From assembly GCF_022811925.1 (NCBI RefSeq), contig NZ_CP065511.1, forward strand, positions 62,001 through 126,000: a stretch of 64,000 nucleotides of DNA, in the 5' to 3' direction. Each line of letters begins with the position of its first letter. Within the stretch, counting starts at the first letter, position 1. Source of the DNA: Cytobacillus oceanisediminis (GTDB lineage: Bacteria; Bacillota; Bacilli; Bacillales; Cytobacillaceae). Both the position numbers and the translations under genes were made by a program. The notes under the pieces were generated by a model. It was not told the DNA's origin. It did not search any database and saw only the letters and a program-made list of their open reading frames with translations. Shown piece by piece: positions 1-64,000 of the stretch.

Positions 1-22
1 TTGCTGCCAAAATTCCTATGTT

Positions 23-185
23 TTCGACATTTTTTTTGAACATTCCTTTGGAAAGTATAGTAGAAGACGCTGGATAACTCAAGTCTTATCCACAAATTGT
101 GTATAAATAAGAAGGATTTGTGTATAACTTTAGCAAGATACCCACAATTCACATGGATAATTTCAAAAAGAAAGAGTTATCCACA
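23..185. promoter_or_regulatory. DnaA-box cluster downstream of the ywlB-like gene
   Basis: Four perfect TTATNCACA DnaA boxes are packed into 100 bp: TTATCCACA at 86-94 and 177-185 on the plus strand, and TTATACACA on the minus strand at 98-106 and 119-127. A degenerate TTATCCAGC lies on the minus strand around 69-77. The last box overlaps the 3' end of the acetyltransferase gene. A 7/7 Spo0A box (TTCGACA) sits at 23-29 and may be chance. In B. subtilis, DnaA-box clusters outside oriC help restrain initiation, and as I recall one lies next to ywlC, which would be the next gene to the left here. Confidence 0.75.
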
Positions 186-595
186 GTCAGGATGTGTTTA
201 ACATGCTCCGACTCGAATAAGACTTCCGGCAATCGCGGTATTTCTTCCTGTTTAAAGCCAAGCAGGCTGAAAAATGCCAGCGAGTTTCTTTTATTCGATG
301 CGAGATACAAGGACTCCATGCCCCTATCCCTTGCCAGCATTAATATTTGCTCAAACAAAATAAATAGATCTTTTTCAGATGCTGTGGATGTCATTACAAG
401 GGACCTTAAAAGACCAATCTTTCCATGGGGTTCAATTCCCAGGGTAGCCTTAATATCCCCAGAATCATTCTCCATAATTAAAAAATATTCGATTGCTTCC
501 CTTATCCCATCCGTACTTAAGTTTGCCGATTCCAGAAAAGATGCCAGATTCTCCACATCTGAAGCATCAGCACATCTCACTACACCTGTTTCCAT
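149..595 (-). CDS. GNAT-family N-acetyltransferase (YwlB-like)
   Basis: A 148-residue protein that resembles small GNAT acetyltransferases, with a central stretch LRSLVMTSTASEKDLF in the position of the acetyl-CoA-binding region and a C-terminal SLAFFSLLGF typical of the fold. I chose the ATG at 595 because GGGGTG lies 8 bases upstream; the frame is open about 40 codons further, but that part is hydrophobic and has no ribosome site. The position next to spoIIR and prfA matches ywlB of B. subtilis. The substrate is unknown. The residues of the pyrophosphate loop are not canonical, so the assignment rests on overall look and synteny. Confidence 0.7.
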   Translation of the reverse strand: METGVVRCADASDVENLASFLESANLSTDGIREAIEYFLIMENDSGDIKATLGIEPHGKIGLLRSLVMTSTASEKDLFILFEQILMLARDRGMESLYLASNKRNSLAFFSLLGFKQEEIPRLPEVLFESEHVKHILTVDNSFFLKLSM

Positions 596-707
596 TTCTT
601 CACCCCATTTTCTTATTGTCACTCTATGAATATGAAAAAATAGAAATAGTAGAACTAGATTTGAAAAATATTTCAGAATGTGAGAGAAAGAAAGATTTCT
701 GTAAAAT

Positions 708-745
708 AAAAACACGGCAGCTGTAGGAATTCGGCTGCCGTGTTT
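708..745 (-). terminator. Rho-independent terminator of the KGG-repeat gene
   Basis: An 11-bp perfect stem (AACACGGCAGC paired with GCTGCCGTGTT) with a 12-base loop. On the minus strand it is followed by TTTTATTTTA. It lies just beyond the stop of the KGG-repeat gene. Confidence 0.8.
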
Positions 746-780
746 ATATTACGATCATATGCAATTTATCCGCGGCAAAA

Positions 781-1161
781 TTAGTCGTTCGACTTGCCGC
801 CTTTTCTGCCGATTTCTTCGTAGAAATCGCGGTCATGGTTTTCACTTGTTGCTTCTCCGCCTTTGCGTCCAATTTCCTGATAGAATTCCTTGTCATGATT
901 TTCCGCTGTTGCTTCTCCGCCTTTTTGGCCAATCTCCTGATAGAATTCACTATCATGATTTTCCGCTGTTGCTTCTCCACCTTTTTGGCCTATTTCCTGA
1001 TAGAAGTCCTTGTCATGGTTCTGGCTAGTTGCTTCTCCGCCCTTTTGTCCAATTTCCTGATAGAATTCCTTATCATGATTGCGGCTTGTTGCTTCTCCGC
1101 CCATGCGTCCTCTTTCCTCACGAGACATTTTATCGTTGTTATTATTGTTGTTTTTAGCCAT
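781..1161 (-). CDS. KGG-repeat general stress protein (GsiB-like)
   Basis: A 126-residue, very hydrophilic protein. After an Asn-rich start it consists of five near-identical 20-residue repeats of the form GQKGGEAT..NHDK.FYQEI, and ends in GRKGGKSND. KGG repeats define the GsiB/YciG stress protein family, small hydrophilin-like proteins made under general stress in Bacillus; their biochemical role is unclear. AAAGGAG precedes the ATG. A good sigma-B type promoter lies upstream at 1210-1234. In B. subtilis gsiB is a sigma-B gene elsewhere in the chromosome, so its place here between ywlB and spoIIR is not conserved. The 60-bp DNA repeats could drive changes in repeat number. Confidence 0.88.
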   Translation of the reverse strand: MAKNNNNNNDKMSREERGRMGGEATSRNHDKEFYQEIGQKGGEATSQNHDKDFYQEIGQKGGEATAENHDSEFYQEIGQKGGEATAENHDKEFYQEIGRKGGEATSENHDRDFYEEIGRKGGKSND

Positions 1162-1209
1162 TATCTTTCATCTCCTTTTTGTTTAAGTTTTGTTGTTACA
1201 CTACTTTAA

Positions 1210-1234
1210 ATATCCGTTTTTAGTAGAATCAAAC
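1210..1234 (-). promoter_or_regulatory. Candidate sigma-B promoter for the KGG-repeat gene
   Basis: Reading the minus strand, GTTTGA (1229-1234), a 13-base spacer, then GGATAT (1210-1215). This is 5/6 and 5/6 against the sigma-B consensus GTTTAA-N12-15-GGGTAT. The start codon lies about 50 bp downstream. Confidence 0.6.
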
Positions 1235-1301
1235 GCATGAAAAGAAGATGTTAAATGCTTGTCTTAAATGTAATTTGATTTCCAGTTTTTAAAGTGATTC
1301 T

Positions 1302-1331
1302 AAAAAAGAAAGACCCTGCTCTGCAGCAAGG
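1302..1331 (-). terminator. Terminator of spoIIR
   Basis: CCTTGCT-GCAG-AGCAGGG hairpin on the minus strand (one G-U pair) followed by TCTTTCTTTTTT, directly after the spoIIR stop. Confidence 0.65.
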
Positions 1332-1332
1332 C

Positions 1333-2010
1333 CTAACCGAAGATTTTCTCCCATATTTCAGCTAAAAAGAATTTTACTTCTACAGGTTCTTCATCTTCCT
1401 CTGTATAAACGGGAGGGGTTTCTTTTTCGGAATCAGTGTCAGCAGCGATTTCTTCTGCTTTTACTTCTCCTTTCTTTTCTTCTTCTTCAAAGCCTTCGCT
1501 TACAGCCACACCGTTTGAGAAATCAAGGAAGCAAAGAGGAGGGAAAAGCACACACCACCAGTTGGCTCCTTTTCCTTCGCCAAGAGTGATCAAGATCGCT
1601 TCGTATTCGCCAGCCGGGTATAAAAACTGTCCGTATAATTTCGTCGGGAAGCTGACTTTTCCAAAGTCGGCATTTACTTTCTGGTCAGATCCTTCATCAG
1701 CTACAACTTTTTCGGCAATCTTTTGAATCTCAGGCAATCTGGACTGGATCAGTTCACGGGCATCTTCGATTGAAGTTAACTCTGCCACCCACTCAGTGAT
1801 TTCTGCATTTACTGCGTCCCTTACTTTCCTTTTAATCGCCTGGTCTTCTTCATTATCGCTGTTAGCCAGAATGCGCAGCCTGATTGCCTCGCTCGGTATT
1901 ACCATTGGCTCATCTGCTGTGACTTCTGTTTGCGGTATATATAAACTTAAAATGGTTCCTAAGGATAAAATCAGTACATATAATTTCACAATCGTTTTTG
2001 TATTCAACAT
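1333..2010 (-). CDS. spoIIR: Stage II sporulation protein R
   Basis: SpoIIR is made in the forespore under sigma-F, crosses the septal membrane and triggers SpoIIGA to process pro-sigma-E in the mother cell. The protein starts with a signal peptide (KLYVLILSLGTILSLYIP) and carries the family core EAIRLRILANSDNEEDQ.IKRKVRDAV and GKVSFPTKLYGQ...PAGEYEAI. The last 60 residues are an acidic, low-complexity tail rich in Glu, longer than I expect for the family. I chose the ATG at 2010, with GAAGGG about 12 bases upstream; a GTG at 2037 in the same frame has no ribosome site. The gene lies downstream of prfA-prmC, as in B. subtilis, but behind its own terminator. Confidence 0.92.
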   Translation of the reverse strand: MLNTKTIVKLYVLILSLGTILSLYIPQTEVTADEPMVIPSEAIRLRILANSDNEEDQAIKRKVRDAVNAEITEWVAELTSIEDARELIQSRLPEIQKIAEKVVADEGSDQKVNADFGKVSFPTKLYGQFLYPAGEYEAILITLGEGKGANWWCVLFPPLCFLDFSNGVAVSEGFEEEEKKGEVKAEEIAADTDSEKETPPVYTEEDEEPVEVKFFLAEIWEKIFG

Positions 2011-2113
2011 TTCCGGCACCATCCCTTCACTATCCACAGTGTGGACAGGATGCCAGAATCTTAAACTATTAAAATTAAATTTTTTTATAGTATTCTGATG
2101 CGGTCCCTCTCAC

Positions 2114-2142
2114 CTAATAAAAAACCGCCATTCCGGCGGCTG
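2114..2142 (-). terminator. Terminator of the prfA-prmC operon
   Basis: AGCCGCC-GGAAT-GGCGGTT hairpin on the minus strand followed by TTTTTAT, directly after the prmC stop codon. Confidence 0.8.
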
Positions 2143-2144
2143 TG

Positions 2145-2999
2145 TTACTCTATTTCCGCAAAAACCATCCGATCTTTGCCGTTAATGTCATAGACTGTTT
2201 CTACATTTGCCTGCGGGAAAACCTGCTTCAGGAGTGCAGATACTGCTTCACTTTGGCCGGCACCTACCTCGAAGCCGATGAGGGCACGGTCTTTGATGAC
2301 AGCTGGCAATTCCTCCATAAAGCGCTTGTACAGATCCAGTCCATCTTCTCCTGCAAAGAGGGCACGGTGCGGTTCGTGCTTAGTGACTATATCCGACATC
2401 CACTCGATATCCCTTTCCGGTATATATGGAGGATTGGATAGAATGATATCAAATTTCTTCCCTTTTGAAATAAGAGGCTGGAGAAGGTCTCCCTGAAAAA
2501 AATCAATTTCCGCGCCATTCTGTTCTGCATTTTTCTCAGCCAGCTCAAGGGTCGGTCCGTAGATATCTGTGGCCGTGACATTTAATTCCGGCTTCTCGAG
2601 CTTCATCGTAACGGCAATCGCTCCGCTGCCTGTGCCGATGTCTGCCATTTCAAGCCCGTTCAAAGAGCCGAACAGCTTGTTTATCTTCTGCAGGGCGTTA
2701 TAAACCAGTTCTTCCGTTTCTGGCCTTGGAATAAGGACATCTTCATTCACCTGGAAGGTGCGCCCGTAGAATTCTTCAGAGCCGATGATATACTGAACAG
2801 GCTGGCCCGCCGCGTGTTCGTGCACTGCCTTCTGGAATTTATCCAGAACTTCCGGATGCAAATCCTCGCGTAAATTAGCCAAAAAGCTTGTCCTGCTCAT
2901 ATTCATGAAATGCCGCAATAACAGCTCACCGGCATTCTCATCACGGTTTGACTCATTTAAAAAAGAAGAAGCCCAGTTGAGGGCTTCATATACTTTCAT
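2145..2999 (-). CDS. prmC: Release factor glutamine methyltransferase
   Basis: PrmC (HemK) methylates the Gln of the GGQ motif in peptide release factors using S-adenosylmethionine. The 284-residue protein has the N-terminal helical domain, the SAM loop GTGSG at residues 122-126 and the catalytic NPPY motif at 189-192. The ATG at 2999 gives [14 protein letters not shown], which lines up with other Bacillus PrmC starts. A second ATG at 3014 in the same frame overlaps the end of prfA. Either start implies translational coupling with prfA, its own substrate gene. Confidence 0.95.
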
Positions 3000-3006
3000 A
3001 GTTGGA

Positions 3007-4080
3007 TTACTCATTGGATGCACTGTCCAGCTTCGCAGATTGCTCTTCAACGATCAGCGCGTCAATAACCTCATCGAGCTTGCCTTGAAGGATCTGATCA
3101 AGCTTTTGGATCGTCAAACCGATGCGGTGATCCGTTACACGGTTTTGCGGGAAGTTGTACGTCCGGATGCGCTCAGAGCGGTCTCCTGTACCAACTGCTG
3201 ATTTACGCTGCTGGTCATATTCCGCCTGTGCTTCCTGCTGGAACTTATCATAAACACGGGCACGAAGAACCTTCATCGCTTTTTCTTTATTTTTGATCTG
3301 TGATTTTTCATCCTGGCAGGATACAACCGTACCTGTCGGCAAGTGAGTCAGACGAACAGCTGACATCGTTGTGTTAACACTCTGTCCGCCCGGTCCGCTT
3401 GAAGCAAATGTATCCACACGGATATCTTTTTCATGAATTTCAATTTCCACTTCTTCTGCTTCAGGAAGAACCGCTACTGTTGCAGTTGAAGTGTGGATGC
3501 GCCCGCCGGATTCGGTTTCCGGTACACGCTGAACACGGTGTGCGCCATTTTCAAACTTAAGCTTGGAATAAGCGCCATTTCCGTTGATCATAAAGATAAT
3601 TTCCTTATAGCCCCCAACGCCCGTAGAGCTTGCCTCAATGACATCAATCTTCCAGCCCTGCGTCTCGGCATAGCGGCTGTACATACGGTATAAGTCACCT
3701 GCAAATAAGGCAGCTTCATCACCGCCTGCCGCACCGCGGATTTCCATAATAACGTTTTTATCATCATTAGGGTCTTTAGGAATGAGGAGAATTTTCAGAC
3801 GTGCTTCCAGTTCCTCTTTTCTTTCCTCAAGCTCAGCCAATTCTTCTTTTACCATTTCGCGCATTTCTGCATCAAGCTTCTCTTCAAGCATGGCACGCGC
3901 ATCCTGATACTGCTCTTTCACTTCTTTATATTCGCGGTATGTGTCAACAGTTTCCTGAATACCAGACTGTTCTTTTGAATATTCGCGAAGCTTTTTCGGA
4001 TCATTGACAATTTCCGGATCGCTCAAAAGCTCATTTAATCTTTCATAACGGTCCTCGACAGATTGAAGACGATCAAACAC
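3007..4080 (-). CDS. prfA: Peptide chain release factor 1
   Basis: RF1 ends translation at UAA and UAG. The protein (357 residues) has the long helical N-terminal domain and the catalytic GGQ motif ([11 protein letters not shown]) near residue 230, followed by the usual RLTHLPTG. I chose the GTG at 4080, seven bases after AGGTG, because it aligns with the MLDRL start of the B. subtilis protein; the ATG at 4086 overlaps that ribosome site. The gene is first in an operon with prmC. Confidence 0.96.
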
Positions 4081-4260
4081 AGCCATTCACCTCAATTTTT
4101 TATCCAATAACCGCCGGATATTGTCCAAGCGGGGTATAGTTTCATTTTTTTAAAACCGAAACTCCATAACATTCTAATTATAGTATAGGTGATTGTTGCA
4201 GTCAAAACCATTCGGAATAAGGATGCCTTCCTCCCTGTTAATAAATTTTCAGAAAAATCA

Positions 4261-4289
4261 TTGCGGGTTTTTGTGATATCCGATATATT
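4261..4289 (+). promoter_or_regulatory. Candidate promoter placing the start site at the gntR ATG
   Basis: TTGCGG (4261-4266), 17-bp spacer, TATATT (4284-4289). The -10 hexamer ends 7 bases before the A of the start codon, so the expected transcription start is at the ATG itself. The -35 match is only 3/6. No Shine-Dalgarno sequence lies between promoter and gene. Confidence 0.45.
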
Positions 4290-4295
4290 GGTTTT

Positions 4296-4949
4296 ATGAA
4301 AAATAAAAATATCACTCCAATTAAACGTTTGTCACTTAGAGATGAAGTATACGAAACACTTAAGAAGAATATAATCGAGCTTGAATTTGAACCTGGTTCG
4401 CGCCTTCATGACAAGGAGCTTGCAGAAGACTTTGGGATCAGCCGCACTCCTGTCCGGGAAGCCTTAAAGAGGCTTGAGGATGAAGGGCTCGTTGTATCAA
4501 CGCCCGGCTCCTCCACTCGTGTCACTCCTCTAAATGAAGATGGTGCAAGCCACGCCTTTCCGGTGGCAGCTTCCCTGCATGCTTTAGGTGCCAGACTTGG
4601 CGTTCCCCGCTTAATGCCAAGTGATTTTGCAAGGCTTGAGGCAGCCAATAAAAATCTGGAGTCCGCCATGAAAAAACAGGATATTCTTGGTGCAGTAAAA
4701 GCAGATGAAGCCTTCCACGAGGTTTATCTTTCTGCTGCAGATAATCCCGAAATTATCTCAGCATTAAAGAGGATTATGCCCAAAATTCAGCGTCTGGAAA
4801 TTGCTCAATTCGGATCTTTGAATGGGCTGAAATCTGTTGAGCAGCATAAGAAAATCATGGAAGCCAGCAGGAAAGGCCAGGAGCAGCTGGCATCCAGGCT
4901 GGTGGAGGAAAACTGGCTGAGTCTTGGCGGGCTATTAACAGGGAAATGA
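4296..4949 (+). CDS. GntR/FadR-type transcriptional regulator
   Basis: A 217-residue DNA-binding regulator. The N-terminal winged helix has the GntR signature (LRDEVYETLKKNI...LEPGSRL-like, then KELAEDFGISRTPVREALKRLEDEGLV, residues about 15-70). The rest looks like the helical FCD ligand domain of the FadR subfamily, ending in SVEQHKKIMEA. It stands 11 bp before the DMT exporter gene and probably controls it; the ligand is unknown. No ribosome binding site is visible before the ATG. Confidence 0.88.
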   Translation: MKNKNITPIKRLSLRDEVYETLKKNIIELEFEPGSRLHDKELAEDFGISRTPVREALKRLEDEGLVVSTPGSSTRVTPLNEDGASHAFPVAASLHALGARLGVPRLMPSDFARLEAANKNLESAMKKQDILGAVKADEAFHEVYLSAADNPEIISALKRIMPKIQRLEIAQFGSLNGLKSVEQHKKIMEASRKGQEQLASRLVEENWLSLGGLLTGK

Positions 4950-4960
4950 GGTGAACTGGC

Positions 4961-5923
4961 ATGAAGGCTATTCTTTTAGGCGTTTGCTCCGCCTTCTTTT
5001 TTGCTTTCACATTTGTATTAAACCGGGCAATGGAAATGGATGGCGGAAGCTGGCTATGGAGCGCATCGCTCCGCTATTTTTTCATGATTCCTCTTTTGGG
5101 TGCCATTGTAGCATTCAGAGGGAATTTGCGGCCATTATTTACTGAAATGAAAAAAGCTCCCGGGCAATGGCTGTTATGGAGCTTTGTCGGCTTTGGCTTA
5201 TTCTATGCCCCGTTATGTTTTGCAGCAGCCTACGGTCCCGGCTGGCTGATTGCCGGAACCTGGCAGATTACGATTATCTCCGGCTCCCTGCTTGCACCAC
5301 TGTTTTTTGTTGCATATCAAACTGGAAATGGAACTGTTAAGGTTAGAGGAAAAGTACCATTTCGCGGTCTGATGATGAGCCTGATCATTCTTCTTGGAGT
5401 TGCTGTGATGCAAGTCGAGCATGCCTCCTCCATTTCATTTCGGGATACGATGCTTGTGATCATTCCTTTAATTATCGCATCCTTTGCCTATCCATTAGGC
5501 AACCGCAAAATGATGGATGTGTGTGAAAATCGGCTGGATGCCTACCAGCGTGTGCTCGGAATGACGATTGCCAGTCTTCCGTTCTGGGTCATTCTTTCTG
5601 CAGCTGCCCTGACAACAAGCGGAATGCCCAGTTTTGGCCAGGTCACTCAGTCCAGTTTAGTCGCCCTATTTTCCGGCGTCTTTGCCACGGTATTGTTCTT
5701 TGCAGCCACTGACCTTGTCCGCGGCAATATGCACAAATTAGGGGCGGTGGAAGCAACTCAATCCCTCGAGGTCCTTTTTGCTGTTCTCGGTGAAGTGTTG
5801 CTGCTGGCAAGTCCCCTTCCGTCTGGAATTTCTTTTACAGGCATGGCACTTGTGATCGTCGGCATGGTGCTGCACAGTTATGTAACCTCGAACAAAGTCA
5901 TTTTAAAAAGAAAGGCTGCGTAA
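4961..5923 (+). CDS. DMT-superfamily multidrug efflux transporter (EmrE-like family)
   Basis: A 320-residue membrane protein with about ten hydrophobic segments, ending in a short basic tail (KRKAA). The sequence has the look of the Bacillus proteins annotated as multidrug resistance efflux transporter family (for example LGVCSAFFFAFTFVLNRAMEMDGGSW at the start and ATDLVRGNMHKLGAVEATQSLEV near the end). GAGGTG stands eight bases before the ATG. It is the second gene of a two-gene operon with the GntR regulator, which suggests substrate-controlled export. The substrate cannot be read from the sequence. Confidence 0.82.
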   Translation: MKAILLGVCSAFFFAFTFVLNRAMEMDGGSWLWSASLRYFFMIPLLGAIVAFRGNLRPLFTEMKKAPGQWLLWSFVGFGLFYAPLCFAAAYGPGWLIAGTWQITIISGSLLAPLFFVAYQTGNGTVKVRGKVPFRGLMMSLIILLGVAVMQVEHASSISFRDTMLVIIPLIIASFAYPLGNRKMMDVCENRLDAYQRVLGMTIASLPFWVILSAAALTTSGMPSFGQVTQSSLVALFSGVFATVLFFAATDLVRGNMHKLGAVEATQSLEVLFAVLGEVLLLASPLPSGISFTGMALVIVGMVLHSYVTSNKVILKRKAA

Positions 5924-5957
5924 AAAAAATGCCCTGGGTAAGCAGGGCATTTTTTAC
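5924..5957. terminator. Bidirectional terminator
   Basis: AAAAATGCCCTG-GGTAAG-CAGGGCATTTTTT: a perfect stem with an A-run on one side and a T-run on the other, placed between the convergent exporter and lipoprotein genes. Confidence 0.9.
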
Positions 5958-6394
5958 GTGCGGTCTTCCTGAACCTTTACTTCAATGTGATAAGTCGGAA
6001 GAGCTTTAATGAGATCTTTATGCAATTGAGCCTGTGAATCAATCTTTTCCTGATGGGTCATATTGCCTTTTCTGTATGCAGTCACCCACATATCCTCTCC
6101 ATTTACCCAAACAGCTCCTGGGCGATACCCCTCGTGAGCTGCAATCACACTGCGGGCCTGATCGATATCATCCTGATTATCCAGGCGTTTGCCGTCAAAA
6201 TTGATAAAGTTCGGGTTCTGCTCACCGCTCATCGTCCGGTCCAATGTATCATTGTCCTCGGTGCGGTCCAGATCATTATTTATAAATGAAACTCCATCCT
6301 GGGTCTCATGGTCATACTCACTCTCAGTTGCCTGATTGTTGGCACAGCCAGCCAGAAATGCGAGCATCAAAAGGAAAACACTAAGTTTTTTCAT
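5954..6394 (-). CDS. YhcN/YlaJ-family sporulation lipoprotein
   Basis: A 146-residue lipoprotein. The signal peptide ends in the lipobox LAGC (Cys17), followed by a polar acidic stretch and a C-terminal domain (IDQARSVIAAHEGYRPGAVWVNGEDMWVTAYRKG) of the YhcN/YlaJ type, which is found in inner spore membrane lipoproteins. GGAGGTG lies before the ATG. A sigma-G-like promoter is visible upstream, which would suit forespore expression. Its exact function is unknown; members of the family affect germination and outgrowth. Confidence 0.8.
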   Translation of the reverse strand: MKKLSVFLLMLAFLAGCANNQATESEYDHETQDGVSFINNDLDRTEDNDTLDRTMSGEQNPNFINFDGKRLDNQDDIDQARSVIAAHEGYRPGAVWVNGEDMWVTAYRKGNMTHQEKIDSQAQLHKDLIKALPTYHIEVKVQEDRT

Positions 6395-6409
6395 TACTGC
6401 ACCTCCTTT

Positions 6410-6441
6410 TTATAGCATGTCCGCTATAAGGAGGAATGTGC
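6410..6441 (-). promoter_or_regulatory. Candidate sigma-G promoter with overlapping inverted repeat
   Basis: On the minus strand GCACA (6437-6441), 17-bp spacer, CATGCTA (6413-6419), close to the sigma-G pattern GNATR-N17-18-CATNNTA. An inverted repeat TTATAGC/GCTATAA (about 6410-6427) covers the -10 box. Confidence 0.4.
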
Positions 6442-6475
6442 AGTCCAATATAAGGCAGAGCTGGGATGAACGTTT

Positions 6476-6578
6476 ATGGCGACCATTTCTCTTCGTCCCT
6501 TCGCTTTTCGGCTTCATGAGCCGTTCATGACGACCTTTTCTCTGCTTCCCTTCCGTTTTTCGGCTTCATGAGCCGCTC
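6476..6578. repeat. Tandem duplication of a 51-bp hairpin unit
   Basis: Two directly adjacent copies, 6476-6526 and 6527-6578, each start ATGRCGACC, hold a pyrimidine-rich middle and end in CGGCTTCATGAGCCG, a perfect 5-bp-stem hairpin, plus YTC. They differ at roughly ten positions. No open frame of note runs through them. Confidence 0.75.
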
Positions 6579-6630
6579 AGGGTGAAATTTTTAATTTCGT
6601 CTCCCGTTTTCTGCGCCATAAAGACCCAAA

Positions 6631-6664
6631 TTAAAAAAACTGCCCGGAATACGCCAGGGCAGAG
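6631..6664 (-). terminator. Terminator of tdk
   Basis: CTGCCC-TGGCGTATTCC-GGGCAG on the minus strand followed by TTTTTTTAATTT, about 20 bp after the tdk stop. Confidence 0.85.
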
Positions 6665-6682
6665 AGATCGTTTAGTATAAAA

Positions 6683-7303
6683 TTATGATAAAAACTCGGT
6701 TGTTTTATGTTTGTCTAGAACATTTGGCGATTTGGGAACTTCATGGTGATGGCGGCAGCGCGGTTCATATGCTTCTGATGCGCCAACTAAAATAACCGGG
6801 TCATCATATGAAGCTGGCTTTCCATTGATCAGGCGCTGCGTACGGCTTGCAGGTGAACCGCAAACGGCACAGACAGCTTGAAGCTTTGTAACCAATTCTG
6901 CTATCGACATGATGGCAGGCATTTGCCCAAAAGGCTCCCCGCGGAAGTCCTGGTCAAGTCCGGCAGCTATGACACGATGTCCGCTGTCAGCCAGGTGCTG
7001 AATGACTTTTACAATTTCATCATCAAAAAATTGCACTTCATCAATCGCAATCAAATCAATGTCAGCTGTAATGTATTTAAAAATATCGGTAGACTGGGAA
7101 ATGGGTCTAGCTATGACCGAAGTTCCATTATGTGAAACGACAGCTTCATCACTGTATCGGTTATCAATCTGCGGCTTAAATACAGCAATTTGCTGTTTGG
7201 CGAACTGAGCTCTGCGCACACGGCGAATCAGTTCTTCTGATTTGCCGGAGAACATGCTGCCGCAAATGACTTCCACCCATCCGTGATGATTCATAACGTA
7301 CAT
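6683..7303 (-). CDS. tdk: Thymidine kinase
   Basis: Phosphorylates thymidine to dTMP in the salvage pathway. A 206-residue type II thymidine kinase: P-loop GSMFSGKS at residues 15-22, the DEVQFF motif, the lasso region with Zn ligands ([13 protein letters not shown]...RCRHHH) and the [10 protein letters not shown] signature. The length fits the family, with a C-terminal extension of some 10 residues. GGAGAGG precedes the ATG. It follows rpmE on the same strand as in B. subtilis, but a terminator separates them. Confidence 0.96.
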
Positions 7304-7464
7304 GAACGGCCTCTCCTTCCTCGTTCTAACTAATAGAATGGCTTGTTTTCATTTTTTTATGAAGAAAGGGTCGAGCTGTTAATTTTAATTGTACTCGCGC
7401 TTTTTAAAGCAAAAAGGGTCCCCTTAAAACATTTCTTCATATCCAATAAGGCTTATTTCGCAAT

Positions 7465-7502
7465 AAAAAACAGGCAAGATAGTTAACTTGCCTGTTTTTG
7501 TT
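7465..7502 (-). terminator. Terminator of rpmE
   Basis: ACAGGCAAG-TTAACTAT-CTTGCCTGT on the minus strand followed by TTTTTTATTG, placed right after the rpmE stop. Confidence 0.9.
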
Positions 7503-7507
7503 GTTTA

Positions 7508-7720
7508 TTATTTTTGTTCTGACTTAATGCCGTATTTCTTATTGAAACGGTCAACACGTCCGCCAGCTTCAGCGAATTTTTGACGTCCAGTATAGAATGG
7601 GTGGCACTCAGAGCAAGTTTCAACGCGGATCTCTTCTTGAACAGAACCGGTTTCGAACTCGTTACCGCAAGCACATTTCACCATTGCTTTTTTATAGTTA
7701 GGATGAATTCCTGATTTCAT
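7508..7720 (-). CDS. rpmE: 50S ribosomal protein L31 (zinc-binding form)
   Basis: The 70-residue protein has the four zinc Cys of the Zn-containing L31 type: Cys16 and Cys18 (KCACGN), Cys36 and Cys39 ([10 protein letters not shown]). In B. subtilis this form is used when zinc is plentiful and is replaced by RpmEB when zinc is scarce. The ATG at 7720 has AAGGAG nine bases upstream; in-frame ATGs further up overlap that site. A sigma-A promoter and a leader hairpin lie upstream. Confidence 0.96.
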
Positions 7721-7767
7721 TCTTTTCATCTCCTTCCGCCCTGAATCATTCGAAACAGAGTTATATA

Positions 7768-7793
7768 TTACGGGCAATCATGAATTGCCGTAA
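7768..7793 (-). promoter_or_regulatory. Hairpin in the rpmE 5' leader
   Basis: TTACGG-CAAT / ATTG-C-CCGTAA: an imperfect inverted repeat with a five-base loop and one bulge, about 50 bases before the rpmE start and 25 bases after the expected transcription start. Leader RNAs bound by L31 have been described in several bacterial groups; whether this one belongs to them cannot be told here. Confidence 0.45.
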
Positions 7794-7815
7794 ACTTCAA
7801 AAACACACTGTCATC

Positions 7816-7844
7816 ATTATAACAAGTCCATATATATTTTGCAA
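7816..7844 (-). promoter_or_regulatory. Sigma-A promoter of rpmE
   Basis: TTGCAA (7839-7844), 17-bp spacer, TATAAT (7816-7821) on the minus strand: -35 4/6, -10 6/6. Confidence 0.75.
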
Positions 7845-7882
7845 TATGCGAATTCGGCATCCTAGATTTTCCAAATGAAATC

Positions 7883-9151
7883 TTATTGCGAACGCTTAGC
7901 CTTCATTTCTTCTGCCAAATTAGCAAAAAACTCTTCGTTCGATTTTGTCTGTCTTAGCTTGCGAAGCAGTTTTTCAGCAAAATCCGGTGAATCGGACATG
8001 GATTTGCGGATTGCCCACAGCTTGTCCAGGTGATCTTTCTGGATAAGAAGTTCTTCTTTGCGCGTTCCGGAGCGCCGGATGTCGATGGCAGGGAAGATTC
8101 TTCTTTCAGCCAAGGAGCGGTCAAGGTGCAGTTCCATATTGCCTGTCCCCTTGAATTCTTCGTAGATGACGTCATCCATGCGTGAACCCGTGTCAACGAG
8201 TGCAGTTGCCAAAATCGTTAAGCTTCCGCCCTCTTCAATGTTACGCGCTGCACCGAAGAAACGCTTCGGACGGTGGAATGCCGCCGGGTCAATACCGCCG
8301 GAAAGTGTTCTTCCGCTTGGAGGAATAACCAGATTATACGCTCTTGCCAGCCTTGTAATGCTGTCCATTAAAATAACAACATCACGCTTGTGCTCAACGA
8401 GGCGCATAGCGCGTTCAAGAACAAGCTCGGCCACTTTAATGTGATTTTCAGGCACTTCATCAAACGTAGAGCTGACCACATCGCCTGCAACTGAACGCTC
8501 GATGTCTGTTACCTCTTCCGGGCGCTCGTCAATCAATAGCACGATCAGTTCCGCTTCCGGGTGGTTGGTTGTAATGCTATTGGCAATTTCTTTTAAAAGC
8601 ATGGTCTTACCTGCTTTTGGAGGCGCAACAATCAGACCGCGCTGCCCAAATCCGACCGGTGCAAGCAGGTCCATAATTCTTGTAGACAGCTGTCTTGTAC
8701 CTGTTTCCAGTTTCATATGGCGGTTTGGATATAGAGGTGTCAGACCAGGGAAGTGAACGCGCTCTTTTGCGGATTCCGGATCATCGCCATTCACGGCTTC
8801 AACTTGCAGAAGGCCGAAATAACGCTCATTTTCTTTTGGAGGACGGACTTTTCCTGAAACCTTATCTCCGTTTCTCAAGTCGAAACGGCGGATCTGGGAA
8901 GCGGAAATATAAATATCCTCAGAGCTTGGTGAATAGTTGATTGGACGAAGGAAGCCGAATCCTTCTGACTGAATGATCTCCAGGACACCTTCCATGAAAA
9001 AGTAGCCTTCCTGCTCTGCTCTTGCTTTTAGGATGGCAAAAATCAATTCTTTTTTCGATAACTTGCTGTAATAAGAAACTTTATATTCACGGGCAAGCTC
9101 ATAAAGCTCTTTCAGCTTCATATTTTCTAAACTTGAAATGTTTAAACCCAT
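7883..9151 (-). CDS. rho: Transcription termination factor Rho
   Basis: RNA-dependent ATPase helicase that ends transcripts. The 422-residue protein has the N-terminal Rho-N helical domain ([17 protein letters not shown]), the cold-shock-like RNA-binding domain (GFGFLRP, residues 64-70), Walker A APPKAGKT (176-183), Walker [10 protein letters not shown] and the Q/R-loop regions. It lacks the long insert of actinobacterial Rho. The ATG at 9151 has only a weak GTGGTG upstream. A short open frame ends two bases before it, so reinitiation is possible. It lies between glpX and rpmE as in B. subtilis. Confidence 0.97.
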
Positions 9152-9153
9152 TT

Positions 9154-9192
9154 TTACACCACACTTTTGAAATTTTCAATCATTTCCTCCAT
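9154..9192 (-). other. Possible leader peptide frame upstream of rho
   Basis: An open frame of 12 codons ([12 protein letters not shown]) ends with TAA two bases before the rho ATG. An inner ATG at 9183 has GGAGG two bases upstream, closer than usual. Whether it is translated is not known. Confidence 0.3.
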
Positions 9193-9360
9193 ATGCAGCT
9201 GTATTAATATTGAACGGTATATGAAAGGAAAGGGAAAGATACTTTGAGGCACTGAAAATAGCTGAAGAATCTATCATTATGTTCTTAATTAAAGGTTTCG
9301 AGGAATGGAACGGTTTGTTGTCCGTTTTTCGGTTGAAATTTTTGAGGTATCCTCTTCTTC

Positions 9361-9410
9361 GAAAAGCGCAAGCGCCTTGCCCGACCCTCGAGGGGTTAGA
9401 CGCTGGAGCC
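9361..9410 (+). repeat. Dispersed hairpin element, copy A (truncated)
   Basis: GAAAAGCGCAAGCGCCTTGC at the left end, the CCCTCGAGGGG palindrome in the middle and CGCTGGAGC at the right; the terminal TAGACA seen in other copies is missing. It lies between rho and glpX. Confidence 0.8.
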
Positions 9411-9497
9411 ATTTAAAAAACAATCTCTATTTTACCCCTTAATATGAAAATTAATCAATAACTAAATTTGATATGGAAAATATGGCAGGAAGGAAAT

Positions 9498-9540
9498 GAA
9501 AATGAGCAGGCTGGCGCATATGGCCAGCTCTCATTTTCTT
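9498..9540 (-). terminator. Terminator of glpX
   Basis: A long interrupted stem (GAAAATGAG and GCTGGC arms pair with GCCAGC and CTCATTTTC) around a CATATGC loop, directly after the glpX stop. Confidence 0.7.
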
Positions 9541-9556
9541 CTATTTTTTATGAAAA

Positions 9557-10519
9557 TTATTTAATAACAAGATTTGGCTTTTTCTTTAGACTATGGCGTC
9601 CCTCTACAAAGCGGACCGTACCTGATTTGGCTCGCATGACAAGCGAATGGGTCGAACCATATGAGCCTTTAAACTGCACGCCTTTCAGAAGCTCTCCGTC
9701 TGTTACGCCTGTTGCAGCAAAAATGGCATCATCGCCTTTTACCAGGTCTTCCATAAGAAGGACTTTATTAATATCGAGGCCCATCTTCAAGCAGCGCTCA
9801 GCCTCTGCGTCATTTTGCGGAAGAAGTTTTCCTTGAATTTCTCCGCCAAGGCACTTAAGGGCAACAGCTGCCAATACGCCTTCTGGTGCTCCGCCTGATC
9901 CGAACAGGATATCCACACCTGTCTCATCAAAAGCTGTATTAATGGCTCCAGCTACGTCTCCATCATTGATTAACTTAATTCTGGCACCAGCTTCGCGAAG
10001 CTGGCTGATGATGTGCTCATGGCGCTCACGGTTAAGCACTGTAGCCACGACATCCTGGATATCTTTGTTTTTTGCTCTTGCGACCGCTTTCAAATTATCC
10101 AAAACAGAAGCGTTAATATCAATTTGTCCAACCGCTTCAGGACCGACCGCGATTTTGTCCATGTACATATCCGGAGCATGCAGAAGGTTTCCGTGGTCAG
10201 CTACCGCAAGAACAGCTAATGCATTCCAGCCCCCAGATGCTACGATGTTGGTGCCTTCCAGCGGATCGACAGCAACATCTACACGCGGACCATAGCCTGT
10301 TCCAAGCTTTTCCCCGATATAAAGCATTGGCGCTTCATCCATTTCGCCCTCTCCGATAACGACTGTTCCCTTCATTGGTACAGTATCGAATACATCTCTC
10401 ATTGCAGAAGTAGCGGCATCATCCGCTTCATCTTTTAATCCACGGCCCATCCAGCGTGCTGATGCTAAAGCGGCACCTTCCGTTACGCGAACTAGTTCCA
10501 TTGACAAACTTCTTTCCAT
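9557..10519 (-). CDS. glpX: Class II fructose-1,6-bisphosphatase
   Basis: Gluconeogenic hydrolysis of fructose-1,6-bisphosphate to fructose-6-phosphate, a metal-dependent reaction. The 320-residue protein has the GlpX motifs [16 protein letters not shown] and VDPLEGTN, the substrate region NDGDVAGAI and the C-terminal [27 protein letters not shown] precedes the ATG. It shares the region with fbaA and tal, so three sugar-phosphate genes cluster here. A strong hairpin lies in the leader just before the ribosome site. Confidence 0.96.
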
Positions 10520-10539
10520 CGATTTTTCCTCCCCGGATT

Positions 10540-10605
10540 CTTAGGCTGGCAGCATGGCGAATGCGGACCGGCTCTTTACCGCCGGCACCGCATTGCCCGC
10601 CTAAA
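10540..10605 (-). promoter_or_regulatory. GC-rich hairpin in the murA2-glpX intergenic region
   Basis: On the minus strand the arms AGGC, GGCA and ATGCGG pair in order with CCGCAT, TGCC and GCCT, with an inner GCCGGC/GCCGG stem and one bulge of about eight bases. It ends some 12 bases before the glpX ribosome site. No T-run follows, so it is not a simple terminator. Confidence 0.5.
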
Positions 10606-10666
10606 TTTGTATTTGTCTGCTGATGTTACTATCAGTCAGCTGTCAATATTCCAAGATGTTTCTCTA

Positions 10667-11953
10667 TTATGCGTTCTTCATTTGTTCCATTTCTTCTTTG
10701 CTCATTTCTTCGCGCCAGATTGTGGCACCAAGTCCATTCAGCTTTTCAACAAGATGGCTATAGCCTCTGTCGATATGCTCTAAGCCTGTGACTTCGGTAA
10801 CTCCCTCAGCCATCAAGCCGGCAATTACCAGTGCTGCGCCTGCGCGCAAATCGCTCGCCTTAACTTTAGCGCCCTGAAGCTGAATTGGCCCATTGATGAT
10901 CGCCGAGCGTCCTTCCACTTTAATGTTGGCATTCATTCTGCGCAGCTCATCAATATGCTTGAAACGGGCACTATAAATGGTATCCGTAACCATGCTTGTC
11001 CCTTCTGTACCAGTTAACAGAGAAGTCAGCGGCTGCTGAAGGTCTGTAGGGAAGCCAGGATAAACAAGCGTTTTAATATCCACTGCTTTCATTTTCTCAG
11101 CTGGCCCGACAAATACCTGGTCGTCGTTCGTTTCAACCTGAACGCCCATTTCGCGAAGCTTTGCTATTAGGGACTCAAGGTGATGCGGGATGACATTGTC
11201 AATCAGCACACCTTCTCCGGCCGCTGCACCAACGATCATATAGGTTCCCGCTTCAATCCGGTCTGGGATAATCGTATGCTGGCAGCCGTGCAGATGATCC
11301 ACGCCATCAATGCGAATCACATCTGTGCCGGCACCCTTGATTTTCGCACCCATATTGGTTAAAAGCGTAGCAACATCAATGATTTCAGGCTCTTTTGCAG
11401 CATTTTCAATAATTGTTCTGCCTTTTGCCCTGACAGCGGCAAGCATGATATTGATGGTTGCCCCAACGCTGACAACATCGAGATAAATACGGGCTCCGCG
11501 AAGCTCATCGGCACGAAGGTAAATGGCTCCCTGCTCATTGGTCACACGCGCGCCAAGAGCTTCAAAACCTTTAATATGCTGGTCAATCGGCCTTGGCCCC
11601 AGATGGCACCCGCCAGGAAGTCCAATAACCGCTTTTTTGAATCGGCCGAGCATTGCTCCCATTAAATAATAGGAAGCGCGTAATTTTTTCACTTTTCCGT
11701 TCGGCAAAGGCATGGAAATCATGGAAGAGGGATCAACTGTCATATCATTTTCAGAAAATTCGACAGTGCCCCCTATTTCTTCAAGCAAATCTTTTAGAAT
11801 TTGTACATCCGAAATATCCGGTAAACCTTCAATTGTCACAGGCGATTCCGCTAAAATGGTAGCTGGAATCAATGCTACTGCACTATTCTTCGCTCCGCTG
11901 ATCCGGACTGTTCCTTTTAATGGATATCCGCCTGCAATCATTAGCTTTTCCAT
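10667..11953 (-). CDS. murZ: UDP-N-acetylglucosamine 1-carboxyvinyltransferase 2 (MurZ)
   Basis: First committed step of peptidoglycan synthesis: transfers enolpyruvate from PEP to UDP-GlcNAc. The 428-residue protein has the catalytic Cys116 in [12 protein letters not shown] (the fosfomycin target) and the N-terminal SGAKN. Its position between glpX and tal is that of murAB/murZ in B. subtilis, the second MurA paralogue; the main murA would lie elsewhere. GGGAG lies before the ATG. Confidence 0.95.
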
Positions 11954-12484
11954 TTGTAACTCCCTTCTAAGCCGTTGTTAAACATACATGCTGATATTTG
12001 ACTTCAATATTTAAAAAATTGATAGCCCTTACAGCAAAGGCTACACACTACTTTTCTAACCAATTCCGCCAGAAAATAGCCCCAGCTTCTATAAGAAACC
12101 AAATAGGCTTGTCTTTTTTTTAATATCGGAAAAATAGTCTTTGGGAAAATATGCACTTACATATTATCATGTATCTGCATTTTGCAACATTGCAAGATGA
12201 ATAAGGAACAATTTTCCATATGTTTTTTACAGATTCCGACATTATCTTTATCTTATAGTTTACACGAAAAATCAAATCTCATGTATTGTATTCAAAAAAA
12301 GTTAAAATTAAGAAAGAAGCACTAAAAGCCGGGGTACAAGTGAAGGGGCTGGCTTTGCTCAAGAAAAGCGCAAGCGCCTTGCCCACCCCCGACACCTCGA
12401 GGGGGTAGGCTGCTTGCGCTAGACAGCTCTCAAAGTACAAATAAACAAAGCCAGTTTCCTAGAGTTATTTTTCCGAAGAAAGCA
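11954..12484. other. 531-bp region between murZ and tal
   Basis: No convincing gene. It must hold the murZ promoter, but I could not fix a good one. Copy B of the dispersed hairpin element occupies 12363-12426 and is flanked by 9-bp inverted arms CTGGCTTTG (12349-12357) and CAAAGCCAG (12446-12454). The rest is AT-rich. Confidence 0.6.
12363..12426 (+). repeat. Dispersed hairpin element, copy B
   Basis: GAAAAGCGCAAGCGCC at the left and GCTTGCGCTAGACAG at the right, so AGCGCAAGC pairs with GCTTGCGCT; an inner CCTCGAGG palindrome is flanked by C and G runs. Copy D has AGCGGAAGC paired with GCTTCCGCT, a compensating change in the stem. Confidence 0.85.
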
Positions 12485-13129
12485 TTATCCTCTTGAGTTC
12501 CAGTCTGCAAGGAACGCTTCGATTCCCTTATCTGTCAGAGGATGGTTGAATAATTGCTGGATGATTTTATAAGGAACTGTCGCAATATGGGCTCCTCTTA
12601 ATGCTGCATCCGTCACGTGCTGAGGATGTCTGATGGAAGCTGCTATGATTTCTGTATCAATGTCATGAATCGCGAAGATTTCTGCGATTGTGGAAATGAG
12701 ATCCAGACCGTTATGGCCAATATCGTCCAAACGTCCAAGGAAAGGAGAAACGTATGTAGCACCTGCTCTTGCAGCAAGCAGCGCCTGGTTTGCACTGAAG
12801 ATCAAAGTTACATTTGTTTTAATGCCTTCTTTTGAAAAAGCACTTACTGCTTTTAGGCCATCGGGTGTCATTGGCACCTTGATTGTGATGTTCGGTGCAA
12901 TCGCCGCAAGCTCTCTTCCTTCTTTAATCATGCCTTCAGCATCAAGGGCGATAACCTCTGCGCTTACTGAGCCTGGCACCAAGTCCGTGATTTCACGAAG
13001 ACGGTCAGGGAAGGATACATTCTTTTCCTTTGCCACCAATGATGGATTGGTTGTTACTCCTGCTACTACCCCAAGGGCGTATGCTTCTTTAATTTCGTCC
13101 ATGTTTGCTGTATCGATGAAAAACTTCAT
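12485..13129 (-). CDS. tal: Transaldolase (small type, TalC/FSA-like)
   Basis: Transfers a dihydroxyacetone unit between sugar phosphates in the pentose phosphate pathway. The 214-residue decameric type has Schiff-base Lys84 ([15 protein letters not shown]), the N-terminal [14 protein letters not shown] and SAEVIALD. A Glu follows Ala in the AEV motif, as in transaldolases of this family, whereas fructose-6-phosphate aldolases carry Gln there as I recall. It corresponds to ywjH of B. subtilis, next to fbaA. Confidence 0.93.
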
Positions 13130-13276
13130 AATAATCCCACCTTGTTTAATATTTTGATAATTAATGCTGCGGATATCTATGTATTATTAAATAAAGTTGT
13201 GATTCTGTAAAGCCTTACAATTGTATGCAGAAATTCCGCAGCAGGCACTCAGTGAACCTCCTGATAAAATACAGGG

Positions 13277-13306
13277 AAACCGCCCCTAAATCTAGAAGCG
13301 GTTTCT
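13277..13306 (-). terminator. Possible terminator of fbaA
   Basis: AAACCGC / GCGGTTT stem with a 14-base loop on the minus strand, 15-45 bp after the fbaA stop; the following T-run is short. Confidence 0.5.
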
Positions 13307-13322
13307 TATGCAATGATATTAA

Positions 13323-14180
13323 TTATGCTTTGTTTGAAGAACCAAACTCGCGCATTTTGCCGATTACAGTTTCTTTAATCGCTTCGCGTGCTGGTCCTAA
13401 GTATTTGCGCGGATCGTATACTTCTGTATCTGCTGCCAATACTTCGCGAACGCGTTTTGCAGAAGCAATTTGGTTTTCAGTGTTTACATTGATTTTTGCA
13501 GTTCCTAAAGAGATAGACTTTTGGATATCCTTTGTTGGGATTCCAGTTCCGCCATGAAGAACTAAAGGAACACCAGTAAGGCTTCCGATCTCTTCCATTT
13601 CAGCAAAGCCAAGGTTTGGCTCGCCTTTATATGGGCCATGAACAGAACCTAGTGCTGGAGCAAGGCAGTCGATGCCTGTGCGTTTTACCAGCTCTTCACA
13701 TTCTTTAGCATCAGCATAAATAACGCCATCAGCAACAACATCGTCTTCCTGTCCGCCGACAGTTCCTAACTCCGCCTCTACTGAAACGCCTTTTGAATGT
13801 GCATATTCAACTACTTTAGATGTAGTCTCAACGTTTTGTTCGAATGGATCATGAGAAGCATCGATCATAACGGATGTGAAGCCTGCATCGATCGCTTCTT
13901 TACATTTATCAAAACTTGAACCGTGGTCTAAGTGGATAGCCACTGGAACGGTAATTTTGTAATCTTCCAGCAGTCCTTCAACCATCTTTACAACCGTTTT
14001 GAAACCGCCCATGTAGCGTGCAGCACCTTCGGAAACACCAAGGATAACCGGTGATTTTTCTTCTTCTGCCGCCTGCAGGATAGCTTGAGTGAACTCAAGG
14101 TTATTTAAGTTAAATTGACCTACTGCATAGCCTTCTGATTTTGCTTTATTAAGCATTTCAGTCATAGAAACTAAAGGCAT
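13323..14180 (-). CDS. fbaA: Class II fructose-1,6-bisphosphate aldolase
   Basis: Zn-dependent cleavage of fructose-1,6-bisphosphate in glycolysis, and the reverse in gluconeogenesis. The 285-residue protein has the metal and substrate motifs [17 protein letters not shown](Q)ED, GSVHGPY and [14 protein letters not shown] precedes the ATG. It lies between spo0F and tal as in B. subtilis. A cre-like site lies about 200 bp upstream. Confidence 0.97.
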
Positions 14181-14375
14181 TTTTCTTCCTCCTTATTGAT
14201 AATCGTTTAAGTTCGTCAGACTAAATACTGTTAAAGTTTTCCCCTTAACACTATCGAATATGTACCCTTAAAATAGTCCGCTAAACAGAGACGATCCTTT
14301 GGAATTCATCTGTTATCATACCAAAAAGGACTTAGAAAAGCCATTATTCCAGAGCGTTTTTGTTAATTGTCATAA

Positions 14376-14389
14376 AGCAAACGCTATCA
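14376..14389 (-). promoter_or_regulatory. Candidate CcpA (cre) site upstream of fbaA
   Basis: TGATAGCGTTTGCT on the minus strand matches TGWAANCGNTNNCW with one mismatch. It is about 200 bp before fbaA and also close to the spo0F stop, so its target is uncertain. Confidence 0.3.
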
Positions 14390-14434
14390 TTTTTATAGCG
14401 ATGGAATTTCAGGTTAAAAACGGTTAATTTTGGT

Positions 14435-14809
14435 TTATTTCGAGTTAGGCACAGGCAAATATTTCTTTACCGCTGCCCTGATGTCATCGATATCGAATGG
14501 CTTCGCAAAGTGAGTAAGAGCACCCAGATCCTTGGCCTCCTGAATCATATCGAGTTCGCCATATGCAGTCATGATAATGACGCGGATATCTTTATCCACC
14601 ACTCTCATTCTTTTTAAAATTTCAATCCCATCCATTCCCGGTATCTTCATGTCGAGAAGAACAAGATCAGGCGAATGCTTGGAAACAATGTCGAGAGCCT
14701 GGACTCCATTGGCAGCCTGGTATGTGTCGTACCCTTCTTTCTGTAGTACCTCATTAAGCAAAATACGGATTCCGAACTGATCATCTACAATTAATATTTT
14801 CCCTTTCAT
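14435..14809 (-). CDS. spo0F: Sporulation phosphorelay response regulator Spo0F
   Basis: Single-domain receiver that accepts phosphate from Kin sensor kinases and passes it to Spo0B. The 124-residue protein keeps the acidic pocket (Asp9, Asp10), phosphorylation site Asp53 ([11 protein letters not shown]), Thr81 and Lys103 (FAKPFD). I chose the ATG at 14809, preceded by GAGGTGG, because it matches the B. subtilis start; the frame opens 16 codons earlier without a site. A good sigma-H promoter is seen upstream. Confidence 0.96.
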
Positions 14810-14906
14810 CAAGCCACCTCTTCCTGTCGTATTAAAAGCACTTAGGTTTAAAACCATACTGAATTATGACTGCAGGTCACTTAACTATACATTCTCCTAC
14901 AGCTAA

Positions 14907-14934
14907 TTTCTCTGTGAAACATGATTATTCCTGC
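14907..14934 (-). promoter_or_regulatory. Candidate sigma-H promoter of spo0F
   Basis: On the minus strand GCAGGAATA (14926-14934) fits RNAGGAWWW fully, then a 12-bp spacer, then AGAGAAA (14907-14913), 6/7 to RNNGAAT. In B. subtilis spo0F is transcribed by sigma-H during the shift to sporulation. Confidence 0.65.
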
Positions 14935-14985
14935 TGGTATTTGCAATTTCAAATGTGAATATTTTACCTTTTCCTCCCTTTTCAC

Positions 14986-14991
14986 TATAAT
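14986..14991 (+). promoter_or_regulatory. -10 box of the ywjG promoter
   Basis: A perfect TATAAT about 25 bp before the ywjG ribosome site; the -35 region is weak (TTTACC at 17 bp spacing). Confidence 0.5.
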
Positions 14992-15029
14992 AGAACCGCT
15001 AAGTGCAGTGACCGAAGGAGTGAAATAAT

Positions 15030-15551
15030 TTGCTTAAGATGTTTTCTACCCAGCTGACAGGCTTGTTTAAAAGACTTCAGGAAAAGGAAGAGTTTTCCAT
15101 AGAGGACAGTGCACGCCTATTGGCTCAGGCTGCCGCCGGTGATGGGAAAATATATATTTACGGTACAAAAGAAATGGCTGCGATTGGCTATGAAGCCGTT
15201 CAAAGCCAGGAACCGCTTAGAGATGCAGCGATTTTGGAAAGTGATGAGGAAGTCTCAGAAACAGACAGAGTAATCATCTTCTCAAGACATTCAGATGACG
15301 AAGACGCAGCCTTTCTGGCAAAATCTTTGTCTGAAAAAGGAATTCCCTTTGTGGCAGTGAGCACTGTTAAGGCGGAAAACAATGTTAACATCGCTGATTT
15401 AGCCGATGTCCATATTGATTTGAAGCTTGCTAAAGGGCTTCTTCCTGATGAAGAAGGCAACCGCTTCGGCTATCCGGCTTCCATGGCTGCTTTATTTGTT
15501 TATTATGGAATTAAGTTTACGATTGAAGAGATTTTGGCGGAGTATGAATAA
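15030..15551 (+). CDS. ywjG: DUF2529 family protein (YwjG)
   Basis: A 173-residue protein of unknown function, divergent from spo0F as in B. subtilis. The sequence has the look of a sugar-isomerase (SIS)-like fold (GKIYIYGTKEMAAIGYEAV, DRVIIFSRHSDDEDAAFLAKSLSEKGIPFVAVS), but I see no catalytic motif. The TTG at 15030 has AAGGAG nine bases upstream and gives LLKMFSTQL, the expected start; the ATG three codons later is too far from the site. Confidence 0.85.
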   Translation: MLKMFSTQLTGLFKRLQEKEEFSIEDSARLLAQAAAGDGKIYIYGTKEMAAIGYEAVQSQEPLRDAAILESDEEVSETDRVIIFSRHSDDEDAAFLAKSLSEKGIPFVAVSTVKAENNVNIADLADVHIDLKLAKGLLPDEEGNRFGYPASMAALFVYYGIKFTIEEILAEYE

Positions 15552-15559
15552 TAGATGAG

Positions 15560-15600
15560 CAGAAGCAGCCCCCAATTTTGGGGGCTGCTGTCATTTTTTT
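15560..15600 (+). terminator. Terminator of ywjG
   Basis: GCAGCCCCC-AATTTT-GGGGGCTGC (15565-15588), a perfect 9-bp stem followed by TGTCATTTTTTT on the plus strand. The convergent HPS-like gene ends at 15591 and may use the hairpin too. Confidence 0.85.
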
Positions 15601-16217
15601 AGTTTGTTCCTTATTGCTGAGCTGGCTTCTTTTGGTGCTTGATTACCTGTAATGGCACTTCCAATAATGACTACATCGGCAATACTATCCTTCAATTCTC
15701 CGATTGTTTTTTCTGAAATCCCGCCTGCAATAGCGACTTCGATATCATTTAACCCTTTAACAAGCCTGAATAAAGCGGGATCCGCTATAGAACCCTCTTT
15801 CTGCATATCCTTTCCTATATGGAGACAAAATAAGTCCGCCCCCAAATCATATAGGCTCTTAACTCTTTTGGCGTCCTTAATTCCCAGCAGATCAATCATA
15901 ATTCTTTTATTAGCGGCATTTGCAATCTCTAATGCCTGTTTTATCGTGCTGTTATGTGAAAAGCCCATCACAGTCATAACGTCCGCCCCTGCTTTAAAGG
16001 CCTGTTCTGCTTCATGTTTTCCTGCGTCACAAGTTTTCATATCCGCCACAATTGTTTTTTCTGGATAAGCAGCCTTCATTTCCCGAACTATCTTCATACC
16101 ATATTCTTTAATAACGCCCGTCCCGATCTCAATCCAATCGATATTTTCACAAGTTTCATCTGCGATACGGAAACATTCCTGCTCGGTTAAGCGGTCAAGT
16201 GCAAGTTGAATTTTCAC
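15591..16217 (-). CDS. Hexulose-6-phosphate synthase-like / 3-keto-L-gulonate-6-P decarboxylase family protein
   Basis: A 208-residue protein of the OMP decarboxylase superfamily. Motifs: QLALDRL, EIGTGVI, VADMKTCDAGKHEAE, FCLHIGKDMQ and AIAGGIS. Most resemble hexulose-6-phosphate synthase (HxlA), which joins formaldehyde to ribulose-5-phosphate; the DAGK segment is closer to 3-keto-L-gulonate-6-phosphate decarboxylases. The GTG at 16217 has AAGGAG upstream; the open frame extends 47 codons further but without a site. It is the last gene of the sugar-acid cluster, and a PHI-like partner lies seven genes away in the same cluster. Confidence 0.78.
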   Translation of the reverse strand: MKIQLALDRLTEQECFRIADETCENIDWIEIGTGVIKEYGMKIVREMKAAYPEKTIVADMKTCDAGKHEAEQAFKAGADVMTVMGFSHNSTIKQALEIANAANKRIMIDLLGIKDAKRVKSLYDLGADLFCLHIGKDMQKEGSIADPALFRLVKGLNDIEVAIAGGISEKTIGELKDSIADVVIIGSAITGNQAPKEASSAIRNKLKK

Positions 16218-16308
16218 TTCTATTCTCCTTCTTTTAGAATTGTATTTTATAAGGAAGCAGCCTGAAATAAAAACCACAGGAATACTTCCTGTGGCCTTAT
16301 TTTTCATA

Positions 16309-17148
16309 TTAAACTCCTGAGTATGCCATAAAGCCGCCGTCAACTGGTACCGTAACACCCGTTACGAAACCAGAATATTCTTCGTCAGCAAGCCACAGCA
16401 GCACACCAAGTAAATCTTTTGGCTGGCCAAATCTTTTCATTGGTGTATGAGCAATAATTTTTTCTGATCTGGCCGTATGGGAACCATCTTCATTCAATAA
16501 TAAATTGCGGTTTTGAGTTGTTAAGAAAAAGCCCGGAGCAATTGCATTTACCCGCAACCCTGTTTCTGCGAAATGTACAGCCATCCACATTGTAAAATTA
16601 TTAATGGCTGATTTGGCTGCACTATAAGCAGGCACTTTTGTCATTGGCGAGTAGGAACTCATTGATGAGATATTAATAATGATAGGTGATTCCTGCTTTA
16701 GCAGTTCTTTGCCAAAAACCTGGCTGGCTAAAAAAGTCCCTGTAAAGTTGCTGGCAAATACTTGGGAGAAGCCTTTCTCATCCATATCAAAGAAGGACTT
16801 TTCAGAAGAAGACTCCACATTATAGGTTTCTAAAGAAGTAATGGCATCCGGATGATTCCCGCCTGCTCCATTAATTAATATATCTACCTGCCCAAAGTGG
16901 CTGATCACTTCTTCCCTTGCTTTTTCCAGGGATTCACGATCTAAGACGTCTGCTGCAACAGCAATCGCTGTTCCCCCTGCTTTTTCAATTTCGGCCGATA
17001 CCGCAGCTCCCTTTTCTGCCGTACGATTAAGAATCGCCACTTTCACACCATGCCTTGCGAGCTCCCTGGCCATTTCCGAGCAAAGCACTCCGCTTCCGCC
17101 CGTAATCACAGCTGTTTTTCCATTTAAATTTTCATGTATTGGAAACAT
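16309..17148 (-). CDS. SDR oxidoreductase, D-mannonate/fructuronate type (YjmF-like)
   Basis: A 279-residue short-chain dehydrogenase: NAD(P) loop TGGSGVLCSEMA near residue 18, NGAGG, and the catalytic YSAAKSA. The family member next to uxuA in B. subtilis (yjmF, also called uxuB) interconverts fructuronate and mannonate, and the position 11 bp after uxuA supports that role. I chose the ATG at 17148, seven bases after AAGGAG, over an ATG two codons earlier. The insertion around NVESSSEKSFFDMDEKGF fits this sub-group. Confidence 0.85.
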   Translation of the reverse strand: MFPIHENLNGKTAVITGGSGVLCSEMARELARHGVKVAILNRTAEKGAAVSAEIEKAGGTAIAVAADVLDRESLEKAREEVISHFGQVDILINGAGGNHPDAITSLETYNVESSSEKSFFDMDEKGFSQVFASNFTGTFLASQVFGKELLKQESPIIINISSMSSYSPMTKVPAYSAAKSAINNFTMWMAVHFAETGLRVNAIAPGFFLTTQNRNLLLNEDGSHTARSEKIIAHTPMKRFGQPKDLLGVLLWLADEEYSGFVTGVTVPVDGGFMAYSGV

Positions 17149-17159
17149 TAGCATTCTCC

Positions 17160-18221
17160 TTATTTCTCAGATTGATAGGCATCCCATAATCCGTGAAGAT
17201 ACATGATTCCAAGAGCCCGGTCATATAATCCATATCCCGGTCTGCAGTCTTCACCCCAAAGATGCCGGCCGTGGTCAGGACGTACGTAGCCCTCATATTG
17301 AATCTCGGATAACTCTTTGACGACCCCTTTAATATTGATTGAACCATCTGCAGTCAAATGAGAAGTCTCAATAAAATCACCATTCTCGAATATTTTTACA
17401 TTCCGGATATGGGCAAATGGTGATCTTCCTGCAAATTTTTTTGCCAGGTCAACCATGTCATTTTGCGGATTAGCCCCTAGAGAACCCGTACAAAATGTAA
17501 TGCCGTTGGAGGGAGAGTCGGAAATAGATAGGAGTTTCTGCAGACTTTCTTCTCCGGTCATGATTCGCGGCAGGCCAAAAATGGACCAAGGCGGATCATC
17601 CGGGTGGATAGCCATCTTGATGCCTGCTTCTTCTGCCACTGGCAGAATTTCCTTTAGGAAATAGCCCAGATTGTCCCATAAGTCCTCTGCAGTTACATCC
17701 TGATACGCTGCAAATAACTCTTTAATCCGGGACATTTTCTCCGGCTCCCAGCCAGGAAGAGTCAAATCAGAAGCCTCGGAAACCGTTTTGATTAAATCCT
17801 GCGGATCCAGATTTTCCACTTTGTTCTTTTCATAAAATAATGCCGTTGAGCCATCTGGAAGTGCGCGGTATAAGTCAGTCCGCGTCCAATCAAAGACAGG
17901 CATGAAGTTATAACATATAACTTTTACCCCAAGTTCACCCAGGTTCCGAATGGTTTTCTTATAATTTTCTATATATAAGTCCCTTTCATTGTTTCCCAGC
18001 TTAATAGATTCATGTATATTAACACTTTCCACCACATTTGCATGAAACCCAAAGGACTTTATAAACTCAATTTCAGATTTAATCTCGTCTGTCTCCCAAA
18101 CTTCCCCGACAGGTTTCCTGTGAAGGGCCCAAACGATTCCTTTCACATTGGGAATCTGTTTCACTTGTTCAAGAGTTACGGTATCATTATCCCTTCCATA
18201 CCAGCGAAAGGTCATATTCAT
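17160..18221 (-). CDS. uxuA: Mannonate dehydratase
   Basis: Dehydrates D-mannonate to 2-keto-3-deoxygluconate (KDG). The 353-residue TIM-barrel protein starts MNMTFRWYGRDNDTVTL, nearly as in B. subtilis UxuA, and carries the metal-site stretches MAIHPDDPPW, CTGSLGANPQND, HIRNVK and VRPDHGRHLWGED. Its ATG overlaps the kdgA stop by four bases (ATGA), so the two are translationally coupled. Confidence 0.95.
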   Translation of the reverse strand: MNMTFRWYGRDNDTVTLEQVKQIPNVKGIVWALHRKPVGEVWETDEIKSEIEFIKSFGFHANVVESVNIHESIKLGNNERDLYIENYKKTIRNLGELGVKVICYNFMPVFDWTRTDLYRALPDGSTALFYEKNKVENLDPQDLIKTVSEASDLTLPGWEPEKMSRIKELFAAYQDVTAEDLWDNLGYFLKEILPVAEEAGIKMAIHPDDPPWSIFGLPRIMTGEESLQKLLSISDSPSNGITFCTGSLGANPQNDMVDLAKKFAGRSPFAHIRNVKIFENGDFIETSHLTADGSINIKGVVKELSEIQYEGYVRPDHGRHLWGEDCRPGYGLYDRALGIMYLHGLWDAYQSEK

Positions 18222-18853
18222 TTTCCGCCGCCTCCATTAGTCGCTTCGACATATTTTCCACAAAGTGCTTTTACTGATTCTTTCCCGCCAGCTTTGTATG
18301 CCTTGTTTAAGTCACTTCCAATGCCGGCTGCGACAGCGCCAGCATCAAGCCACGCACCGACATTATCTAAATTCACCCCGCCAGTGGGCATGATGCGTAC
18401 CTGTGGCAGGGGACCATTGACTGCACCGATAAATGATGGATCAAAACGATTAGCCGGGAACAGCTTTACAATGTCACAGCCATATTCGAGAGCTGTCATG
18501 ATTTCAGTTATGGTCATGCATCCAGGAAGATATGGAATGCTGTATCGATTGCAAAGCAAGGCTATATTCTTATCAAAATGCGGACTAACAACAAATTCCG
18601 CCCCATTTAAAATGGCATGACGGGCTGTTTCCGAATCCAGAACTGTCCCAGCCCCGATTACACCGTCTGAACCTCTTAAAGTCTGAAACACTTTTTCCGC
18701 TTCAGGTGTAGTATAAGTCACTTCAATAGCACGAAATCCGCCTTCAATGGCTGCTTCAGAAATATCAATCGCTTCTTCAGGTGTTTTTCCGCGCACAACT
18801 GCAACCACTTTTGATTCTATTAGCTGGTTAAGTTTCTCTATTTTTAAGTTCAT
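18218..18853 (-). CDS. kdgA: 2-keto-3-deoxy-6-phosphogluconate aldolase
   Basis: Splits KDPG into pyruvate and glyceraldehyde-3-phosphate. The 211-residue class I aldolase has Glu44 (AIEVTYTTP) and Schiff-base Lys130 (DIVKLFPA), with the phosphate site MPTGGVNLDN and the GIGSDL loop. It overlaps uxuA by four bases and follows the dehydrogenase gene by about 11 bp. A related 4-hydroxy-2-oxoglutarate activity is possible for this family. Confidence 0.93.
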   Translation of the reverse strand: MNLKIEKLNQLIESKVVAVVRGKTPEEAIDISEAAIEGGFRAIEVTYTTPEAEKVFQTLRGSDGVIGAGTVLDSETARHAILNGAEFVVSPHFDKNIALLCNRYSIPYLPGCMTITEIMTALEYGCDIVKLFPANRFDPSFIGAVNGPLPQVRIMPTGGVNLDNVGAWLDAGAVAAGIGSDLNKAYKAGGKESVKALCGKYVEATNGGGGK

Positions 18854-18864
18854 CTAATCTCCCC

Positions 18865-19884
18865 TTAATCGAAAACAATAACTGCTTTTCGAACCTGGTC
18901 AGGATTGTTCTCTACATATTGGAATGCTTCCTTCACTTCACTAATTGAAAACTGGTGGGTGATAAACCCGTTTGATTGAAGCTTTCTTTCATTGAGTAAA
19001 GAAACAACCTTTTCAAATTGGTTTGTCTGCAGCCTTGAGCCAACAATGGTTACTTCTTTTTTAGTGATTGGAAGCTGCGGAATGGATGATGGCCGTTCAT
19101 CAAACCCCAGCACAACTACCGTGCCAGCAGGCGATACAAGATTTACGCCAAGCTCAAAGGTAGAAGGCAGACATACTGCATCAATCACAACATTTGGTCC
19201 TTCACCATCTGTCAATTCCAATACCCGATCTTCTACAGACTCTTCCGATGCATTAATAATTTCATCTGCCCCATTTTCTTTTGCAAATGCTAGTCGCTCC
19301 TGCTTCAAATCACTGATAATGACTCTTGCTCCCTGCAGCTTCGCCATTTTTAAAATGCATATGCCTATCGGGCCGCTTCCCTGAATGAATACAGTATCAC
19401 CTTCTCCAACAGCCCCGCGCCACACAGCCTGAGCTCCAATGGTGTAGGGTTCAGCCAATACGATTTCATCCCATTCTAAAGATGAATTCACAACATGAAG
19501 CTGTTTTTCAGGCAGTACAAAGAATTCCCGCAAGCCTCCATCTTCATGAACACCAAAAACAGATAAAGACTGACATACATTCGGGCGCCCTTTCCGGCAT
19601 GCGTAGCACTCTCCGCAGTAGCGGATTGGCTCCACTACAACATGGTCACCAGGTTTTATTCCTGAAACATTTGACCCGACTTTAACGACTTCTCCTGCCA
19701 CTTCATGGCCAACAATTCTTGGATAAGTGGCAAGTGGATTTGTACCATGGTAAATATGCATATCAGAACCGCATATACCGACCCTTTTCACTTTCACCAG
19801 GACTTCATCGGGATCGCTTATAACTGGTGTTTCTATATCAATAACTTCCATTTCCATTGCACTTGGAATTTGAACTGCTTTCAT
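18865..19884 (-). CDS. Zinc-dependent alcohol dehydrogenase (YjmD / L-gulonate 5-dehydrogenase type)
   Basis: A 339-residue medium-chain dehydrogenase. It has the catalytic zinc motif [10 protein letters not shown] and GHEVAGEV, the structural zinc motif [15 protein letters not shown], and the NAD site [16 protein letters not shown]. In B. subtilis yjmD sits in the hexuronate operon, and relatives in E. coli (RspB, YjjN) oxidise L-gulonate to fructuronate. No uronate isomerase gene (uxaC) is in this cluster, so an aldonate-to-fructuronate oxidation would be the natural entry reaction. The substrate is inferred. Confidence 0.85.
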
Positions 19885-19895
19885 TTTACTGCCCC

Positions 19896-21170
19896 CTATT
19901 CAAATAAACTTGGAAGAAACAGTGAGATTTGCGGCACAAAAGCCACAAGCATTAAGACTGCCAGACTGACACCTAAAAATGGCAGTAATTCTTTTGCTGT
20001 TTTCCCAATTGAGATCTTGCCAATTTGTGATGCTACGAATAGACATACACCAACCGGAGGCGTTACAAGGCCAATAACAAGGTTCAATACCATCATGACA
20101 CCAAATTGAACCGGATCCATACCGATGGAAGCCGCTACTGGCAATAACACCGGGAATAGGATGACTAGAGCCGCAATCGTCTCCATGAACGTTCCAACAA
20201 ACAACAGCAGCAAGTTAATCAATAGAATAACGACAATTGGGTTTGAAGAGATCCCCAGAATCGCATCTGCAACCATTTGAGGAATTTGTTCACTTACCAT
20301 AATCCAGCCAAACAGGTTGGCAAAGCCTACGAGAAGCATGATAGAAGCCGTACCTGTCATGGAAGAGAGCATAATTTCCGGGATTTTTTTGATTGGAAGC
20401 TCTTTATAAACGAAGATTCCAATGACAAAGGCATACAATACTGCAATGACTGAAGCTTCAGTCGGTGTGAAGTAGCCTCCGAGAATTCCATACATAATGA
20501 TAACTGTCATAAATAGTGCCCAGAACGCTCCAGTGAAACTTTTCCATATTTCCTTTAATGACTTTCTTTCCCCTTTGGGATAATTTCTTTTAACAGAAAT
20601 GATATAGGTTGGAATCATTAATCCCAGGCCAAGTAATATCCCTGGCAGAGCACCAGCCAAAAACAGATCGCCAATAGATACTGACGCAAGTGTCCCCACG
20701 ATAATCATTGGAAGAGACGGAGGAATAATCGGGCCAACCGTTGATGAAGATGCCGTTACAGCTGCAGAAAAACCTGCTCCGTACCCTTCTTTTTTCATCG
20801 CAGGAATAAGAATAGCTCCTATACTGGCTGTGTCTGCCAATGCTGTACCTGAAATGCCTGCAAATCCCATCGAGGATCCTACATTCGCTAAGCCAAGGCC
20901 CCCGCGGATATGGCCGAAGCAATTATTTGCAAACTGAATGATGCGATCTGTAATACCGCCAGCATTCATTAGGTTTCCTGCCAGAATAAACCCGGGAATA
21001 CAGAGCAAAACAAAGGAGTTTAGTCCTCCAAACATTTTTTGCGGAATGATGCTTAACGGGATATCAGCCAGTATTAAATAAAAAAGTGAAGATAGGCCAA
21101 GGCTGAATGCTACTGGCACGCCTAGGAATATCAGGATTATGAACGAGAAAAACAAAATGGCTGCCATCAT
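19896..21170 (-). CDS. dctM: TRAP transporter large permease (DctM)
   Basis: A 424-residue protein with about 12 membrane segments, the channel subunit of a tripartite TRAP importer driven by a sodium or proton gradient. Typical stretches are [54 protein letters not shown] and [13 protein letters not shown]. The start overlaps the dctQ stop by four bases. Substrate is probably the sugar acid used by the cluster. Confidence 0.94.
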
Positions 21171-21661
21171 AGCTCCCCACCACCCATTTGTGAATTAAAG
21201 TCTTCTTCATTTCGAATTAGCCTAATGATTTTGACAATTGAATACAATAATAAAAATGAACTCATGATAAATATTGCAGCGTGGATTACCGACATCTGAA
21301 AAGGCATTGTAGCTGAAGTCTGGTTTCCTCCTAGCTGTGTAAAGAACCATCCTTCTTTAACGAGAACCCCGCTTAACAATATAATCAGCAAATAAATTCC
21401 AATTTCATAATAGCGGCGAATAGCATGTGACATTTTTGTGAGAATCAGATCCACATTAATAAACTCGCCTCGAAGCAAAGCTAGCGGTGCCCCAAAGCAA
21501 ATGGAGTATATAAACAAATATCGCGTAAGCTCTTCCGTCCAAATTGCTGTGTAGGGAAGATAGCGCGACATGATTTGGATGGTAACCACGATAATAACCC
21601 CTGAAAAACTCATAACAGTCAAGAAGGCTAATATTCGGTCAAGCCAAATTCGAATCTTCAT
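21167..21661 (-). CDS. dctQ: TRAP transporter small permease (DctQ)
   Basis: A 164-residue protein with four membrane segments (ILAFLTVMSFSGVIIVVTIQI, YLFIYSICFGAPLALL, IGIYLLIILLSGVL, AIFIMSSFLLLYSI) and the conserved WTEELTRYLFI. I chose the ATG at 21661 behind GGAAGG; the frame extends 13 codons into the hairpin upstream. It overlaps dctM by four bases. Confidence 0.92.
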   Translation of the reverse strand: MKIRIWLDRILAFLTVMSFSGVIIVVTIQIMSRYLPYTAIWTEELTRYLFIYSICFGAPLALLRGEFINVDLILTKMSHAIRRYYEIGIYLLIILLSGVLVKEGWFFTQLGGNQTSATMPFQMSVIHAAIFIMSSFLLLYSIVKIIRLIRNEEDFNSQMGGGEL

Positions 21662-21682
21662 TTTTTCATTCCTTCCTTTAAT

Positions 21683-21720
21683 TAAAGGCACTGCTGGCAA
21701 AATAGTCAGCGGTGCCTTTA
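21683..21720 (-). promoter_or_regulatory. Strong hairpin between dctP and dctQ
   Basis: TAAAGGCAC.GCTG pairs with CAGC.GTGCCTTTA around a 12-base loop. Only ATTAAAGG follows on the minus strand, so it is not a good terminator. Such hairpins after the binding-protein gene often protect the upstream mRNA so that DctP is made in excess. Confidence 0.65.
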
Positions 21721-21739
21721 ACTTGTTCCAATAAGACTA

Positions 21740-22744
21740 TTATTCTACCTCTAGAATTTTTTCATAAAGCTCATACTGTTCTGGCTTAAGGCTATCTTTA
21801 ATCGCAGGCTGCATTTTTTCACGGAAGGCATCCTGGTCAACATCAACAAACTCCATTCCTTCACTTTCAAGCTCAGACTCTATTTTTGAAATTTCTTCAT
21901 CATAAAGTTTTTCTCCAAATGCCTGGGCTTCTGCAGCTGCTTCTGTCACAGCTTTTTTCTGTTCATCATTCAAGGCCTCAAACTGCTTGTTGCCAATTAG
22001 GATATAAATCCATGAATAAACATGCTCTGTACGATTCACATACTTTTGAACCTCATACAAACCGCCGCTCTGGATTAAGTCCACAGGGTTTTCCTGTCCT
22101 TTAATAACTCCTTGCTGAAGGCCAGTAAATACTTCATTGAAGTCCATAACCTGCGGCTTAGCGCCTGCGGCTTCCCAGACTTTCAGGAACAATGGAACAT
22201 TTGGCACACGCATTGAGAATCCCTTCAAATCAGATGGTGACTCAATAGGCTCACTTGAAGTCAAGTTACGTGGAGCACGTGTATGATAATACAAAGGAGT
22301 CAAGCCAACTTTTTCAGTGATTTCCTTTTCAATTTCTTCACCGATTTCCCCTTCTACAACCGTTTTTACATGGTCAAGATCACGGAAGGCATACGGTACT
22401 GCCATTAAAGCAGCTTTAGGTGCCCAGTTTTGCATGGTTTCCCCTGAAATGACCATGTCAGCTGTACCCGCCTGAATGGCATTGATTGTATCTGTTTCTC
22501 CGCCAAGAGAGTTATTCGGGAAAATTTGAATTTCAATTTGCCCGTCTGTTTTTTCATTAACCAGATCTGCAAATTCCTCAGCTGTTTTATGCCAAATGTG
22601 ATTCTCATCTGCCAAGTGGCCAAACTTCCACTTGATTACTTCTCCCTCTTGCTTCTCGCCACTTGCCCCATTAGAACCGCCCGAACCGCAGGCACTAAGC
22701 ATCAAAGTCGCAGCTAAAACACCGGATAACCACTTAAATTTCAT
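21740..22744 (-). CDS. dctP: TRAP transporter solute-binding lipoprotein (DctP)
   Basis: The 334-residue extracytoplasmic receptor of the TRAP importer. The signal peptide ends in the lipobox LSAC (Cys19), then a Gly/Ser-rich linker. The DctP core shows KFGHLADENHIWHKTAEEFADLVNEKT, IQIFPNNSLGGE, and the ligand-region Arg in SMRVPNVPLFL. GGGGAG precedes the ATG. The length and order dctP-dctQ-dctM are standard. The family includes binders of uronates, aldonates and diketogulonate. Confidence 0.94.
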   Translation of the reverse strand: MKFKWLSGVLAATLMLSACGSGGSNGASGEKQEGEVIKWKFGHLADENHIWHKTAEEFADLVNEKTDGQIEIQIFPNNSLGGETDTINAIQAGTADMVISGETMQNWAPKAALMAVPYAFRDLDHVKTVVEGEIGEEIEKEITEKVGLTPLYYHTRAPRNLTSSEPIESPSDLKGFSMRVPNVPLFLKVWEAAGAKPQVMDFNEVFTGLQQGVIKGQENPVDLIQSGGLYEVQKYVNRTEHVYSWIYILIGNKQFEALNDEQKKAVTEAAAEAQAFGEKLYDEEISKIESELESEGMEFVDVDQDAFREKMQPAIKDSLKPEQYELYEKILEVE

Positions 22745-22772
22745 TGTTTTTCTCCCCTTTTTTTCTATGGAT

Positions 22773-23783
22773 TTAGTTTGTTAAAAACTGATGTACCGTT
22801 GAAGCAATTGTTATCCCTTTTTCGAGATTTCTTTCTTCATTCATTTGTTCAATTTCACCTGGCACAAGAACACTTTTAAAACAGGGAGCTGGAGGTGCCT
22901 GACGGATTTCTGCCATCATTTGATCCATATTTCCCAGGAATGCTTCTGCATCCGTGAAGAATGCCGGATTAATTGCACAGAAATAATGGCCAAGTTTCCT
23001 CTTCTTATCCAGGTCTCCATACATCTTGGCTACATGCGGCCCAAAAGCTGCACCTGCAAGCAAACCTGAGAAGATGTCGACAATCATTGATAGCCCATAG
23101 CCCTTAGGCCCCCCAAACGGAGAAAGTGAAACGACTTTTGAAGGATCTGTTACGGTTTCCCCATTCTCGTCCACACCCCATCCTTCTGGAATTTCTTTTC
23201 CTTCCTCTTTATATTGAAGGATTTTCCCCAGAGCTACATTCGATGTTGCCATATCCAGGATGAATGGTTTTTGTGTTTTTGCCGGAACGCCATAGGCAAT
23301 TGGGTTGGTCCCAAGGAAAGCATCTTTGCCTCCAAATGGCACGACAATCTTATCGGTATGAGTCATTGCTATTCCAATCAGGTTTTGCTCTGCCGCGTTT
23401 TGAACAAAATAACTAAGTGCACCGCAATGGCTGCTGTTAATGGCTGTTACCATTCCCACACCATTTTCCTTTGCCATTTGGATGGCATGATTCATGGCTT
23501 CATCTGCAATGACGTGTCCAAATCCGTCATCCCCATCAACGACACCTGTCACAGGACCGGTCTTATTGAATGTAATCTCCGGATTGGGATTGATTCCTCC
23601 CGCATTTAGACGATTCACATAATGTTCAGTACGAAGTACACCATGTGAGTTAACATTTCTTAAATCCGCATGAACCAGGATTTCCGCAACTTTTTCTGCA
23701 TGTTCATGTATTAAGCCTGCACCTGTTAATTTCTGCACTACTAGCTTCTCAGCTTCTTCATGATGAATTGTCACAGTAGACAT
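22773..23783 (-). CDS. Ldh2-family (malate/lactate dehydrogenase-like) oxidoreductase, YjmC/YiaK type
   Basis: A 336-residue NAD(P)-dependent reductase of the family that includes YiaK (2,3-diketo-L-gulonate reductase), AllD and B. subtilis YjmC. Visible motifs are [39 protein letters not shown] and [12 protein letters not shown] (usually TNPIA.A.P). The ATG at 23783 has AGGGGG upstream. YiaK sits beside a TRAP importer in E. coli as this gene does here, so a keto-acid/aldonate interconversion is likely; the exact substrate is unknown. Confidence 0.88.
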
Positions 23784-23793
23784 AATGATCCCC

Positions 23794-24339
23794 CTACTCC
23801 AGGTTGGTATGTTTCTTGACCATTTCTTCGTTCGAATTTCTTTCTGATAAACTATCAATAATTGCAGCATCTAAGATAAGATGGGCGGCCTGATCAAACT
23901 GATTTCCAAGCGGCTGAATCGTAACCGGCTCTCCTGAAAGGCGGTATTTAGTCGCTGCAGGAATCTGCATTCCCCCAGTAAAGCACGACTGATGAACCGC
24001 CTCTTTATTAGTGGTTATTAAAAATACTTTTGCCCCCGCCCTGAAGGCGTTTTCAGAAAAACTTATTGTCTGTCCTGTTTTGGCTGAGCCAGATAAAACG
24101 ATTAATATATCGTCTTTCTGAATGGCCGGTGTTGTTGTTTCTCCCAAAACATAGACCGTTTTTCCGCTATGCATAAGACGCATGGCAATCGCCCTTGCCA
24201 CTAAGCCTGAACGACCTTCTCCAGTAAAGAAAAAACGAGCGTCACTCTTTAAGAGTGCTACGAAAGATTCGTATTCGTTCTTATCGACATGTGAGCATAC
24301 TGCTCTCATTTCTTTGAGAATTGTAAGAATCGTATCCAT
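23794..24339 (-). CDS. SIS-domain 6-phospho-3-hexuloisomerase-like protein
   Basis: A 181-residue sugar-isomerase-fold protein similar to HxlB/PHI, which turns hexulose-6-phosphate into fructose-6-phosphate. Motifs: [49 protein letters not shown] and a C-terminal [17 protein letters not shown]. The ATG at 24339 lies after GAGGTGG and 11 bp after kdgK; the longer frame starts inside kdgK. It should pair with the HPS-like gene at the far end of the cluster. Confidence 0.83.
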
Positions 24340-24349
24340 TGTCCACCTC

Positions 24350-25306
24350 TTATCTTTCAACAATAAGGTCATTATTGATAAATGCGTTTACTTCATTTAG
24401 ATAAGGAAGACCTTCATTATCTCCTGAGACGGTTGTAACCAGGGCGCCTACGCCATTAGCAAATTGAAGCAGCCTTTCCTTGCTGAAACCGTTCAGCCAG
24501 CCATAAATGTATCCCGCATCGAATCCATCTCCGGCTCCGACTGTATCAACTGGAGTCACACGGAAGCTCTCTGCCCGTGTCCAATCGCCATCCCGGAATA
24601 GCTTTGATCCGTTAGCGCCATCCTTTAAGACCAAATCTCTGATGCCATATTCTCTGGCAAATAGCGCAAGTTCATCTTCTTCTTCCATCCCGCTTATTAA
24701 CCTGATCTCTTCTAATCCAGTCAGCAGGATATCAACATGCGGAAGAATTTCTTTATACGCTCTTCTCGCTTCCTCAATCGACCAAAGCTTCAGTCTGATA
24801 TTTGGATCAAAGGAGATTGGAATCTTTTTTTGTTTTGCAGCTTCAATCACTTTTGCGGCAATTTCGATGTTCTTTGGATCAATAGCAAGGAAAACACCTG
24901 TAAGATGGACAAGATCTACATTTTCAAACTGTTCTTCCTGAATCATATCCGGTGTCAAAGTTAAAATAGGCGAGTTATACCGGTAATAGAATGTCTTGCC
25001 TGATCCATCCTCATTGATTTCCTTAAAGTTAAGTGATGTTGGGCAGCCGCTTACAAAATTTACACCCGATACATCTACGCCCTCTCCCCGAGCGAAGTTA
25101 TATATGACTCTGCCAAACTCATCTTCCCCCAGCCGGCTAATCCACTTGCTGCCTAACCCAAGCCTTGCACATCCAATGGCAAAGTTAAGTTCTGCACCGC
25201 CCACCTTGCGTTCAAACTGGGTGACATATCTTAGTGGCCCTTTTACAGCTGGGTTCAGTGTTATCATGGCATCTCCGATTGTTAAAACTTTGAATGGTGA
25301 TGACAT
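24350..25306 (-). CDS. kdgK: 2-keto-3-deoxygluconate kinase (PfkB family)
   Basis: Phosphorylates KDG to KDPG. The 318-residue ribokinase-family protein has GGAELNFAIGCARLGL near the start, the substrate segment RYNSPILTLTPDMI seen in KDG kinases (YYR), and the catalytic VDTVGAGDGFDAGYI near residue 255. The ATG at 25306 has TTAGGAG nine bases upstream; an earlier in-frame start overlaps the regulator gene. Together with uxuA and kdgA it makes a complete mannonate-to-pyruvate route. Confidence 0.92.
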   Translation of the reverse strand: MSSPFKVLTIGDAMITLNPAVKGPLRYVTQFERKVGGAELNFAIGCARLGLGSKWISRLGEDEFGRVIYNFARGEGVDVSGVNFVSGCPTSLNFKEINEDGSGKTFYYRYNSPILTLTPDMIQEEQFENVDLVHLTGVFLAIDPKNIEIAAKVIEAAKQKKIPISFDPNIRLKLWSIEEARRAYKEILPHVDILLTGLEEIRLISGMEEEDELALFAREYGIRDLVLKDGANGSKLFRDGDWTRAESFRVTPVDTVGAGDGFDAGYIYGWLNGFSKERLLQFANGVGALVTTVSGDNEGLPYLNEVNAFINNDLIVER

Positions 25307-25325
25307 TATTTTCTCTCCTAACACT

Positions 25326-26330
25326 CTATAAAGATTCCCGCTCAACTAATGCAGGAGCGTATCTTTTAATCTCGTATACTTCCTCAAATCGAGGATTTCT
25401 AATTAAATCTAATAAAACAGAAGCGGCATCATTGCCAATTTCAAAAGTCGGCTGTTTGATGGCTGTTATCGGTGTTGCCGAGATTTCCAGGAAATCAGAG
25501 TCATCTACTGCGATAACGCTTACATCTTCGGGAACTTTTAAATTCTTTTTTCTTAAAAATTTCAAAAGTTCAATGAGCGAAAGATCGTTTGTAGCAAAAA
25601 ATGCCTCTGGTGTTTCTTTACACATCCACATTTTTTCCAGTTCAGGGATAATGTCTTTTCGTTCTGCCGCAATAATCCAATCATCCTTTACAGGCAAATC
25701 ATTTTGTTTCAGCTTTTTCTTGTATCCATTAATCCGTTCAATCCGGGGTGTCACTTTTTGGCTTAAGGACATGGATACCAGACCTATTTTCCTATGGCCT
25801 TTTTGGACGATTTCCTGAACGGCAATCTCAGCTGCTCTCTCGTTATCCAAAAGCAGTGTTGGATAAATAGTTTTATCAAGCTTTCTATCTACAAAAACAA
25901 TGGGAAAATTTGAAAGCTTCAGCCGTTTATATTGATCTTCATTTCCGATGGTCGGAAAGATAATCAGACCATCAACTTGTTTAGCTAAAAGCATATCAAT
26001 GTATGCACGTTCTTTTTCCGGATTATCGTCTGCGTTACAGACAAACAAATGAAATTCATTTTTTTCGCAGACATCTTCAATGGCCCTGATAATTTCTGTC
26101 GAAAACGTATGAAGTATATTGGCAACAATCACTCCAATGGTTGATGACTTCTTTTGCTTCAAACTTTTAGCTACGAAATTCGGGATATATCCCAGCTCGC
26201 GAATGGCGTCTTCAATTCGCATTTTAGTGGATTCCGCCATATACTCGTAGCGATTATTGATATACTGTGAAACTGTGCTCTTTGATACGTTTGCTTTTTG
26301 CGCAACATCTAACATCGTTATTTTTTTCAT
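25326..26330 (-). CDS. kdgR: LacI-family repressor of the sugar-acid cluster (KdgR-like)
   Basis: A 334-residue regulator: N-terminal helix-turn-helix MLDVAQKANVSKSTVSQYINNRYEYMAESTK, then a periplasmic-binding-protein-like ligand domain (IGVIVANILHTFSTEIIRAIED, DGLIIFPT, PEAFFATND). It is the first gene of the cluster, and two palindromes lie between its promoter and its start codon, so it probably represses itself and the whole operon until KDG or a related intermediate binds. B. subtilis kdgR also heads a kdg operon. Confidence 0.9.
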   Translation of the reverse strand: MKKITMLDVAQKANVSKSTVSQYINNRYEYMAESTKMRIEDAIRELGYIPNFVAKSLKQKKSSTIGVIVANILHTFSTEIIRAIEDVCEKNEFHLFVCNADDNPEKERAYIDMLLAKQVDGLIIFPTIGNEDQYKRLKLSNFPIVFVDRKLDKTIYPTLLLDNERAAEIAVQEIVQKGHRKIGLVSMSLSQKVTPRIERINGYKKKLKQNDLPVKDDWIIAAERKDIIPELEKMWMCKETPEAFFATNDLSLIELLKFLRKKNLKVPEDVSVIAVDDSDFLEISATPITAIKQPTFEIGNDAASVLLDLIRNPRFEEVYEIKRYAPALVERESL

Positions 26331-26349
26331 GTTGTACTATCCTCTCGCA

Positions 26350-26386
26350 AAACCGATTTGGTAAATCGGTTTAGTAAACCGGTTTA
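26350..26386 (-). promoter_or_regulatory. Twin operator palindromes for the LacI-type regulator
   Basis: A perfect 10-bp-arm palindrome, AAACCGATTT and AAATCGGTTT around GGT (26350-26372), is followed at once by the perfect 12-bp palindrome TAAACCGGTTTA (26375-26386). Four ACCG/CGGT half-sites result. Both sit between the -10 box and the start codon, where a bound repressor would block transcription. Confidence 0.8.
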
Positions 26387-26391
26387 GTGAA

Positions 26392-26420
26392 AGTATAAAT
26401 GAAAACCTTTTCAAAATCAA
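26392..26420 (-). promoter_or_regulatory. Promoter of the sugar-acid cluster
   Basis: On the minus strand TTGATT (26415-26420), 17-bp spacer, TATACT (26392-26397), directly upstream of the twin operators. Confidence 0.7.
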
Positions 26421-26471
26421 TACTAAAATTTCTGAATTTTTTTTGCAGAAATCATTCAACAACGATCCAGA

Positions 26472-26506
26472 CAAAAAAAATCCCTCCGAATCCGAAGGAA
26501 TTTTTC
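26472..26506 (-). terminator. Terminator of pyrG
   Basis: ATTCCTTC-GGATTC-GGAGGGAT (two G-U pairs) on the minus strand followed by a run of eight T, directly after the pyrG stop. Confidence 0.75.
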
Positions 26507-26514
26507 AAACTTTA

Positions 26515-28209
<1,695 letters not shown>

Positions 28210-28266
28210 TCAGCGGAAGCTTATCGCAAAGGGATGGTTTAGCTCTTTTAAAAAGGCACATGGCCT

Positions 28267-28315
28267 ATAAAAAAATAAAAAGCGCCCCTCTTACTTAAGT
28301 AAGTAAGGGAGCGCT
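28267..28315 (-). terminator. Leader attenuator of pyrG
   Basis: In the leader, on the minus strand, AGCGCTCCCTTACTT pairs with AAGTAAGAGGGGCGCT around ACTT (28281-28315), followed by TTTTATTTTTTTA. The 5' arm carries the pyrimidine run CTCCCTT that could pair with extra G residues. This matches the known pyrG control of B. subtilis, where low CTP causes slippage at the start and the added poly-G blocks the terminator. Confidence 0.85.
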
Positions 28316-28353
28316 ATTAGCGTCTAAACGAATCGTTCCTTTTTTAAGGAGCC

Positions 28354-28390
28354 CAAAAAGTATTCTACAAGCCCAGAAACGAAAAGTCAA
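28354..28390 (-). promoter_or_regulatory. pyrG promoter with GGGCT start
   Basis: TTGACT (28385-28390), 17-bp spacer, TAGAAT (28362-28367), and eight bases further the initial sequence GGGCTCC with the first G at 28354. GGGC at the start is required for CTP-sensitive reiterative transcription in B. subtilis pyrG. Confidence 0.85.
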
Positions 28391-28392
28391 GA

Positions 28393-28974
28393 TTATAAAT
28401 CTTCTTCGTCTTCGTCAGCGTCGAGGTCATCTTCCTCAAGCTCTTCGTCCTCATCGCCAAGGTCGAATTCTTCATCTTTTTCGATTATTTCATCATCGTC
28501 TTCGAAGTCATCATCATCATCAAGATCATCGTCATCGTCGAGAAGATCGTCATCATCGTCTTCTGTCAGATCATCATCGTCGAATCCGTCGATATCGTCG
28601 TAATCAATATCCTCTTCATCAAGCTCATCATAATCTTCAAGATCGAGATCATCGTCGTCCTTTTTCTTCGCCTTTTTCTTCTTAGGCTTGATTACGGTAA
28701 CGATTTCTTCTTCATATTGGTCAACCGGATACCATGAACGAAGGCCCCAGCGGTTATCGCCCAATCCGATAAAATGGCCATCTATATTTAAATCTGTATA
28801 GAACTGTGCAATTTTCCCTTTGACTTGTTCCTCTGAAAGGTTCATAAGTTTAGCCACTTCATTCATTATGTCATTAAAGGCCATTGGTTCTTTTTTGCTT
28901 GTTAGAAGTTCATAAGCCACTTCGATCAATGACATTTCTTGTAATTCTTCTTTTGAGAACTGTTCCAAACTCAA
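28393..28974 (-). CDS. rpoE: RNA polymerase delta subunit
   Basis: Delta raises RNA polymerase recycling and transcription specificity in Gram-positive bacteria. The 193-residue protein has the folded N-terminal HARE-HTH domain (MSLIEVAYELL...GKIAQFYTDLNIDGHFIGLGDNRWGLRSWYPVDQ), a Lys-rich linker (KPKKKKAKKK) and a long, almost purely Asp/Glu tail. I chose the TTG at 28974, eight bases after AAAGGAAG, because it gives the same N-terminal offset as B. subtilis delta; a GTG at 28983 overlaps the site. It is monocistronic upstream of pyrG. Confidence 0.94.
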   Translation of the reverse strand: MSLEQFSKEELQEMSLIEVAYELLTSKKEPMAFNDIMNEVAKLMNLSEEQVKGKIAQFYTDLNIDGHFIGLGDNRWGLRSWYPVDQYEEEIVTVIKPKKKKAKKKDDDDLDLEDYDELDEEDIDYDDIDGFDDDDLTEDDDDDLLDDDDDLDDDDDFEDDDEIIEKDEEFDLGDEDEELEEDDLDADEDEEDL

Positions 28975-29202
28975 TATCAGCACTTCCTTTCCCTATGTAA
29001 ACGCTCATTCTGCAGCGCAAATCACAAACTATTTAAGCTGAAGTTCCGCAGCTGTCCGTAAATGCATGCGGACAGCCTGCAAGAAGGCATATTCTTCATT
29101 ATAAACAAATTTTTACGGTTTATGCCAGTTATATCTGCTGTTCTGCCCTTTTTTCTGCAATTTTTCTTGCCGCAATATATTTTGTAGCTTTGTTTGATAG
29201 GC

Positions 29203-29396
29203 CTGTTGATTTCAGCACGGGGCACTTGCTTTCCGCGGGCGGTCCGGGAGCCTCCTCGTCGCATTCGCTCCTGCGGGGTCTCCCGATGACCCGCATCTCC
29301 CGCAGGACATTGAATAAGCTTCCTTGAATTTAACACCGCAGGAAGAAAATGCGCCAGCATTTTCGAGGATCAAGTGCCCTCCGCTCCAATCAACAG
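29203..29396. repeat. 194-bp GC-rich element with imperfect terminal inverted repeats
   Basis: The ends read CTGTTGATTtcAGCacGG.. and, on the other strand, CTGTTGATTggAGCgGa.., both running into GGGCACTTG or GGCACTTG about 28 bp in. The inside is GC-rich with GGTCCGGGAGCCTCCTCG and GCGGGGTCTCCCG inverted parts, unlike the AT-rich flanks. An apparent 112-codon frame across it looks fortuitous. It resembles dispersed repeats I have seen in Bacillaceae; no second copy is in this window. Confidence 0.65.
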
Positions 29397-29492
29397 GGTG
29401 CTGACTACACGTTTTTTACTATCACTGCCGAATCAAAAATGCCTTCCCTTTTTGAATACGAGTGTTCGGATAAATTAATGTAACACATAAAG

Positions 29493-29669
29493 CTAATCTG
29501 CCCTTTTCCTCCTCCTGCGCTTTAACGGGTGATCCCATTTTTTATAAGCGAGCCAGGTGAAGTAGATGGAGAGCAGATAGAATGCAATGGCTCCCAGCTG
29601 TTTTCCATATAAGAAGTAGACTCCTGCAGCAGCTGCAAGGATGGCTGTGTAGAGCAAGATTTTTTTCAT
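29493..29669 (-). CDS. Small membrane protein, 58 residues, unknown function
   Basis: A short frame starting ATG at 29669 behind GAGG about ten bases upstream and ending TAG at 29493. It encodes two hydrophobic segments, ILLYTAILAAAAGVYFLY and LGAIAFYLLSIYFTWLAY, then a strongly basic end (KRRRRKRAD). Codon use and the polar, basic tail look genuine. It follows icmF on the same strand but behind the icmF hairpin. I do not recognise a family. Confidence 0.6.
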   Translation of the reverse strand: MKKILLYTAILAAAAGVYFLYGKQLGAIAFYLLSIYFTWLAYKKWDHPLKRRRRKRAD

Positions 29670-29777
29670 TTTTTCACATCCTCAGGTTCCCCGAAGTGCA
29701 ATGCTATGTATTGATTCCATTATATAGGATATGGATGTATTTTATATTAATTCTATGTTAAATAATAGTGCAGAAAA

Positions 29778-29804
29778 CAAGGGCCTGCAGCTGCAGGCCC
29801 TGTT
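29778..29804 (-). terminator. Terminator-like hairpin of icmF
   Basis: GGGCCTGCAG-CTGCAGGCCC is a 20-bp perfect palindrome extended by ACA/TGT, followed by TTTTC on the minus strand, about 14 bp after the icmF stop. Confidence 0.7.
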
Positions 29805-29817
29805 AATCCACTTGGTT

Positions 29818-32800
29818 TTACATATTGCGGCGGTACTGTCCGCCCACTTCGTATAACGCACGGGTGATTTGGCCGAGGCTCGCCACTTTGACGGTTTCCA
29901 TCAGTTCGGCAAAAATGTTGCCGCCGCTGACTGCTGCTTCCTTCAATTGTTTCAGCGCCTCTTCCGATTTGTCTTTGTTGCGCTCCTGGAAGCTGCGCAG
30001 ATTGCGGATTTGCGTTTCTTTTTCTTCCTTCGTTGCCCTTGCAAGCTCCATATTGTTCATCTCATCCTCTGATGGAGGATTTGGGTTCAAGTAAGTGTTG
30101 ACCCCTATAATTGGAAGCTCGCCAGTATGCTTTTTCATTTCATAGTACATGGATTCATCCTGAATTTTTCCGCGCTGATACTGAGTTTCCATGGCGCCAA
30201 GAACGCCGCCGCGGTCATTGATGCGTTCGAACTCTCTCAGCACCTGCTCTTCCACTAGGTCTGTCAGTTCATCCACGATAAAAGCACCCTGCAGCGGATT
30301 TTCATTTTTCGATAAGCCATGCTCTTTTGTAATGATCATCTGGATGGCCATTGCACGGCGGACAGATTCTTCTGTCGGTGTCGTTATGGCTTCATCATAC
30401 GCATTGGTATGAAGCGAGTTACAGTTATCCTGAAGCGCCATTAATGCCTGCAGCGTTGTGCGAATATCGTTAAAATCGATTTCCTGCGCATGCAGTGAGC
30501 GTCCGGACGTCTGGATATGGTATTTCAGTTTCTGGCTTCTTTCATTGGAGCTATATTTATCTCTCATAACCGTTGCCCAGATGCGGCGCGCCACACGGCC
30601 AAGCACCGTATACTCCGGGTCCAGTCCATTCGAGAAGAAGAATGAAAGGTTAGGAGCAAAATCATTGATGTCCATGCCTCTGCTCAAATAATACTCGACA
30701 TAAGTGAAGCCATTTGCCAGCGTAAAAGCAAGCTGTGAAATCGGGTTCGCACCCGCTTCCGCGATATGGTAGCCGGAAATCGAAACAGAGTAATAATTGC
30801 GGACTTTATGATCGATGAAGTACTGCTGAATATCCCCCATCATCCTCAAAGCGAACTCCGTCGAGAAGATGCAAGTATTCTGTCCCTGATCTTCTTTTAA
30901 AATATCAGCCTGAACCGTGCCGCGGACAGTCTGCAGCGTTTTCGCCCTTACTTCGGTGAATTCTTCAGGTGTCAGCACGCGGCCAAGCTCCTGCTCTTTT
31001 GCTTCAATCTGCTGTTCGATGGCCGTATTCATGAACATCGCCAAAATGATCGGTGCCGGCCCATTAATCGTCATCGATACAGATGTGGATGGATGGCACA
31101 AATCAAATCCGGCATACAGCTTCTTCATATCATCAAGTGTACAGATGCTGACTCCGCTTTCCCCGACTTTTCCGTAAATGTCCGGGCGGTAGTCAGGATC
31201 TTCCCCATATAGGGTTACAGAATCAAACGCTGTGCTCAGACGCTTTGCGGCATCATCTTTGGAGAGATAATGGAAACGGCGGTTTGTCCGTTCAGGTGTA
31301 CCCTCTCCGGCAAACTGTCGCTTCGGATCTTCACCCTCGCGTTTGAACGGGAAAACACCGGCAGTATAAGGGAATGAGCCCGGTACGTTTTCTCTGTACA
31401 CCCAGCGGATGATTTCTCCGTAATCCTTGTACTTAGGCAGTGCCACTTTTGGAATGGACAGCCCGGATAAGCTTTTTGTTTTTAATACCGTTACGATTTC
31501 TTTATCTCTGATTTTTGTCACAAATTGCTCGCCTGAGTATTTTTCCTTCAGATCATCCCAGCCAGCAAGGATTTTCTTTGTTTCAGCAGTCAGCTTCTCT
31601 TCTGCTGCTGATTTAATGGCTTCAAGAGAAGAAATGACTTCTTCATTTCCTTCTTGTTCTTTCACAGCAAGCAGAGCCCCTTCCAGCTGGAACAGTTTGC
31701 GGGCAAGATCGGCCTGCTCCTCGGCTTTCTTGTGGTAGCCGCGGACTGTTTCAGAAACTTCGCGCAGATAATAGCGCTGTTCATTCGGAATAATGACATT
31801 CTGCTTTTCAACTTTTGCGTTTTTTGTAAAACTTGTCTTCCAGTCTGTACCTGCTTTTTCATTAATCGTTTCCACAAGTGCCGCAAACACCGCATTTGTG
31901 CCAGGATCATTGAACTGGCTGGCAATGGTTCCATAGACAGGCATGTCTTCAAGCTCTTTTTCAAAAAGCATCCGGCTGCGCTGGTACTGCTTTTGCACCT
32001 GACGCATGGCATCCTCAGAACCTTTGCGCTCAAATTTATTAATGACGATCAAGTCTGCATAATCAATCATATCAATTTTTTCCAGCTGGGATGGCGCCCC
32101 GAATTCACTTGTCATGACATACATGGAAGCATCGCAAATTTCCGTAATGCCGGCATCTCCCTGCCCGATTCCGCTTGTTTCCACAATAATCAGGTCAAAG
32201 CCGGCTGCTTTGACAACTGAAATCGCATCCTGAATCGCAAGCGACAGCTCACTGCGGGAATTTCTTGTTGCCAGGCTTCGCATATAGACTCGCGGATTAA
32301 AGATGGCGTTCATGCGGATACGGTCGCCAAGAAGCGCACCGCCCGTTTTTTGTTTTGTCGGGTCAACAGAAAGAATCGCAACTTTTTTCTCCGGAATTTC
32401 ATTGATGAAGCGGCGGATCAATTCGTCAGTCAGCGAGCTTTTTCCAGCACCGCCTGTACCCGTAATTCCCACTACAGGAACCTGTTTTTCCAGTGACTTC
32501 ACTTTCTCCATGACCGGCTCAAGCGATGCTGCCGCTTCTTTGCCTACTGTTACCTGATGCTCAGCCAGTGTAATCAGCTTCGCGATGGCATTCGTTTCCC
32601 CTTCCTGAAGCTTTTCAATCTGCTCTGAAGCTTCAGCTGTGAATGTAGGGAAATCACATTCCTTGATCATTTGATCAATCATCCCTTGGAGGCCGTATTG
32701 GCGGCCATCTTCCGGAGAGAAAATCCTCGCGATTCCGTAGTCATGCAATTCTTTGATTTCCTTCGGGATAATGACACCGCCCCCTCCGCCATAAATGCGG

Positions 32801-33084
32801 ATGTGGGATGCGCCTCGTTCCTTCAAAAGGTCATACATATATCTGAAGTACTCTACATGTCCTCCCTGATAGGAGGAAATGGCGATTCCCTGCACATCTT
32901 CCTGGATCGCAGCATTTACGACTTCCTCCACAGAACGGTTATGCCCGAGGTGGATGACCTCTGCACCGCTTGCCTGAATGATGCGGCGCATAATATTGAT
33001 GGAAGCATCATGTCCGTCAAATAGACTGGAAGCCGTAACGAAGCGAATGTGATTTTTCGGCTTATAGACTTCTGGATTGCTCAT
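29818..33084 (-). CDS. icmF: Fused isobutyryl-CoA mutase (IcmF)
   Basis: Coenzyme-B12 enzyme that interconverts isobutyryl-CoA and n-butyryl-CoA and carries its own GTPase chaperone. The 1088-residue protein has, in order, the B12-binding domain ([13 protein letters not shown] from residue 23, [15 protein letters not shown]), the MeaI-type G domain (P-loop GTGGAGKS at 209-216, [21 protein letters not shown]) and from about residue 560 the mutase barrel ([45 protein letters not shown]). Its place behind beta-oxidation genes links branched and straight acyl-CoA breakdown. A hairpin separates it from tetR. Confidence 0.95.
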
Positions 33085-33105
33085 CGTTCTCCCCCTTGTC
33101 CGTAA

Positions 33106-33136
33106 GCGCAGGCACCAGTGCTGCTGATGCCTGCGC
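33106..33136 (-). promoter_or_regulatory. Hairpin between tetR and icmF
   Basis: GCGCAGGCA pairs with TGCCTGCGC around a 13-base loop. TTACGG follows on the minus strand, so there is no T-run. It may act in mRNA processing or as a weak internal terminator. Confidence 0.5.
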
Positions 33137-33143
33137 GCTATTA

Positions 33144-33788
33144 TTAAGCTTTTTCCGAAACTCTGCCTGGATCCTTTATTCCTTGAAAAAGGAGATTGGT
33201 CTGCAGCTGGATATATTCATCGATGCTGTACATTTTCTGCAGCGACCAGCGGCGGAATGCCCACATTTGCCCTTGGACAAAAATGTTATGGGCGATCATT
33301 TTGATTTTTTCTTCTCGCAGGTCCAGTTCCCCGTTCTCCACGCAAAGTGTAATGACATGCTCGAACATGCCGACCATTTCAATTTCTTTCTTCAGAACAT
33401 ACGGAAGCGCGTCCTTGGTCAGCGCCTTTACTTCCTGGTACATGACGAGCACTTCATCCTGCATTTCATCGACCACTTTGAAGTAATCAGCAATGCCCTG
33501 CTTCAGGCTCTCAAGCGTGCCCTGCTTCGTATCAAGGCCTTTTTGAAGCCGTTCGGCGACCTGGTCATAAATGCTGTCACAAACCAGATATAAGACGTCT
33601 TCCTTCGTCCGGATGTATTCATAAAGCGTTCCAATACTAAAACCAGATGCCTTTGCGATCTCTCTAGTTGTTGTACGATGGAACCCCTTTTGGATAAAAA
33701 GGGTGACGGCACCTTTAATCATCTGATCACGTCTTTTTTTGACAAGACGTTCATCTTTAACAGAAGCCTGCACTTCTCGTTTTTTCAT
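33144..33788 (-). CDS. TetR-family regulator of the acyl-CoA degradation genes (FadR-like)
   Basis: A 214-residue regulator: helix-turn-helix [43 protein letters not shown] at about residues 25-70 and a helical ligand domain. It lies between acdA and icmF. TetR-type FadR of B. subtilis senses long-chain acyl-CoA and binds TGAATGA-type palindromes; such a palindrome sits in the ywjF promoter of this cluster. The ligand is inferred from context. Confidence 0.85.
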
Positions 33789-33820
33789 TGTTTACCTACC
33801 GCCTCCCTCTTTGAGATCTA

Positions 33821-34960
33821 TTATTTCGTTACCATTCGAGAGATTACGAGACGCTGGATTTCCTGTGTACCTTCGTAGATTTGCGTAATTTTGGCGTCGC
33901 GCATGTAGCGTTCAACCGGGTAATCCTTTGTATATCCATATCCGCCAAAGATTTGAACGGCGTCTGTTGTTACTTTCATGGCCGTGTCACCGGCAAGGAG
34001 TTTGGACATGGCAGATTCTTTTCCGTATGGAAGGCCTTCTGATTCCAGCCAGGCTGCCTGGTAAGTTAATAGTCTTGAAGCTTCAATGCTTGTTGCCATG
34101 TCTGCCAACTTGAATCCGATTCCCTGCTGGGCAGCAATTGGTTTTCCGAATTGGTGGCGTTCTTTTGCATATTCGACGGAAGCATCCAGTGCGCCCTGTG
34201 CAATCCCGACTGCCTGGGCAGCGATGCCGTTGCGGCCGCCGTCAAGTGTCATCATGGCAATTTTGAAGCCTTCGCCTACATTGCCCAGCACATTCTCAAC
34301 CGGAACCTTGCACTCTTCGAAAATGATCTCAGTTGTAGGTGAGGAACGGATACCCAATTTCTTCTCCTTCTTGCCGACAGAAAAACCTTCAAAGCCGGAT
34401 TCTACGATAAACGCAGTTGTTCCTTTGTGCTTGGAAGCTGGATCTGTCAGGGCAAATACAACATAGATATCTGCGATTCCGCCGTTTGTGATAAAAATTT
34501 TGCTGCCGTTTAAGACGTAATGATCTCCCTCAAGCCGTGCCGTTGTTCTCATTCCGCCGGCATCTGATCCGCTTCCTGGTTCCGTAAGGCCATATCCGCC
34601 GATTTTTTCACCCTGGGCCATAGGCTTTAGATATTTTTGCTTTTGCTCTTCGCTTCCGAATTTGAAAATCGGCCAGCCTGCCAGGGATGTATGCGCTGAA
34701 AGAGTTACACCTGTTGAGGCACATACTCTGGAAAGCTCTTCAACTGCGATGCAATATGCAAGGTAATCACTGCCGATTCCGCCGTACTCTTCAGGCCACG
34801 GAATCCCTGTTAAGCCAAGCTCTGCCATTTTGTCGAAAATCTCTCTGTCAAAGCGCTCTTCTTCGTCGCGCTCAGCAGCAGTCGGGGCCACTTCATTCCT
34901 GGCAAAATCACGCACCATTTTTCTGATCATTTCATGCTCTTCACTCAATTGGAAATTCAT
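33821..34960 (-). CDS. acdA: Acyl-CoA dehydrogenase (AcdA)
   Basis: FAD enzyme that introduces the alpha-beta double bond in acyl-CoA and passes electrons to ETF. The 379-residue protein shows [19 protein letters not shown], the FAD segment [30 protein letters not shown] and the catalytic Glu of YEGTQEIQR near the C-terminus. It corresponds to acdA of B. subtilis, which lies between rpoE and ywjF. It is about 55% identical by eye to the gene upstream. Confidence 0.93.
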
Positions 34961-35023
34961 TGTCTTTCCCTCGCTTTATATGGATTCGTTGATATATGGT
35001 GAATTCATTATTGGTCTGCTTCT

Positions 35024-36154
35024 TTACAGCTGTTTGCTGATGACAATCCGCTGAATTTCGCTTGTGCCTTCATAGATTTCGGTAATTTTGGCATCACGGA
35101 AGTAGCGCTCAACCGGGTAGTCTTCCGTGTAGCCGTAGCCGCCGAAGACCTGGATGGCTTCTGTTGTCACGTCTACTGCTGTTTTGGATGCAAAAAGCTT
35201 TGCCATTGAGGCTTCGAGTCCGCACTTGACGCCGCGCTGGCGCATGTCTGCTGCGCGATAGATTAATAGTTTTGCAGCTTCAACGCTTGTTGCCATGTCT
35301 GCAAGCTTGAATCCGACACCTTGCTGTGCAGCGATCGGCTTGCCGAACTGTACACGTTCCTTTGCATAGCTTGCGGCTGCTTCAAAGGCCGCTTCTGCGA
35401 TTCCAAGCGCCTGTGAAGCAATGCCGATCCGCCCTGCGTCCAGGTTTGCCATCGCAATCTTGAAGCCTTCTCCTTCATTGCCGAGAAGATTTTCAGAAGG
35501 AACACGCATATCTTCAAATGTCAGCTGAAGCGTTCTTGAACCGTGCAAGCCCATTTTGTGCTCATCTTTCCCAAATACAAGGCCTGGCGTATCTTTCTCT
35601 ACAATAAAAGCGGAGATGCCTTTGCTGCCAAGCTCCGGATTTGTGGATGCAAATACTATATATACGTCCGCTTCGCCTGCATTCGTGATGAACACTTTTG
35701 AGCCATTAATGACATAATGGTCTCCATCTTTTACTGCACGGGATTTCAGGCTTCCCGCATCTGAGCCTGCGCTCGGTTCAGTGAGGCAAAAAGCGCCGAG
35801 ATACTCGCCTGAAGCAAGCTTCGGAATATACTTCTGCCTTTGCTCTTCCGTACCGAAGTAAAGGATTGGGTTTGTTCCAACCGATGTGTGGACCGATAAA
35901 ATAACGCCAACTGTCGCACTTACGCGGGACAGCTCATGGATGGCTATAATATAAGAAGTAAAGTCCATTTCAGATCCGCCGTATTTTTCAGGAATCGGTA
36001 TCCCCATCAGGCCAAGCTCTCCCATTTTTCGGAGAATCTCCCTTGGGAATTCGCCCTGCTCCATTTTTTCAACAAAAGGCGCAATTTCCGTCTGGGCAAA
36101 ATCGCGCACCATTTTTCTCATCATTTCCTGTTCTTCTGTAAATCTCAGGTTCAT
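35024..36154 (-). CDS. Acyl-CoA dehydrogenase (second copy)
   Basis: A 376-residue acyl-CoA dehydrogenase with AFCLTEPSAGSDAGSLKSRA, QVFGGYGYTEDYPVERYFRDAKITEIYEGTSEIQR and the catalytic Glu in YEGTSEI. It is paralogous to acdA next door, probably with a different chain-length or branched/short preference, as expected beside hbd and thl. GGAGGGTA lies upstream of its ATG. Confidence 0.92.
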   Translation of the reverse strand: MNLRFTEEQEMMRKMVRDFAQTEIAPFVEKMEQGEFPREILRKMGELGLMGIPIPEKYGGSEMDFTSYIIAIHELSRVSATVGVILSVHTSVGTNPILYFGTEEQRQKYIPKLASGEYLGAFCLTEPSAGSDAGSLKSRAVKDGDHYVINGSKVFITNAGEADVYIVFASTNPELGSKGISAFIVEKDTPGLVFGKDEHKMGLHGSRTLQLTFEDMRVPSENLLGNEGEGFKIAMANLDAGRIGIASQALGIAEAAFEAAASYAKERVQFGKPIAAQQGVGFKLADMATSVEAAKLLIYRAADMRQRGVKCGLEASMAKLFASKTAVDVTTEAIQVFGGYGYTEDYPVERYFRDAKITEIYEGTSEIQRIVISKQL

Positions 36155-36203
36155 TTGTATACCCTCCGATGCCGCCAGGCTCTATTTAGCCGGGATCCTC
36201 TGA

Positions 36204-37058
36204 TTATTTTTCGTAAACGTAGAAGCCTCTGCCTGTCTTCTTGCCAAGCCAGCCAGCCTTTACATATTTTCTTAACAGCGGGCATGGACGGTATTTATCA
36301 TCGCCAAAGCCTTCATGCAGGGTTTCCATAATATACAGGCATGTGTCCAGGCCAATGAAGTCAGCCAAAGTCAGCGGTCCCATTGGATGGTTCATGCCAA
36401 GCTTCATCACTTCATCAATGGCCTCTTTTGTCGCAACCCCTTCATAAAGCGTGAAGATTGCTTCATTGATCATCGGCATCAGGATGCGGTTAGATACGAA
36501 TCCAGGGAAGTCATTCACTTCAACAGGCACTTTTTTAAGCGTCTTCGTGATGTCTTCAATGGTTTGATACACTTCGTCTGCGGTCGCTAGGCCGCGTATG
36601 ATTTCTACAAGCTTCATCACCGGCACTGGATTCATAAAATGCATGCCGATGACTTTTTCAGGACGTTTTGTCGCTGCTGCGATTTCTGTAATAGGGAGAG
36701 ATGACGTATTGCTCGCCAAAATCGCATGTTCGGGTGCAATCTCATCCAGCTGGCTGAAGATTTTTGTTTTGATTTCCATGTTTTCAACGGCTGCTTCGAT
36801 GACGAGCTCAACGTTTTTTGCATCCTGCAGATCGGTTGAAGCGGTTACATTTTTAAGCACCGTTTCCATTTCCTCCGCTGTCATGCGCTCTTTTTCTACC
36901 TGGCGGGAAAGATTCTTTTTAATCACACCAAGGCCGCGTTCAACAAAATCTGGCTTTAGGTCGTTTAAGATGACGCTGTAGCCTGCCTGCGCACAAACCT
37001 GTGCGATTCCTGAACCCATTTGTCCAGCACCGATTACCATAATGTTTTTTACGTTCAT
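36204..37058 (-). CDS. hbd: 3-hydroxybutyryl-CoA dehydrogenase
   Basis: NAD-dependent oxidation of 3-hydroxyacyl-CoA. The 284-residue protein starts MNVKNIMVIGAGQMGSGIAQ (Rossmann GAGQMG), with the catalytic GMHFMNPVPVMKLVEII and NDFPGFVSNRILMPMINEA. I chose the ATG at 37058 behind GGAGG. The frame stays open 35 codons further, into an array of 21-bp repeats, which there reads as repeated YRPN-like heptapeptides; that extension has no ribosome site. Confidence 0.95.
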   Translation of the reverse strand: MNVKNIMVIGAGQMGSGIAQVCAQAGYSVILNDLKPDFVERGLGVIKKNLSRQVEKERMTAEEMETVLKNVTASTDLQDAKNVELVIEAAVENMEIKTKIFSQLDEIAPEHAILASNTSSLPITEIAAATKRPEKVIGMHFMNPVPVMKLVEIIRGLATADEVYQTIEDITKTLKKVPVEVNDFPGFVSNRILMPMINEAIFTLYEGVATKEAIDEVMKLGMNHPMGPLTLADFIGLDTCLYIMETLHEGFGDDKYRPCPLLRKYVKAGWLGKKTGRGFYVYEK

Positions 37059-37080
37059 TTTTGTATCCTCCGTTCTGGGG

Positions 37081-37260
37081 TTTGGCCGGTATTTCTGTCG
37101 ATTCGGCCGGTAAATATCAGTTTTTGGCCGGTAAATGTTTGTTAAGTCCTTCGATTTATCCATTTGGCCGATAACCTGCCTGGTTTGGCCGTTAAAAGTT
37201 CAAGTTTGGCCGATAAATTGATTATTTTGGCCGTTAAAAGCCTAACTTGGGCCGATAAAT
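37081..37260. repeat. 21-bp-period repeat array 1 (TTGGCCGATAAA core)
   Basis: Eight copies of a TTGGCCGRTAAA-like core. The GGCC positions are 37084, 37105, 37126, 37166, 37187, 37208, 37229 and 37250: intervals of 21 bp except one of 40, where a copy seems lost. The 8-9 bases between cores differ from unit to unit. The array fills the thl-hbd gap. Confidence 0.9.
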
Positions 37261-37330
37261 GATTAGTTTCATCTATCGTTCGTCAGGTAAAACGGAGTTT
37301 TTTCGGCTGCAGCCACCATCCCAAAACAGA

Positions 37331-38518
37331 TTACTGCTTCGGAACCTCAATCATCACCGCATCGCCCTGGCCTCCGCCGCTGCAGATGGCCGCAATGCCG
37401 ATTCCGCCTCCGCGGCGCTTCAGTTCATGCATCAGTGTTAGAATGATTCTTGCTCCGCTTGCACCAATTGGGTGGCCCAGAGCAACGGCACCGCCGTTGA
37501 CATTCACTTTTTCTTCATCAAGGCCGGCAATTTTTCCGCTTGTTAAAGCAACAGCCGCAAATGCTTCGTTAATTTCAAATAGGTCAATCTCTTCCAGGGT
37601 TTTTCCTGTCTTTTTCAAAAGAGCATTAATGACAAGGCCAGGGGTTTGCGGGAAGTCCTTGGCTTCCACCGCTAGCGCTGTATGGCCAAGAATATAAGCT
37701 TCCGGCTTTTTGCCTTGGCGTTCTGCACGCTCTTCGCTCATCAATACTAATGCTGCTGCCCCGTCGTTAACGCCAGGCGCATTCCCGGCAGTGATCGTTC
37801 CGTCGGAGTTAAAAACAGACCCCAGCTTAGCCAGTTTTTCTAAGGAAGTATCTTTGCGGGGTGACTCATCTTGGGACACAACGATTGGCTCACCCTTTCG
37901 CTGCGGCACTTCCACTGGCACGATTTCCTCTGCCAATTTGCCGGATTCAATTGCTGCAATGGCACGTTCATGGCTTCTTAGCGCCCAGTTGTCCTGCTCT
38001 TCTCGGCTGATTTCGAATTCTTTAGCTGTCGAGTTTCCGTAAGTTCCCATATGGACGCCTGTGAAGCTGCAGCTTAATCCGTCATGAACCATTAAGTCCT
38101 TAACCGTTGCATCGCCCATGCGCAGGCCCCAGCGCGCTTTCGGCAAAATGTAAGGCGCATTGCTCATGGATTCCATGCCGCCGGCCACGATGACTTCCTC
38201 GTCACCCGCCCGGATGATCTGATCTCCTAAAGTGACACTTCGCATGCCGGAAGCACAAACTTTATTAATCGTTTCCGTTTTCACTTCCCACGGCAAGCCG
38301 GCCTTTTTCGCAGCCTGTCGTGAAGGAATCTGGCCCTGACCTCCCTGAAGAACGGTTCCGAGAATCACTTCATCTACCTCTTCAGGATTAACGCCGGCTC
38401 GGTTCAGCGCTTCTTTTACTGCAAATCCGCCAAGGTCAGAAGCTGTATAGCTGCTAAGCGCTCCGGCAAATTTTCCAAAAGGTGTTCTTACTCCGCTAAG
38501 AATTACGGTTTTTCCCAT
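37331..38518 (-). CDS. Acetyl-CoA C-acetyltransferase (thiolase)
   Basis: Cleaves or forms acetoacetyl-CoA and longer 3-ketoacyl-CoA. The 395-residue thiolase II has the acyl-accepting Cys88 ([10 protein letters not shown]), the His motif [13 protein letters not shown] and the second Cys in CSGGGQGDA. It lies upstream of hbd and the acyl-CoA dehydrogenases in one transcription direction. A cre-like site and a possible promoter are upstream. Confidence 0.95.
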
Positions 38519-38703
38519 AAAAGAATCGCTCCTTTGTACTATTAATTTAAAATGTTCGCAAAATTACTTAGAAAAAAATTGGGTCTTTGAAGCTGTTCTG
38601 GCTGAAGTTAAATGTTTGTGAAGGTGCTTCGGTTGACTGAACGCTCGCTCGAAAAGACCGCGGAACAAAAGGATTTACCCGATCTTCAGTCACCCAGCAA
38701 AAT

Positions 38704-38717
38704 TGTAAGCGCTTTAT
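38704..38717. promoter_or_regulatory. Candidate cre site upstream of thl
   Basis: TGTAAGCGCTTTAT matches the CcpA consensus TGWAANCGNTNNCW with one mismatch. A possible promoter on the minus strand (TTTCAA 38750-38755, 18-bp spacer, TAAAAT 38726-38731) ends just before it, a position that would allow catabolite repression of the acyl-CoA genes. Confidence 0.5.
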
Positions 38718-38845
38718 CATTTTCTATTTTACTAGAAAAATAGCAGAAATTGAAACACTTTACACAAAATTCTGGTAAAAACATTTTTCGTCAAAATGCT
38801 TTAGCTGAAATTTGCTTCAGTGCTTCAATTTCCACTTTCAATATA

Positions 38846-40963
38846 TTAGGATGCTAAATTCTGGCTTTCACCTATAACAGACTTTTCGAGAATTTCAGCA
38901 ACATCATACGTATGAACCTGTTCTTCCACTTCTTTTGCTTTCGTTCCATCTGACAGCATCGTTAAGCAGTACGGACATCCGGAGCTGATCACGGATGGAT
39001 TCACTGCCAATGCCTGCTCGGTCCGTGAGACGTTGATGCGGTGTCCTGTTTCTTCTTCCATCCACATCAAGCCGCCCCCTGCTCCGCAGCACATGCCGGT
39101 TTCGCGGTTTCTTTCCATTTCCACAAGCTTGACGCCCGGGATGCTCTTAAGAATTTCACGCGGAGGATCGTACACCTCGTTGTAGCGTCCAAGATAGCAG
39201 GAGTCATGGAATGTGATCGTTTCTTCTACAGCATATTGCGGCTTCAGCTTGCCTTCTTCCACAAGCTGGGCAAGAACTTCAGTATGGTGATAAACCTCTG
39301 CCTCTAATCCGAAATCCGGATACTCATTTTTGAAAATGTTGTAGGCATGAGGGTCGATCGTTACGATCTTCTTCACTTCATTTTTCTCAAACTCTTCAAT
39401 ATTCTTCGTGGCAAGCTCCTGGAATAAGAACTCGTTTCCAAGGCGTCTTGGGGTGTCACCAGAGTTCTTTTCCTTGTTTCCAAGGATGGCGAACTTAACG
39501 CCGGCCTCATTCATTAGTTTCGCAAAGGAAAGAGCGATCTTTTGGCTGCGGTTATCGTAAGATCCCATGGAGCCAACCCAGAATAAGTATTCAAACTCTT
39601 CTCCTGCCTTTTTCATTTCCTTCACTGTCGGCACATGAACATCTTCGCGTGCTTCTCTCCAGTCTTCGCGCTCCTTGCGGTTCAGTCCCCAAGGATTGCC
39701 CTGGCGCTCGATATTGGTCATGGCGCGCTGTGCATCAGCATCCATTTTACCCTCTGTTAAAACAAGGTAGCGGCGCAGATCAATGATTTTATCAACATGT
39801 TCATTCATAACCGGGCATTGGTCTTCACAGTTGCGGCAAGTCGTACAAGCCCAGATTTCTTCTTCTGTGATGACTTCCCCGATCAGGCTTGGGCTGTAAG
39901 CAAGGCCTGCAGCTGCTTCTTCTGCCCCCTGGCCGGCAGCTGCAAGGGCAAGCTGATTGCCTTTCGTATTTGAAAAAGCGAATGTCGGCACCCAAGGCTG
40001 CTTCGATGTGACAACAGCACCGTGATTGGTTAAATGGTCACGCAATTTCAGGATTAAATCCATTGGCGAAAGCATTTTTCCCGTGCCGGTTGCAGGACAC
40101 ATATTGGTACAGCGTCCGCATTCCACACATGCATAGAAATCGATCATCTGATGCTGTGTAAAATCTTCAATCTTTCCGACACCAAAGCTTTCCTGTGATT
40201 CATCTTCAAAGTCGATTGCCTTTAATTTCCCCGGATTATCCAGACGGTTGAAATATACGTTGGCCGGTCCGGCGATTAAGTGGGCATGCTTGGATTGCGG
40301 CACGTACACAAGGAATGCAAGCAGGAATACTAAGTGAATCCACCATGCGATGTAAAACACAACAATCGAAGCCGTTTCACCCATCCATGAGAAGGCACCG
40401 CCAATCATGGAAGCAACCGGTTCTGTCCAGGTTCCTTCATGGCCATGCCAAATCATGCCCATTCCATTGCCAAGCAGTACGGAAAGCATGAGCCCTCCGA
40501 TAAAAATAAGTACGAGACCTGATTTGAATCCGCGTTTTAAGCGGACAAGCTTTTCCACATAACGGCGGTAGAAAGCCCAGATTACCGCAACAAGGATCAT
40601 CAGGGTCACGATTTCCTGGAAAAAGGTGAAGCCAGGATATAATGGTCCAAGCGGCAAATGCGCACCTGGCTTAATTCCTTTAATAATAAAATCGATTGCT
40701 CCAAATTGGACAAGAATGAAGCCATAGAAAAACATCACGTGGATGATTCCGCTTTTCTTATCCTTTAAAAGCTTTTTCTGGCCAAATACGTTGACCCAGA
40801 TCTTCTCAAGGCGCTCTTTCACTTTGCCGTCAAACTCCACCTTTTTGCCAAGCTTGATATATTCAATCCGCGTCTTCACAACATAGACAAACAGGCTGAC
40901 AGCGTAAGCGGTTACAAGAAGAAATGCAATTAAGTTGATCCATAATAAACCGTTCATGGGCAT
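38846..40963 (-). CDS. ywjF: Membrane-bound FeS oxidoreductase (YwjF), probable ETF:quinone reductase
   Basis: A 705-residue protein with about six N-terminal membrane helices (heme-b type NarI-like region), two 4Fe-4S motifs, CVECGRCTNMCP near residue 280 and CTTCRNCEDQCP near 375, and two C-terminal cysteine-rich CCG domains ending CCGAGGGLMWMEE. Related membrane FeS proteins act as ETF:menaquinone oxidoreductases in fatty-acid oxidation, and this gene always sits with acyl-CoA dehydrogenases in Bacillus. The start may be the ATG at 40963 or the one two codons later; GGAG fits the second better. Confidence 0.88.
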   Translation of the reverse strand: MPMNGLLWINLIAFLLVTAYAVSLFVYVVKTRIEYIKLGKKVEFDGKVKERLEKIWVNVFGQKKLLKDKKSGIIHVMFFYGFILVQFGAIDFIIKGIKPGAHLPLGPLYPGFTFFQEIVTLMILVAVIWAFYRRYVEKLVRLKRGFKSGLVLIFIGGLMLSVLLGNGMGMIWHGHEGTWTEPVASMIGGAFSWMGETASIVVFYIAWWIHLVFLLAFLVYVPQSKHAHLIAGPANVYFNRLDNPGKLKAIDFEDESQESFGVGKIEDFTQHQMIDFYACVECGRCTNMCPATGTGKMLSPMDLILKLRDHLTNHGAVVTSKQPWVPTFAFSNTKGNQLALAAAGQGAEEAAAGLAYSPSLIGEVITEEEIWACTTCRNCEDQCPVMNEHVDKIIDLRRYLVLTEGKMDADAQRAMTNIERQGNPWGLNRKEREDWREAREDVHVPTVKEMKKAGEEFEYLFWVGSMGSYDNRSQKIALSFAKLMNEAGVKFAILGNKEKNSGDTPRRLGNEFLFQELATKNIEEFEKNEVKKIVTIDPHAYNIFKNEYPDFGLEAEVYHHTEVLAQLVEEGKLKPQYAVEETITFHDSCYLGRYNEVYDPPREILKSIPGVKLVEMERNRETGMCCGAGGGLMWMEEETGHRINVSRTEQALAVNPSVISSGCPYCLTMLSDGTKAKEVEEQVHTYDVAEILEKSVIGESQNLAS

Positions 40964-41030
40964 GGTGCTCCTTTCTTCATCTTAGAAAATTTTAAAAACA
41001 GTATAATTTTCTGAATTTACTCTTACTTCC

Positions 41031-41058
41031 ATTATATTATGAATGAGCATTCAGTCAA
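41031..41058 (-). promoter_or_regulatory. ywjF promoter with FadR-like palindrome in the spacer
   Basis: On the minus strand TTGACT (41053-41058), 16-bp spacer, TATAAT (41031-41036). Inside the spacer lies TGAATG-AG-CATTCA (41040-41053), with the same arms as the TGAATGA/TCATTCA operator of FadR in B. subtilis but closer together. A protein bound there would block RNA polymerase. Confidence 0.7.
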
Positions 41059-41213
41059 CCATTTTTCATTAAACTTGTTCGAAAAATTTTATTATTTTCA
41101 TTTATTAAATTCTTTTTAAAGGTGAAAAGTCCTCCCTTTTTGGGAAGATTCCATGATAGAAAAATCTCTGCAGGAAATACTAACAGGAAAATCCTGTCGA
41201 GAGGAAGATCGCA

Positions 41214-42416
41214 TTGACTGTCTGGAATATCATTATGGCCGTTTTACTCGTCATTTTCTTATGGCTCTATATCGATTTTACATGGGGCCGGAAAAGCCAT
41301 ATGAAAAAGCTTGAGCGGACCGCCTTACCCATCCGGCAGTCTGATATGGAGTTGTTTGCAGATGGGCCTGCTTTATTTGATGATTTATTTTCCGAGCTAA
41401 GAAAAGCGCAAAAGCACATTCATGTTTTATTTTATATTGTGAAGGATGATAAAATCAGCAAGGAGTTTTTAACTATTTTAAAGGGTAAAGCAAAAGAAGG
41501 AGTGGAAGTCCGCCTTTTGCTCGACTGGGCCGGAAGCTTTCCGGTTAAGAAAAAGACTGTTAAGGATCTTAAAAGCAGCGGCATTAAGTTTTCGTTTGCC
41601 CATGTGCCAAAGCTTCCTTTTCTCTTCTATTCTTTCCAGGCCAGGAACCACCGGAAAATTACCGTTATTGACGGAAAGATCGGTTACAGCGGCGGCTTCA
41701 ATATCGGCAAAGAATACATCAATCAGGATAAAAAGCTGAACCCCTGGCGTGACTATCATTTGAAATTCCGCGGCGAAGGTGTGCTGGATCTGCAAAGAGA
41801 ATTTCTAGCCGATTGGTATAAAGCAACTAAGACCGACCTGCTCGCAAACAGCGTCTATTTTCCTGAGCAGCACGCAGGTGAATACCGCCATCAGTTTGCG
41901 GCTTATAAGGGAGCTTTTTTAGAAGAAAGCTTCTCCTCCTTAATACGCAATGCGAAAAAGAGCATTACCATTGGGACTCCCTATTTTATTCCTGGCAAAA
42001 GGCTTTTTCAGGACTTAATTCATGCCCTGGAACGCGGCGTTACAGTAAAAATACTCGTCCCATGCATCACGGACCATATTCTTGTAAAAGAGGCCTCTTA
42101 TCTTTATTTAAGGACCTTGATTAAACAAGGTGCTTATGTGTATGAGTACAAAAAGGGCTTTTACCATGCAAAGGCGATTGTTATCGATAATGAAATCAGT
42201 GATGTCGGAACAGCCAATTTTGATAAGCGGAGCCTGTTCTTAAATTATGAAATCAATTGCTTTATTTATGACAAAGAGTTCATTAAGCAGGTCCAAGCTG
42301 TTGTAGACAAAGACATACTAAATGCAAAGAGATTGACGCTAAAAGAATTAAACCGGCTGGATCCTTTACGGACATTCAAAGAGATGCTTGCCCGGTCTGT
42401 GGCAAGCTTCCTCTAA
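41214..42416 (+). CDS. clsB: Cardiolipin synthase (phospholipase D family)
   Basis: Joins phosphatidylglycerol molecules into cardiolipin at the membrane. The 400-residue protein has one N-terminal membrane segment (IIMAVLLVIFLWLYIDF) and two HKD motifs: HRKITVID (His146-Asp153) and HAKAIVID near residue 319. The start is a TTG at 41214, nine bases after GAGG. It corresponds to ywjE, next to uvsE as in B. subtilis. It has one membrane helix rather than the two of ClsA. Confidence 0.9.
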   Translation: MTVWNIIMAVLLVIFLWLYIDFTWGRKSHMKKLERTALPIRQSDMELFADGPALFDDLFSELRKAQKHIHVLFYIVKDDKISKEFLTILKGKAKEGVEVRLLLDWAGSFPVKKKTVKDLKSSGIKFSFAHVPKLPFLFYSFQARNHRKITVIDGKIGYSGGFNIGKEYINQDKKLNPWRDYHLKFRGEGVLDLQREFLADWYKATKTDLLANSVYFPEQHAGEYRHQFAAYKGAFLEESFSSLIRNAKKSITIGTPYFIPGKRLFQDLIHALERGVTVKILVPCITDHILVKEASYLYLRTLIKQGAYVYEYKKGFYHAKAIVIDNEISDVGTANFDKRSLFLNYEINCFIYDKEFIKQVQAVVDKDILNAKRLTLKELNRLDPLRTFKEMLARSVASFL

Positions 42417-42446
42417 AGGAGGCCAGTAAAAAGAAGGTGCTGCAAA

Positions 42447-43403
42447 TTGAAAATCAGACTGGGATATGTTTCTCATGCCATCAGCTTGTGGGAGGCATCT
42501 CCCGCGAGAACGTTAACGTTTACGCGCTTTCAGCAAATGCCTGAGGAAGAAGGGCTGGAAAAACTGAAGGCCGTCACAGCGGTGAATCTGCAAAATACGT
42601 TAAGAATGCTTTATTTTAATATCGCCCATGAAATTCAGCTATATCGGCTTTCAAGCTCCATCGTGCCCCTGGCCACACACCCGGAGGTTTTATGGGATTT
42701 TGTCACACCCTTTAAGGATAAATGGCTTGAAATCGGTGAATTGATTAAAAAACATGGACTCCGCGTCAGCTTTCATCCCAATCAATTCACCCTGTTCACA
42801 TCTCCGCGCGAGGATGTGACCCGAAATGCAGTCAAAGATATGGAATACCATTACCGGATGTTCGAGGCCATGGGCGTTGAAAACGAAAGCATCATTAATA
42901 TCCATATTGGCGGGGCTTACGGGGACAAGCTCACGACCATCCGCCGTTTCCATGAAAATCTCCAAATGCTGCCTTCTCATATTAAAGAGCAAATGACACT
43001 CGAGAATGATGACAAAACCTATAACGCGGATGAAACTCTCCTGGCCTGCCAGAAAGAAAACATCCCCCTTGTGTTCGATTATCACCACCATATGGCGAAC
43101 CTCGGCACCCGCCCGCTGGATGAGCTTCTCCCGGAGATTTTTCAGACGTGGGAAAAAACAGGACTCAAGCCGAAAATCCACATCTCCTCGCCCAAATCGG
43201 AAAAAGCCTTCCGGTCCCATGCCGACTATGTTGACATTGATTTCATCAGGCCACTTCTCGATCTGCTGAAAACCTTTAATCGGGATATCGATTTCATGAT
43301 TGAAGCTAAAGCAAAAGATAAGGCTGCGCTTAAGCTGACAGAGGATATCAGCAGCATCCGCGGGGTGAAAAGGATTGGCGGGGCGGAGATTGAGTGGAAA
43401 TGA
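42447..43403 (+). CDS. uvsE: UV DNA damage endonuclease
   Basis: Nicks DNA 5' to UV photoproducts in the alternative excision repair pathway. The 318-residue TIM-barrel protein has the family pattern [57 protein letters not shown] and FDYHHH, which carry the metal ligands. The start is a TTG at 42447 behind GAAGGTG. It follows clsB by 30 bp. In B. subtilis the gene is expressed during sporulation. Confidence 0.93.
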
Positions 43404-43404
43404 G

Positions 43405-43434
43405 GAAGGCGTTCCATGTGCGGAACGCCCTTTT
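43405..43434. terminator. Terminator between uvsE and cdo
   Basis: GGCGTTCC-ATGTGC-GGAACGCC (43408-43429) followed by CTTTTATC, between two convergent genes. Confidence 0.75.
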
Positions 43435-43981
43435 ATCTTAACTGAATCTCCTTCACCTTCTGTCTCACCTCCTCAGGCCACCATGCCCCACAGTCTTCAG
43501 AGACTACACAGGCAGCGCACTTATGCAGGTCGTAAACCTTCATACCAGTAATCGGAGGTGAATAAAGATGCAGTGTGACAAGGTTCTCCCTGCCTGCACT
43601 CTTCATTTTGTGCACACCTTTTTTGGGAGCAAAAAAGAAGGAGTCTTTGGACTTTATCTCTGCAAAAAGCTCAACTGGGACGTCTTCCTTCACTTCAAAA
43701 ACGGTGTTTTCCGAATCTCCATTTAACACTTGAATCCATCCCTTTGAATTTCCATGATCATGCGGGGCGCATTCGATATCAGACCAGTTCATGACGAGCA
43801 GCTCCACTTCATCATTCTGGTAGAGCAGCTTGCGGTAATAGGGTTTTCCATCTGCCGGCAGCAAGTGCGGAAGCAGTTCCTCAAGCTTGATATCAAGTGA
43901 TGCCAAAGCCTTTCTAAGTTCTTCTGCAGAAGGTGATTTCAATGAATCCAAAATGTTTTTAAACCGTCCCTTCAAGACCAT
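43433..43981 (-). CDS. Cysteine dioxygenase family protein
   Basis: Cupin-fold non-heme iron enzyme that probably oxidises cysteine to cysteine sulfinate. Iron ligands are visible: His74 and His76 in APHDHGNSKGW and a third His in VTLHLYSPPI. A Cys-rich tail (HKCAACVVSEDC) may be involved in redox. The 182-residue length fits the bacterial cysteine dioxygenases such as YubC. It is transcribed towards uvsE and shares the region with an EamA transporter, which might export a sulfur compound. Confidence 0.85.
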   Translation of the reverse strand: MVLKGRFKNILDSLKSPSAEELRKALASLDIKLEELLPHLLPADGKPYYRKLLYQNDEVELLVMNWSDIECAPHDHGNSKGWIQVLNGDSENTVFEVKEDVPVELFAEIKSKDSFFFAPKKGVHKMKSAGRENLVTLHLYSPPITGMKVYDLHKCAACVVSEDCGAWWPEEVRQKVKEIQLR

Positions 43982-44006
43982 TAAACGACTCCCCCTTTAA
44001 TGTGGA

Positions 44007-44909
44007 TTATCGTTTCCTCCATGAAAAATATTGCATCTGACCATTCACCATGATCACTCCTATAATAATTATGATCCCGCCCATGATGCTTATGAAGAAA
44101 ATTTTTTCACGAAGCAATAGAATGGCCGCTATAAAGGTAAACAGCGGTTCCATATAGATAAACATCGATACTTTGGAAGCTTCCAAAACCTCGAGTGCCT
44201 TGGACCAGTACCAGTAGCCAATCCCCGATACAAATATGCCCAGAAACAATATATGAGCCCATTCAGCATCTGATAAAAGATGGAACTTCTCCCACCCTCT
44301 ATCTCTCATTAAAAAGGGAATGGTCAACAAGCATCCAAGCAAACTCATATAAAAAGTGACCGCAAGGGACGGCAGCTTAATTTGCAGTTTCCTCACCAAA
44401 ATCGAATATACCGCCCAATTCAGTGTACTTAGGATCATCAGAAAATAGCCTATATTTAAAGCAAATCCCAGCGTCTGGCCGCTTCTCGCTCCCGTTACCA
44501 TGAGCACGCCGGAAATGGCTGTTATAATGCCTAGTGTCTTAAGTAATGTCAATTTTTCATGAAGAAAGATCATGGAGAGCAGCACAGTGAATACAGGTGA
44601 AAAAGAAATAATCCATCCTGCAGATGAGGCGTCTATCGTCTTTAGAGCTGTTACCTGGATGACCTGGTGAATGAAAACGCCGAGAACACCGAGAACAACT
44701 AAATGAGGAATATATTTGAGCGGAATCTGGAGAGGATATCTTTTCAGCAAGAGCAAAAGAAGCAGAAAAGCCGCCCCGATGGCAAACCGGAGCATGATTA
44801 ATGTATAAGGATCCAGCTTATCCAAAACTGCTTTGGTGGAGACAAAAGAGACTCCCCAAAAACAGATTGAAATGGTTGCGTAAAGTGAGGCTGCAAACTG
44901 TGGTTTCAT
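44007..44909 (-). CDS. EamA/DMT-family transporter
   Basis: A 300-residue membrane protein with ten predicted helices in two EamA halves (SICFWGVSFVSTKAVLDKLDPYTLIMLRF in the first, WYWSKALEVLEASKVSMFIYMEPLFTFIAAILLLREKI in the second), a drug/metabolite exporter of unknown substrate. I chose the ATG at 44909, about 11 bases after AAAGGA; in-frame starts at 44945 and 44969 lack a good site. It lies 26 bp upstream of cdo and may be cotranscribed. Confidence 0.85.
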   Translation of the reverse strand: MKPQFAASLYATISICFWGVSFVSTKAVLDKLDPYTLIMLRFAIGAAFLLLLLLLKRYPLQIPLKYIPHLVVLGVLGVFIHQVIQVTALKTIDASSAGWIISFSPVFTVLLSMIFLHEKLTLLKTLGIITAISGVLMVTGARSGQTLGFALNIGYFLMILSTLNWAVYSILVRKLQIKLPSLAVTFYMSLLGCLLTIPFLMRDRGWEKFHLLSDAEWAHILFLGIFVSGIGYWYWSKALEVLEASKVSMFIYMEPLFTFIAAILLLREKIFFISIMGGIIIIIGVIMVNGQMQYFSWRKR

Positions 44910-45006
44910 GGGCGGGCATGTCCTTTCCGGAAGGGTTTCTATCATGATATGCTCGTCCCGATGTAACATGCGGAGTTTAGTTTGATTTACTTGCGGGTTC
45001 GGACAG

Positions 45007-45225
45007 GTTATTTGCTAAATTTATCATTTGTTTGCTGATTTGCCGGGTTTGTTGACTAATTTTTTGGGGTTTGCTCTTTAGTTTTCCTGGATTGCTGCCT
45101 GGTTTTCGGTTTGTTTGCTGATTTACCAGGTTTGTTTGCTGGTTTCCTGATTTGTTTGCTAGTTTCAACTATTGTTTGCTGGTTTCCAAGGTTTATTTGC
45201 TAAATTCAGGATTTATTTGCAAAGT
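45007..45225. repeat. 20-21-bp-period repeat array 2 (TTTGTTTGCTGGTTT core)
   Basis: Eleven units with core TTTGCTRRTTT. The TTGCT-like positions are 45012, 45032, 45052, 45071, 45092, 45115, 45136, 45156, 45176, 45197 and 45217: intervals 19-23, mostly 20 or 21. Bases between cores vary. It lies between xapX and the EamA gene; no real gene runs through it. Confidence 0.88.
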
Positions 45226-45237
45226 TCACATTTAGAC

Positions 45238-45273
45238 AAAAAGGATGTCCCCAAATAACATGGACACCCTTTC
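45238..45273 (-). terminator. Terminator of xapX
   Basis: AAAGGGTGTCC pairs with GGACATCCTTT on the minus strand around a 12-base loop, followed by TTGTC, right after the xapX stop. Confidence 0.6.
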
Positions 45274-45278
45274 CCAAT

Positions 45279-45458
45279 CTATCTCAATATCCCCTGCAGC
45301 CAGGGCAGAATCACTTCATATGCTTTAAACCCGAGGTAAATGCCGACAATCCCCATAATGCCAGGCAGAGCTGGCGGTGCGGGAATCGGCAGCTTCATGA
45401 AAGCAAAGACAAATCCGACAAGAAATCCTGTAAGTATGGATAAAAGAACGATTTTCAT
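45279..45458 (-). CDS. XapX domain protein
   Basis: A 59-residue membrane protein starting ATG at 45458 behind GGAGGA and ending TAG at 45279. The first half, ILTGFLVGFVFAFMKLPIPAPPALPGIMGIVGIYLGF, is the XapX family pattern, with two membrane helices around a PIPAPP turn. The family is widespread, small and of unknown function; some members sit in purine nucleoside clusters. Here it stands alone. Confidence 0.85.
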   Translation of the reverse strand: MKIVLLSILTGFLVGFVFAFMKLPIPAPPALPGIMGIVGIYLGFKAYEVILPWLQGILR

Positions 45459-45586
45459 GAGATCCTCCTATAATGGATTACTATGTTTTACCAGTTTAAC
45501 TATAACCTTAAACATATGCCTTTAGCTTCCCCTTTTCCGTCAAAAACATGAAAAAAGCCGGCATCTATAAGTGCCAGCTTTGAGGT

Positions 45587-47254
45587 TTACATTTTTTCAG
45601 GTGCAGATACCCCGATTAACTTCAGAGCATTCTTCAAGGTAGTCTGAACTGCTTTGATCAGTGCCAGACGGGCTTTAGTTCTTTCCGGATTTTCCGCATC
45701 CAATACTTTTTCAGCATTATAGAAGCTGTGGAAAGAAGAAGCCAGTTCATAAATATAGTTCGTGATTCTGTGCGGCATGCGCTTTTGCGCCGCTTCGCCG
45801 ACAGCCTGCGGGAATTCGCCGATTTTCTTCAGAACGTCGATTTCCTTTTCCGCCTGAATCAGGGAGTAGTCTGCAGCTCCGGCAGCCATGCCCTGCTCTT
45901 CACCCTGGCGCAGGATGCTGGAGATACGCGCGTGTGCATACTGGGCATAGTAAACAGGGTTTTCATTGGATTGCGATACAGCCAGATCAAGGTCAAAATC
46001 AAGATGCGTATCAGCGCTTCTCATCGCGAAGAAATAGCGTGTTGCGTCCAGTCCTACTTCTTCCACAAGGTCACGCATTGTTACCGCTTTGCCGGTGCGT
46101 TTGCTCATCTTCATTTTTTCGCCGTTTTTGTATAAGTGTACCAGCTGAATGATTTCGACTTCGAGCGCCTCACGGTCATAGCCAAGCGCCTGGATGGCCG
46201 CCTTCATGCGCGGAATGTAGCCATGGTGGTCAGCGCCCCAAATGTTGATCAGCTTTTCAAAGCCTCTTTCAAGCTTGTCTTTATGGTAAGCGATATCTGG
46301 AGTCAGATACGTGTAAGAGCCGTCATTTTTAATAAGAACACGGTCTTTGTCATCACCGAAAGCAGTTGAGCGGAACCAGGTTGCACCCTCTTCTTCGTAA
46401 ATGTGGCCGTTATCCTTTAATGCCTGAAGGGCTGTGTCGATTTTGCCATTATGATAAAGGGATGTTTCAGAATACCAAACATCAAATGGCACGCGGAAAT
46501 CTTCAAGATCCTGCTTCAGCTTCGCCATTTCATATTTCAGGCCGTATTCACGGAAAAAGTCAAAACGCTCTTTTTCATCCGCATTTACATACTTTTCGCC
46601 GTACTCTTCAGCCAGCTTTTTGCCGATGCCGATGATGTCTTCGCCATGGTAGCCGTCAGCCGGCATTCCTTTTTCAAGGCCAAGAGCCTGGAAATATCGC
46701 GCTTCAACCGATAGAGCCAGATTGTTAATCTGGTTGCCGGCATCATTGATATAGTACTCACGGGATACATCGTAGCCAGCTTTATCTAAAATGTTACATA
46801 GAGAGTCGCCGACAGCTGCGCCTCGGGCATGTCCAAGATGCAAGTCCCCTGTTGGGTTAGCTGAAACAAACTCGACCTGGATCTTCTGGCTGTTTCCAAC
46901 TGTTGTTTCTCCGTAATGATCTCCTGCTTCCAGAACGGCCGGAATCAGGTCAGTCAAATAAGAATTATTCATATAAAAATTGATGAAGCCAGGCCCGGCA
47001 ATTTCAATTTTTTCGATCGATGCCTTGGAGCTGTCAAAATGAGCGATAAGATCTTCCGCAATCATTCTTGGCGCCTTTTTAGCCACACGTGCTAATTGCA
47101 TCGCCATATTGGTGGAATAATCGCCATGAGCCTTTTCCTTCGGGATTTCAAGAATTACATCAGGGATCTGCTCTTCCGCTGCCAAACCAGCCTTTACAAC
47201 CGCATCCTTGATTTCCTGCTTTAATTTGTCTTGCACCTGCTCAACTATGTTCAT
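45587..47254 (-). CDS. argS: Arginyl-tRNA synthetase
   Basis: Charges tRNA-Arg. The 555-residue class I enzyme has the HIGH motif variant HLGH ([11 protein letters not shown]), the KMSKR motif ([11 protein letters not shown]) and the N-terminal Add1 and C-terminal DALR domains ([15 protein letters not shown], [16 protein letters not shown]). I chose the ATG at 47254 after GGAGGAG. Its start overlaps the end of ywiB by 14 bp, as in B. subtilis, implying one operon. Confidence 0.97.
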
Positions 47255-47669
47255 TGTTCTCCTCCTCAAACGTAATCGCCAAATGGTATGTACCTGCCTG
47301 GGATCCCTGCACTTTCAGATCGTATAAAATATCAATCGAACCTTCACCAGATTCGTGATCATATTGATGGACCATCCGCTTGGTCACCGTGCCCATCTCA
47401 AACACTCCGTAAGGCGTCTCGTAGCTGCCGCGGAGCTTTTTATTCATTCTGAAAGGGAGCCTCATTTTCACGGCGCCGCTTCGTAAAATCAGCCCATCTG
47501 CATCGGACATTTTTATGATCGTCTTTACTGTTCCCTCTTCCATCACTTCATCATACTGAAGGAACCGGGCAGAATCTTTTATATAGTATCGGCCAAAAGC
47601 AGTCAATTCAAAAGTCTCTTTGCTGCCTCCGCAGCGAATATCTGTCTTCACATTAATCTTCACAGGCAT
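47241..47669 (-). CDS. ywiB: DUF1934 family protein (YwiB)
   Basis: A 142-residue protein of unknown function with a lipocalin-like beta pattern ([64 protein letters not shown]). I chose the ATG at 47669, giving the length known in B. subtilis; a GTG at 47702 in frame lies too close to AAAAGG. Ribosome-site evidence is weak for both. It is first in the operon with argS. Confidence 0.85.
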
Positions 47670-47729
47670 TTGTTCCGCTGAGCGACTGGACAACGGCAAC
47701 ACATCCTTTTCATCGTATATAACTATATA

Positions 47730-47758
47730 AGTATAAATACTCGCTGGGGAAAGTGCAA
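47730..47758 (-). promoter_or_regulatory. Promoter of ywiB-argS
   Basis: TTGCAC (47753-47758), 17-bp spacer, TATACT (47730-47735) on the minus strand, about 60 bp before ywiB. Confidence 0.75.
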
Positions 47759-47769
47759 GGAGGTGAAAG

Positions 47770-47940
47770 ACGAAAAAAACGGAGACCGAAGTCCCCGTTT
47801 ATCGCAGTCTAACGGGCAGTAAGCCCCCCCATTCAAGACTCAGAAGAATGAATGGAGTATTAGTGGGGTCAAACTGCCCGTAAAGGCCCGATTGGTTCAA
47901 CTAACAATCAGTTGGGGATAAAGAACTCCCCAACTGATTG
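47770..47940 (-). ncRNA. Structured RNA or palindromic element after speB, with UUCG terminator
   Basis: On the minus strand, directly after the speB stop: a perfect 14-bp hairpin, CAATCAGTTGGGGA/TCCCCAACTGATTG (47905-47918 with 47927-47940); then a two-level hairpin, outer ACGGGCAGT/ACTGCCCGT (47812-47820 with 47873-47881), inner CCATTCA/TGAATGG (47829-47835 with 47849-47855); then a terminator with a C-UUCG-G tetraloop and T-run (47770-47800). It could be a 3' UTR, a stand-alone RNA or a dispersed palindromic repeat. Confidence 0.5.
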
Positions 47941-47950
47941 AAGTTTCACT

Positions 47951-48829
47951 TTATTTTTTATTCACCCATCCAAGAATCATTTCACGGATCAGTTTGCTTG
48001 CTGTATTGGCTGTTTGTTCAGATGGATCATAGATTGGCGCAACCTCGACAAGGTCAGCTCCAACGACTTTAACATCTGAATGGGCAATTTCATGAATAGA
48101 AGCAAGAAGCTCTCTTGAAGTGATGCCGCCTGCGTCGACTGTGCCTGTTCCCGGCGCGTGGGCAGGGTCGAGAACATCAATATCAATCGTTACATAGACC
48201 GGTCGTCCTGCAAGCTTAGGAAGGATATCTTTCAATGGCTTGTGCACTTCGAATTTTGAAATGTGCATGCCGACTTCCTTTGCCCACTGAAATTCTTCTT
48301 TCATGCCGGAACGGATGCCGAAAGAATAGATATTGCCAGGTCCTATCAAATCAGCTGCTTTTCGGATTGGTGTAGAGTGGGATAATGGCTCCCCTTCATA
48401 ATCCACACGAAGATCCGTATGGGCGTCCATGTGTATAATCGCTAAATCCGGATATTTTTTGTACATCGCTTTGATGACAGGCCAGGAAACCAAATGTTCT
48501 CCGCCCATGCCAAGCGGGAATTTATCCTCCGCCAGAAGCTGATCGATAAACTCCTCAATCATATCGATACTTTTTTGCGGATTTCCGAATGGCAGCGGAA
48601 TATCGCCTGCATCATAATATTTTACCTCTTCAAGCTCGCGGTCCAGGTATGGGCTGTACTCTTCAAGCCCGATGGACACTTCACGGATGCGGGCAGGGCC
48701 GAAACGGGAGCCCGGACGATAGCTGACCGTCCAGTCCATCGGCATTCCATAAATGACCGCTTCACTTTCCTCATAACTAGGATGGCTTTTAATAAACACA
48801 TTGCCTGAATAGGCTTCATCAAAACGCAC
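47951..48829 (-). CDS. speB: Agmatinase
   Basis: Hydrolyses agmatine to putrescine and urea in polyamine synthesis. The 292-residue ureohydrolase has the manganese motifs GMGGEHLVSWP, IHMDAHTDLR, SHSTPIR and VTIDIDVLDPAHAPGTGT. I chose the GTG at 48829, nine bases after GAGGG, which gives the MRFDEAYSG start of B. subtilis SpeB; an ATG three codons earlier directly abuts the ribosome site. It follows speE by 60 bp. Confidence 0.95.
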   Translation of the reverse strand: MRFDEAYSGNVFIKSHPSYEESEAVIYGMPMDWTVSYRPGSRFGPARIREVSIGLEEYSPYLDRELEEVKYYDAGDIPLPFGNPQKSIDMIEEFIDQLLAEDKFPLGMGGEHLVSWPVIKAMYKKYPDLAIIHMDAHTDLRVDYEGEPLSHSTPIRKAADLIGPGNIYSFGIRSGMKEEFQWAKEVGMHISKFEVHKPLKDILPKLAGRPVYVTIDIDVLDPAHAPGTGTVDAGGITSRELLASIHEIAHSDVKVVGADLVEVAPIYDPSEQTANTASKLIREMILGWVNKK

Positions 48830-48889
48830 CAAGGTCATCCCTCACTTTTTATGTATTCAAGAAGGCCGCTTTAGAAAGCAGCCTGTCCA

Positions 48890-49717
48890 TTACTTTACTA
48901 AGTCTGCAACAAATTTTGGCAATACAAATGCCGCTTTATGCAATTCTTTCGTATAGTATTTTGTTTCGATCTCATGGAAGCGATCTTCGCTTACTTCTAA
49001 TGGATCGTATTTTTTAGATCCGATTGTGAAGGCCCACATGCCGCTTGGGTACGTAGGAATGTTGGCAGTGTATAGGCGAGTGATCGGGAAAATCTCTTTC
49101 ACATCGCGCTGCACGTTGCGGATAAGGTCCGCTTTGAACCAAGGATTGTCAGACTGGGCCACAAAGATGCCGTCTTCTTTTAACGCTTTAGAGATTCCAG
49201 CATAGAAGCCTTTTGTGAATAGATTTACCGCAGGTCCTACCGGCTCAGTTGAGTCAACCATGATCACGTCATATTCATTTTCGCTTTCAGCAATGTGCAT
49301 GAAGCCATCGCCAACCTGCACATCAACGCGAGGGTCATCAAGCTTGCCTGCAATCTCAGGAAGGTATTTTTTTGAGTACTCAATAACCTTTCCATCGATA
49401 TCCACAAGAGTCGCCTTTTTCACGCTTGGGTGCTTAAGGACTTCACGGATGACGCCGCCGTCACCGCCGCCAACGACAAGAACGTTTTCAGGGTTTGGAT
49501 GCGTGAACAAAGGAATATGCGCAACCATCTCATGGTAAACAAACTCATCCTTGATTGAAGTCATAACCATATCATCAAGAAGAAGCATATTGCCCCACTC
49601 TTCTGTTTCCACCATATCAAGCTTCTGGAATTCTGTCTGTTCTGTATGTAAAGTACGCTTCACCTTCATCGTAATGCCAAAGTTCTCCGTTTGTTTCTCT
49701 GTAAACCAAAGTCCCAT
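48890..49717 (-). CDS. speE: Spermidine synthase
   Basis: Transfers an aminopropyl group from decarboxylated SAM to putrescine. The 275-residue protein has [19 protein letters not shown], the acidic [18 protein letters not shown] and the catalytic [15 protein letters not shown]. It is cotranscribed with speB. GGAAGG lies upstream of its ATG, slightly far. Confidence 0.96.
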
Positions 49718-49964
49718 TCTTTAATCATTCCTTCCATAAAAAAATGAATTATCACTAAAGAGCAGCAAAAAGCATTTTCATCTTTTATACTTCCCTAACA
49801 TGCAAATAACAAACACAGAAAAAGTATAGATGAATCTAGCAAAATTGCAAGAAAAATTTCGCTAATTAGTAGAGAAAGATGTTTAAAATCGCCCTCTTTT
49901 TTCAATACTGAAGATATGTACTTATGTTTATTTTACTTTTAGAAAGAATCAGGGGGTGTCAGAC

Positions 49965-52034
49965 TTGGAATTAATGACGGATCAGCGTTTTCGGAAAACA
50001 ATGAAATATTTGCGTGCGGTTCTCATTATTAGCTTAATAGGAATGGCTTTAGCCGCCGTGATGATCGGAGGCATTCTGGTATATGCAAAAATCTTGGGGC
50101 CGCCGCCGCTCGCCGTTCCGCAATCGACTTTATTTTTCTCGGATGATGGCACGGTTATCGGAGAAAGCCACAACGGCCAAAAGCGCTATTGGGCACCACT
50201 TGATGACATCAACCCGCATTTGATTGATGCGACGGTCTCAATTGAGGATAAGAATTTTTTCGAGCACAATGGATTTGATTATAAAAGGATCGCAGGTGCC
50301 GCCCTCGCTGATATAAAGGCAATGGCCAAAGTTCAGGGTGCCAGCACCATCAGCCAGCAATATGCACGCAACCTGTTCCTTGAACATGAAAAAACCTGGA
50401 AGCGGAAACTGCTTGAGGCTTTTTATACCATCAGGCTTGAGATGAATTATACGAAGAAAGAAATCCTTGAAGGTTATTTAAATACGATTTATTACGGCAA
50501 TGGAGCTTACGGCGCACAGGCAGCAAGCCAGTTCTATTTCGGGAAGGATGCAAGCGAGCTGACATTGGCTGAGGCTTCGGTTTTATCCGGCATCCCTAAG
50601 GGTCCTGGCATTTACTCGCCATTTGCATCAGCAGAAAAAGCGGATCAGCGGCAGAAAGTGATTCTGCAGACGATGGTAAACAACGGGCTGATCAGCCAGA
50701 AAGAAGCAGATCTCGCGGCAGCGGAAGAGCTTGAGCTGGTTGGCGAGCACATGCACCCAAGAGCGAAAACAGCCCAGTATTTCCAGGACGCTGTCCGCAA
50801 TGCCCTTAAATCACAGCTGAAGCTGGATGACCGGACCATTGAACTGGGCGGATTGAAGGTTTATACCACTTTGGATCTGAAGGAACAGGAAATAGCGGAA
50901 GAAACAATAGATAAGCTTATTTCAAAAGACTCGGAGATTCAGGTCGGAGTCGTGGCCATGAATCCGAAAAATGGCTATGTGAAAGCGATGGTCGGCGGAC
51001 GTGATTATGAGGAAAGTCCTTTTAACCGGGCAGTCCAGGCAGTCAGGCAGCCAGGATCGACGATAAAGCCGCTTCTCTATTATGCGGCATTGGAGCAGGG
51101 CTTCACCCCTTCCACTCCAATCCGGAGCGAGCAGACGACTTTTCGATTTGAAGACGGTACGCCAGACTACACACCGCATAACTTCAACAGCAAGTATGCG
51201 GATGACGAGATCACCATGGCCCAGGCCCTTGCTCTATCGGACAATGTCTATGCGGTGAAGACTCATTTATTTTTAGGAGAAGAGACGCTTGTCAATACAG
51301 CCAAGAAATTTGGCATTACCTCTAAAATGGCGAAGGTGCCTTCCCTTGCACTCGGCACATCCGGCATGAGGGTCATTGAGCTTGCGAACGCCTACAGCAT
51401 GTTTGCCAATGGAGGGAAAAAGGTCTCGCCAGTACTGATTAAGCGCGTGGAAAACCATAAAGGCGAAGTCATTTACGAGCAGGAGCCATTCCAGATGAAG
51501 GTTCTGAAGCCTGACCTCGCTTTCGTCATGACCCATATGATGACAGGCATTTTTGACCGGAAGCTGAACGGCTATGCCCAGGTAACGGGAAGCACGGTCA
51601 TCAACGACATGACCCGCCCGTACGCCGGCAAGTCCGGTTCGACTGAAACAGACAGCTGGATGGCCGGCTTTACACCACAGCTTGTCACAGCGGTATGGAC
51701 CGGCTATGACAAAGGCCAGGTCATTACAAAAACCGTTGACAAAACGTATGCCAAAAACATTTGGATCCGGTTCATGGAGGAAGCCCATAAAGGAAAGCCG
51801 GCCAAGGACTTCAAAGCGCCCAAAGACACAGTCGGCGTCTACATTGACCCAGCCAACGGGAAAATTGCCGGGGAAAACTGCCCGGTCAAGCGCCTAACCT
51901 ACTTCGCAGAAGGCACAGAACCAGCGGAATACTGTACAGACCACTTGAACCATAAAGAACAGAAAAAAGCTGAGCAGCCGGAAAAGAAGCCGGACACACC
52001 TTGGTATAAGAAACTGTTTCGGTGGGCATCGTGA
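49965..52034 (+). CDS. pbpG: Penicillin-binding protein, class A (PbpG)
   Basis: Bifunctional peptidoglycan synthase made in the forespore in B. subtilis (sigma-F). The 689-residue protein has an N-terminal membrane anchor, a GT51 glycosyltransferase domain (SIEDKNFFEHNGFD, QGASTISQQYARN) and a transpeptidase domain with the SxxK motif GSTIK, SDN (LSDNVYA) and KSG (AGKSGSTETD). I chose the TTG at 49965, eight bases after AGGGGG. It is divergent from speE as in B. subtilis (ywhE). Confidence 0.94.
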   Translation: MELMTDQRFRKTMKYLRAVLIISLIGMALAAVMIGGILVYAKILGPPPLAVPQSTLFFSDDGTVIGESHNGQKRYWAPLDDINPHLIDATVSIEDKNFFEHNGFDYKRIAGAALADIKAMAKVQGASTISQQYARNLFLEHEKTWKRKLLEAFYTIRLEMNYTKKEILEGYLNTIYYGNGAYGAQAASQFYFGKDASELTLAEASVLSGIPKGPGIYSPFASAEKADQRQKVILQTMVNNGLISQKEADLAAAEELELVGEHMHPRAKTAQYFQDAVRNALKSQLKLDDRTIELGGLKVYTTLDLKEQEIAEETIDKLISKDSEIQVGVVAMNPKNGYVKAMVGGRDYEESPFNRAVQAVRQPGSTIKPLLYYAALEQGFTPSTPIRSEQTTFRFEDGTPDYTPHNFNSKYADDEITMAQALALSDNVYAVKTHLFLGEETLVNTAKKFGITSKMAKVPSLALGTSGMRVIELANAYSMFANGGKKVSPVLIKRVENHKGEVIYEQEPFQMKVLKPDLAFVMTHMMTGIFDRKLNGYAQVTGSTVINDMTRPYAGKSGSTETDSWMAGFTPQLVTAVWTGYDKGQVITKTVDKTYAKNIWIRFMEEAHKGKPAKDFKAPKDTVGVYIDPANGKIAGENCPVKRLTYFAEGTEPAEYCTDHLNHKEQKKAEQPEKKPDTPWYKKLFRWAS

Positions 52035-52035
52035 C

Positions 52036-52081
52036 GGTGACAGGCATCTATACCACCCGTTAAACTGGTATAGGTGCCACT
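52036..52081. repeat. Palindromic repeat, copy 1 (GGTGACAGGCA...TATACCA)
   Basis: Left arm GGTGACAGGCATCTATACCA (52036-52055) directly after the pbpG stop, a 10-base loop, then TGGTATAGGTGCCAC, a shortened right arm. The same sequence recurs at 60274-60324. Confidence 0.85.
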
Positions 52082-52091
52082 TTAATAAAAG

Positions 52092-52127
52092 TGAAAAACC
52101 CCGGGGTCCGAATCCCGGGGTTTTTCG
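52092..52127 (+). terminator. Terminator of pbpG
   Basis: AAAACCCCGGG-GTCCGAAT-CCCGGGGTTTTT, an 11-bp stem with T-run. Confidence 0.9.
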
Positions 52128-52253
52128 TGTCCTAGTGCTATATTGTGCCTTCACACTGTTAAATAGTTTACTTTTTTTATGGGAATTGTACAAGTAGTTA
52201 GAAAATCAAGTCAAAAAAATGTCACAATTTCGTCACAAAATTAGACTTTTTTT

Positions 52254-52766
52254 CTAAATGGCTTGTAAATCTGTTTTTAGCTGTTCCGCCGATCTTTCCC
52301 ACATGCCTGCGTCATGATTTTTCAGGAAATCTGCCAGCACTTTTTTTGATTTCTCGTCCATATGATCCACCATGATGTGTCTTTTAATCGACTTATCCAT
52401 CCGGTTCACATGCTCTGGCAGCGATTTGTAGCCCCGGCGGATTTCTCTGTCGACCGTCATCTCACATGCAGTAACACCTGCATAATAAGCGCCCCCCTCT
52501 TTGCGGTCAATGGTGACCCAAATCAGCCAGTACGGTTTCCCGTTTGGCACTTCCTCTTTGCTTTTCAAAAACTTGATGCCTTTTTCAACAGGGCTGCGCG
52601 CATGCATGGCGCCCACTTCAATAGACGCCTCCCCGGCATCCACATCAATAATAACCGGTGTTACATTATCAAGGCTCAGAGTCCCGACCCCAAATCCGCC
52701 ATGTCCTTCAGTCGGGTCACTCTTGATTATATTAAAATCGACTTTCTTTTTCTTTTTTTCTTCCAT
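52254..52766 (-). CDS. ywhD: YwhD family protein
   Basis: A 170-residue protein of unknown function, matching ywhD in position and pattern (FNIIKSDPTEGHGGFGVGTLSLDNVTPVIIDV, KEEVPNGKPYWLIWVTIDRKEGGAYYAGVTACEM). The ATG at 52766 has AGGAGG eight bases upstream; the TTG two codons earlier is too close. The first residues are a Lys-rich run. It follows ywhC on the same strand. Confidence 0.88.
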   Translation of the reverse strand: MEEKKKKKVDFNIIKSDPTEGHGGFGVGTLSLDNVTPVIIDVDAGEASIEVGAMHARSPVEKGIKFLKSKEEVPNGKPYWLIWVTIDRKEGGAYYAGVTACEMTVDREIRRGYKSLPEHVNRMDKSIKRHIMVDHMDEKSKKVLADFLKNHDAGMWERSAEQLKTDLQAI

Positions 52767-52803
52767 CTTCAAGTCCTCCTAAGCAAATATTAGGCTCTTA
52801 TTA

Positions 52804-53463
52804 TTATGTCATAAATATTTCATAGAAAAAATCATTTAGGCCGCTCGCCAGCACTGGCAATACGGTGTTAAAAATCGGCTGGATGGTGTATTGATCCAGC
52901 GGTGTAATGACAAGGATAAGGAAAATCACGGAGCCATATGCCTCAAACTGGGTCATTTTCGGGCGAATATGTGCTGGTGCCAGATCCTCAATAATTCTGT
53001 AGCCATCAAGCGGCGGAAATGGCAGCAGGTTGAATACAAACAGCACTAAATTCAGCTGAATAAAGATATTCAGGAAATCTGCCACAAACGCTGGAAACGA
53101 AGCAGCGAGTCCTGTACCGGCTAGGGCATACCAGATAAAAAAGCCCAGGACAGCCATCACCAGATTGGATATCGGTCCCGCTATCGAGACAGATATCCCG
53201 GCAAGCTTCGGATTTTTGAAAAAGAAACGGTTGACCGGTACAGGCCTGGCCCATCCAAAACCGGCAATAAAAATCAGGATTGTTCCAATCGGGTCCAGAT
53301 GCTGCATGGGATTTAGGGTTAATCTGCCCTGATTTTTTGCAGTGGGATCCCCAAACTTATAAGCCACATAGGCATGGGCAAATTCATGGACCGTAAAGGC
53401 GATCATCAACGTTACCGCGACATAGGGAATCTCCCTGAGAGAAAACGCCAAAAATTGTTCCAA
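52804..53463 (-). CDS. ywhC: Site-2 protease family membrane metalloprotease (YwhC)
   Basis: A 219-residue intramembrane zinc protease of the M50/YwhC type with five or so helices. The catalytic HEFAH motif is in the first helix (TVHEFAHAYVAY) and the distant Asp in NLLPFPPLDGYRI. GDPTAKNQGRLTLNPMQHLDPIGT is typical. The substrate is unknown. It corresponds to ywhC of B. subtilis. It lacks a PDZ domain, unlike RseP or SpoIVFB-type relatives. Confidence 0.9.
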   Translation of the reverse strand: MEQFLAFSLREIPYVAVTLMIAFTVHEFAHAYVAYKFGDPTAKNQGRLTLNPMQHLDPIGTILIFIAGFGWARPVPVNRFFFKNPKLAGISVSIAGPISNLVMAVLGFFIWYALAGTGLAASFPAFVADFLNIFIQLNLVLFVFNLLPFPPLDGYRIIEDLAPAHIRPKMTQFEAYGSVIFLILVITPLDQYTIQPIFNTVLPVLASGLNDFFYEIFMT

Positions 53464-53642
53464 ATGCCAAAACTCCCTCTCCTGCCGGCTGAAAAGCCAG
53501 CCTTTATTTATACATACTATGTAGGAAAAGCCGATGCTATTTACCTAAAAGTATACATGAACGCCTGGTCAAAGGGAATCAGGCTTGCACATTGCGAGAA
53601 AAAGTGGAAAAATACAAGCATACATAGTGAGGAGGAAAAGAA

Positions 53643-53828
53643 ATGCCATACGTAACCGTTAAAATGCTTGAAGGACGCACTGAAGAACAGAAAAAAGCGC
53701 TCGCTGAAAAAGTAACAGCTGCAGTAAGCGAAACGACTGGAGCACCTGAAGATAAAATCGTCGTATTTATCGAAGAAATGTCCAAAAATCACTATGCTGT
53801 CGGCGGAAAACGCTTAAGCGATCAGTAG
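53643..53828 (+). CDS. ywhB: 4-oxalocrotonate tautomerase family protein
   Basis: A 61-residue tautomerase with the catalytic N-terminal Pro (MPYVTVKMLEGRTEEQK) exposed after Met removal, and the ending AVGGKRLSDQ. Family members form hexamers. The natural substrate in Bacillus is unknown; YwhB of B. subtilis has low 4-oxalocrotonate tautomerase activity. GGAGG precedes the ATG. It faces the opposite way from ywhC. Confidence 0.92.
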   Translation: MPYVTVKMLEGRTEEQKKALAEKVTAAVSETTGAPEDKIVVFIEEMSKNHYAVGGKRLSDQ

Positions 53829-53841
53829 AATTACTTAAAAA

Positions 53842-53873
53842 TGGCAGTTTTCCATGCGGAAACTGCTTTTTTC
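53842..53873 (+). terminator. Terminator of ywhB
   Basis: GCAGTTTTCC-ATGC-GGAAACTGC (53844-53866, one bulge) followed by TTTTTTC. Confidence 0.85.
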
Positions 53874-53900
53874 TATGGATTTTTTTCAACCAGGAGGCTT

Positions 53901-53999
53901 TTTATGTGCGGATAAATTTTTTTATGTGCGCATAGCACGATTTTACTTGCGCATAAAAAAATTTATGTGCGGATAGCTCAGATTTATGTGCGGATAGAC
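53901..53999. repeat. 20-21-bp-period repeat array 3 (TTTATGTGCGGATAG core)
   Basis: Five units with core TTTATGTGCGSATAR. TGTGCG-like positions: 53905, 53925, 53946 (variant CTTGCG), 53966, 53987; intervals 20 or 21. It lies in the convergent gap between ywhB and ywgA. Confidence 0.88.
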
Positions 54000-54029
54000 T
54001 TTTCCAGGAATTTTGGCTGCGCGAAGCAG

Positions 54030-54067
54030 ACATAAGAAAAGCCAGGCGCTTAATGCAGCCCGGCTTT
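54030..54067 (-). terminator. Terminator overlapping the ywgA stop
   Basis: AAAAGCCGGGC..GCCTGGCTTTT on the minus strand with an inner loop, followed by TCTTATG. The stem includes the last codons of ywgA. Confidence 0.55.
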
Positions 54068-54559
54068 TTCTCTTAAGCTCTCAATATATTGATACGCCTG
54101 TTCCACTTCTTCATCCGTGTAGCGCTGTTTGCTTTTTAGGGTAAAAACTTTTTCTTTCACTTCTTCTTTTGGGAGGTCGTTAAAATAAAGGACCGTTGAG
54201 ACGAGTTCAAGGAATCTGGCATTCTGGCCGTTCATATCGAGCAGGCAGTCCTGCAGGCTGGGCATGTCGACTTCGTTGATATCCAAAAATTCCTTGCCGG
54301 GTTCAGTGAGGGTATAACGATACTGATAATAGCCGCCCTTTTTTTCCTTTACTTCGTTTAAGAATCCCATGTTGCAGAGTTCTTCGACCCTTAGTGTCAA
54401 TTCTTCCGAATATGGCCCGTAAAAGTGAAATTGAAATCTTTCCTGAAAGGGAAATGCGATGTTTTTGGCGATATAAATCATTTTCTGCAGCTTTTTCCGT
54501 CCCACGACTTCATCAGAGACTGCAATGGCGTGCATTAGTTTGGCGTGATCCTTTAACAA
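54050..54559 (-). CDS. ywgA: YwgA family protein
   Basis: A 169-residue protein of unknown function. It begins LLKDHAKLMHAIAVSDEVVGRKKLQKMIYIAKNIAFPF and has FHFYGPYSEELTLRVEELCNMGFL, similar to small regulatory or antitoxin-like proteins with a winged-helix look. The TTG at 54559 has AGGAG about ten bases upstream. It lies 60 bp after ywfO. I cannot give a function. Confidence 0.8.
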   Translation of the reverse strand: MLKDHAKLMHAIAVSDEVVGRKKLQKMIYIAKNIAFPFQERFQFHFYGPYSEELTLRVEELCNMGFLNEVKEKKGGYYQYRYTLTEPGKEFLDINEVDMPSLQDCLLDMNGQNARFLELVSTVLYFNDLPKEEVKEKVFTLKSKQRYTDEEVEQAYQYIESLREKAGLH

Positions 54560-54617
54560 AGCTCTTCATCTCCTACTCCGTTTTTTCCCGTATCTATAGA
54601 AAACCAATTATGTAGTC

Positions 54618-55919
54618 TTAATCGATTTCCAGCAGCGTTCTAATTTGTTTTTTTATGTTTGGCTTTTTGCTGTCGTCTGCAATAAAATCAGCCGGATAGT
54701 ACAGCTTATGATCAGTGCGTCGTTTCCCGGAAATGGCATCTACGATCTCCGATTCACGGGAAAGCTCGCGGATATCCCCATTTTTCAAAAGCAAATGAAT
54801 CGGCAATCTTTCTTCTTCCTCGCCTGGACGGTAAAAATCATAAGGCAAATCAGATGAAGAATCGACGACCAGGTAATATTCCGGATCGATGCCTGCTTTT
54901 TTGAACAAAGCCGACAGCTCCGCCAGCTTCTTGTACTCTTTCGCCGGGTCGAATTCCACATATTTATATAAATTCCGGTCCATAAAGCGGCAGCAGAGAT
55001 CTTTCAGTATCGGATCTTCTTCCTCCTGCCACATCTGAAAATAATAAAGAATAATAGCTTCATCGAGCTTTATATAATCCTCAAGAGTGATCTCACCATT
55101 GAATAAAGAATAAAAATGAATTGGATCATACTTAAACGTGTATTTCTGTTCATGCAAATCTTTTGCGCGATGCAGGATTTTGGTCAGGATCACCTCTGCA
55201 CTGCGGGTAACCGGGTGGAAATACACCTGCCAATACATCTGGTACCGGCTCATAATGTAATCCTCAACGGCATGCATCCCGCTCTGCTTGATCACGACCT
55301 GGTCTTCACGCGGCCTCATGACCCGCAGGATCCGCTCCATGTCAAAGTGGCCATAGCTGACACCGGTAAAATAAGCATCCCTCTGCAGATAATCCATCCG
55401 GTCCGCATCAATCTGGCTGGAAATCAGGCTGACGACCAGCTTATTTTTAGATGTTTTGGCAATCACATCTGCCACTTTTTGAGGAAAATCGGCACTTACC
55501 CTTGTGAGCACCTGATGAACCTCGGTATCGCCGAGAATGATCGCACGAGTATAATGTTCATGATCGAGGTCGAATACTTTTTCAAAGGAGTGTGAGAACG
55601 GGCCGTGTCCCAAATCATGGAGAAGTGCCGCGCATAAGGTCAGGATGCGGTCTTCTTCATCCCATTCCGGCCTGCCCAAAAAGACGTCATCGGAAATGCG
55701 CCGCACAATCTCGTAAACTCCGAGCGAGTGGTTAAAGCGGCTATGCTCAGCACCATGGAAGGTTAAATAAGTTGTCCCGAGCTGCTTGATTCTTCTAAGA
55801 CGCTGAAACTCTTTGGTTCCGATTAAATCCCAGATCACTCTGTCCCTGACGTGTATGTAGCGATGAACGGGATCTTTAAATACTTTTTCCTCACTTAACT
55901 TTTCCGCTGAATATGCCAT
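54618..55919 (-). CDS. ywfO: HD-domain phosphohydrolase (YwfO)
   Basis: A 433-residue HD-superfamily enzyme with the metal motifs RFNHSLGVYEI, HDLGHGPFSH and QIDADRMDYLQRDAYFTGVSYG. Related enzymes are dNTP triphosphohydrolases, and YwfO-type proteins are also discussed as nucleotide phosphatases; the substrate in this organism is unknown. The start is MAYSAEKLSEEKVFKDPVHRYIHV. It corresponds to ywfO beside rsfA in B. subtilis. Confidence 0.88.
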   Translation of the reverse strand: MAYSAEKLSEEKVFKDPVHRYIHVRDRVIWDLIGTKEFQRLRRIKQLGTTYLTFHGAEHSRFNHSLGVYEIVRRISDDVFLGRPEWDEEDRILTLCAALLHDLGHGPFSHSFEKVFDLDHEHYTRAIILGDTEVHQVLTRVSADFPQKVADVIAKTSKNKLVVSLISSQIDADRMDYLQRDAYFTGVSYGHFDMERILRVMRPREDQVVIKQSGMHAVEDYIMSRYQMYWQVYFHPVTRSAEVILTKILHRAKDLHEQKYTFKYDPIHFYSLFNGEITLEDYIKLDEAIILYYFQMWQEEEDPILKDLCCRFMDRNLYKYVEFDPAKEYKKLAELSALFKKAGIDPEYYLVVDSSSDLPYDFYRPGEEEERLPIHLLLKNGDIRELSRESEIVDAISGKRRTDHKLYYPADFIADDSKKPNIKKQIRTLLEID

Positions 55920-56159
55920 TCCGTACCCTCCGCTTTTCCTGTGTCCACACTGTCCGAACCTGTTGTTCCCAATTTCTGGCGTATACCTATTATATCCCGA
56001 TTACGGTGTCAATTCATCACAAAATTCTCTGTTTTTCATGCCTCTTCGACAGAAACCGCGATACAGCAATCATCTGCCCCGGAAATATTTTTCGACTTTT
56101 CTAAAAACAAATTTTGCCTCCTAAGTCTATTTACCAATCGGGGTTAAATCATAAACTCA

Positions 56160-56212
56160 GGCAAAAAATAAAATCACCTCAGGACAGGAGTCAGGGTGAT
56201 CTTTATTTTTTC
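56160..56212 (-). terminator. Terminator of the DUF1450 gene
   Basis: AAAAAATAAAGATCACC pairs with GGTGATTTTATTTTTT on the minus strand around a 15-base loop; it overlaps the last codons. Confidence 0.75.
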
Positions 56213-56427
56213 AGCTTTTTATTAATTTTCTCCATCAATTCCTCTTCCGTCAGTGCGGCAAGGGGACGGTTATTGACGAAAGCAAATGTTTTTTTGCGGC
56301 CTGGCCCGCAATAGGACTGGCAGCCGACATCAATTTTTGCTTCAGGATCTATTTCTTTTAATCGCGGTATCAATGTCTTCAGATTTACAGCCTGACAATC
56401 GTCGCAAACACGAAATTCGTTTGCCAT
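56203..56427 (-). CDS. DUF1450 family protein (YuzB-like)
   Basis: A 74-residue protein with four Cys: the pair in CDDC (residues 8-11) and two in [10 protein letters not shown]. The spacing resembles thioredoxin-like ferredoxins and DUF1450/YuzB proteins, whose function is unknown. AAAGGG lies upstream. No operon partner is evident. Confidence 0.78.
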
Positions 56428-56806
56428 TTTATTACAACCCTTTCTGAGGTCAATCTTTTATATTGTGCCCCTACAATTGCAGGAGCTTTCACGGCGCATT
56501 ACGCGCCTGGTCATCTTCTTCGTTAAAGCATGTCCGCTGCACGGCATTCCTATTCAGATAAAAGGACTGCCCTGCCAACTGCTACAGGCTATTTTAAAAC
56601 TTATCCTGCTCTATTGCAAGCTGTAATCATTAACTTGGGTGGTGAATCTTAGTAATCTTCACAAAACCGCCATACGTATCTAGCGAAAAATAAAATTTTT
56701 AAAAAATCTACTATCCTTTTAATCACCTTTGTATAAAATCTGCCATGTTTGTCCATCCTTTAACTAAGGCAACAGCAAAAAGAATAATTTAGGGAGTTGA
56801 GGTTAC
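56428..56806. other. 379-bp intergenic region before rsfA
   Basis: No convincing gene or repeat found. It should hold promoters for the DUF1450 gene (left) and rsfA (right). I looked for a sigma-F promoter for rsfA and found no clear match. Confidence 0.5.
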
Positions 56807-57559
56807 ATGAAAGTACGTCAGGACGCTTGGACAGATGAAAACGATTTATTGCTGGCAGAAACCGTTTTACGGCATGTGAGGGAAGGCAGCACTCAGTTAA
56901 ACGCTTTTGAGGAAGTTGGGGACAAGCTGAACCGCACCTCTGCGGCATGCGGATTCCGCTGGAACGCTGTGGTGAGGCACCAGTATGAAAAAGCGCTTCA
57001 GTTAGCCAAAAAACAGCGCAAACAGAGACAAAGAATGCTAGGAAAGGATCAGGGCGGCAAAAAGAAACTCTTATACTCTCCGCCAGTCCCAACTATGCAG
57101 GAGGTTGAAGCAGCGCCAATTAAGGCAAATGTGATTGTACCGCCGTCACCGGCAGATTTTTACGAGGAGCGCACAGAGGATGAAGTGCATGCCCAAACAG
57201 AAACGGTCCCATCCTTCACCTACTCAGAGCCGGTTTATACTGCGCCTGCACAGCTGGATATGGATACCGTTATCGCATACTTGCAAACATTGAATCATTC
57301 AGGCATTCAGCTTGATATACTAAAGAATGAGAATGAAAGATTGAAGCGCGAAAATGCGGATCTCAGAAGCCGGAATGAAGTGCTTGAGAGCAAAATCGGC
57401 GAATTGGAGCAGAATACGGTAACCATTCAGGAAGATTACGAGACATTGATGAAAATTATGAACAGAGCCCGCAATTTTGTTCTGTTTGATGAAGAAGAAA
57501 GGCCGGCATCCAAGTTTAAAATGGACCGCAACGGCAATTTGGAGAGAGTAGCTGAATAG
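56807..57559 (+). CDS. rsfA: Prespore-specific regulator RsfA
   Basis: Modulates sigma-F-dependent genes in the forespore. The 250-residue protein has a Myb/SANT-like DNA-binding domain ([54 protein letters not shown]), a variable middle and a C-terminal coiled coil ([27 protein letters not shown]). GAGGTT precedes the ATG. The stop codon TAG is formed with the first G of dispersed element copy C, so the end may have been altered by that insertion. Confidence 0.93.
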
Positions 57560-57864
57560 AAAAGCGGAAGCGCCTTGCTCACGAATGAACGCTGACTAAG
57601 AACGCCACGTCCTGTGGCAACGTCTGCATGACCCCCATCCTGGGGGCCTCAAGCACAAGACGAGCCTTCCGGAAAGGCGTCCTTTGCCTTTTTGGGAGGA
57701 TTGCCCGAAATGTGGAGGCGACTGCCCAGGGACGACAGGCATAAGACGGTTCCTGTAAGAAGGCGTTCTTCCTTCTGAAAGGAAACGGCTTATGACCCCG
57801 AGTCCCTAGGAGCCGCAACAAGACAAGCTTGTGACCTCGAGGGGGTAGGCGCTGGAGCTAGACA
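57559..57864 (+). repeat. Dispersed hairpin element, copy C (expanded, 306 bp)
   Basis: Left end GAAAAGCGGAAGCGCC and right end CCTCGAGGGGGTAGGCGCTGGAGCTAGACA match the other copies, but about 250 bp of extra, hairpin-rich sequence (for example CCAC/GTGG and CCCCCAT..TGGGGG) lie between. AATA occurs on both sides (57555-57558 and 57865-57868), a possible target-site duplication. Confidence 0.8.
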
Positions 57865-57944
57865 AATATCAACGTTCACATTTTTCCTTATTTTATAGAA
57901 AAAGCTTCCGGTCTTTAGGAGCAGGAGAAAATGGCAGCAATTCC

Positions 57945-57991
57945 TTTCAAGGAGGGCCGCAGATCGATCATGACTGCGGCTCTTCTTTTAT
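57945..57991 (-). terminator. Terminator of lipL
   Basis: GCCGCAG-TCATGATCGAT-CTGCGGC on the minus strand, just beyond the lipL stop. Confidence 0.6.
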
Positions 57992-58840
57992 TTATTCGCT
58001 GCCAAGCACTTTCTCATTCCGTTCCATCACACGGCGGTAATAGGCTTCAAACAGGCCCGCTTCCTCATTTGTCAGCTGCCCTGCATAAAGGCGGCCCGCT
58101 TTCTTTTTCAATGACTGCAAAAAGCGGAGCATCACATCCTGAACCGTCAGCTCTGTCCCCAGCAATTCCGCCAAGGATGCCATTACAGCCGGCTGAATTT
58201 CAGGGTACTGGAACTTCGTTTGTTCTTCTCTTTTAGCAAGAGAATAGAATTTGCCAATCAAATCGGCCCGCTCACTTCCGCTGCCATCCACGCAAAGATA
58301 AATCTGAACTGCCACGCCATTGCGCAGGCGCCTTTGCGAAATGCCGGCAAATTTCTGTCCCCCGATACTTAGATCATAGCTTCCCGGGCAATAGGAGCCG
58401 ACAATTTCCCGTGCCTCTATTTCTTTATGAAAATCGGAAAACATCTCCTGAATGAGCAGCCACATTGCATCATAGCCACGGTTTATATCAATTCCCTTTT
58501 CACTTTCGGGAAAAATCAGCGAAATATTCAGGACCCCTTGATCCAGGACAACGGCAAGGCCGCCGGAATTTCTAACGATCACTTCATATCCCTGGCTTTT
58601 TAGAAAATGGATGCCTTCAGTTAAAAAAGGAAGCTTCGTATCCTGGATTCCAAGCACAATTGTGTTATGGTGAACCCATGTCCTCGCGATCGCAGGCGCT
58701 GCACCGGATCCGACAGAAGCACAAAGCGTATCGTCCATTCCGAATGAGTGCAGGGCATTTAAGTGGATGCCCGCAGCAGATTGGTCAATGACCCTCCATT
58801 CTTCCTGAAACAGCAAATTTTGTTGCGAATTCATCTTCAT
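57992..58840 (-). CDS. lipL: Octanoyl-[GcvH]:protein N-octanoyltransferase
   Basis: Moves octanoyl from GcvH to E2 subunits in lipoate synthesis. The 282-residue protein has the LipB/LplA fold, catalytic Cys151 in [14 protein letters not shown] and Lys163 in KFAGISQRR, as in B. subtilis LipL (ywfL). GGGGAT lies before the ATG; a second ATG is two codons inside. It follows pta with array 4 in between. Confidence 0.92.
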
Positions 58841-58899
58841 TTGATCCCCTTTTGCCGATATTTCCAGTCAATCGGCAGAATTTATCTATTTAATATCCA

Positions 58900-58997
58900 T
58901 TTAACGGCCAAATCAGCTAGTTTATCAGCCTAAACTATAGCTTTATCGGCCAATTATCGCATTTTATCGGCCAATCTCGAGCCTTTATCGGCCAAAG
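58900..58997. repeat. 21-bp-period repeat array 4 (TTTATCGGCCAA core)
   Basis: Five units with core TTTATCGGCCAA; the GGCC (once AGCC) positions are 58906, 58927, 58948, 58969 and 58990, exactly 21 bp apart. Degenerate units extend to about 58851. The core is the reverse complement of the array-1 core. It lies between pta and lipL. Confidence 0.92.
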
Positions 58998-59062
58998 GCC
59001 CATATCCAGATACATTATAGCAAAAAAGCCAGTCGCAAGGGACCGGCTTCTAAACTGCTGTA

Positions 59063-60040
59063 TTATTGATGTAATGCTTGGGCTGCAGTAATTAAAGCAA
59101 GCTTATAAACGTCTTCCTCATTGCAGCCGCGGGACAGGTCATTAACCGGACGGTTCAAGCCTTGAAGGATTGGACCCACAGCCTCGAAGTTTCCTAGGCG
59201 CTGGGCAATTTTGTAGCCGATGTTACCGGCTTCCAGGCTAGGGAAAACAAATACATTTGCATCGCCCTGGATTGGTGAATCCGGAGCTTTTTTCTCAGCT
59301 ACAGATGGAACGAATGCCGCATCAAATTGGAATTCCCCGTCGATGATCAACAGCGGATCGCGAACCTTAGCCGCTTCAAGTGCCGTCGAAACTTTTTCCG
59401 TTTCAGGAGACTTGGCAGAGCCCTTTGTTGAGAAGCTTAGCATGGCCACACGCGGTTCGATATCGAACATTCTGGCTGTCTTCGCGCTTTCAATCGCAAT
59501 TTCTGCCAGGTCCTGGCTGTCAGGTGAAATGTTAATGGCACAATCAGCAAAAACATATTTCTCATCGTCACGGACCATGATGAATACACCAGATGTTTTG
59601 CGCACGCCTTCTTTTGTTTTAATGATTTGAAGAGCCGGGCGCACTGTGTCAGCTGTTGAATGGGCTGCACCGCTCACAAGGCCGTCTGCTTTATTTGCAT
59701 AGACCAGCATGGTTCCGAAATAATTTTCATCCAGAAGGATCCTGCGCGCATCTTCTTCTGTCGCTTTACCTTTGCGTCTTTCAACAAATGCAGCCACAAG
59801 CTCATCCATCATTAAAAAGTTATTTGGATCATAAATTTCAGCTGAATCCAGGCTGATATCCATATCCTTTGCTTTCGCTTCAATTTCTGCAATGTTTCCA
59901 ACAAGGATTGGAGTGACGATTTTTTCTGCAGCCAATCTGCCCGCAGCCGCTAAAATGCGCTCATCTTGTCCTTCCGGAAAAACGATTCTTAAATTCTGCC
60001 CTGTTACTTTTTCTTTCAATACTGTGAATAAGTCACTCAT
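59063..60040 (-). CDS. pta: Phosphate acetyltransferase
   Basis: Converts acetyl-CoA and phosphate to acetyl phosphate in overflow metabolism. The 325-residue short-type Pta shows RIVFPEGQDERILAAAGRL, LVSGAAHSTADTVRPALQI, AMLSFSTKGS and the C-terminal GPILQGLNRPVNDLSRGC. It corresponds to pta (ywfJ) of B. subtilis. A perfect cre site and a promoter lie upstream, consistent with CcpA activation. Confidence 0.96.
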   Translation of the reverse strand: MSDLFTVLKEKVTGQNLRIVFPEGQDERILAAAGRLAAEKIVTPILVGNIAEIEAKAKDMDISLDSAEIYDPNNFLMMDELVAAFVERRKGKATEEDARRILLDENYFGTMLVYANKADGLVSGAAHSTADTVRPALQIIKTKEGVRKTSGVFIMVRDDEKYVFADCAINISPDSQDLAEIAIESAKTARMFDIEPRVAMLSFSTKGSAKSPETEKVSTALEAAKVRDPLLIIDGEFQFDAAFVPSVAEKKAPDSPIQGDANVFVFPSLEAGNIGYKIAQRLGNFEAVGPILQGLNRPVNDLSRGCNEEDVYKLALITAAQALHQ

Positions 60041-60105
60041 GCTAATTCCTCCTACGGCAATAATTTTCCGTTCAATTTAATAGAAATTCTCCTATATACT
60101 CCCTT

Positions 60106-60133
60106 AGAATACTCCTCATCCTAATAATTTCAA
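60106..60133 (-). promoter_or_regulatory. pta promoter
   Basis: TTGAAA (60128-60133), 16-bp spacer, TATTCT (60106-60111) on the minus strand. Confidence 0.6.
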
Positions 60134-60146
60134 GGAGTTCACATAC

Positions 60147-60160
60147 TGTTAGCGTTTACA
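60147..60160 (-). promoter_or_regulatory. cre site for CcpA activation of pta
   Basis: TGTAAACGCTAACA on the minus strand matches TGWAANCGNTNNCW at every position. Its centre is about 55 bp upstream of the expected transcription start, a place used for activation of pta and ackA by CcpA in B. subtilis. Confidence 0.75.
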
Positions 60161-60273
60161 ACTAAAAAGTTTTTGTTTTCGGTAAATTTCCAATAATAAA
60201 TATCCTTCTGATAGCCCATCTTCATACCTTTTTTAAGATATCCATAATGTCCGCTTTGTAAACGGGATTTTGC

Positions 60274-60324
60274 GGTGACAGGCACCTATACCAGTTCAGC
60301 AAATTGGTATAGGTGCCTGTCACC
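60274..60324. repeat. Palindromic repeat, copy 2 (GGTGACAGGCACCTATACCA)
   Basis: A perfect 20-bp inverted repeat (60274-60293 and 60305-60324) around an 11-base loop, between pta and hemQ. It matches the repeat at 52036. Confidence 0.9.
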
Positions 60325-60423
60325 CTATTGAATTCCAACATTTCAAGTTTTGTACACATGTTAATTGGAGAAACTATGTTATAGTAATGATGAGAATTTT
60401 AGTACATATTAGGAGTGATTATA

Positions 60424-61167
60424 ATGAGTGAAGCAGCAGTAACGCTTGATGGCTGGTATTGTTTACATGACTTCCGTACGGTTGATTGGACAACTTGGAA
60501 AATGGCTCCCAGCGAAGAGCGCCAGGCAGCGATCCACGAATTTATGGCCCTAGTCGACAAGTGGAATACAACACAAAGCGAGAAAAACGGCAGCCATGCC
60601 CTTTATACAATTGTCGGCCAAAAAGCTGATTTTATGATGATGATCTTAAGGCCTACAATGGAAGAGCTAAATGAAATTGAAAACGAATTCAACAAAACTA
60701 AATTAGCTGAATTCACGATTCCGGCTCATTCATATGTTTCTGTTGTCGAGCTGAGCAACTACCTGCCGGCAGGAGAAGATCCATACCAGAATCCACAGAT
60801 CCTGGCTCGCCTTTACCCTGAGCTTCCAAAAGCGAAGCATGTCTGCTTCTATCCGATGGACAAGCGCCGCCAGGGCAATGACAACTGGTACATGCTTCCG
60901 ATGGAAGACCGCCGCAATATGATGCGCAGCCACGGCATGATCGGCCGCCAGTATGCAGGAAAGGTAAAGCAGATCATCACAGGTTCAGTCGGCTTCGACG
61001 ATTACGAATGGGGCGTTACCCTCTTCTCTGATGATGTTCTTCAGTTTAAAAAGCTTGTTTATGAAATGCGCTTCGATGAAGTCAGTGCCCGCTACGGCGA
61101 ATTCGGCTCTTTCTTCGTCGGAAACATCCTTGAAGAGGATAAAGTTGAAAAATTCCTTCACGTATAA
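60424..61167 (+). CDS. hemQ: Coproheme decarboxylase HemQ
   Basis: Last step of the Gram-positive coproporphyrin-dependent heme pathway. The 247-residue chlorite-dismutase-family protein has catalytic Tyr143 and Lys147 (FYPMDKRR) and the heme-ligand His170 ([12 protein letters not shown]). I chose the ATG at 60424, nine bases after AGGAG; a GTG three codons earlier overlaps the site. It corresponds to ywfI. Confidence 0.95.
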
Positions 61168-61169
61168 TG

Positions 61170-61206
61170 TTAAAAACTCCTGGCTTCTGCCGGGAGTTTT
61201 TCTTTT
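61170..61206 (+). terminator. Terminator of hemQ
   Basis: AAAACTCCTGGC-TTCT-GCCGGGAGTTTT with one G-U pair, followed by TCTTTTTC. Confidence 0.85.
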
Positions 61207-61349
61207 TCTTAAGGTCATAAAAAAACATGCCCCTACATAGTAATGAAATAGTGAGTTTCTATTTTAAAATTCAACCCGCAGGACTTTCCGACAGTCCAAG
61301 GCAAAAATGCGGATAGAAATGGCTATCATAATTTTTAGGAGGGAAAACA

Positions 61350-61856
61350 TTGAGTCAATCAAATTATGGTCAATACCCTTATTACGATTACCGGCAGCAA
61401 CCTTACAATGGAAGCGGACAAATGGGACAGAACAATCAGGGACAGCCGCAATATCAAACAATGCCTACAGGCGGAACTTTTCCAGGTGCAGCCTCAGGCG
61501 GGATGTTTCCAGGTGCAGGCGCAGGCGCAGGTATGGGTGCCCCTTCAGCTGCTCCTTCGATTCCAGGAATGCTGCCGCTTGAACAATCCTACATTGAAAA
61601 CATTCTTCGCCTGAACAAAGGCAAGCTTGCGACTGTTTATGCCACATTTGAAAACAACACGGAATGGAACGCCAAAATTTTCAAAGGCATCATTGAAGCA
61701 GCGGGACGGGATCACGTAATCCTGAGTGACCCTCAAACAGGCCAACGTATCCTCCTTCCGATGATCTACTTAGACTATGTGACATTTGATGAAGAAATTG
61801 AATATGAATATCCATTTGGCAGCGCACCTGGAATGGTGCAATATTCGCCAAGATAA
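61350..61856 (+). CDS. gerQ: Spore coat protein GerQ
   Basis: Spore coat protein needed to place the cortex-lytic enzyme CwlJ, crosslinked by transglutaminase Tgl. The 168-residue protein has a Gln/Tyr/Gly-rich N-terminus (YYDYRQQPYNGSGQMGQNNQGQ...), a Gly/Ala linker and the conserved C-terminal domain (LPLEQSYIENILRLNKGKLATVYATFENN...LLPMIYLDYVTFDEEIEYEY). The TTG at 61350 has AGGAGGG upstream. It follows hemQ as in B. subtilis (ywdL). Confidence 0.94.
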   Translation: MSQSNYGQYPYYDYRQQPYNGSGQMGQNNQGQPQYQTMPTGGTFPGAASGGMFPGAGAGAGMGAPSAAPSIPGMLPLEQSYIENILRLNKGKLATVYATFENNTEWNAKIFKGIIEAAGRDHVILSDPQTGQRILLPMIYLDYVTFDEEIEYEYPFGSAPGMVQYSPR

Positions 61857-61857
61857 T

Positions 61858-61894
61858 AAAAAGGAGCTTTGACACCCCGTCAAAGCTCCTTTCC
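61858..61894. terminator. Bidirectional terminator gerQ/ywdK
   Basis: GGAGCTTTGAC-ACCCC-GTCAAAGCTCC, a perfect 11-bp stem with AAAAA before it and TTTCC after it, between two convergent genes. Confidence 0.85.
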
Positions 61895-61896
61895 TA

Positions 61897-62280
61897 TTAT
61901 AGATATTTTACGGCCGCAATGATCAGCAGTACCCAAGCCACAAGGAAAGAGACTCCACCAAGCGGGGTTATGGCACCCAGCACACTGATTTTTGTTAATG
62001 TTAAAACGTATAAGCTTCCTGAGAAAAGGATAATGCCGATCAGCATCAGCCAGCCTGACCAGGATAATAAAGATGTCGCCGGCAGCTTGCCAAGCAGAAT
62101 ACCGATAATTAAAAGGGCTGTAGCATGAAACATCTGATAGGTCACGCCTGTTTTCCAGATCTCCAAATACTTCGGCTCCACTTTCCCCTCAAGCCCATGC
62201 GCCCCGAAAGCACCTAATGCAACTGCTAAAAAAGCATTAATGGCTCCAATAATAATAAATAGCTTCATAGTCCCCTGCAC
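61897..62280 (-). CDS. ywdK: DUF423 family membrane protein (YwdK)
   Basis: A 127-residue protein with four membrane helices (FIIIGAINAFLAVALGAFGAHGLEGK, MFHATALLIIGILLG, SWSGWLMLIGIILFSGSLYVLTL, ITPLGGVSFLVAWVLLIIAAVKY), the DUF423 pattern. Function unknown. It corresponds to ywdK of B. subtilis and lies 15 bp after ywdI. Confidence 0.9.
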   Translation of the reverse strand: MQGTMKLFIIIGAINAFLAVALGAFGAHGLEGKVEPKYLEIWKTGVTYQMFHATALLIIGILLGKLPATSLLSWSGWLMLIGIILFSGSLYVLTLTKISVLGAITPLGGVSFLVAWVLLIIAAVKYL

Positions 62281-62294
62281 CTCTTATCGTTTTA

Positions 62295-62570
62295 TTAAAA
62301 ATCGAACAATGAATCGCCGTTTGCCTCATCATCCATCTGCATTTTCTTTGGCTGCAGATTCGCTGGCTGAGCCGGAGGCGGCGCATTGTATGTATGGCTA
62401 ATAGAAGCGGCAGCAGACACGCTTCCTGTATCCGACTCTTCCAAAACCAGCTCGCATAATGACTTGATCGCCTGCACTCTTTCTCTCATTCTTGCGTCTG
62501 AAGAGCTGCTTTTCGCTTCCTGCAATTCCTTTTCCATCTTCCCTAAAAGCTTCTGAACAGAGATATTCAC
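62295..62570 (-). CDS. ywdI: YwdI family protein
   Basis: A 91-residue protein of unknown function: an N-terminal helix (SVQKLLGKMEKELQEAKSSSSDARMRERVQAIKSLCELVLEE), then a Pro/Ala-rich linker and an acidic end (DDEANGDSLFDF). The start is a GTG at 62570 behind AGAGGTG. It is upstream of ywdK as in B. subtilis. Confidence 0.82.
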   Translation of the reverse strand: MNISVQKLLGKMEKELQEAKSSSSDARMRERVQAIKSLCELVLEESDTGSVSAAASISHTYNAPPPAQPANLQPKKMQMDDEANGDSLFDF

Positions 62571-62591
62571 TCTCTACACCTCTTTCTGTAA

Positions 62592-62652
62592 GAAAAGCGG
62601 AAGCGCCTTGCCCACCCCGACCCTCGAGGGGGCAGGCTGCTTCCGCTAGACA
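62592..62652 (+). repeat. Dispersed hairpin element, copy D
   Basis: GAAAAGCGGAAGCGCC at the left and GGCTGCTTCCGCTAGACA at the right, with ACCCTCGAGGG in the middle. AGCGGAAGC pairs with GCTTCCGCT. It lies upstream of ywdI. Confidence 0.85.
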
Positions 62653-62723
62653 ATTCCCGAAGTTCAAAAAATGTATACTTCTTTTTAAAAAACCTGCCAA
62701 TATTACCGGCCATATAAAGTTTA

Positions 62724-62962
62724 TCAGTTTTTCTTTTCAAAACGCAAACAAGGATGGCCAGATGCCCGGAAAACTTCGATAGAGGGCATCTGACTGGTTT
62801 TAAAGAAAAGCGGAAGCGCCTTGCCCACCCCCAACCCTCGAGGGGGTAGGCGGTGGAGCTAGACAGTTTAAACTGAAAAGCCCTGCAGCCTTTTGGATGG
62901 CTCCGGTCCCATGTAACATAGAAATATTCACATTTAAAACAATCAATTTTCTGTGAACTCAT
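62724..62962 (-). pseudogene. Small CxxC protein gene broken by element copy E
   Basis: The reading frame from the ATG at 62962 encodes MSSQKIDCFKCEYFYVTWD, then RSHPKGCRAFQFK, and is then cut by element copy E. After the element the missing end, TSQMPSIEVFRASGHPCLRF then EKKN and stop, continues in another frame to 62724. Removing the element plus one TTTAAA repeat (68 bp) restores one 56-residue frame with the pattern CxxC...GC...SGxPC of a small conserved Firmicutes protein often found by ung. AAGGG precedes the ATG. Confidence 0.8.
62805..62866 (+). repeat. Dispersed hairpin element, copy E with target-site duplication
   Basis: GAAAAGCGGAAGCGCC to GGTGGAGCTAGACAG, 62 bp. TTTAAA stands directly on both sides (62799-62804 and 62867-62872). 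It lies inside the small CxxC gene. Confidence 0.88.
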
Positions 62963-63027
62963 TTGTCTTTCCCTTCTCGAACATGCATATTTCGAGTACT
63001 TCTCTTATTCTCTTACATAAAGCGGTA

Positions 63028-63043
63028 TGTTTCACGTGAAACA
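63028..63043. promoter_or_regulatory. parS: parS centromere site
   Basis: TGTTTCACGTGAAACA, a perfect 16/16 match to the parS palindrome bound by ParB/Spo0J. Bacillus chromosomes carry several near the origin. It lies between the broken small gene and ung. Confidence 0.95.
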
Positions 63044-63055
63044 TGACGAAAAGAA

Positions 63056-63733
63056 TCAGAGATCATGAATCTGCCAGTTAATGGGCTTCTCCCCAAGCTC
63101 TTGTAATATCTCATTCGCCCTTGAAAATGGCCTGCTGCCAAAGAACCCTTTTCTTGCCGAAAATGGACTTGGATGCGGCGATTTTATTATATAGTGTTTA
63201 GAAGCATCAATCAGCACTTCTTTTTCCTGAGCCGGTTTGCCCCATAAAATAAAAACGACGGGCTTTTCCCTCTCATTCAGTTTTTGTATGACGGTGTCGG
63301 TGAAAGTTTCCCATCCCTTCCCCTTATGCGAATGCGCCTGCCCTTTGCGGACGGTCAGAACGGTATTTAAGAGCAGCACTCCTTCTCGAGCCCATTTTAA
63401 TAGATAGCCATTGTTTGGCACCTCGAAGCCCAGGTCATCCTGCATTTCCTTGAATATATTTTTCAGTGAAGGAGGCAGCTTTACATCAGGCTGAACCGAA
63501 AAGCTTAATCCATGCGCCTGCCCCGGCCCATGATAAGGATCCTGACCCAATATCACTGCCTTTACGTCTTTATAATCTGTATATTGGAGAGCATTGAAAA
63601 TATCCTCCTGCCTTGGATAAATGGTTTGCTCCTCATATTCTTTTTTTAAAAATTCACGAAGATGGAGAAAATAGGGTTTCTCGAATTCCTCTGCCAAAAT
63701 CTCCTGCCAGTCATTTCTTAAGATACGCTTCAT
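63056..63733 (-). CDS. ung: Uracil-DNA glycosylase
   Basis: Removes uracil from DNA in base excision repair. The 225-residue family 1 enzyme has the catalytic water-activating Asp65 (LGQDPYHG) and the minor-groove loop [13 protein letters not shown] with the catalytic His. It corresponds to ung in the ywd region of B. subtilis. Confidence 0.97.
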
Positions 63734-63820
63734 CTGCCAACTCTCCCTCCTCTTATTTGAAAGGTCCTATTCTTAATACCCATTGGTTATCATGGCATAA
63801 TCTTTCATTCTTGCATACAT

Positions 63821-63845
63821 GTTTAAAATTTTTCAGAACGGATAT
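63821..63845 (+). promoter_or_regulatory. Candidate sigma-B promoter at the right end
   Basis: GTTTAA (63821-63826, 6/6), 13-bp spacer, GGATAT (63840-63845, 5/6 to GGGTAT). It precedes the truncated last gene and has the same spacer and -10 as the KGG-gene promoter. Confidence 0.7.
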
Positions 63846-63916
63846 GTAATAAATATACCGGCAGGACATGCTGCCATTTAAATAAATCTGCAAATCTTTT
63901 AAGGAGGATGTTATAT

Positions 63917-64000
63917 ATGTATAAAATTGAAGTTGTTGAAAATGGTGTACAGGCTACTGATACAATTGGAATGCTGCAAAGCCAGGGATTCAATAAGGAA
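63917..64000 (+). CDS. Start of a YflT-like general stress protein (cut by the window end)
   Basis: Twenty-eight codons are visible: MYKIEVVENGVQATDTIGML then QSQGFNKE. The pattern of a beta strand, then a helix with LQSQGF.KE, resembles the N-terminus of YflT-domain (17M-type) stress proteins. AAGGAGG lies nine bases upstream and a sigma-B promoter 70 bp upstream. The identification rests on few residues plus the promoter. Confidence 0.6.
   Translation, partial: MYKIEVVENGVQATDTIGMLQSQGFNKE

Follow-up and report, generated by a model that had tools for sequence, protein, structure and literature searches.

A minimal hairpin repeat, probably inserted with duplication of TTTAAA, interrupts a small gene beside ung in Cytobacillus oceanisediminis

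A short sequence (copy E) that interrupts a small gene downstream of ung in Cytobacillus oceanisediminis is very probably an inserted hairpin repeat, a minimal and non-coding representative of a family with many copies, placed there by a single ancestral event in which an enzyme acting in trans duplicated the target TTTAAA. Copy E offers a clean record of one insertion, comprising an empty site, a duplicated target and a broken reading frame, and both junctions of the unit are fixed to the base. The hairpin repeat is abundant in the genus, and the family can serve as a test bed for how structured repeats spread without an evident resident mover.

The stretch of DNA that was analyzed, called the window below, is 64,000 nucleotides long. 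Copy E occupies positions 62805 to 62866 of its plus strand, measures 62 bp and lacks the 3′ tail that is usual in the family. On this strand, the order is TTTAAA (62799 to 62804), copy E (GAAAAGC...CTAGACAG) and a second TTTAAA (62867 to 62872), with the two copies of the target duplication placed from the window sequence and from alignments of relatives. Alignments delimit the surrounding remnant of a 56-codon gene for a small CxxC protein (62724 to 62962, minus strand), which lies downstream of ung, encoding uracil-DNA glycosylase (63056 to 63733, minus strand). The latter gene, named from its own sequence and from 80 loci of relatives, was the syntenic anchor, and the named ung loci nearest to it mark the genome as Cytobacillus-like. 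The last codons of the first gene half, Phe-Lys, constitute one TTTAAA, and the second half starts with the other. Because copy E and one TTTAAA add 68 bp, the halves of the CxxC gene lie in different frames. The original prediction that a 62-bp element splits this gene and leaves its halves out of frame was confirmed by this shift and by matches to insert-free relatives; the halves, compared separately, match such relatives with an overlap that equals the 6 duplicated bases. The ends of copy E (GAAAAGC and, reversed, CTGTCTAGC) form no terminal inverted repeat when inspected by eye. The fold of copy E is modest (z of -2.5), compared with -1.9 for a neighboring control stretch and -6.2 for another member of the family, copy D (62590 to 62651 in this calculation).

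To place the insertion among relatives, the gene halves were searched separately in 80 ung loci of other genomes and then aligned in 40 chosen rows. The 5′ part of the gene was not found in 7 of the 40, and all counts rest on the remaining 33 rows, which represent relatives and the genome's own DNA; at least 7 of the aligned rows duplicate the reading frame of a different row, which probably means that one genome was counted twice. Copy E is present in 5 of the 33 rows (the window, L001, L207, L002 and L206, the last from genome G005), or four genomes, L207 being the same genome as L001 by its coordinates. In 27 of the 33 rows the site is empty, with the gene halves directly joined and the flank matches overlapping by 6 or 7 bases. 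Exactly one TTTAAA is found in 16 of these 27 rows; in the other 11 the sequence differs from it by one or two bases or the site has diverged. For one additional row (L049) the 3′ alignment failed, yet the reading frame is continuous, for a total of 28 non-carrier rows, all of them without copy E. An intact gene beside ung was also sought in relatives, and an unbroken frame of 56 to 57 amino acids was found in 21 of the 33 rows. With the 401-bp locus as a query against 30 relatives, full-length matches among those listed came from G005 (93%) and from G011 (91%, the genome of L001), and pairs of flank matches overlapping by exactly 6 bases came, again among those listed, from G008, G001, G007, G003, G010 and G012. 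Given the empty sites with a single TTTAAA and the intact frames, copy E is thus an insertion with a 6-bp target duplication.

The opposite history, in which copy E was ancestral in the gene and was precisely excised together with one TTTAAA in relatives, is scarcely credible. It would demand many precise excisions, given 28 of 28 non-carrier rows without copy E and 21 intact frames. A tree of the flanks is poorly resolved and lends this history some support in that L003, a non-carrier, is placed near or among the carriers with poor support, but an AU test does not reject the monophyly of the four carriers (p = 0.26). An insertion that occurred once, in the common ancestor of the carriers, is what we infer, and it most likely predates the split of the carrier lineages.

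Copy E had also been predicted to have moved recently, and this part of the proposal does not stand. C. oceanisediminis 2691 (L001), Bacillus sp. NTK034 (L002) and G005 all have this insertion at the identical base. In two of these genomes the gene has decayed further, with a 1-nt deletion and an early stop in L001 and an 8-nt deletion in the second half in L002. Thus copy E is not recent, and the candidate explanation of a private, recent jump was rejected. The presence of the same 62 bp in relatives speaks against recency, but not against movement. In their flanks, L001 and L002 share about 93% identity with the window, and copy E is tail-less in all four carriers. Both TTTAAA copies are perfect only in the window; in each of the other three carriers, one copy is changed by 1 to 2 bases.

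The interrupted gene is not under strict constraint, since separate frameshifts occur in L006 and L011, where copy E is absent. Searches of Pfam and NCBIfam returned no family matching the small CxxC protein. A protein search gave five clusters, three of them named 'uracil-DNA glycosylase', a name probably taken from the neighboring gene.

Membership in a larger family can be recognized from the 5′ end of the repeat. A 16-mer of this end, allowing up to 3 mismatches, has 7 matches in the window compared with 0.68 expected, and a 19-mer with at most 1 mismatch has 111 matches genome-wide compared with 0 for a reversed control. The exact 5′ pattern is present in 17 of 18 relatives of the same genus. 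The boundary is sharp, with 1.28 bits at position -1, 0.30 at -6 and no more than 0.13 from -7 to -30. Around the best 100 of the 111 genomic places there are 105 matches with at most 2 mismatches, 83 of which have a 3′ end within 450 nt of the 5′ end. Among these 83, the distance from 5′ to 3′ end is 61 to 65 nt in 28, 116 to 128 nt in 32, 179 to 183 nt in 7, 238 to 246 nt in 5, 306 nt in 3, and 365 and 424 nt in one each, with 6 at other lengths; the longest complete copy read is 424 bp. Lengths in the family rise in increments of about 61 bp, which reflects the nesting, as read by eye, of hairpin modules that each measure about 60 bp. Covariation in the base hairpin is weak; across 14 copies, both partners have changed in 1 of 16 pairs. 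Searches beyond chromosomes gave one weak match among plasmid records and none among phage records.

Several further members lie on the plus strand of the window, namely a 306-bp nested copy (57559 to 57864), a 63-bp copy (12363 to 12425), a shortened copy with a degenerate 3′ end (9361 to 9409) and copy D (62592 to 62652). The last is an older member 213 bp from copy E, is followed by a tail and is also present in L003 and L006. In four loci without copy D (L008, L009, L010 and L012), CGCTTTTC stands at the position of its 5′ end, which may be what is left of a lost copy or may mark a preferred target.

Most members of the family are longer at the 3′ side than copy E. There are 73 usable copies, or 82 minus 9 that have other copies in their flanks, and 59 of these run on past CTAGACA into a conserved AT-rich 3′ tail. 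Comparison of filled with empty sites shows that the tail belongs to the insertion, as it is absent from empty sites. For both reasons, 62 bp was rejected as the full unit of the family. The tail-less class of 14 copies was set by a similarity cut-off and includes some with partial tails; several tail-less copies end at the same place.

Target duplication can be examined across the family by comparing the flanks of each copy with re-paired controls. Among the 59 tail-bearing copies, a flank repeat scoring at least 6 is found at the tail end in 8, compared with 2.4 in controls (p = 0.0005), and one scoring at least 5 in 12, compared with 7.2 (p = 0.04). Insertion with target duplication, as originally proposed, is borne out by this excess together with the empty sites in 27 of 33 rows. 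The excess was not significant when the flank repeats of tail-bearing copies were scored in two other windows, and clear duplication is absent from most tail-bearing copies. An initial test, based on exact flank matches in a wide window, gave a mean of 3.93; the controls averaged 3.54 and reached 4.01, so that the observed value falls within their range. The same test found 12 matches of at least 6, compared with a control maximum of 10. For the 14 tail-less copies, flank repeats show no significant excess over controls (p = 0.25), and therefore the clear duplication at copy E, the best flank-repeat case among them, is not typical of its class.

The family has continued to move since copy E was inserted. 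When 19 of the 73 copies were checked against the genomes of L001, L002 and L003, 3 sites were empty in all three relatives, 6 were filled in all three and 10 were mixed or incomplete; the 3 copies private to this genome indicate movement later than that of copy E. At orthologous sites, the insert in some relative differs by more than 15 bp for 10 of the 19 copies, and the copy at L099 measures 122 bp here compared with 266, 272 and 364 bp in three relatives. Deletion remnants underlie some of the 'empty' and 'filled' calls. The site at L194 keeps the 3′ end of the element and that at L240 parts of both ends, and the 'empty' site at L189 is perhaps another such remnant. Thus, absence of a copy does not always denote a pre-insertion site.

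The target originally had one TTTAAA, as the empty sites show. If copy E was inserted in trans as favored here, an enzyme would have made a staggered cut at this AT-rich target, the GAAAAGC end would have been joined to one side of the cut, and the stagger would have been filled in to yield the TTTAAA duplication. The 62-bp form may be a unit that is mobile without the usual tail, or one whose tail was lost early.

The search for a mover covered the Y1 transposase and reverse-transcriptase families. No match to Y1 transposase was obtained in this genome (two contigs, 100% complete) or in G001 and G010, which have 42 and 33 exact copies of the repeat. For reverse transcriptase, this genome has one 28.5-bit match, below the cut-off, in a 159-aa frame. 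Six relatives that have 9 to 42 exact copies each (G001, G002, G009, G010, G013 and G016) gave no match. With no Y1 transposase and only this fragment, a resident RAYT/IS200 enzyme or group II intron was rejected as the mover in this genome today, although one lost in the meantime may have acted earlier.

These results bear on three other routes of insertion. Target-primed reverse transcription, similar to that of a bacterial SINE, would start from an RNA whose 3′ terminus is the complement of the constant GAAAAGC end. It agrees with one constant end and a variable tail end, with flank repeats of about 5 to 9 bp at AT-rich targets, and with the fact that the element on the other strand ends in a GC-rich hairpin followed by CTTTTC. 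The weak 159-aa match here, the lack of any match in six copy-bearing relatives and the several tail-less copies that stop at the same place nevertheless make this route quite improbable. Repair copying, in which a staggered break is patched with a hairpin fragment and a dedicated enzyme is not needed, is unlikely as well. It is consistent with the failure to find an enzyme of the two families searched and with the L228 copy, whose 3′ half seems by eye to have been rewritten to match its 5′ half in the manner of template switching, but a 5′ end that is constant over about 100 copies is unexpected for random fragments.

The third route is single-strand transposition of the REP or IS200-IS605 kind, with the TTTAAA match being fortuitous. 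A hairpin element with unlike ends would suit it, as would the orientation of the exact copies, 51 of 63 of which run against the replication fork (p = 7e-7; fork direction taken from dnaA at C1:246888, with the terminus assumed opposite). It is very unlikely all the same, given that no Y1 transposase was found in this genome, G001 or G010 and that target duplications are seen here, which transposition of the IS200-IS605 kind is not known to make. The one-mismatch copies listed have no bias (21 of 37 head-on), and 72 of all 100 listed are head-on. Gene context was counted for 82 copies of this genome with a simple ORF caller. Genes flank 80 copies on either side, and 60 of these copies are head-on. 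In 37 of the 60, both neighbors are co-oriented with the fork; in the other contexts 23 copies are head-on against 13. Because 116 of the 160 neighboring genes are co-oriented with the fork, the head-on bias may simply follow gene direction. Structured repeats oriented relative to the replication fork have reportedly been noted before, in the form of the 190-bp repeat of Bacillus subtilis (1997 genome paper). With the same ORF caller, where the left gene runs with the element, its stop codon lies no more than 4 nt from the 5′ end of the element in 19 of 30 cases, and a target preference for TAA may explain such stop codons.

One module of the longer family members is a cataloged RNA. Bacillaceae-1 RNA (RF01690) matches the 306-bp copy at 57580 to 57646 of the plus strand with 80.1 bits (gathering score 35), whereas copy E itself has no RF01690 match. 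This genome has 32 RF01690 matches; among the 30 listed, 18 fall on the same strand within 260 nt behind a listed 5′ end, and 17 of those 18 sit 15 to 25 nt behind the 5′ end of the repeat. The RF01690 family in this genome is in large part a repeat module. Bacillaceae-1 has been listed as a structured RNA in an earlier report (PMC2864571), and with 18 of 30 listed matches close behind a repeat 5′ end here, its matches need another reading. The RF01690 search also matches in B. subtilis.

Various arrangements of this module were seen. In four copies of this genome (L100, L112, L121 and L129), an extra hairpin module lies in the TCC loops of the Bacillaceae-1 module and, by eye, apparently repeats TCC. 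One relative has 14 Bacillaceae-1 matches in a row with a 312-bp period (G016:C4:356465-360587), a pattern suggestive of tandem amplification of an entire nested element. In other genera, Bacillaceae-1 was seen by eye next to tRNA genes, between them or immediately ahead of 16S rRNA (L252, L261, L263, L265, L245 and L269), and in another family (L246 and L270) it appears inside an element with similar ends.

Several known repeat systems invite comparison. BOX elements of Streptococcus pneumoniae are composite, interspersed stem-loop repeats with boxA and boxC parts of about 50 nt and a variable number of inner modules, and BOX insertions in genes have been reported (PMC3049150). The present family appears to resemble BOX-like repeats in kind, a likeness that rests on modular plan and not on sequence kinship. 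In BOX, a tandem array of B parts is enclosed by terminal A and C parts, whereas the modules here are nested and one is an Rfam RNA. The bcr1 repeats of the B. cereus group occur in 11 to 130 copies with signs of mobility, which for bcr repeats is tied to a TTTAT motif (PMC6542083). They are likewise of Bacillus type; here, in a comparison limited to the flanking repeats, copy E is flanked by TTTAAA and other copies by varied repeats. Bhal-1 of B. halodurans, a 74-bp intergenic stem-loop family (PMC2267715) from a Bacillus relative, is similar in size, structure and location when compared by description only. REP elements associated with RAYT transposases are short, many-copy hairpin repeats with unlike ends and a terminal GTAG (PMC3733652). 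In the present family GTAG is internal, none of 14 aligned copies has it at either end, and this genome has no Y1 transposase. Copy E is short (62 bp), non-coding and accompanied by a target duplication, as MITEs are, but lacks their terminal inverted repeats.

A literature search over titles, abstract openings and selected passages, with few subscription papers, gave no description of the hairpin repeat family. It is possible, though rather doubtful, that the family represents an undescribed kind of mobile element, built from hairpin modules of about 60 bp that are nested in one another and include Bacillaceae-1. Such an element would enter AT-rich targets with short duplications in a replication-linked step, would depend on an enzyme other than a Y1 transposase or a reverse transcriptase, and would gain and lose modules in place between species. 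If so, Bacillaceae-1 would not be a cellular RNA gene alone but in part a selfish passenger.

Other repeats are also present in the window. A second family, consisting of tandem repeats of about 21 bp (TTTGGCCGATAA and variants), occupies 37102 to 37267 and 58900 to 58996 and also occurs beside the copy at L094. Finally, diverged, tandem-like repeats of the type TTTGTTTGCTGATTT extend from 44991 to 45220.
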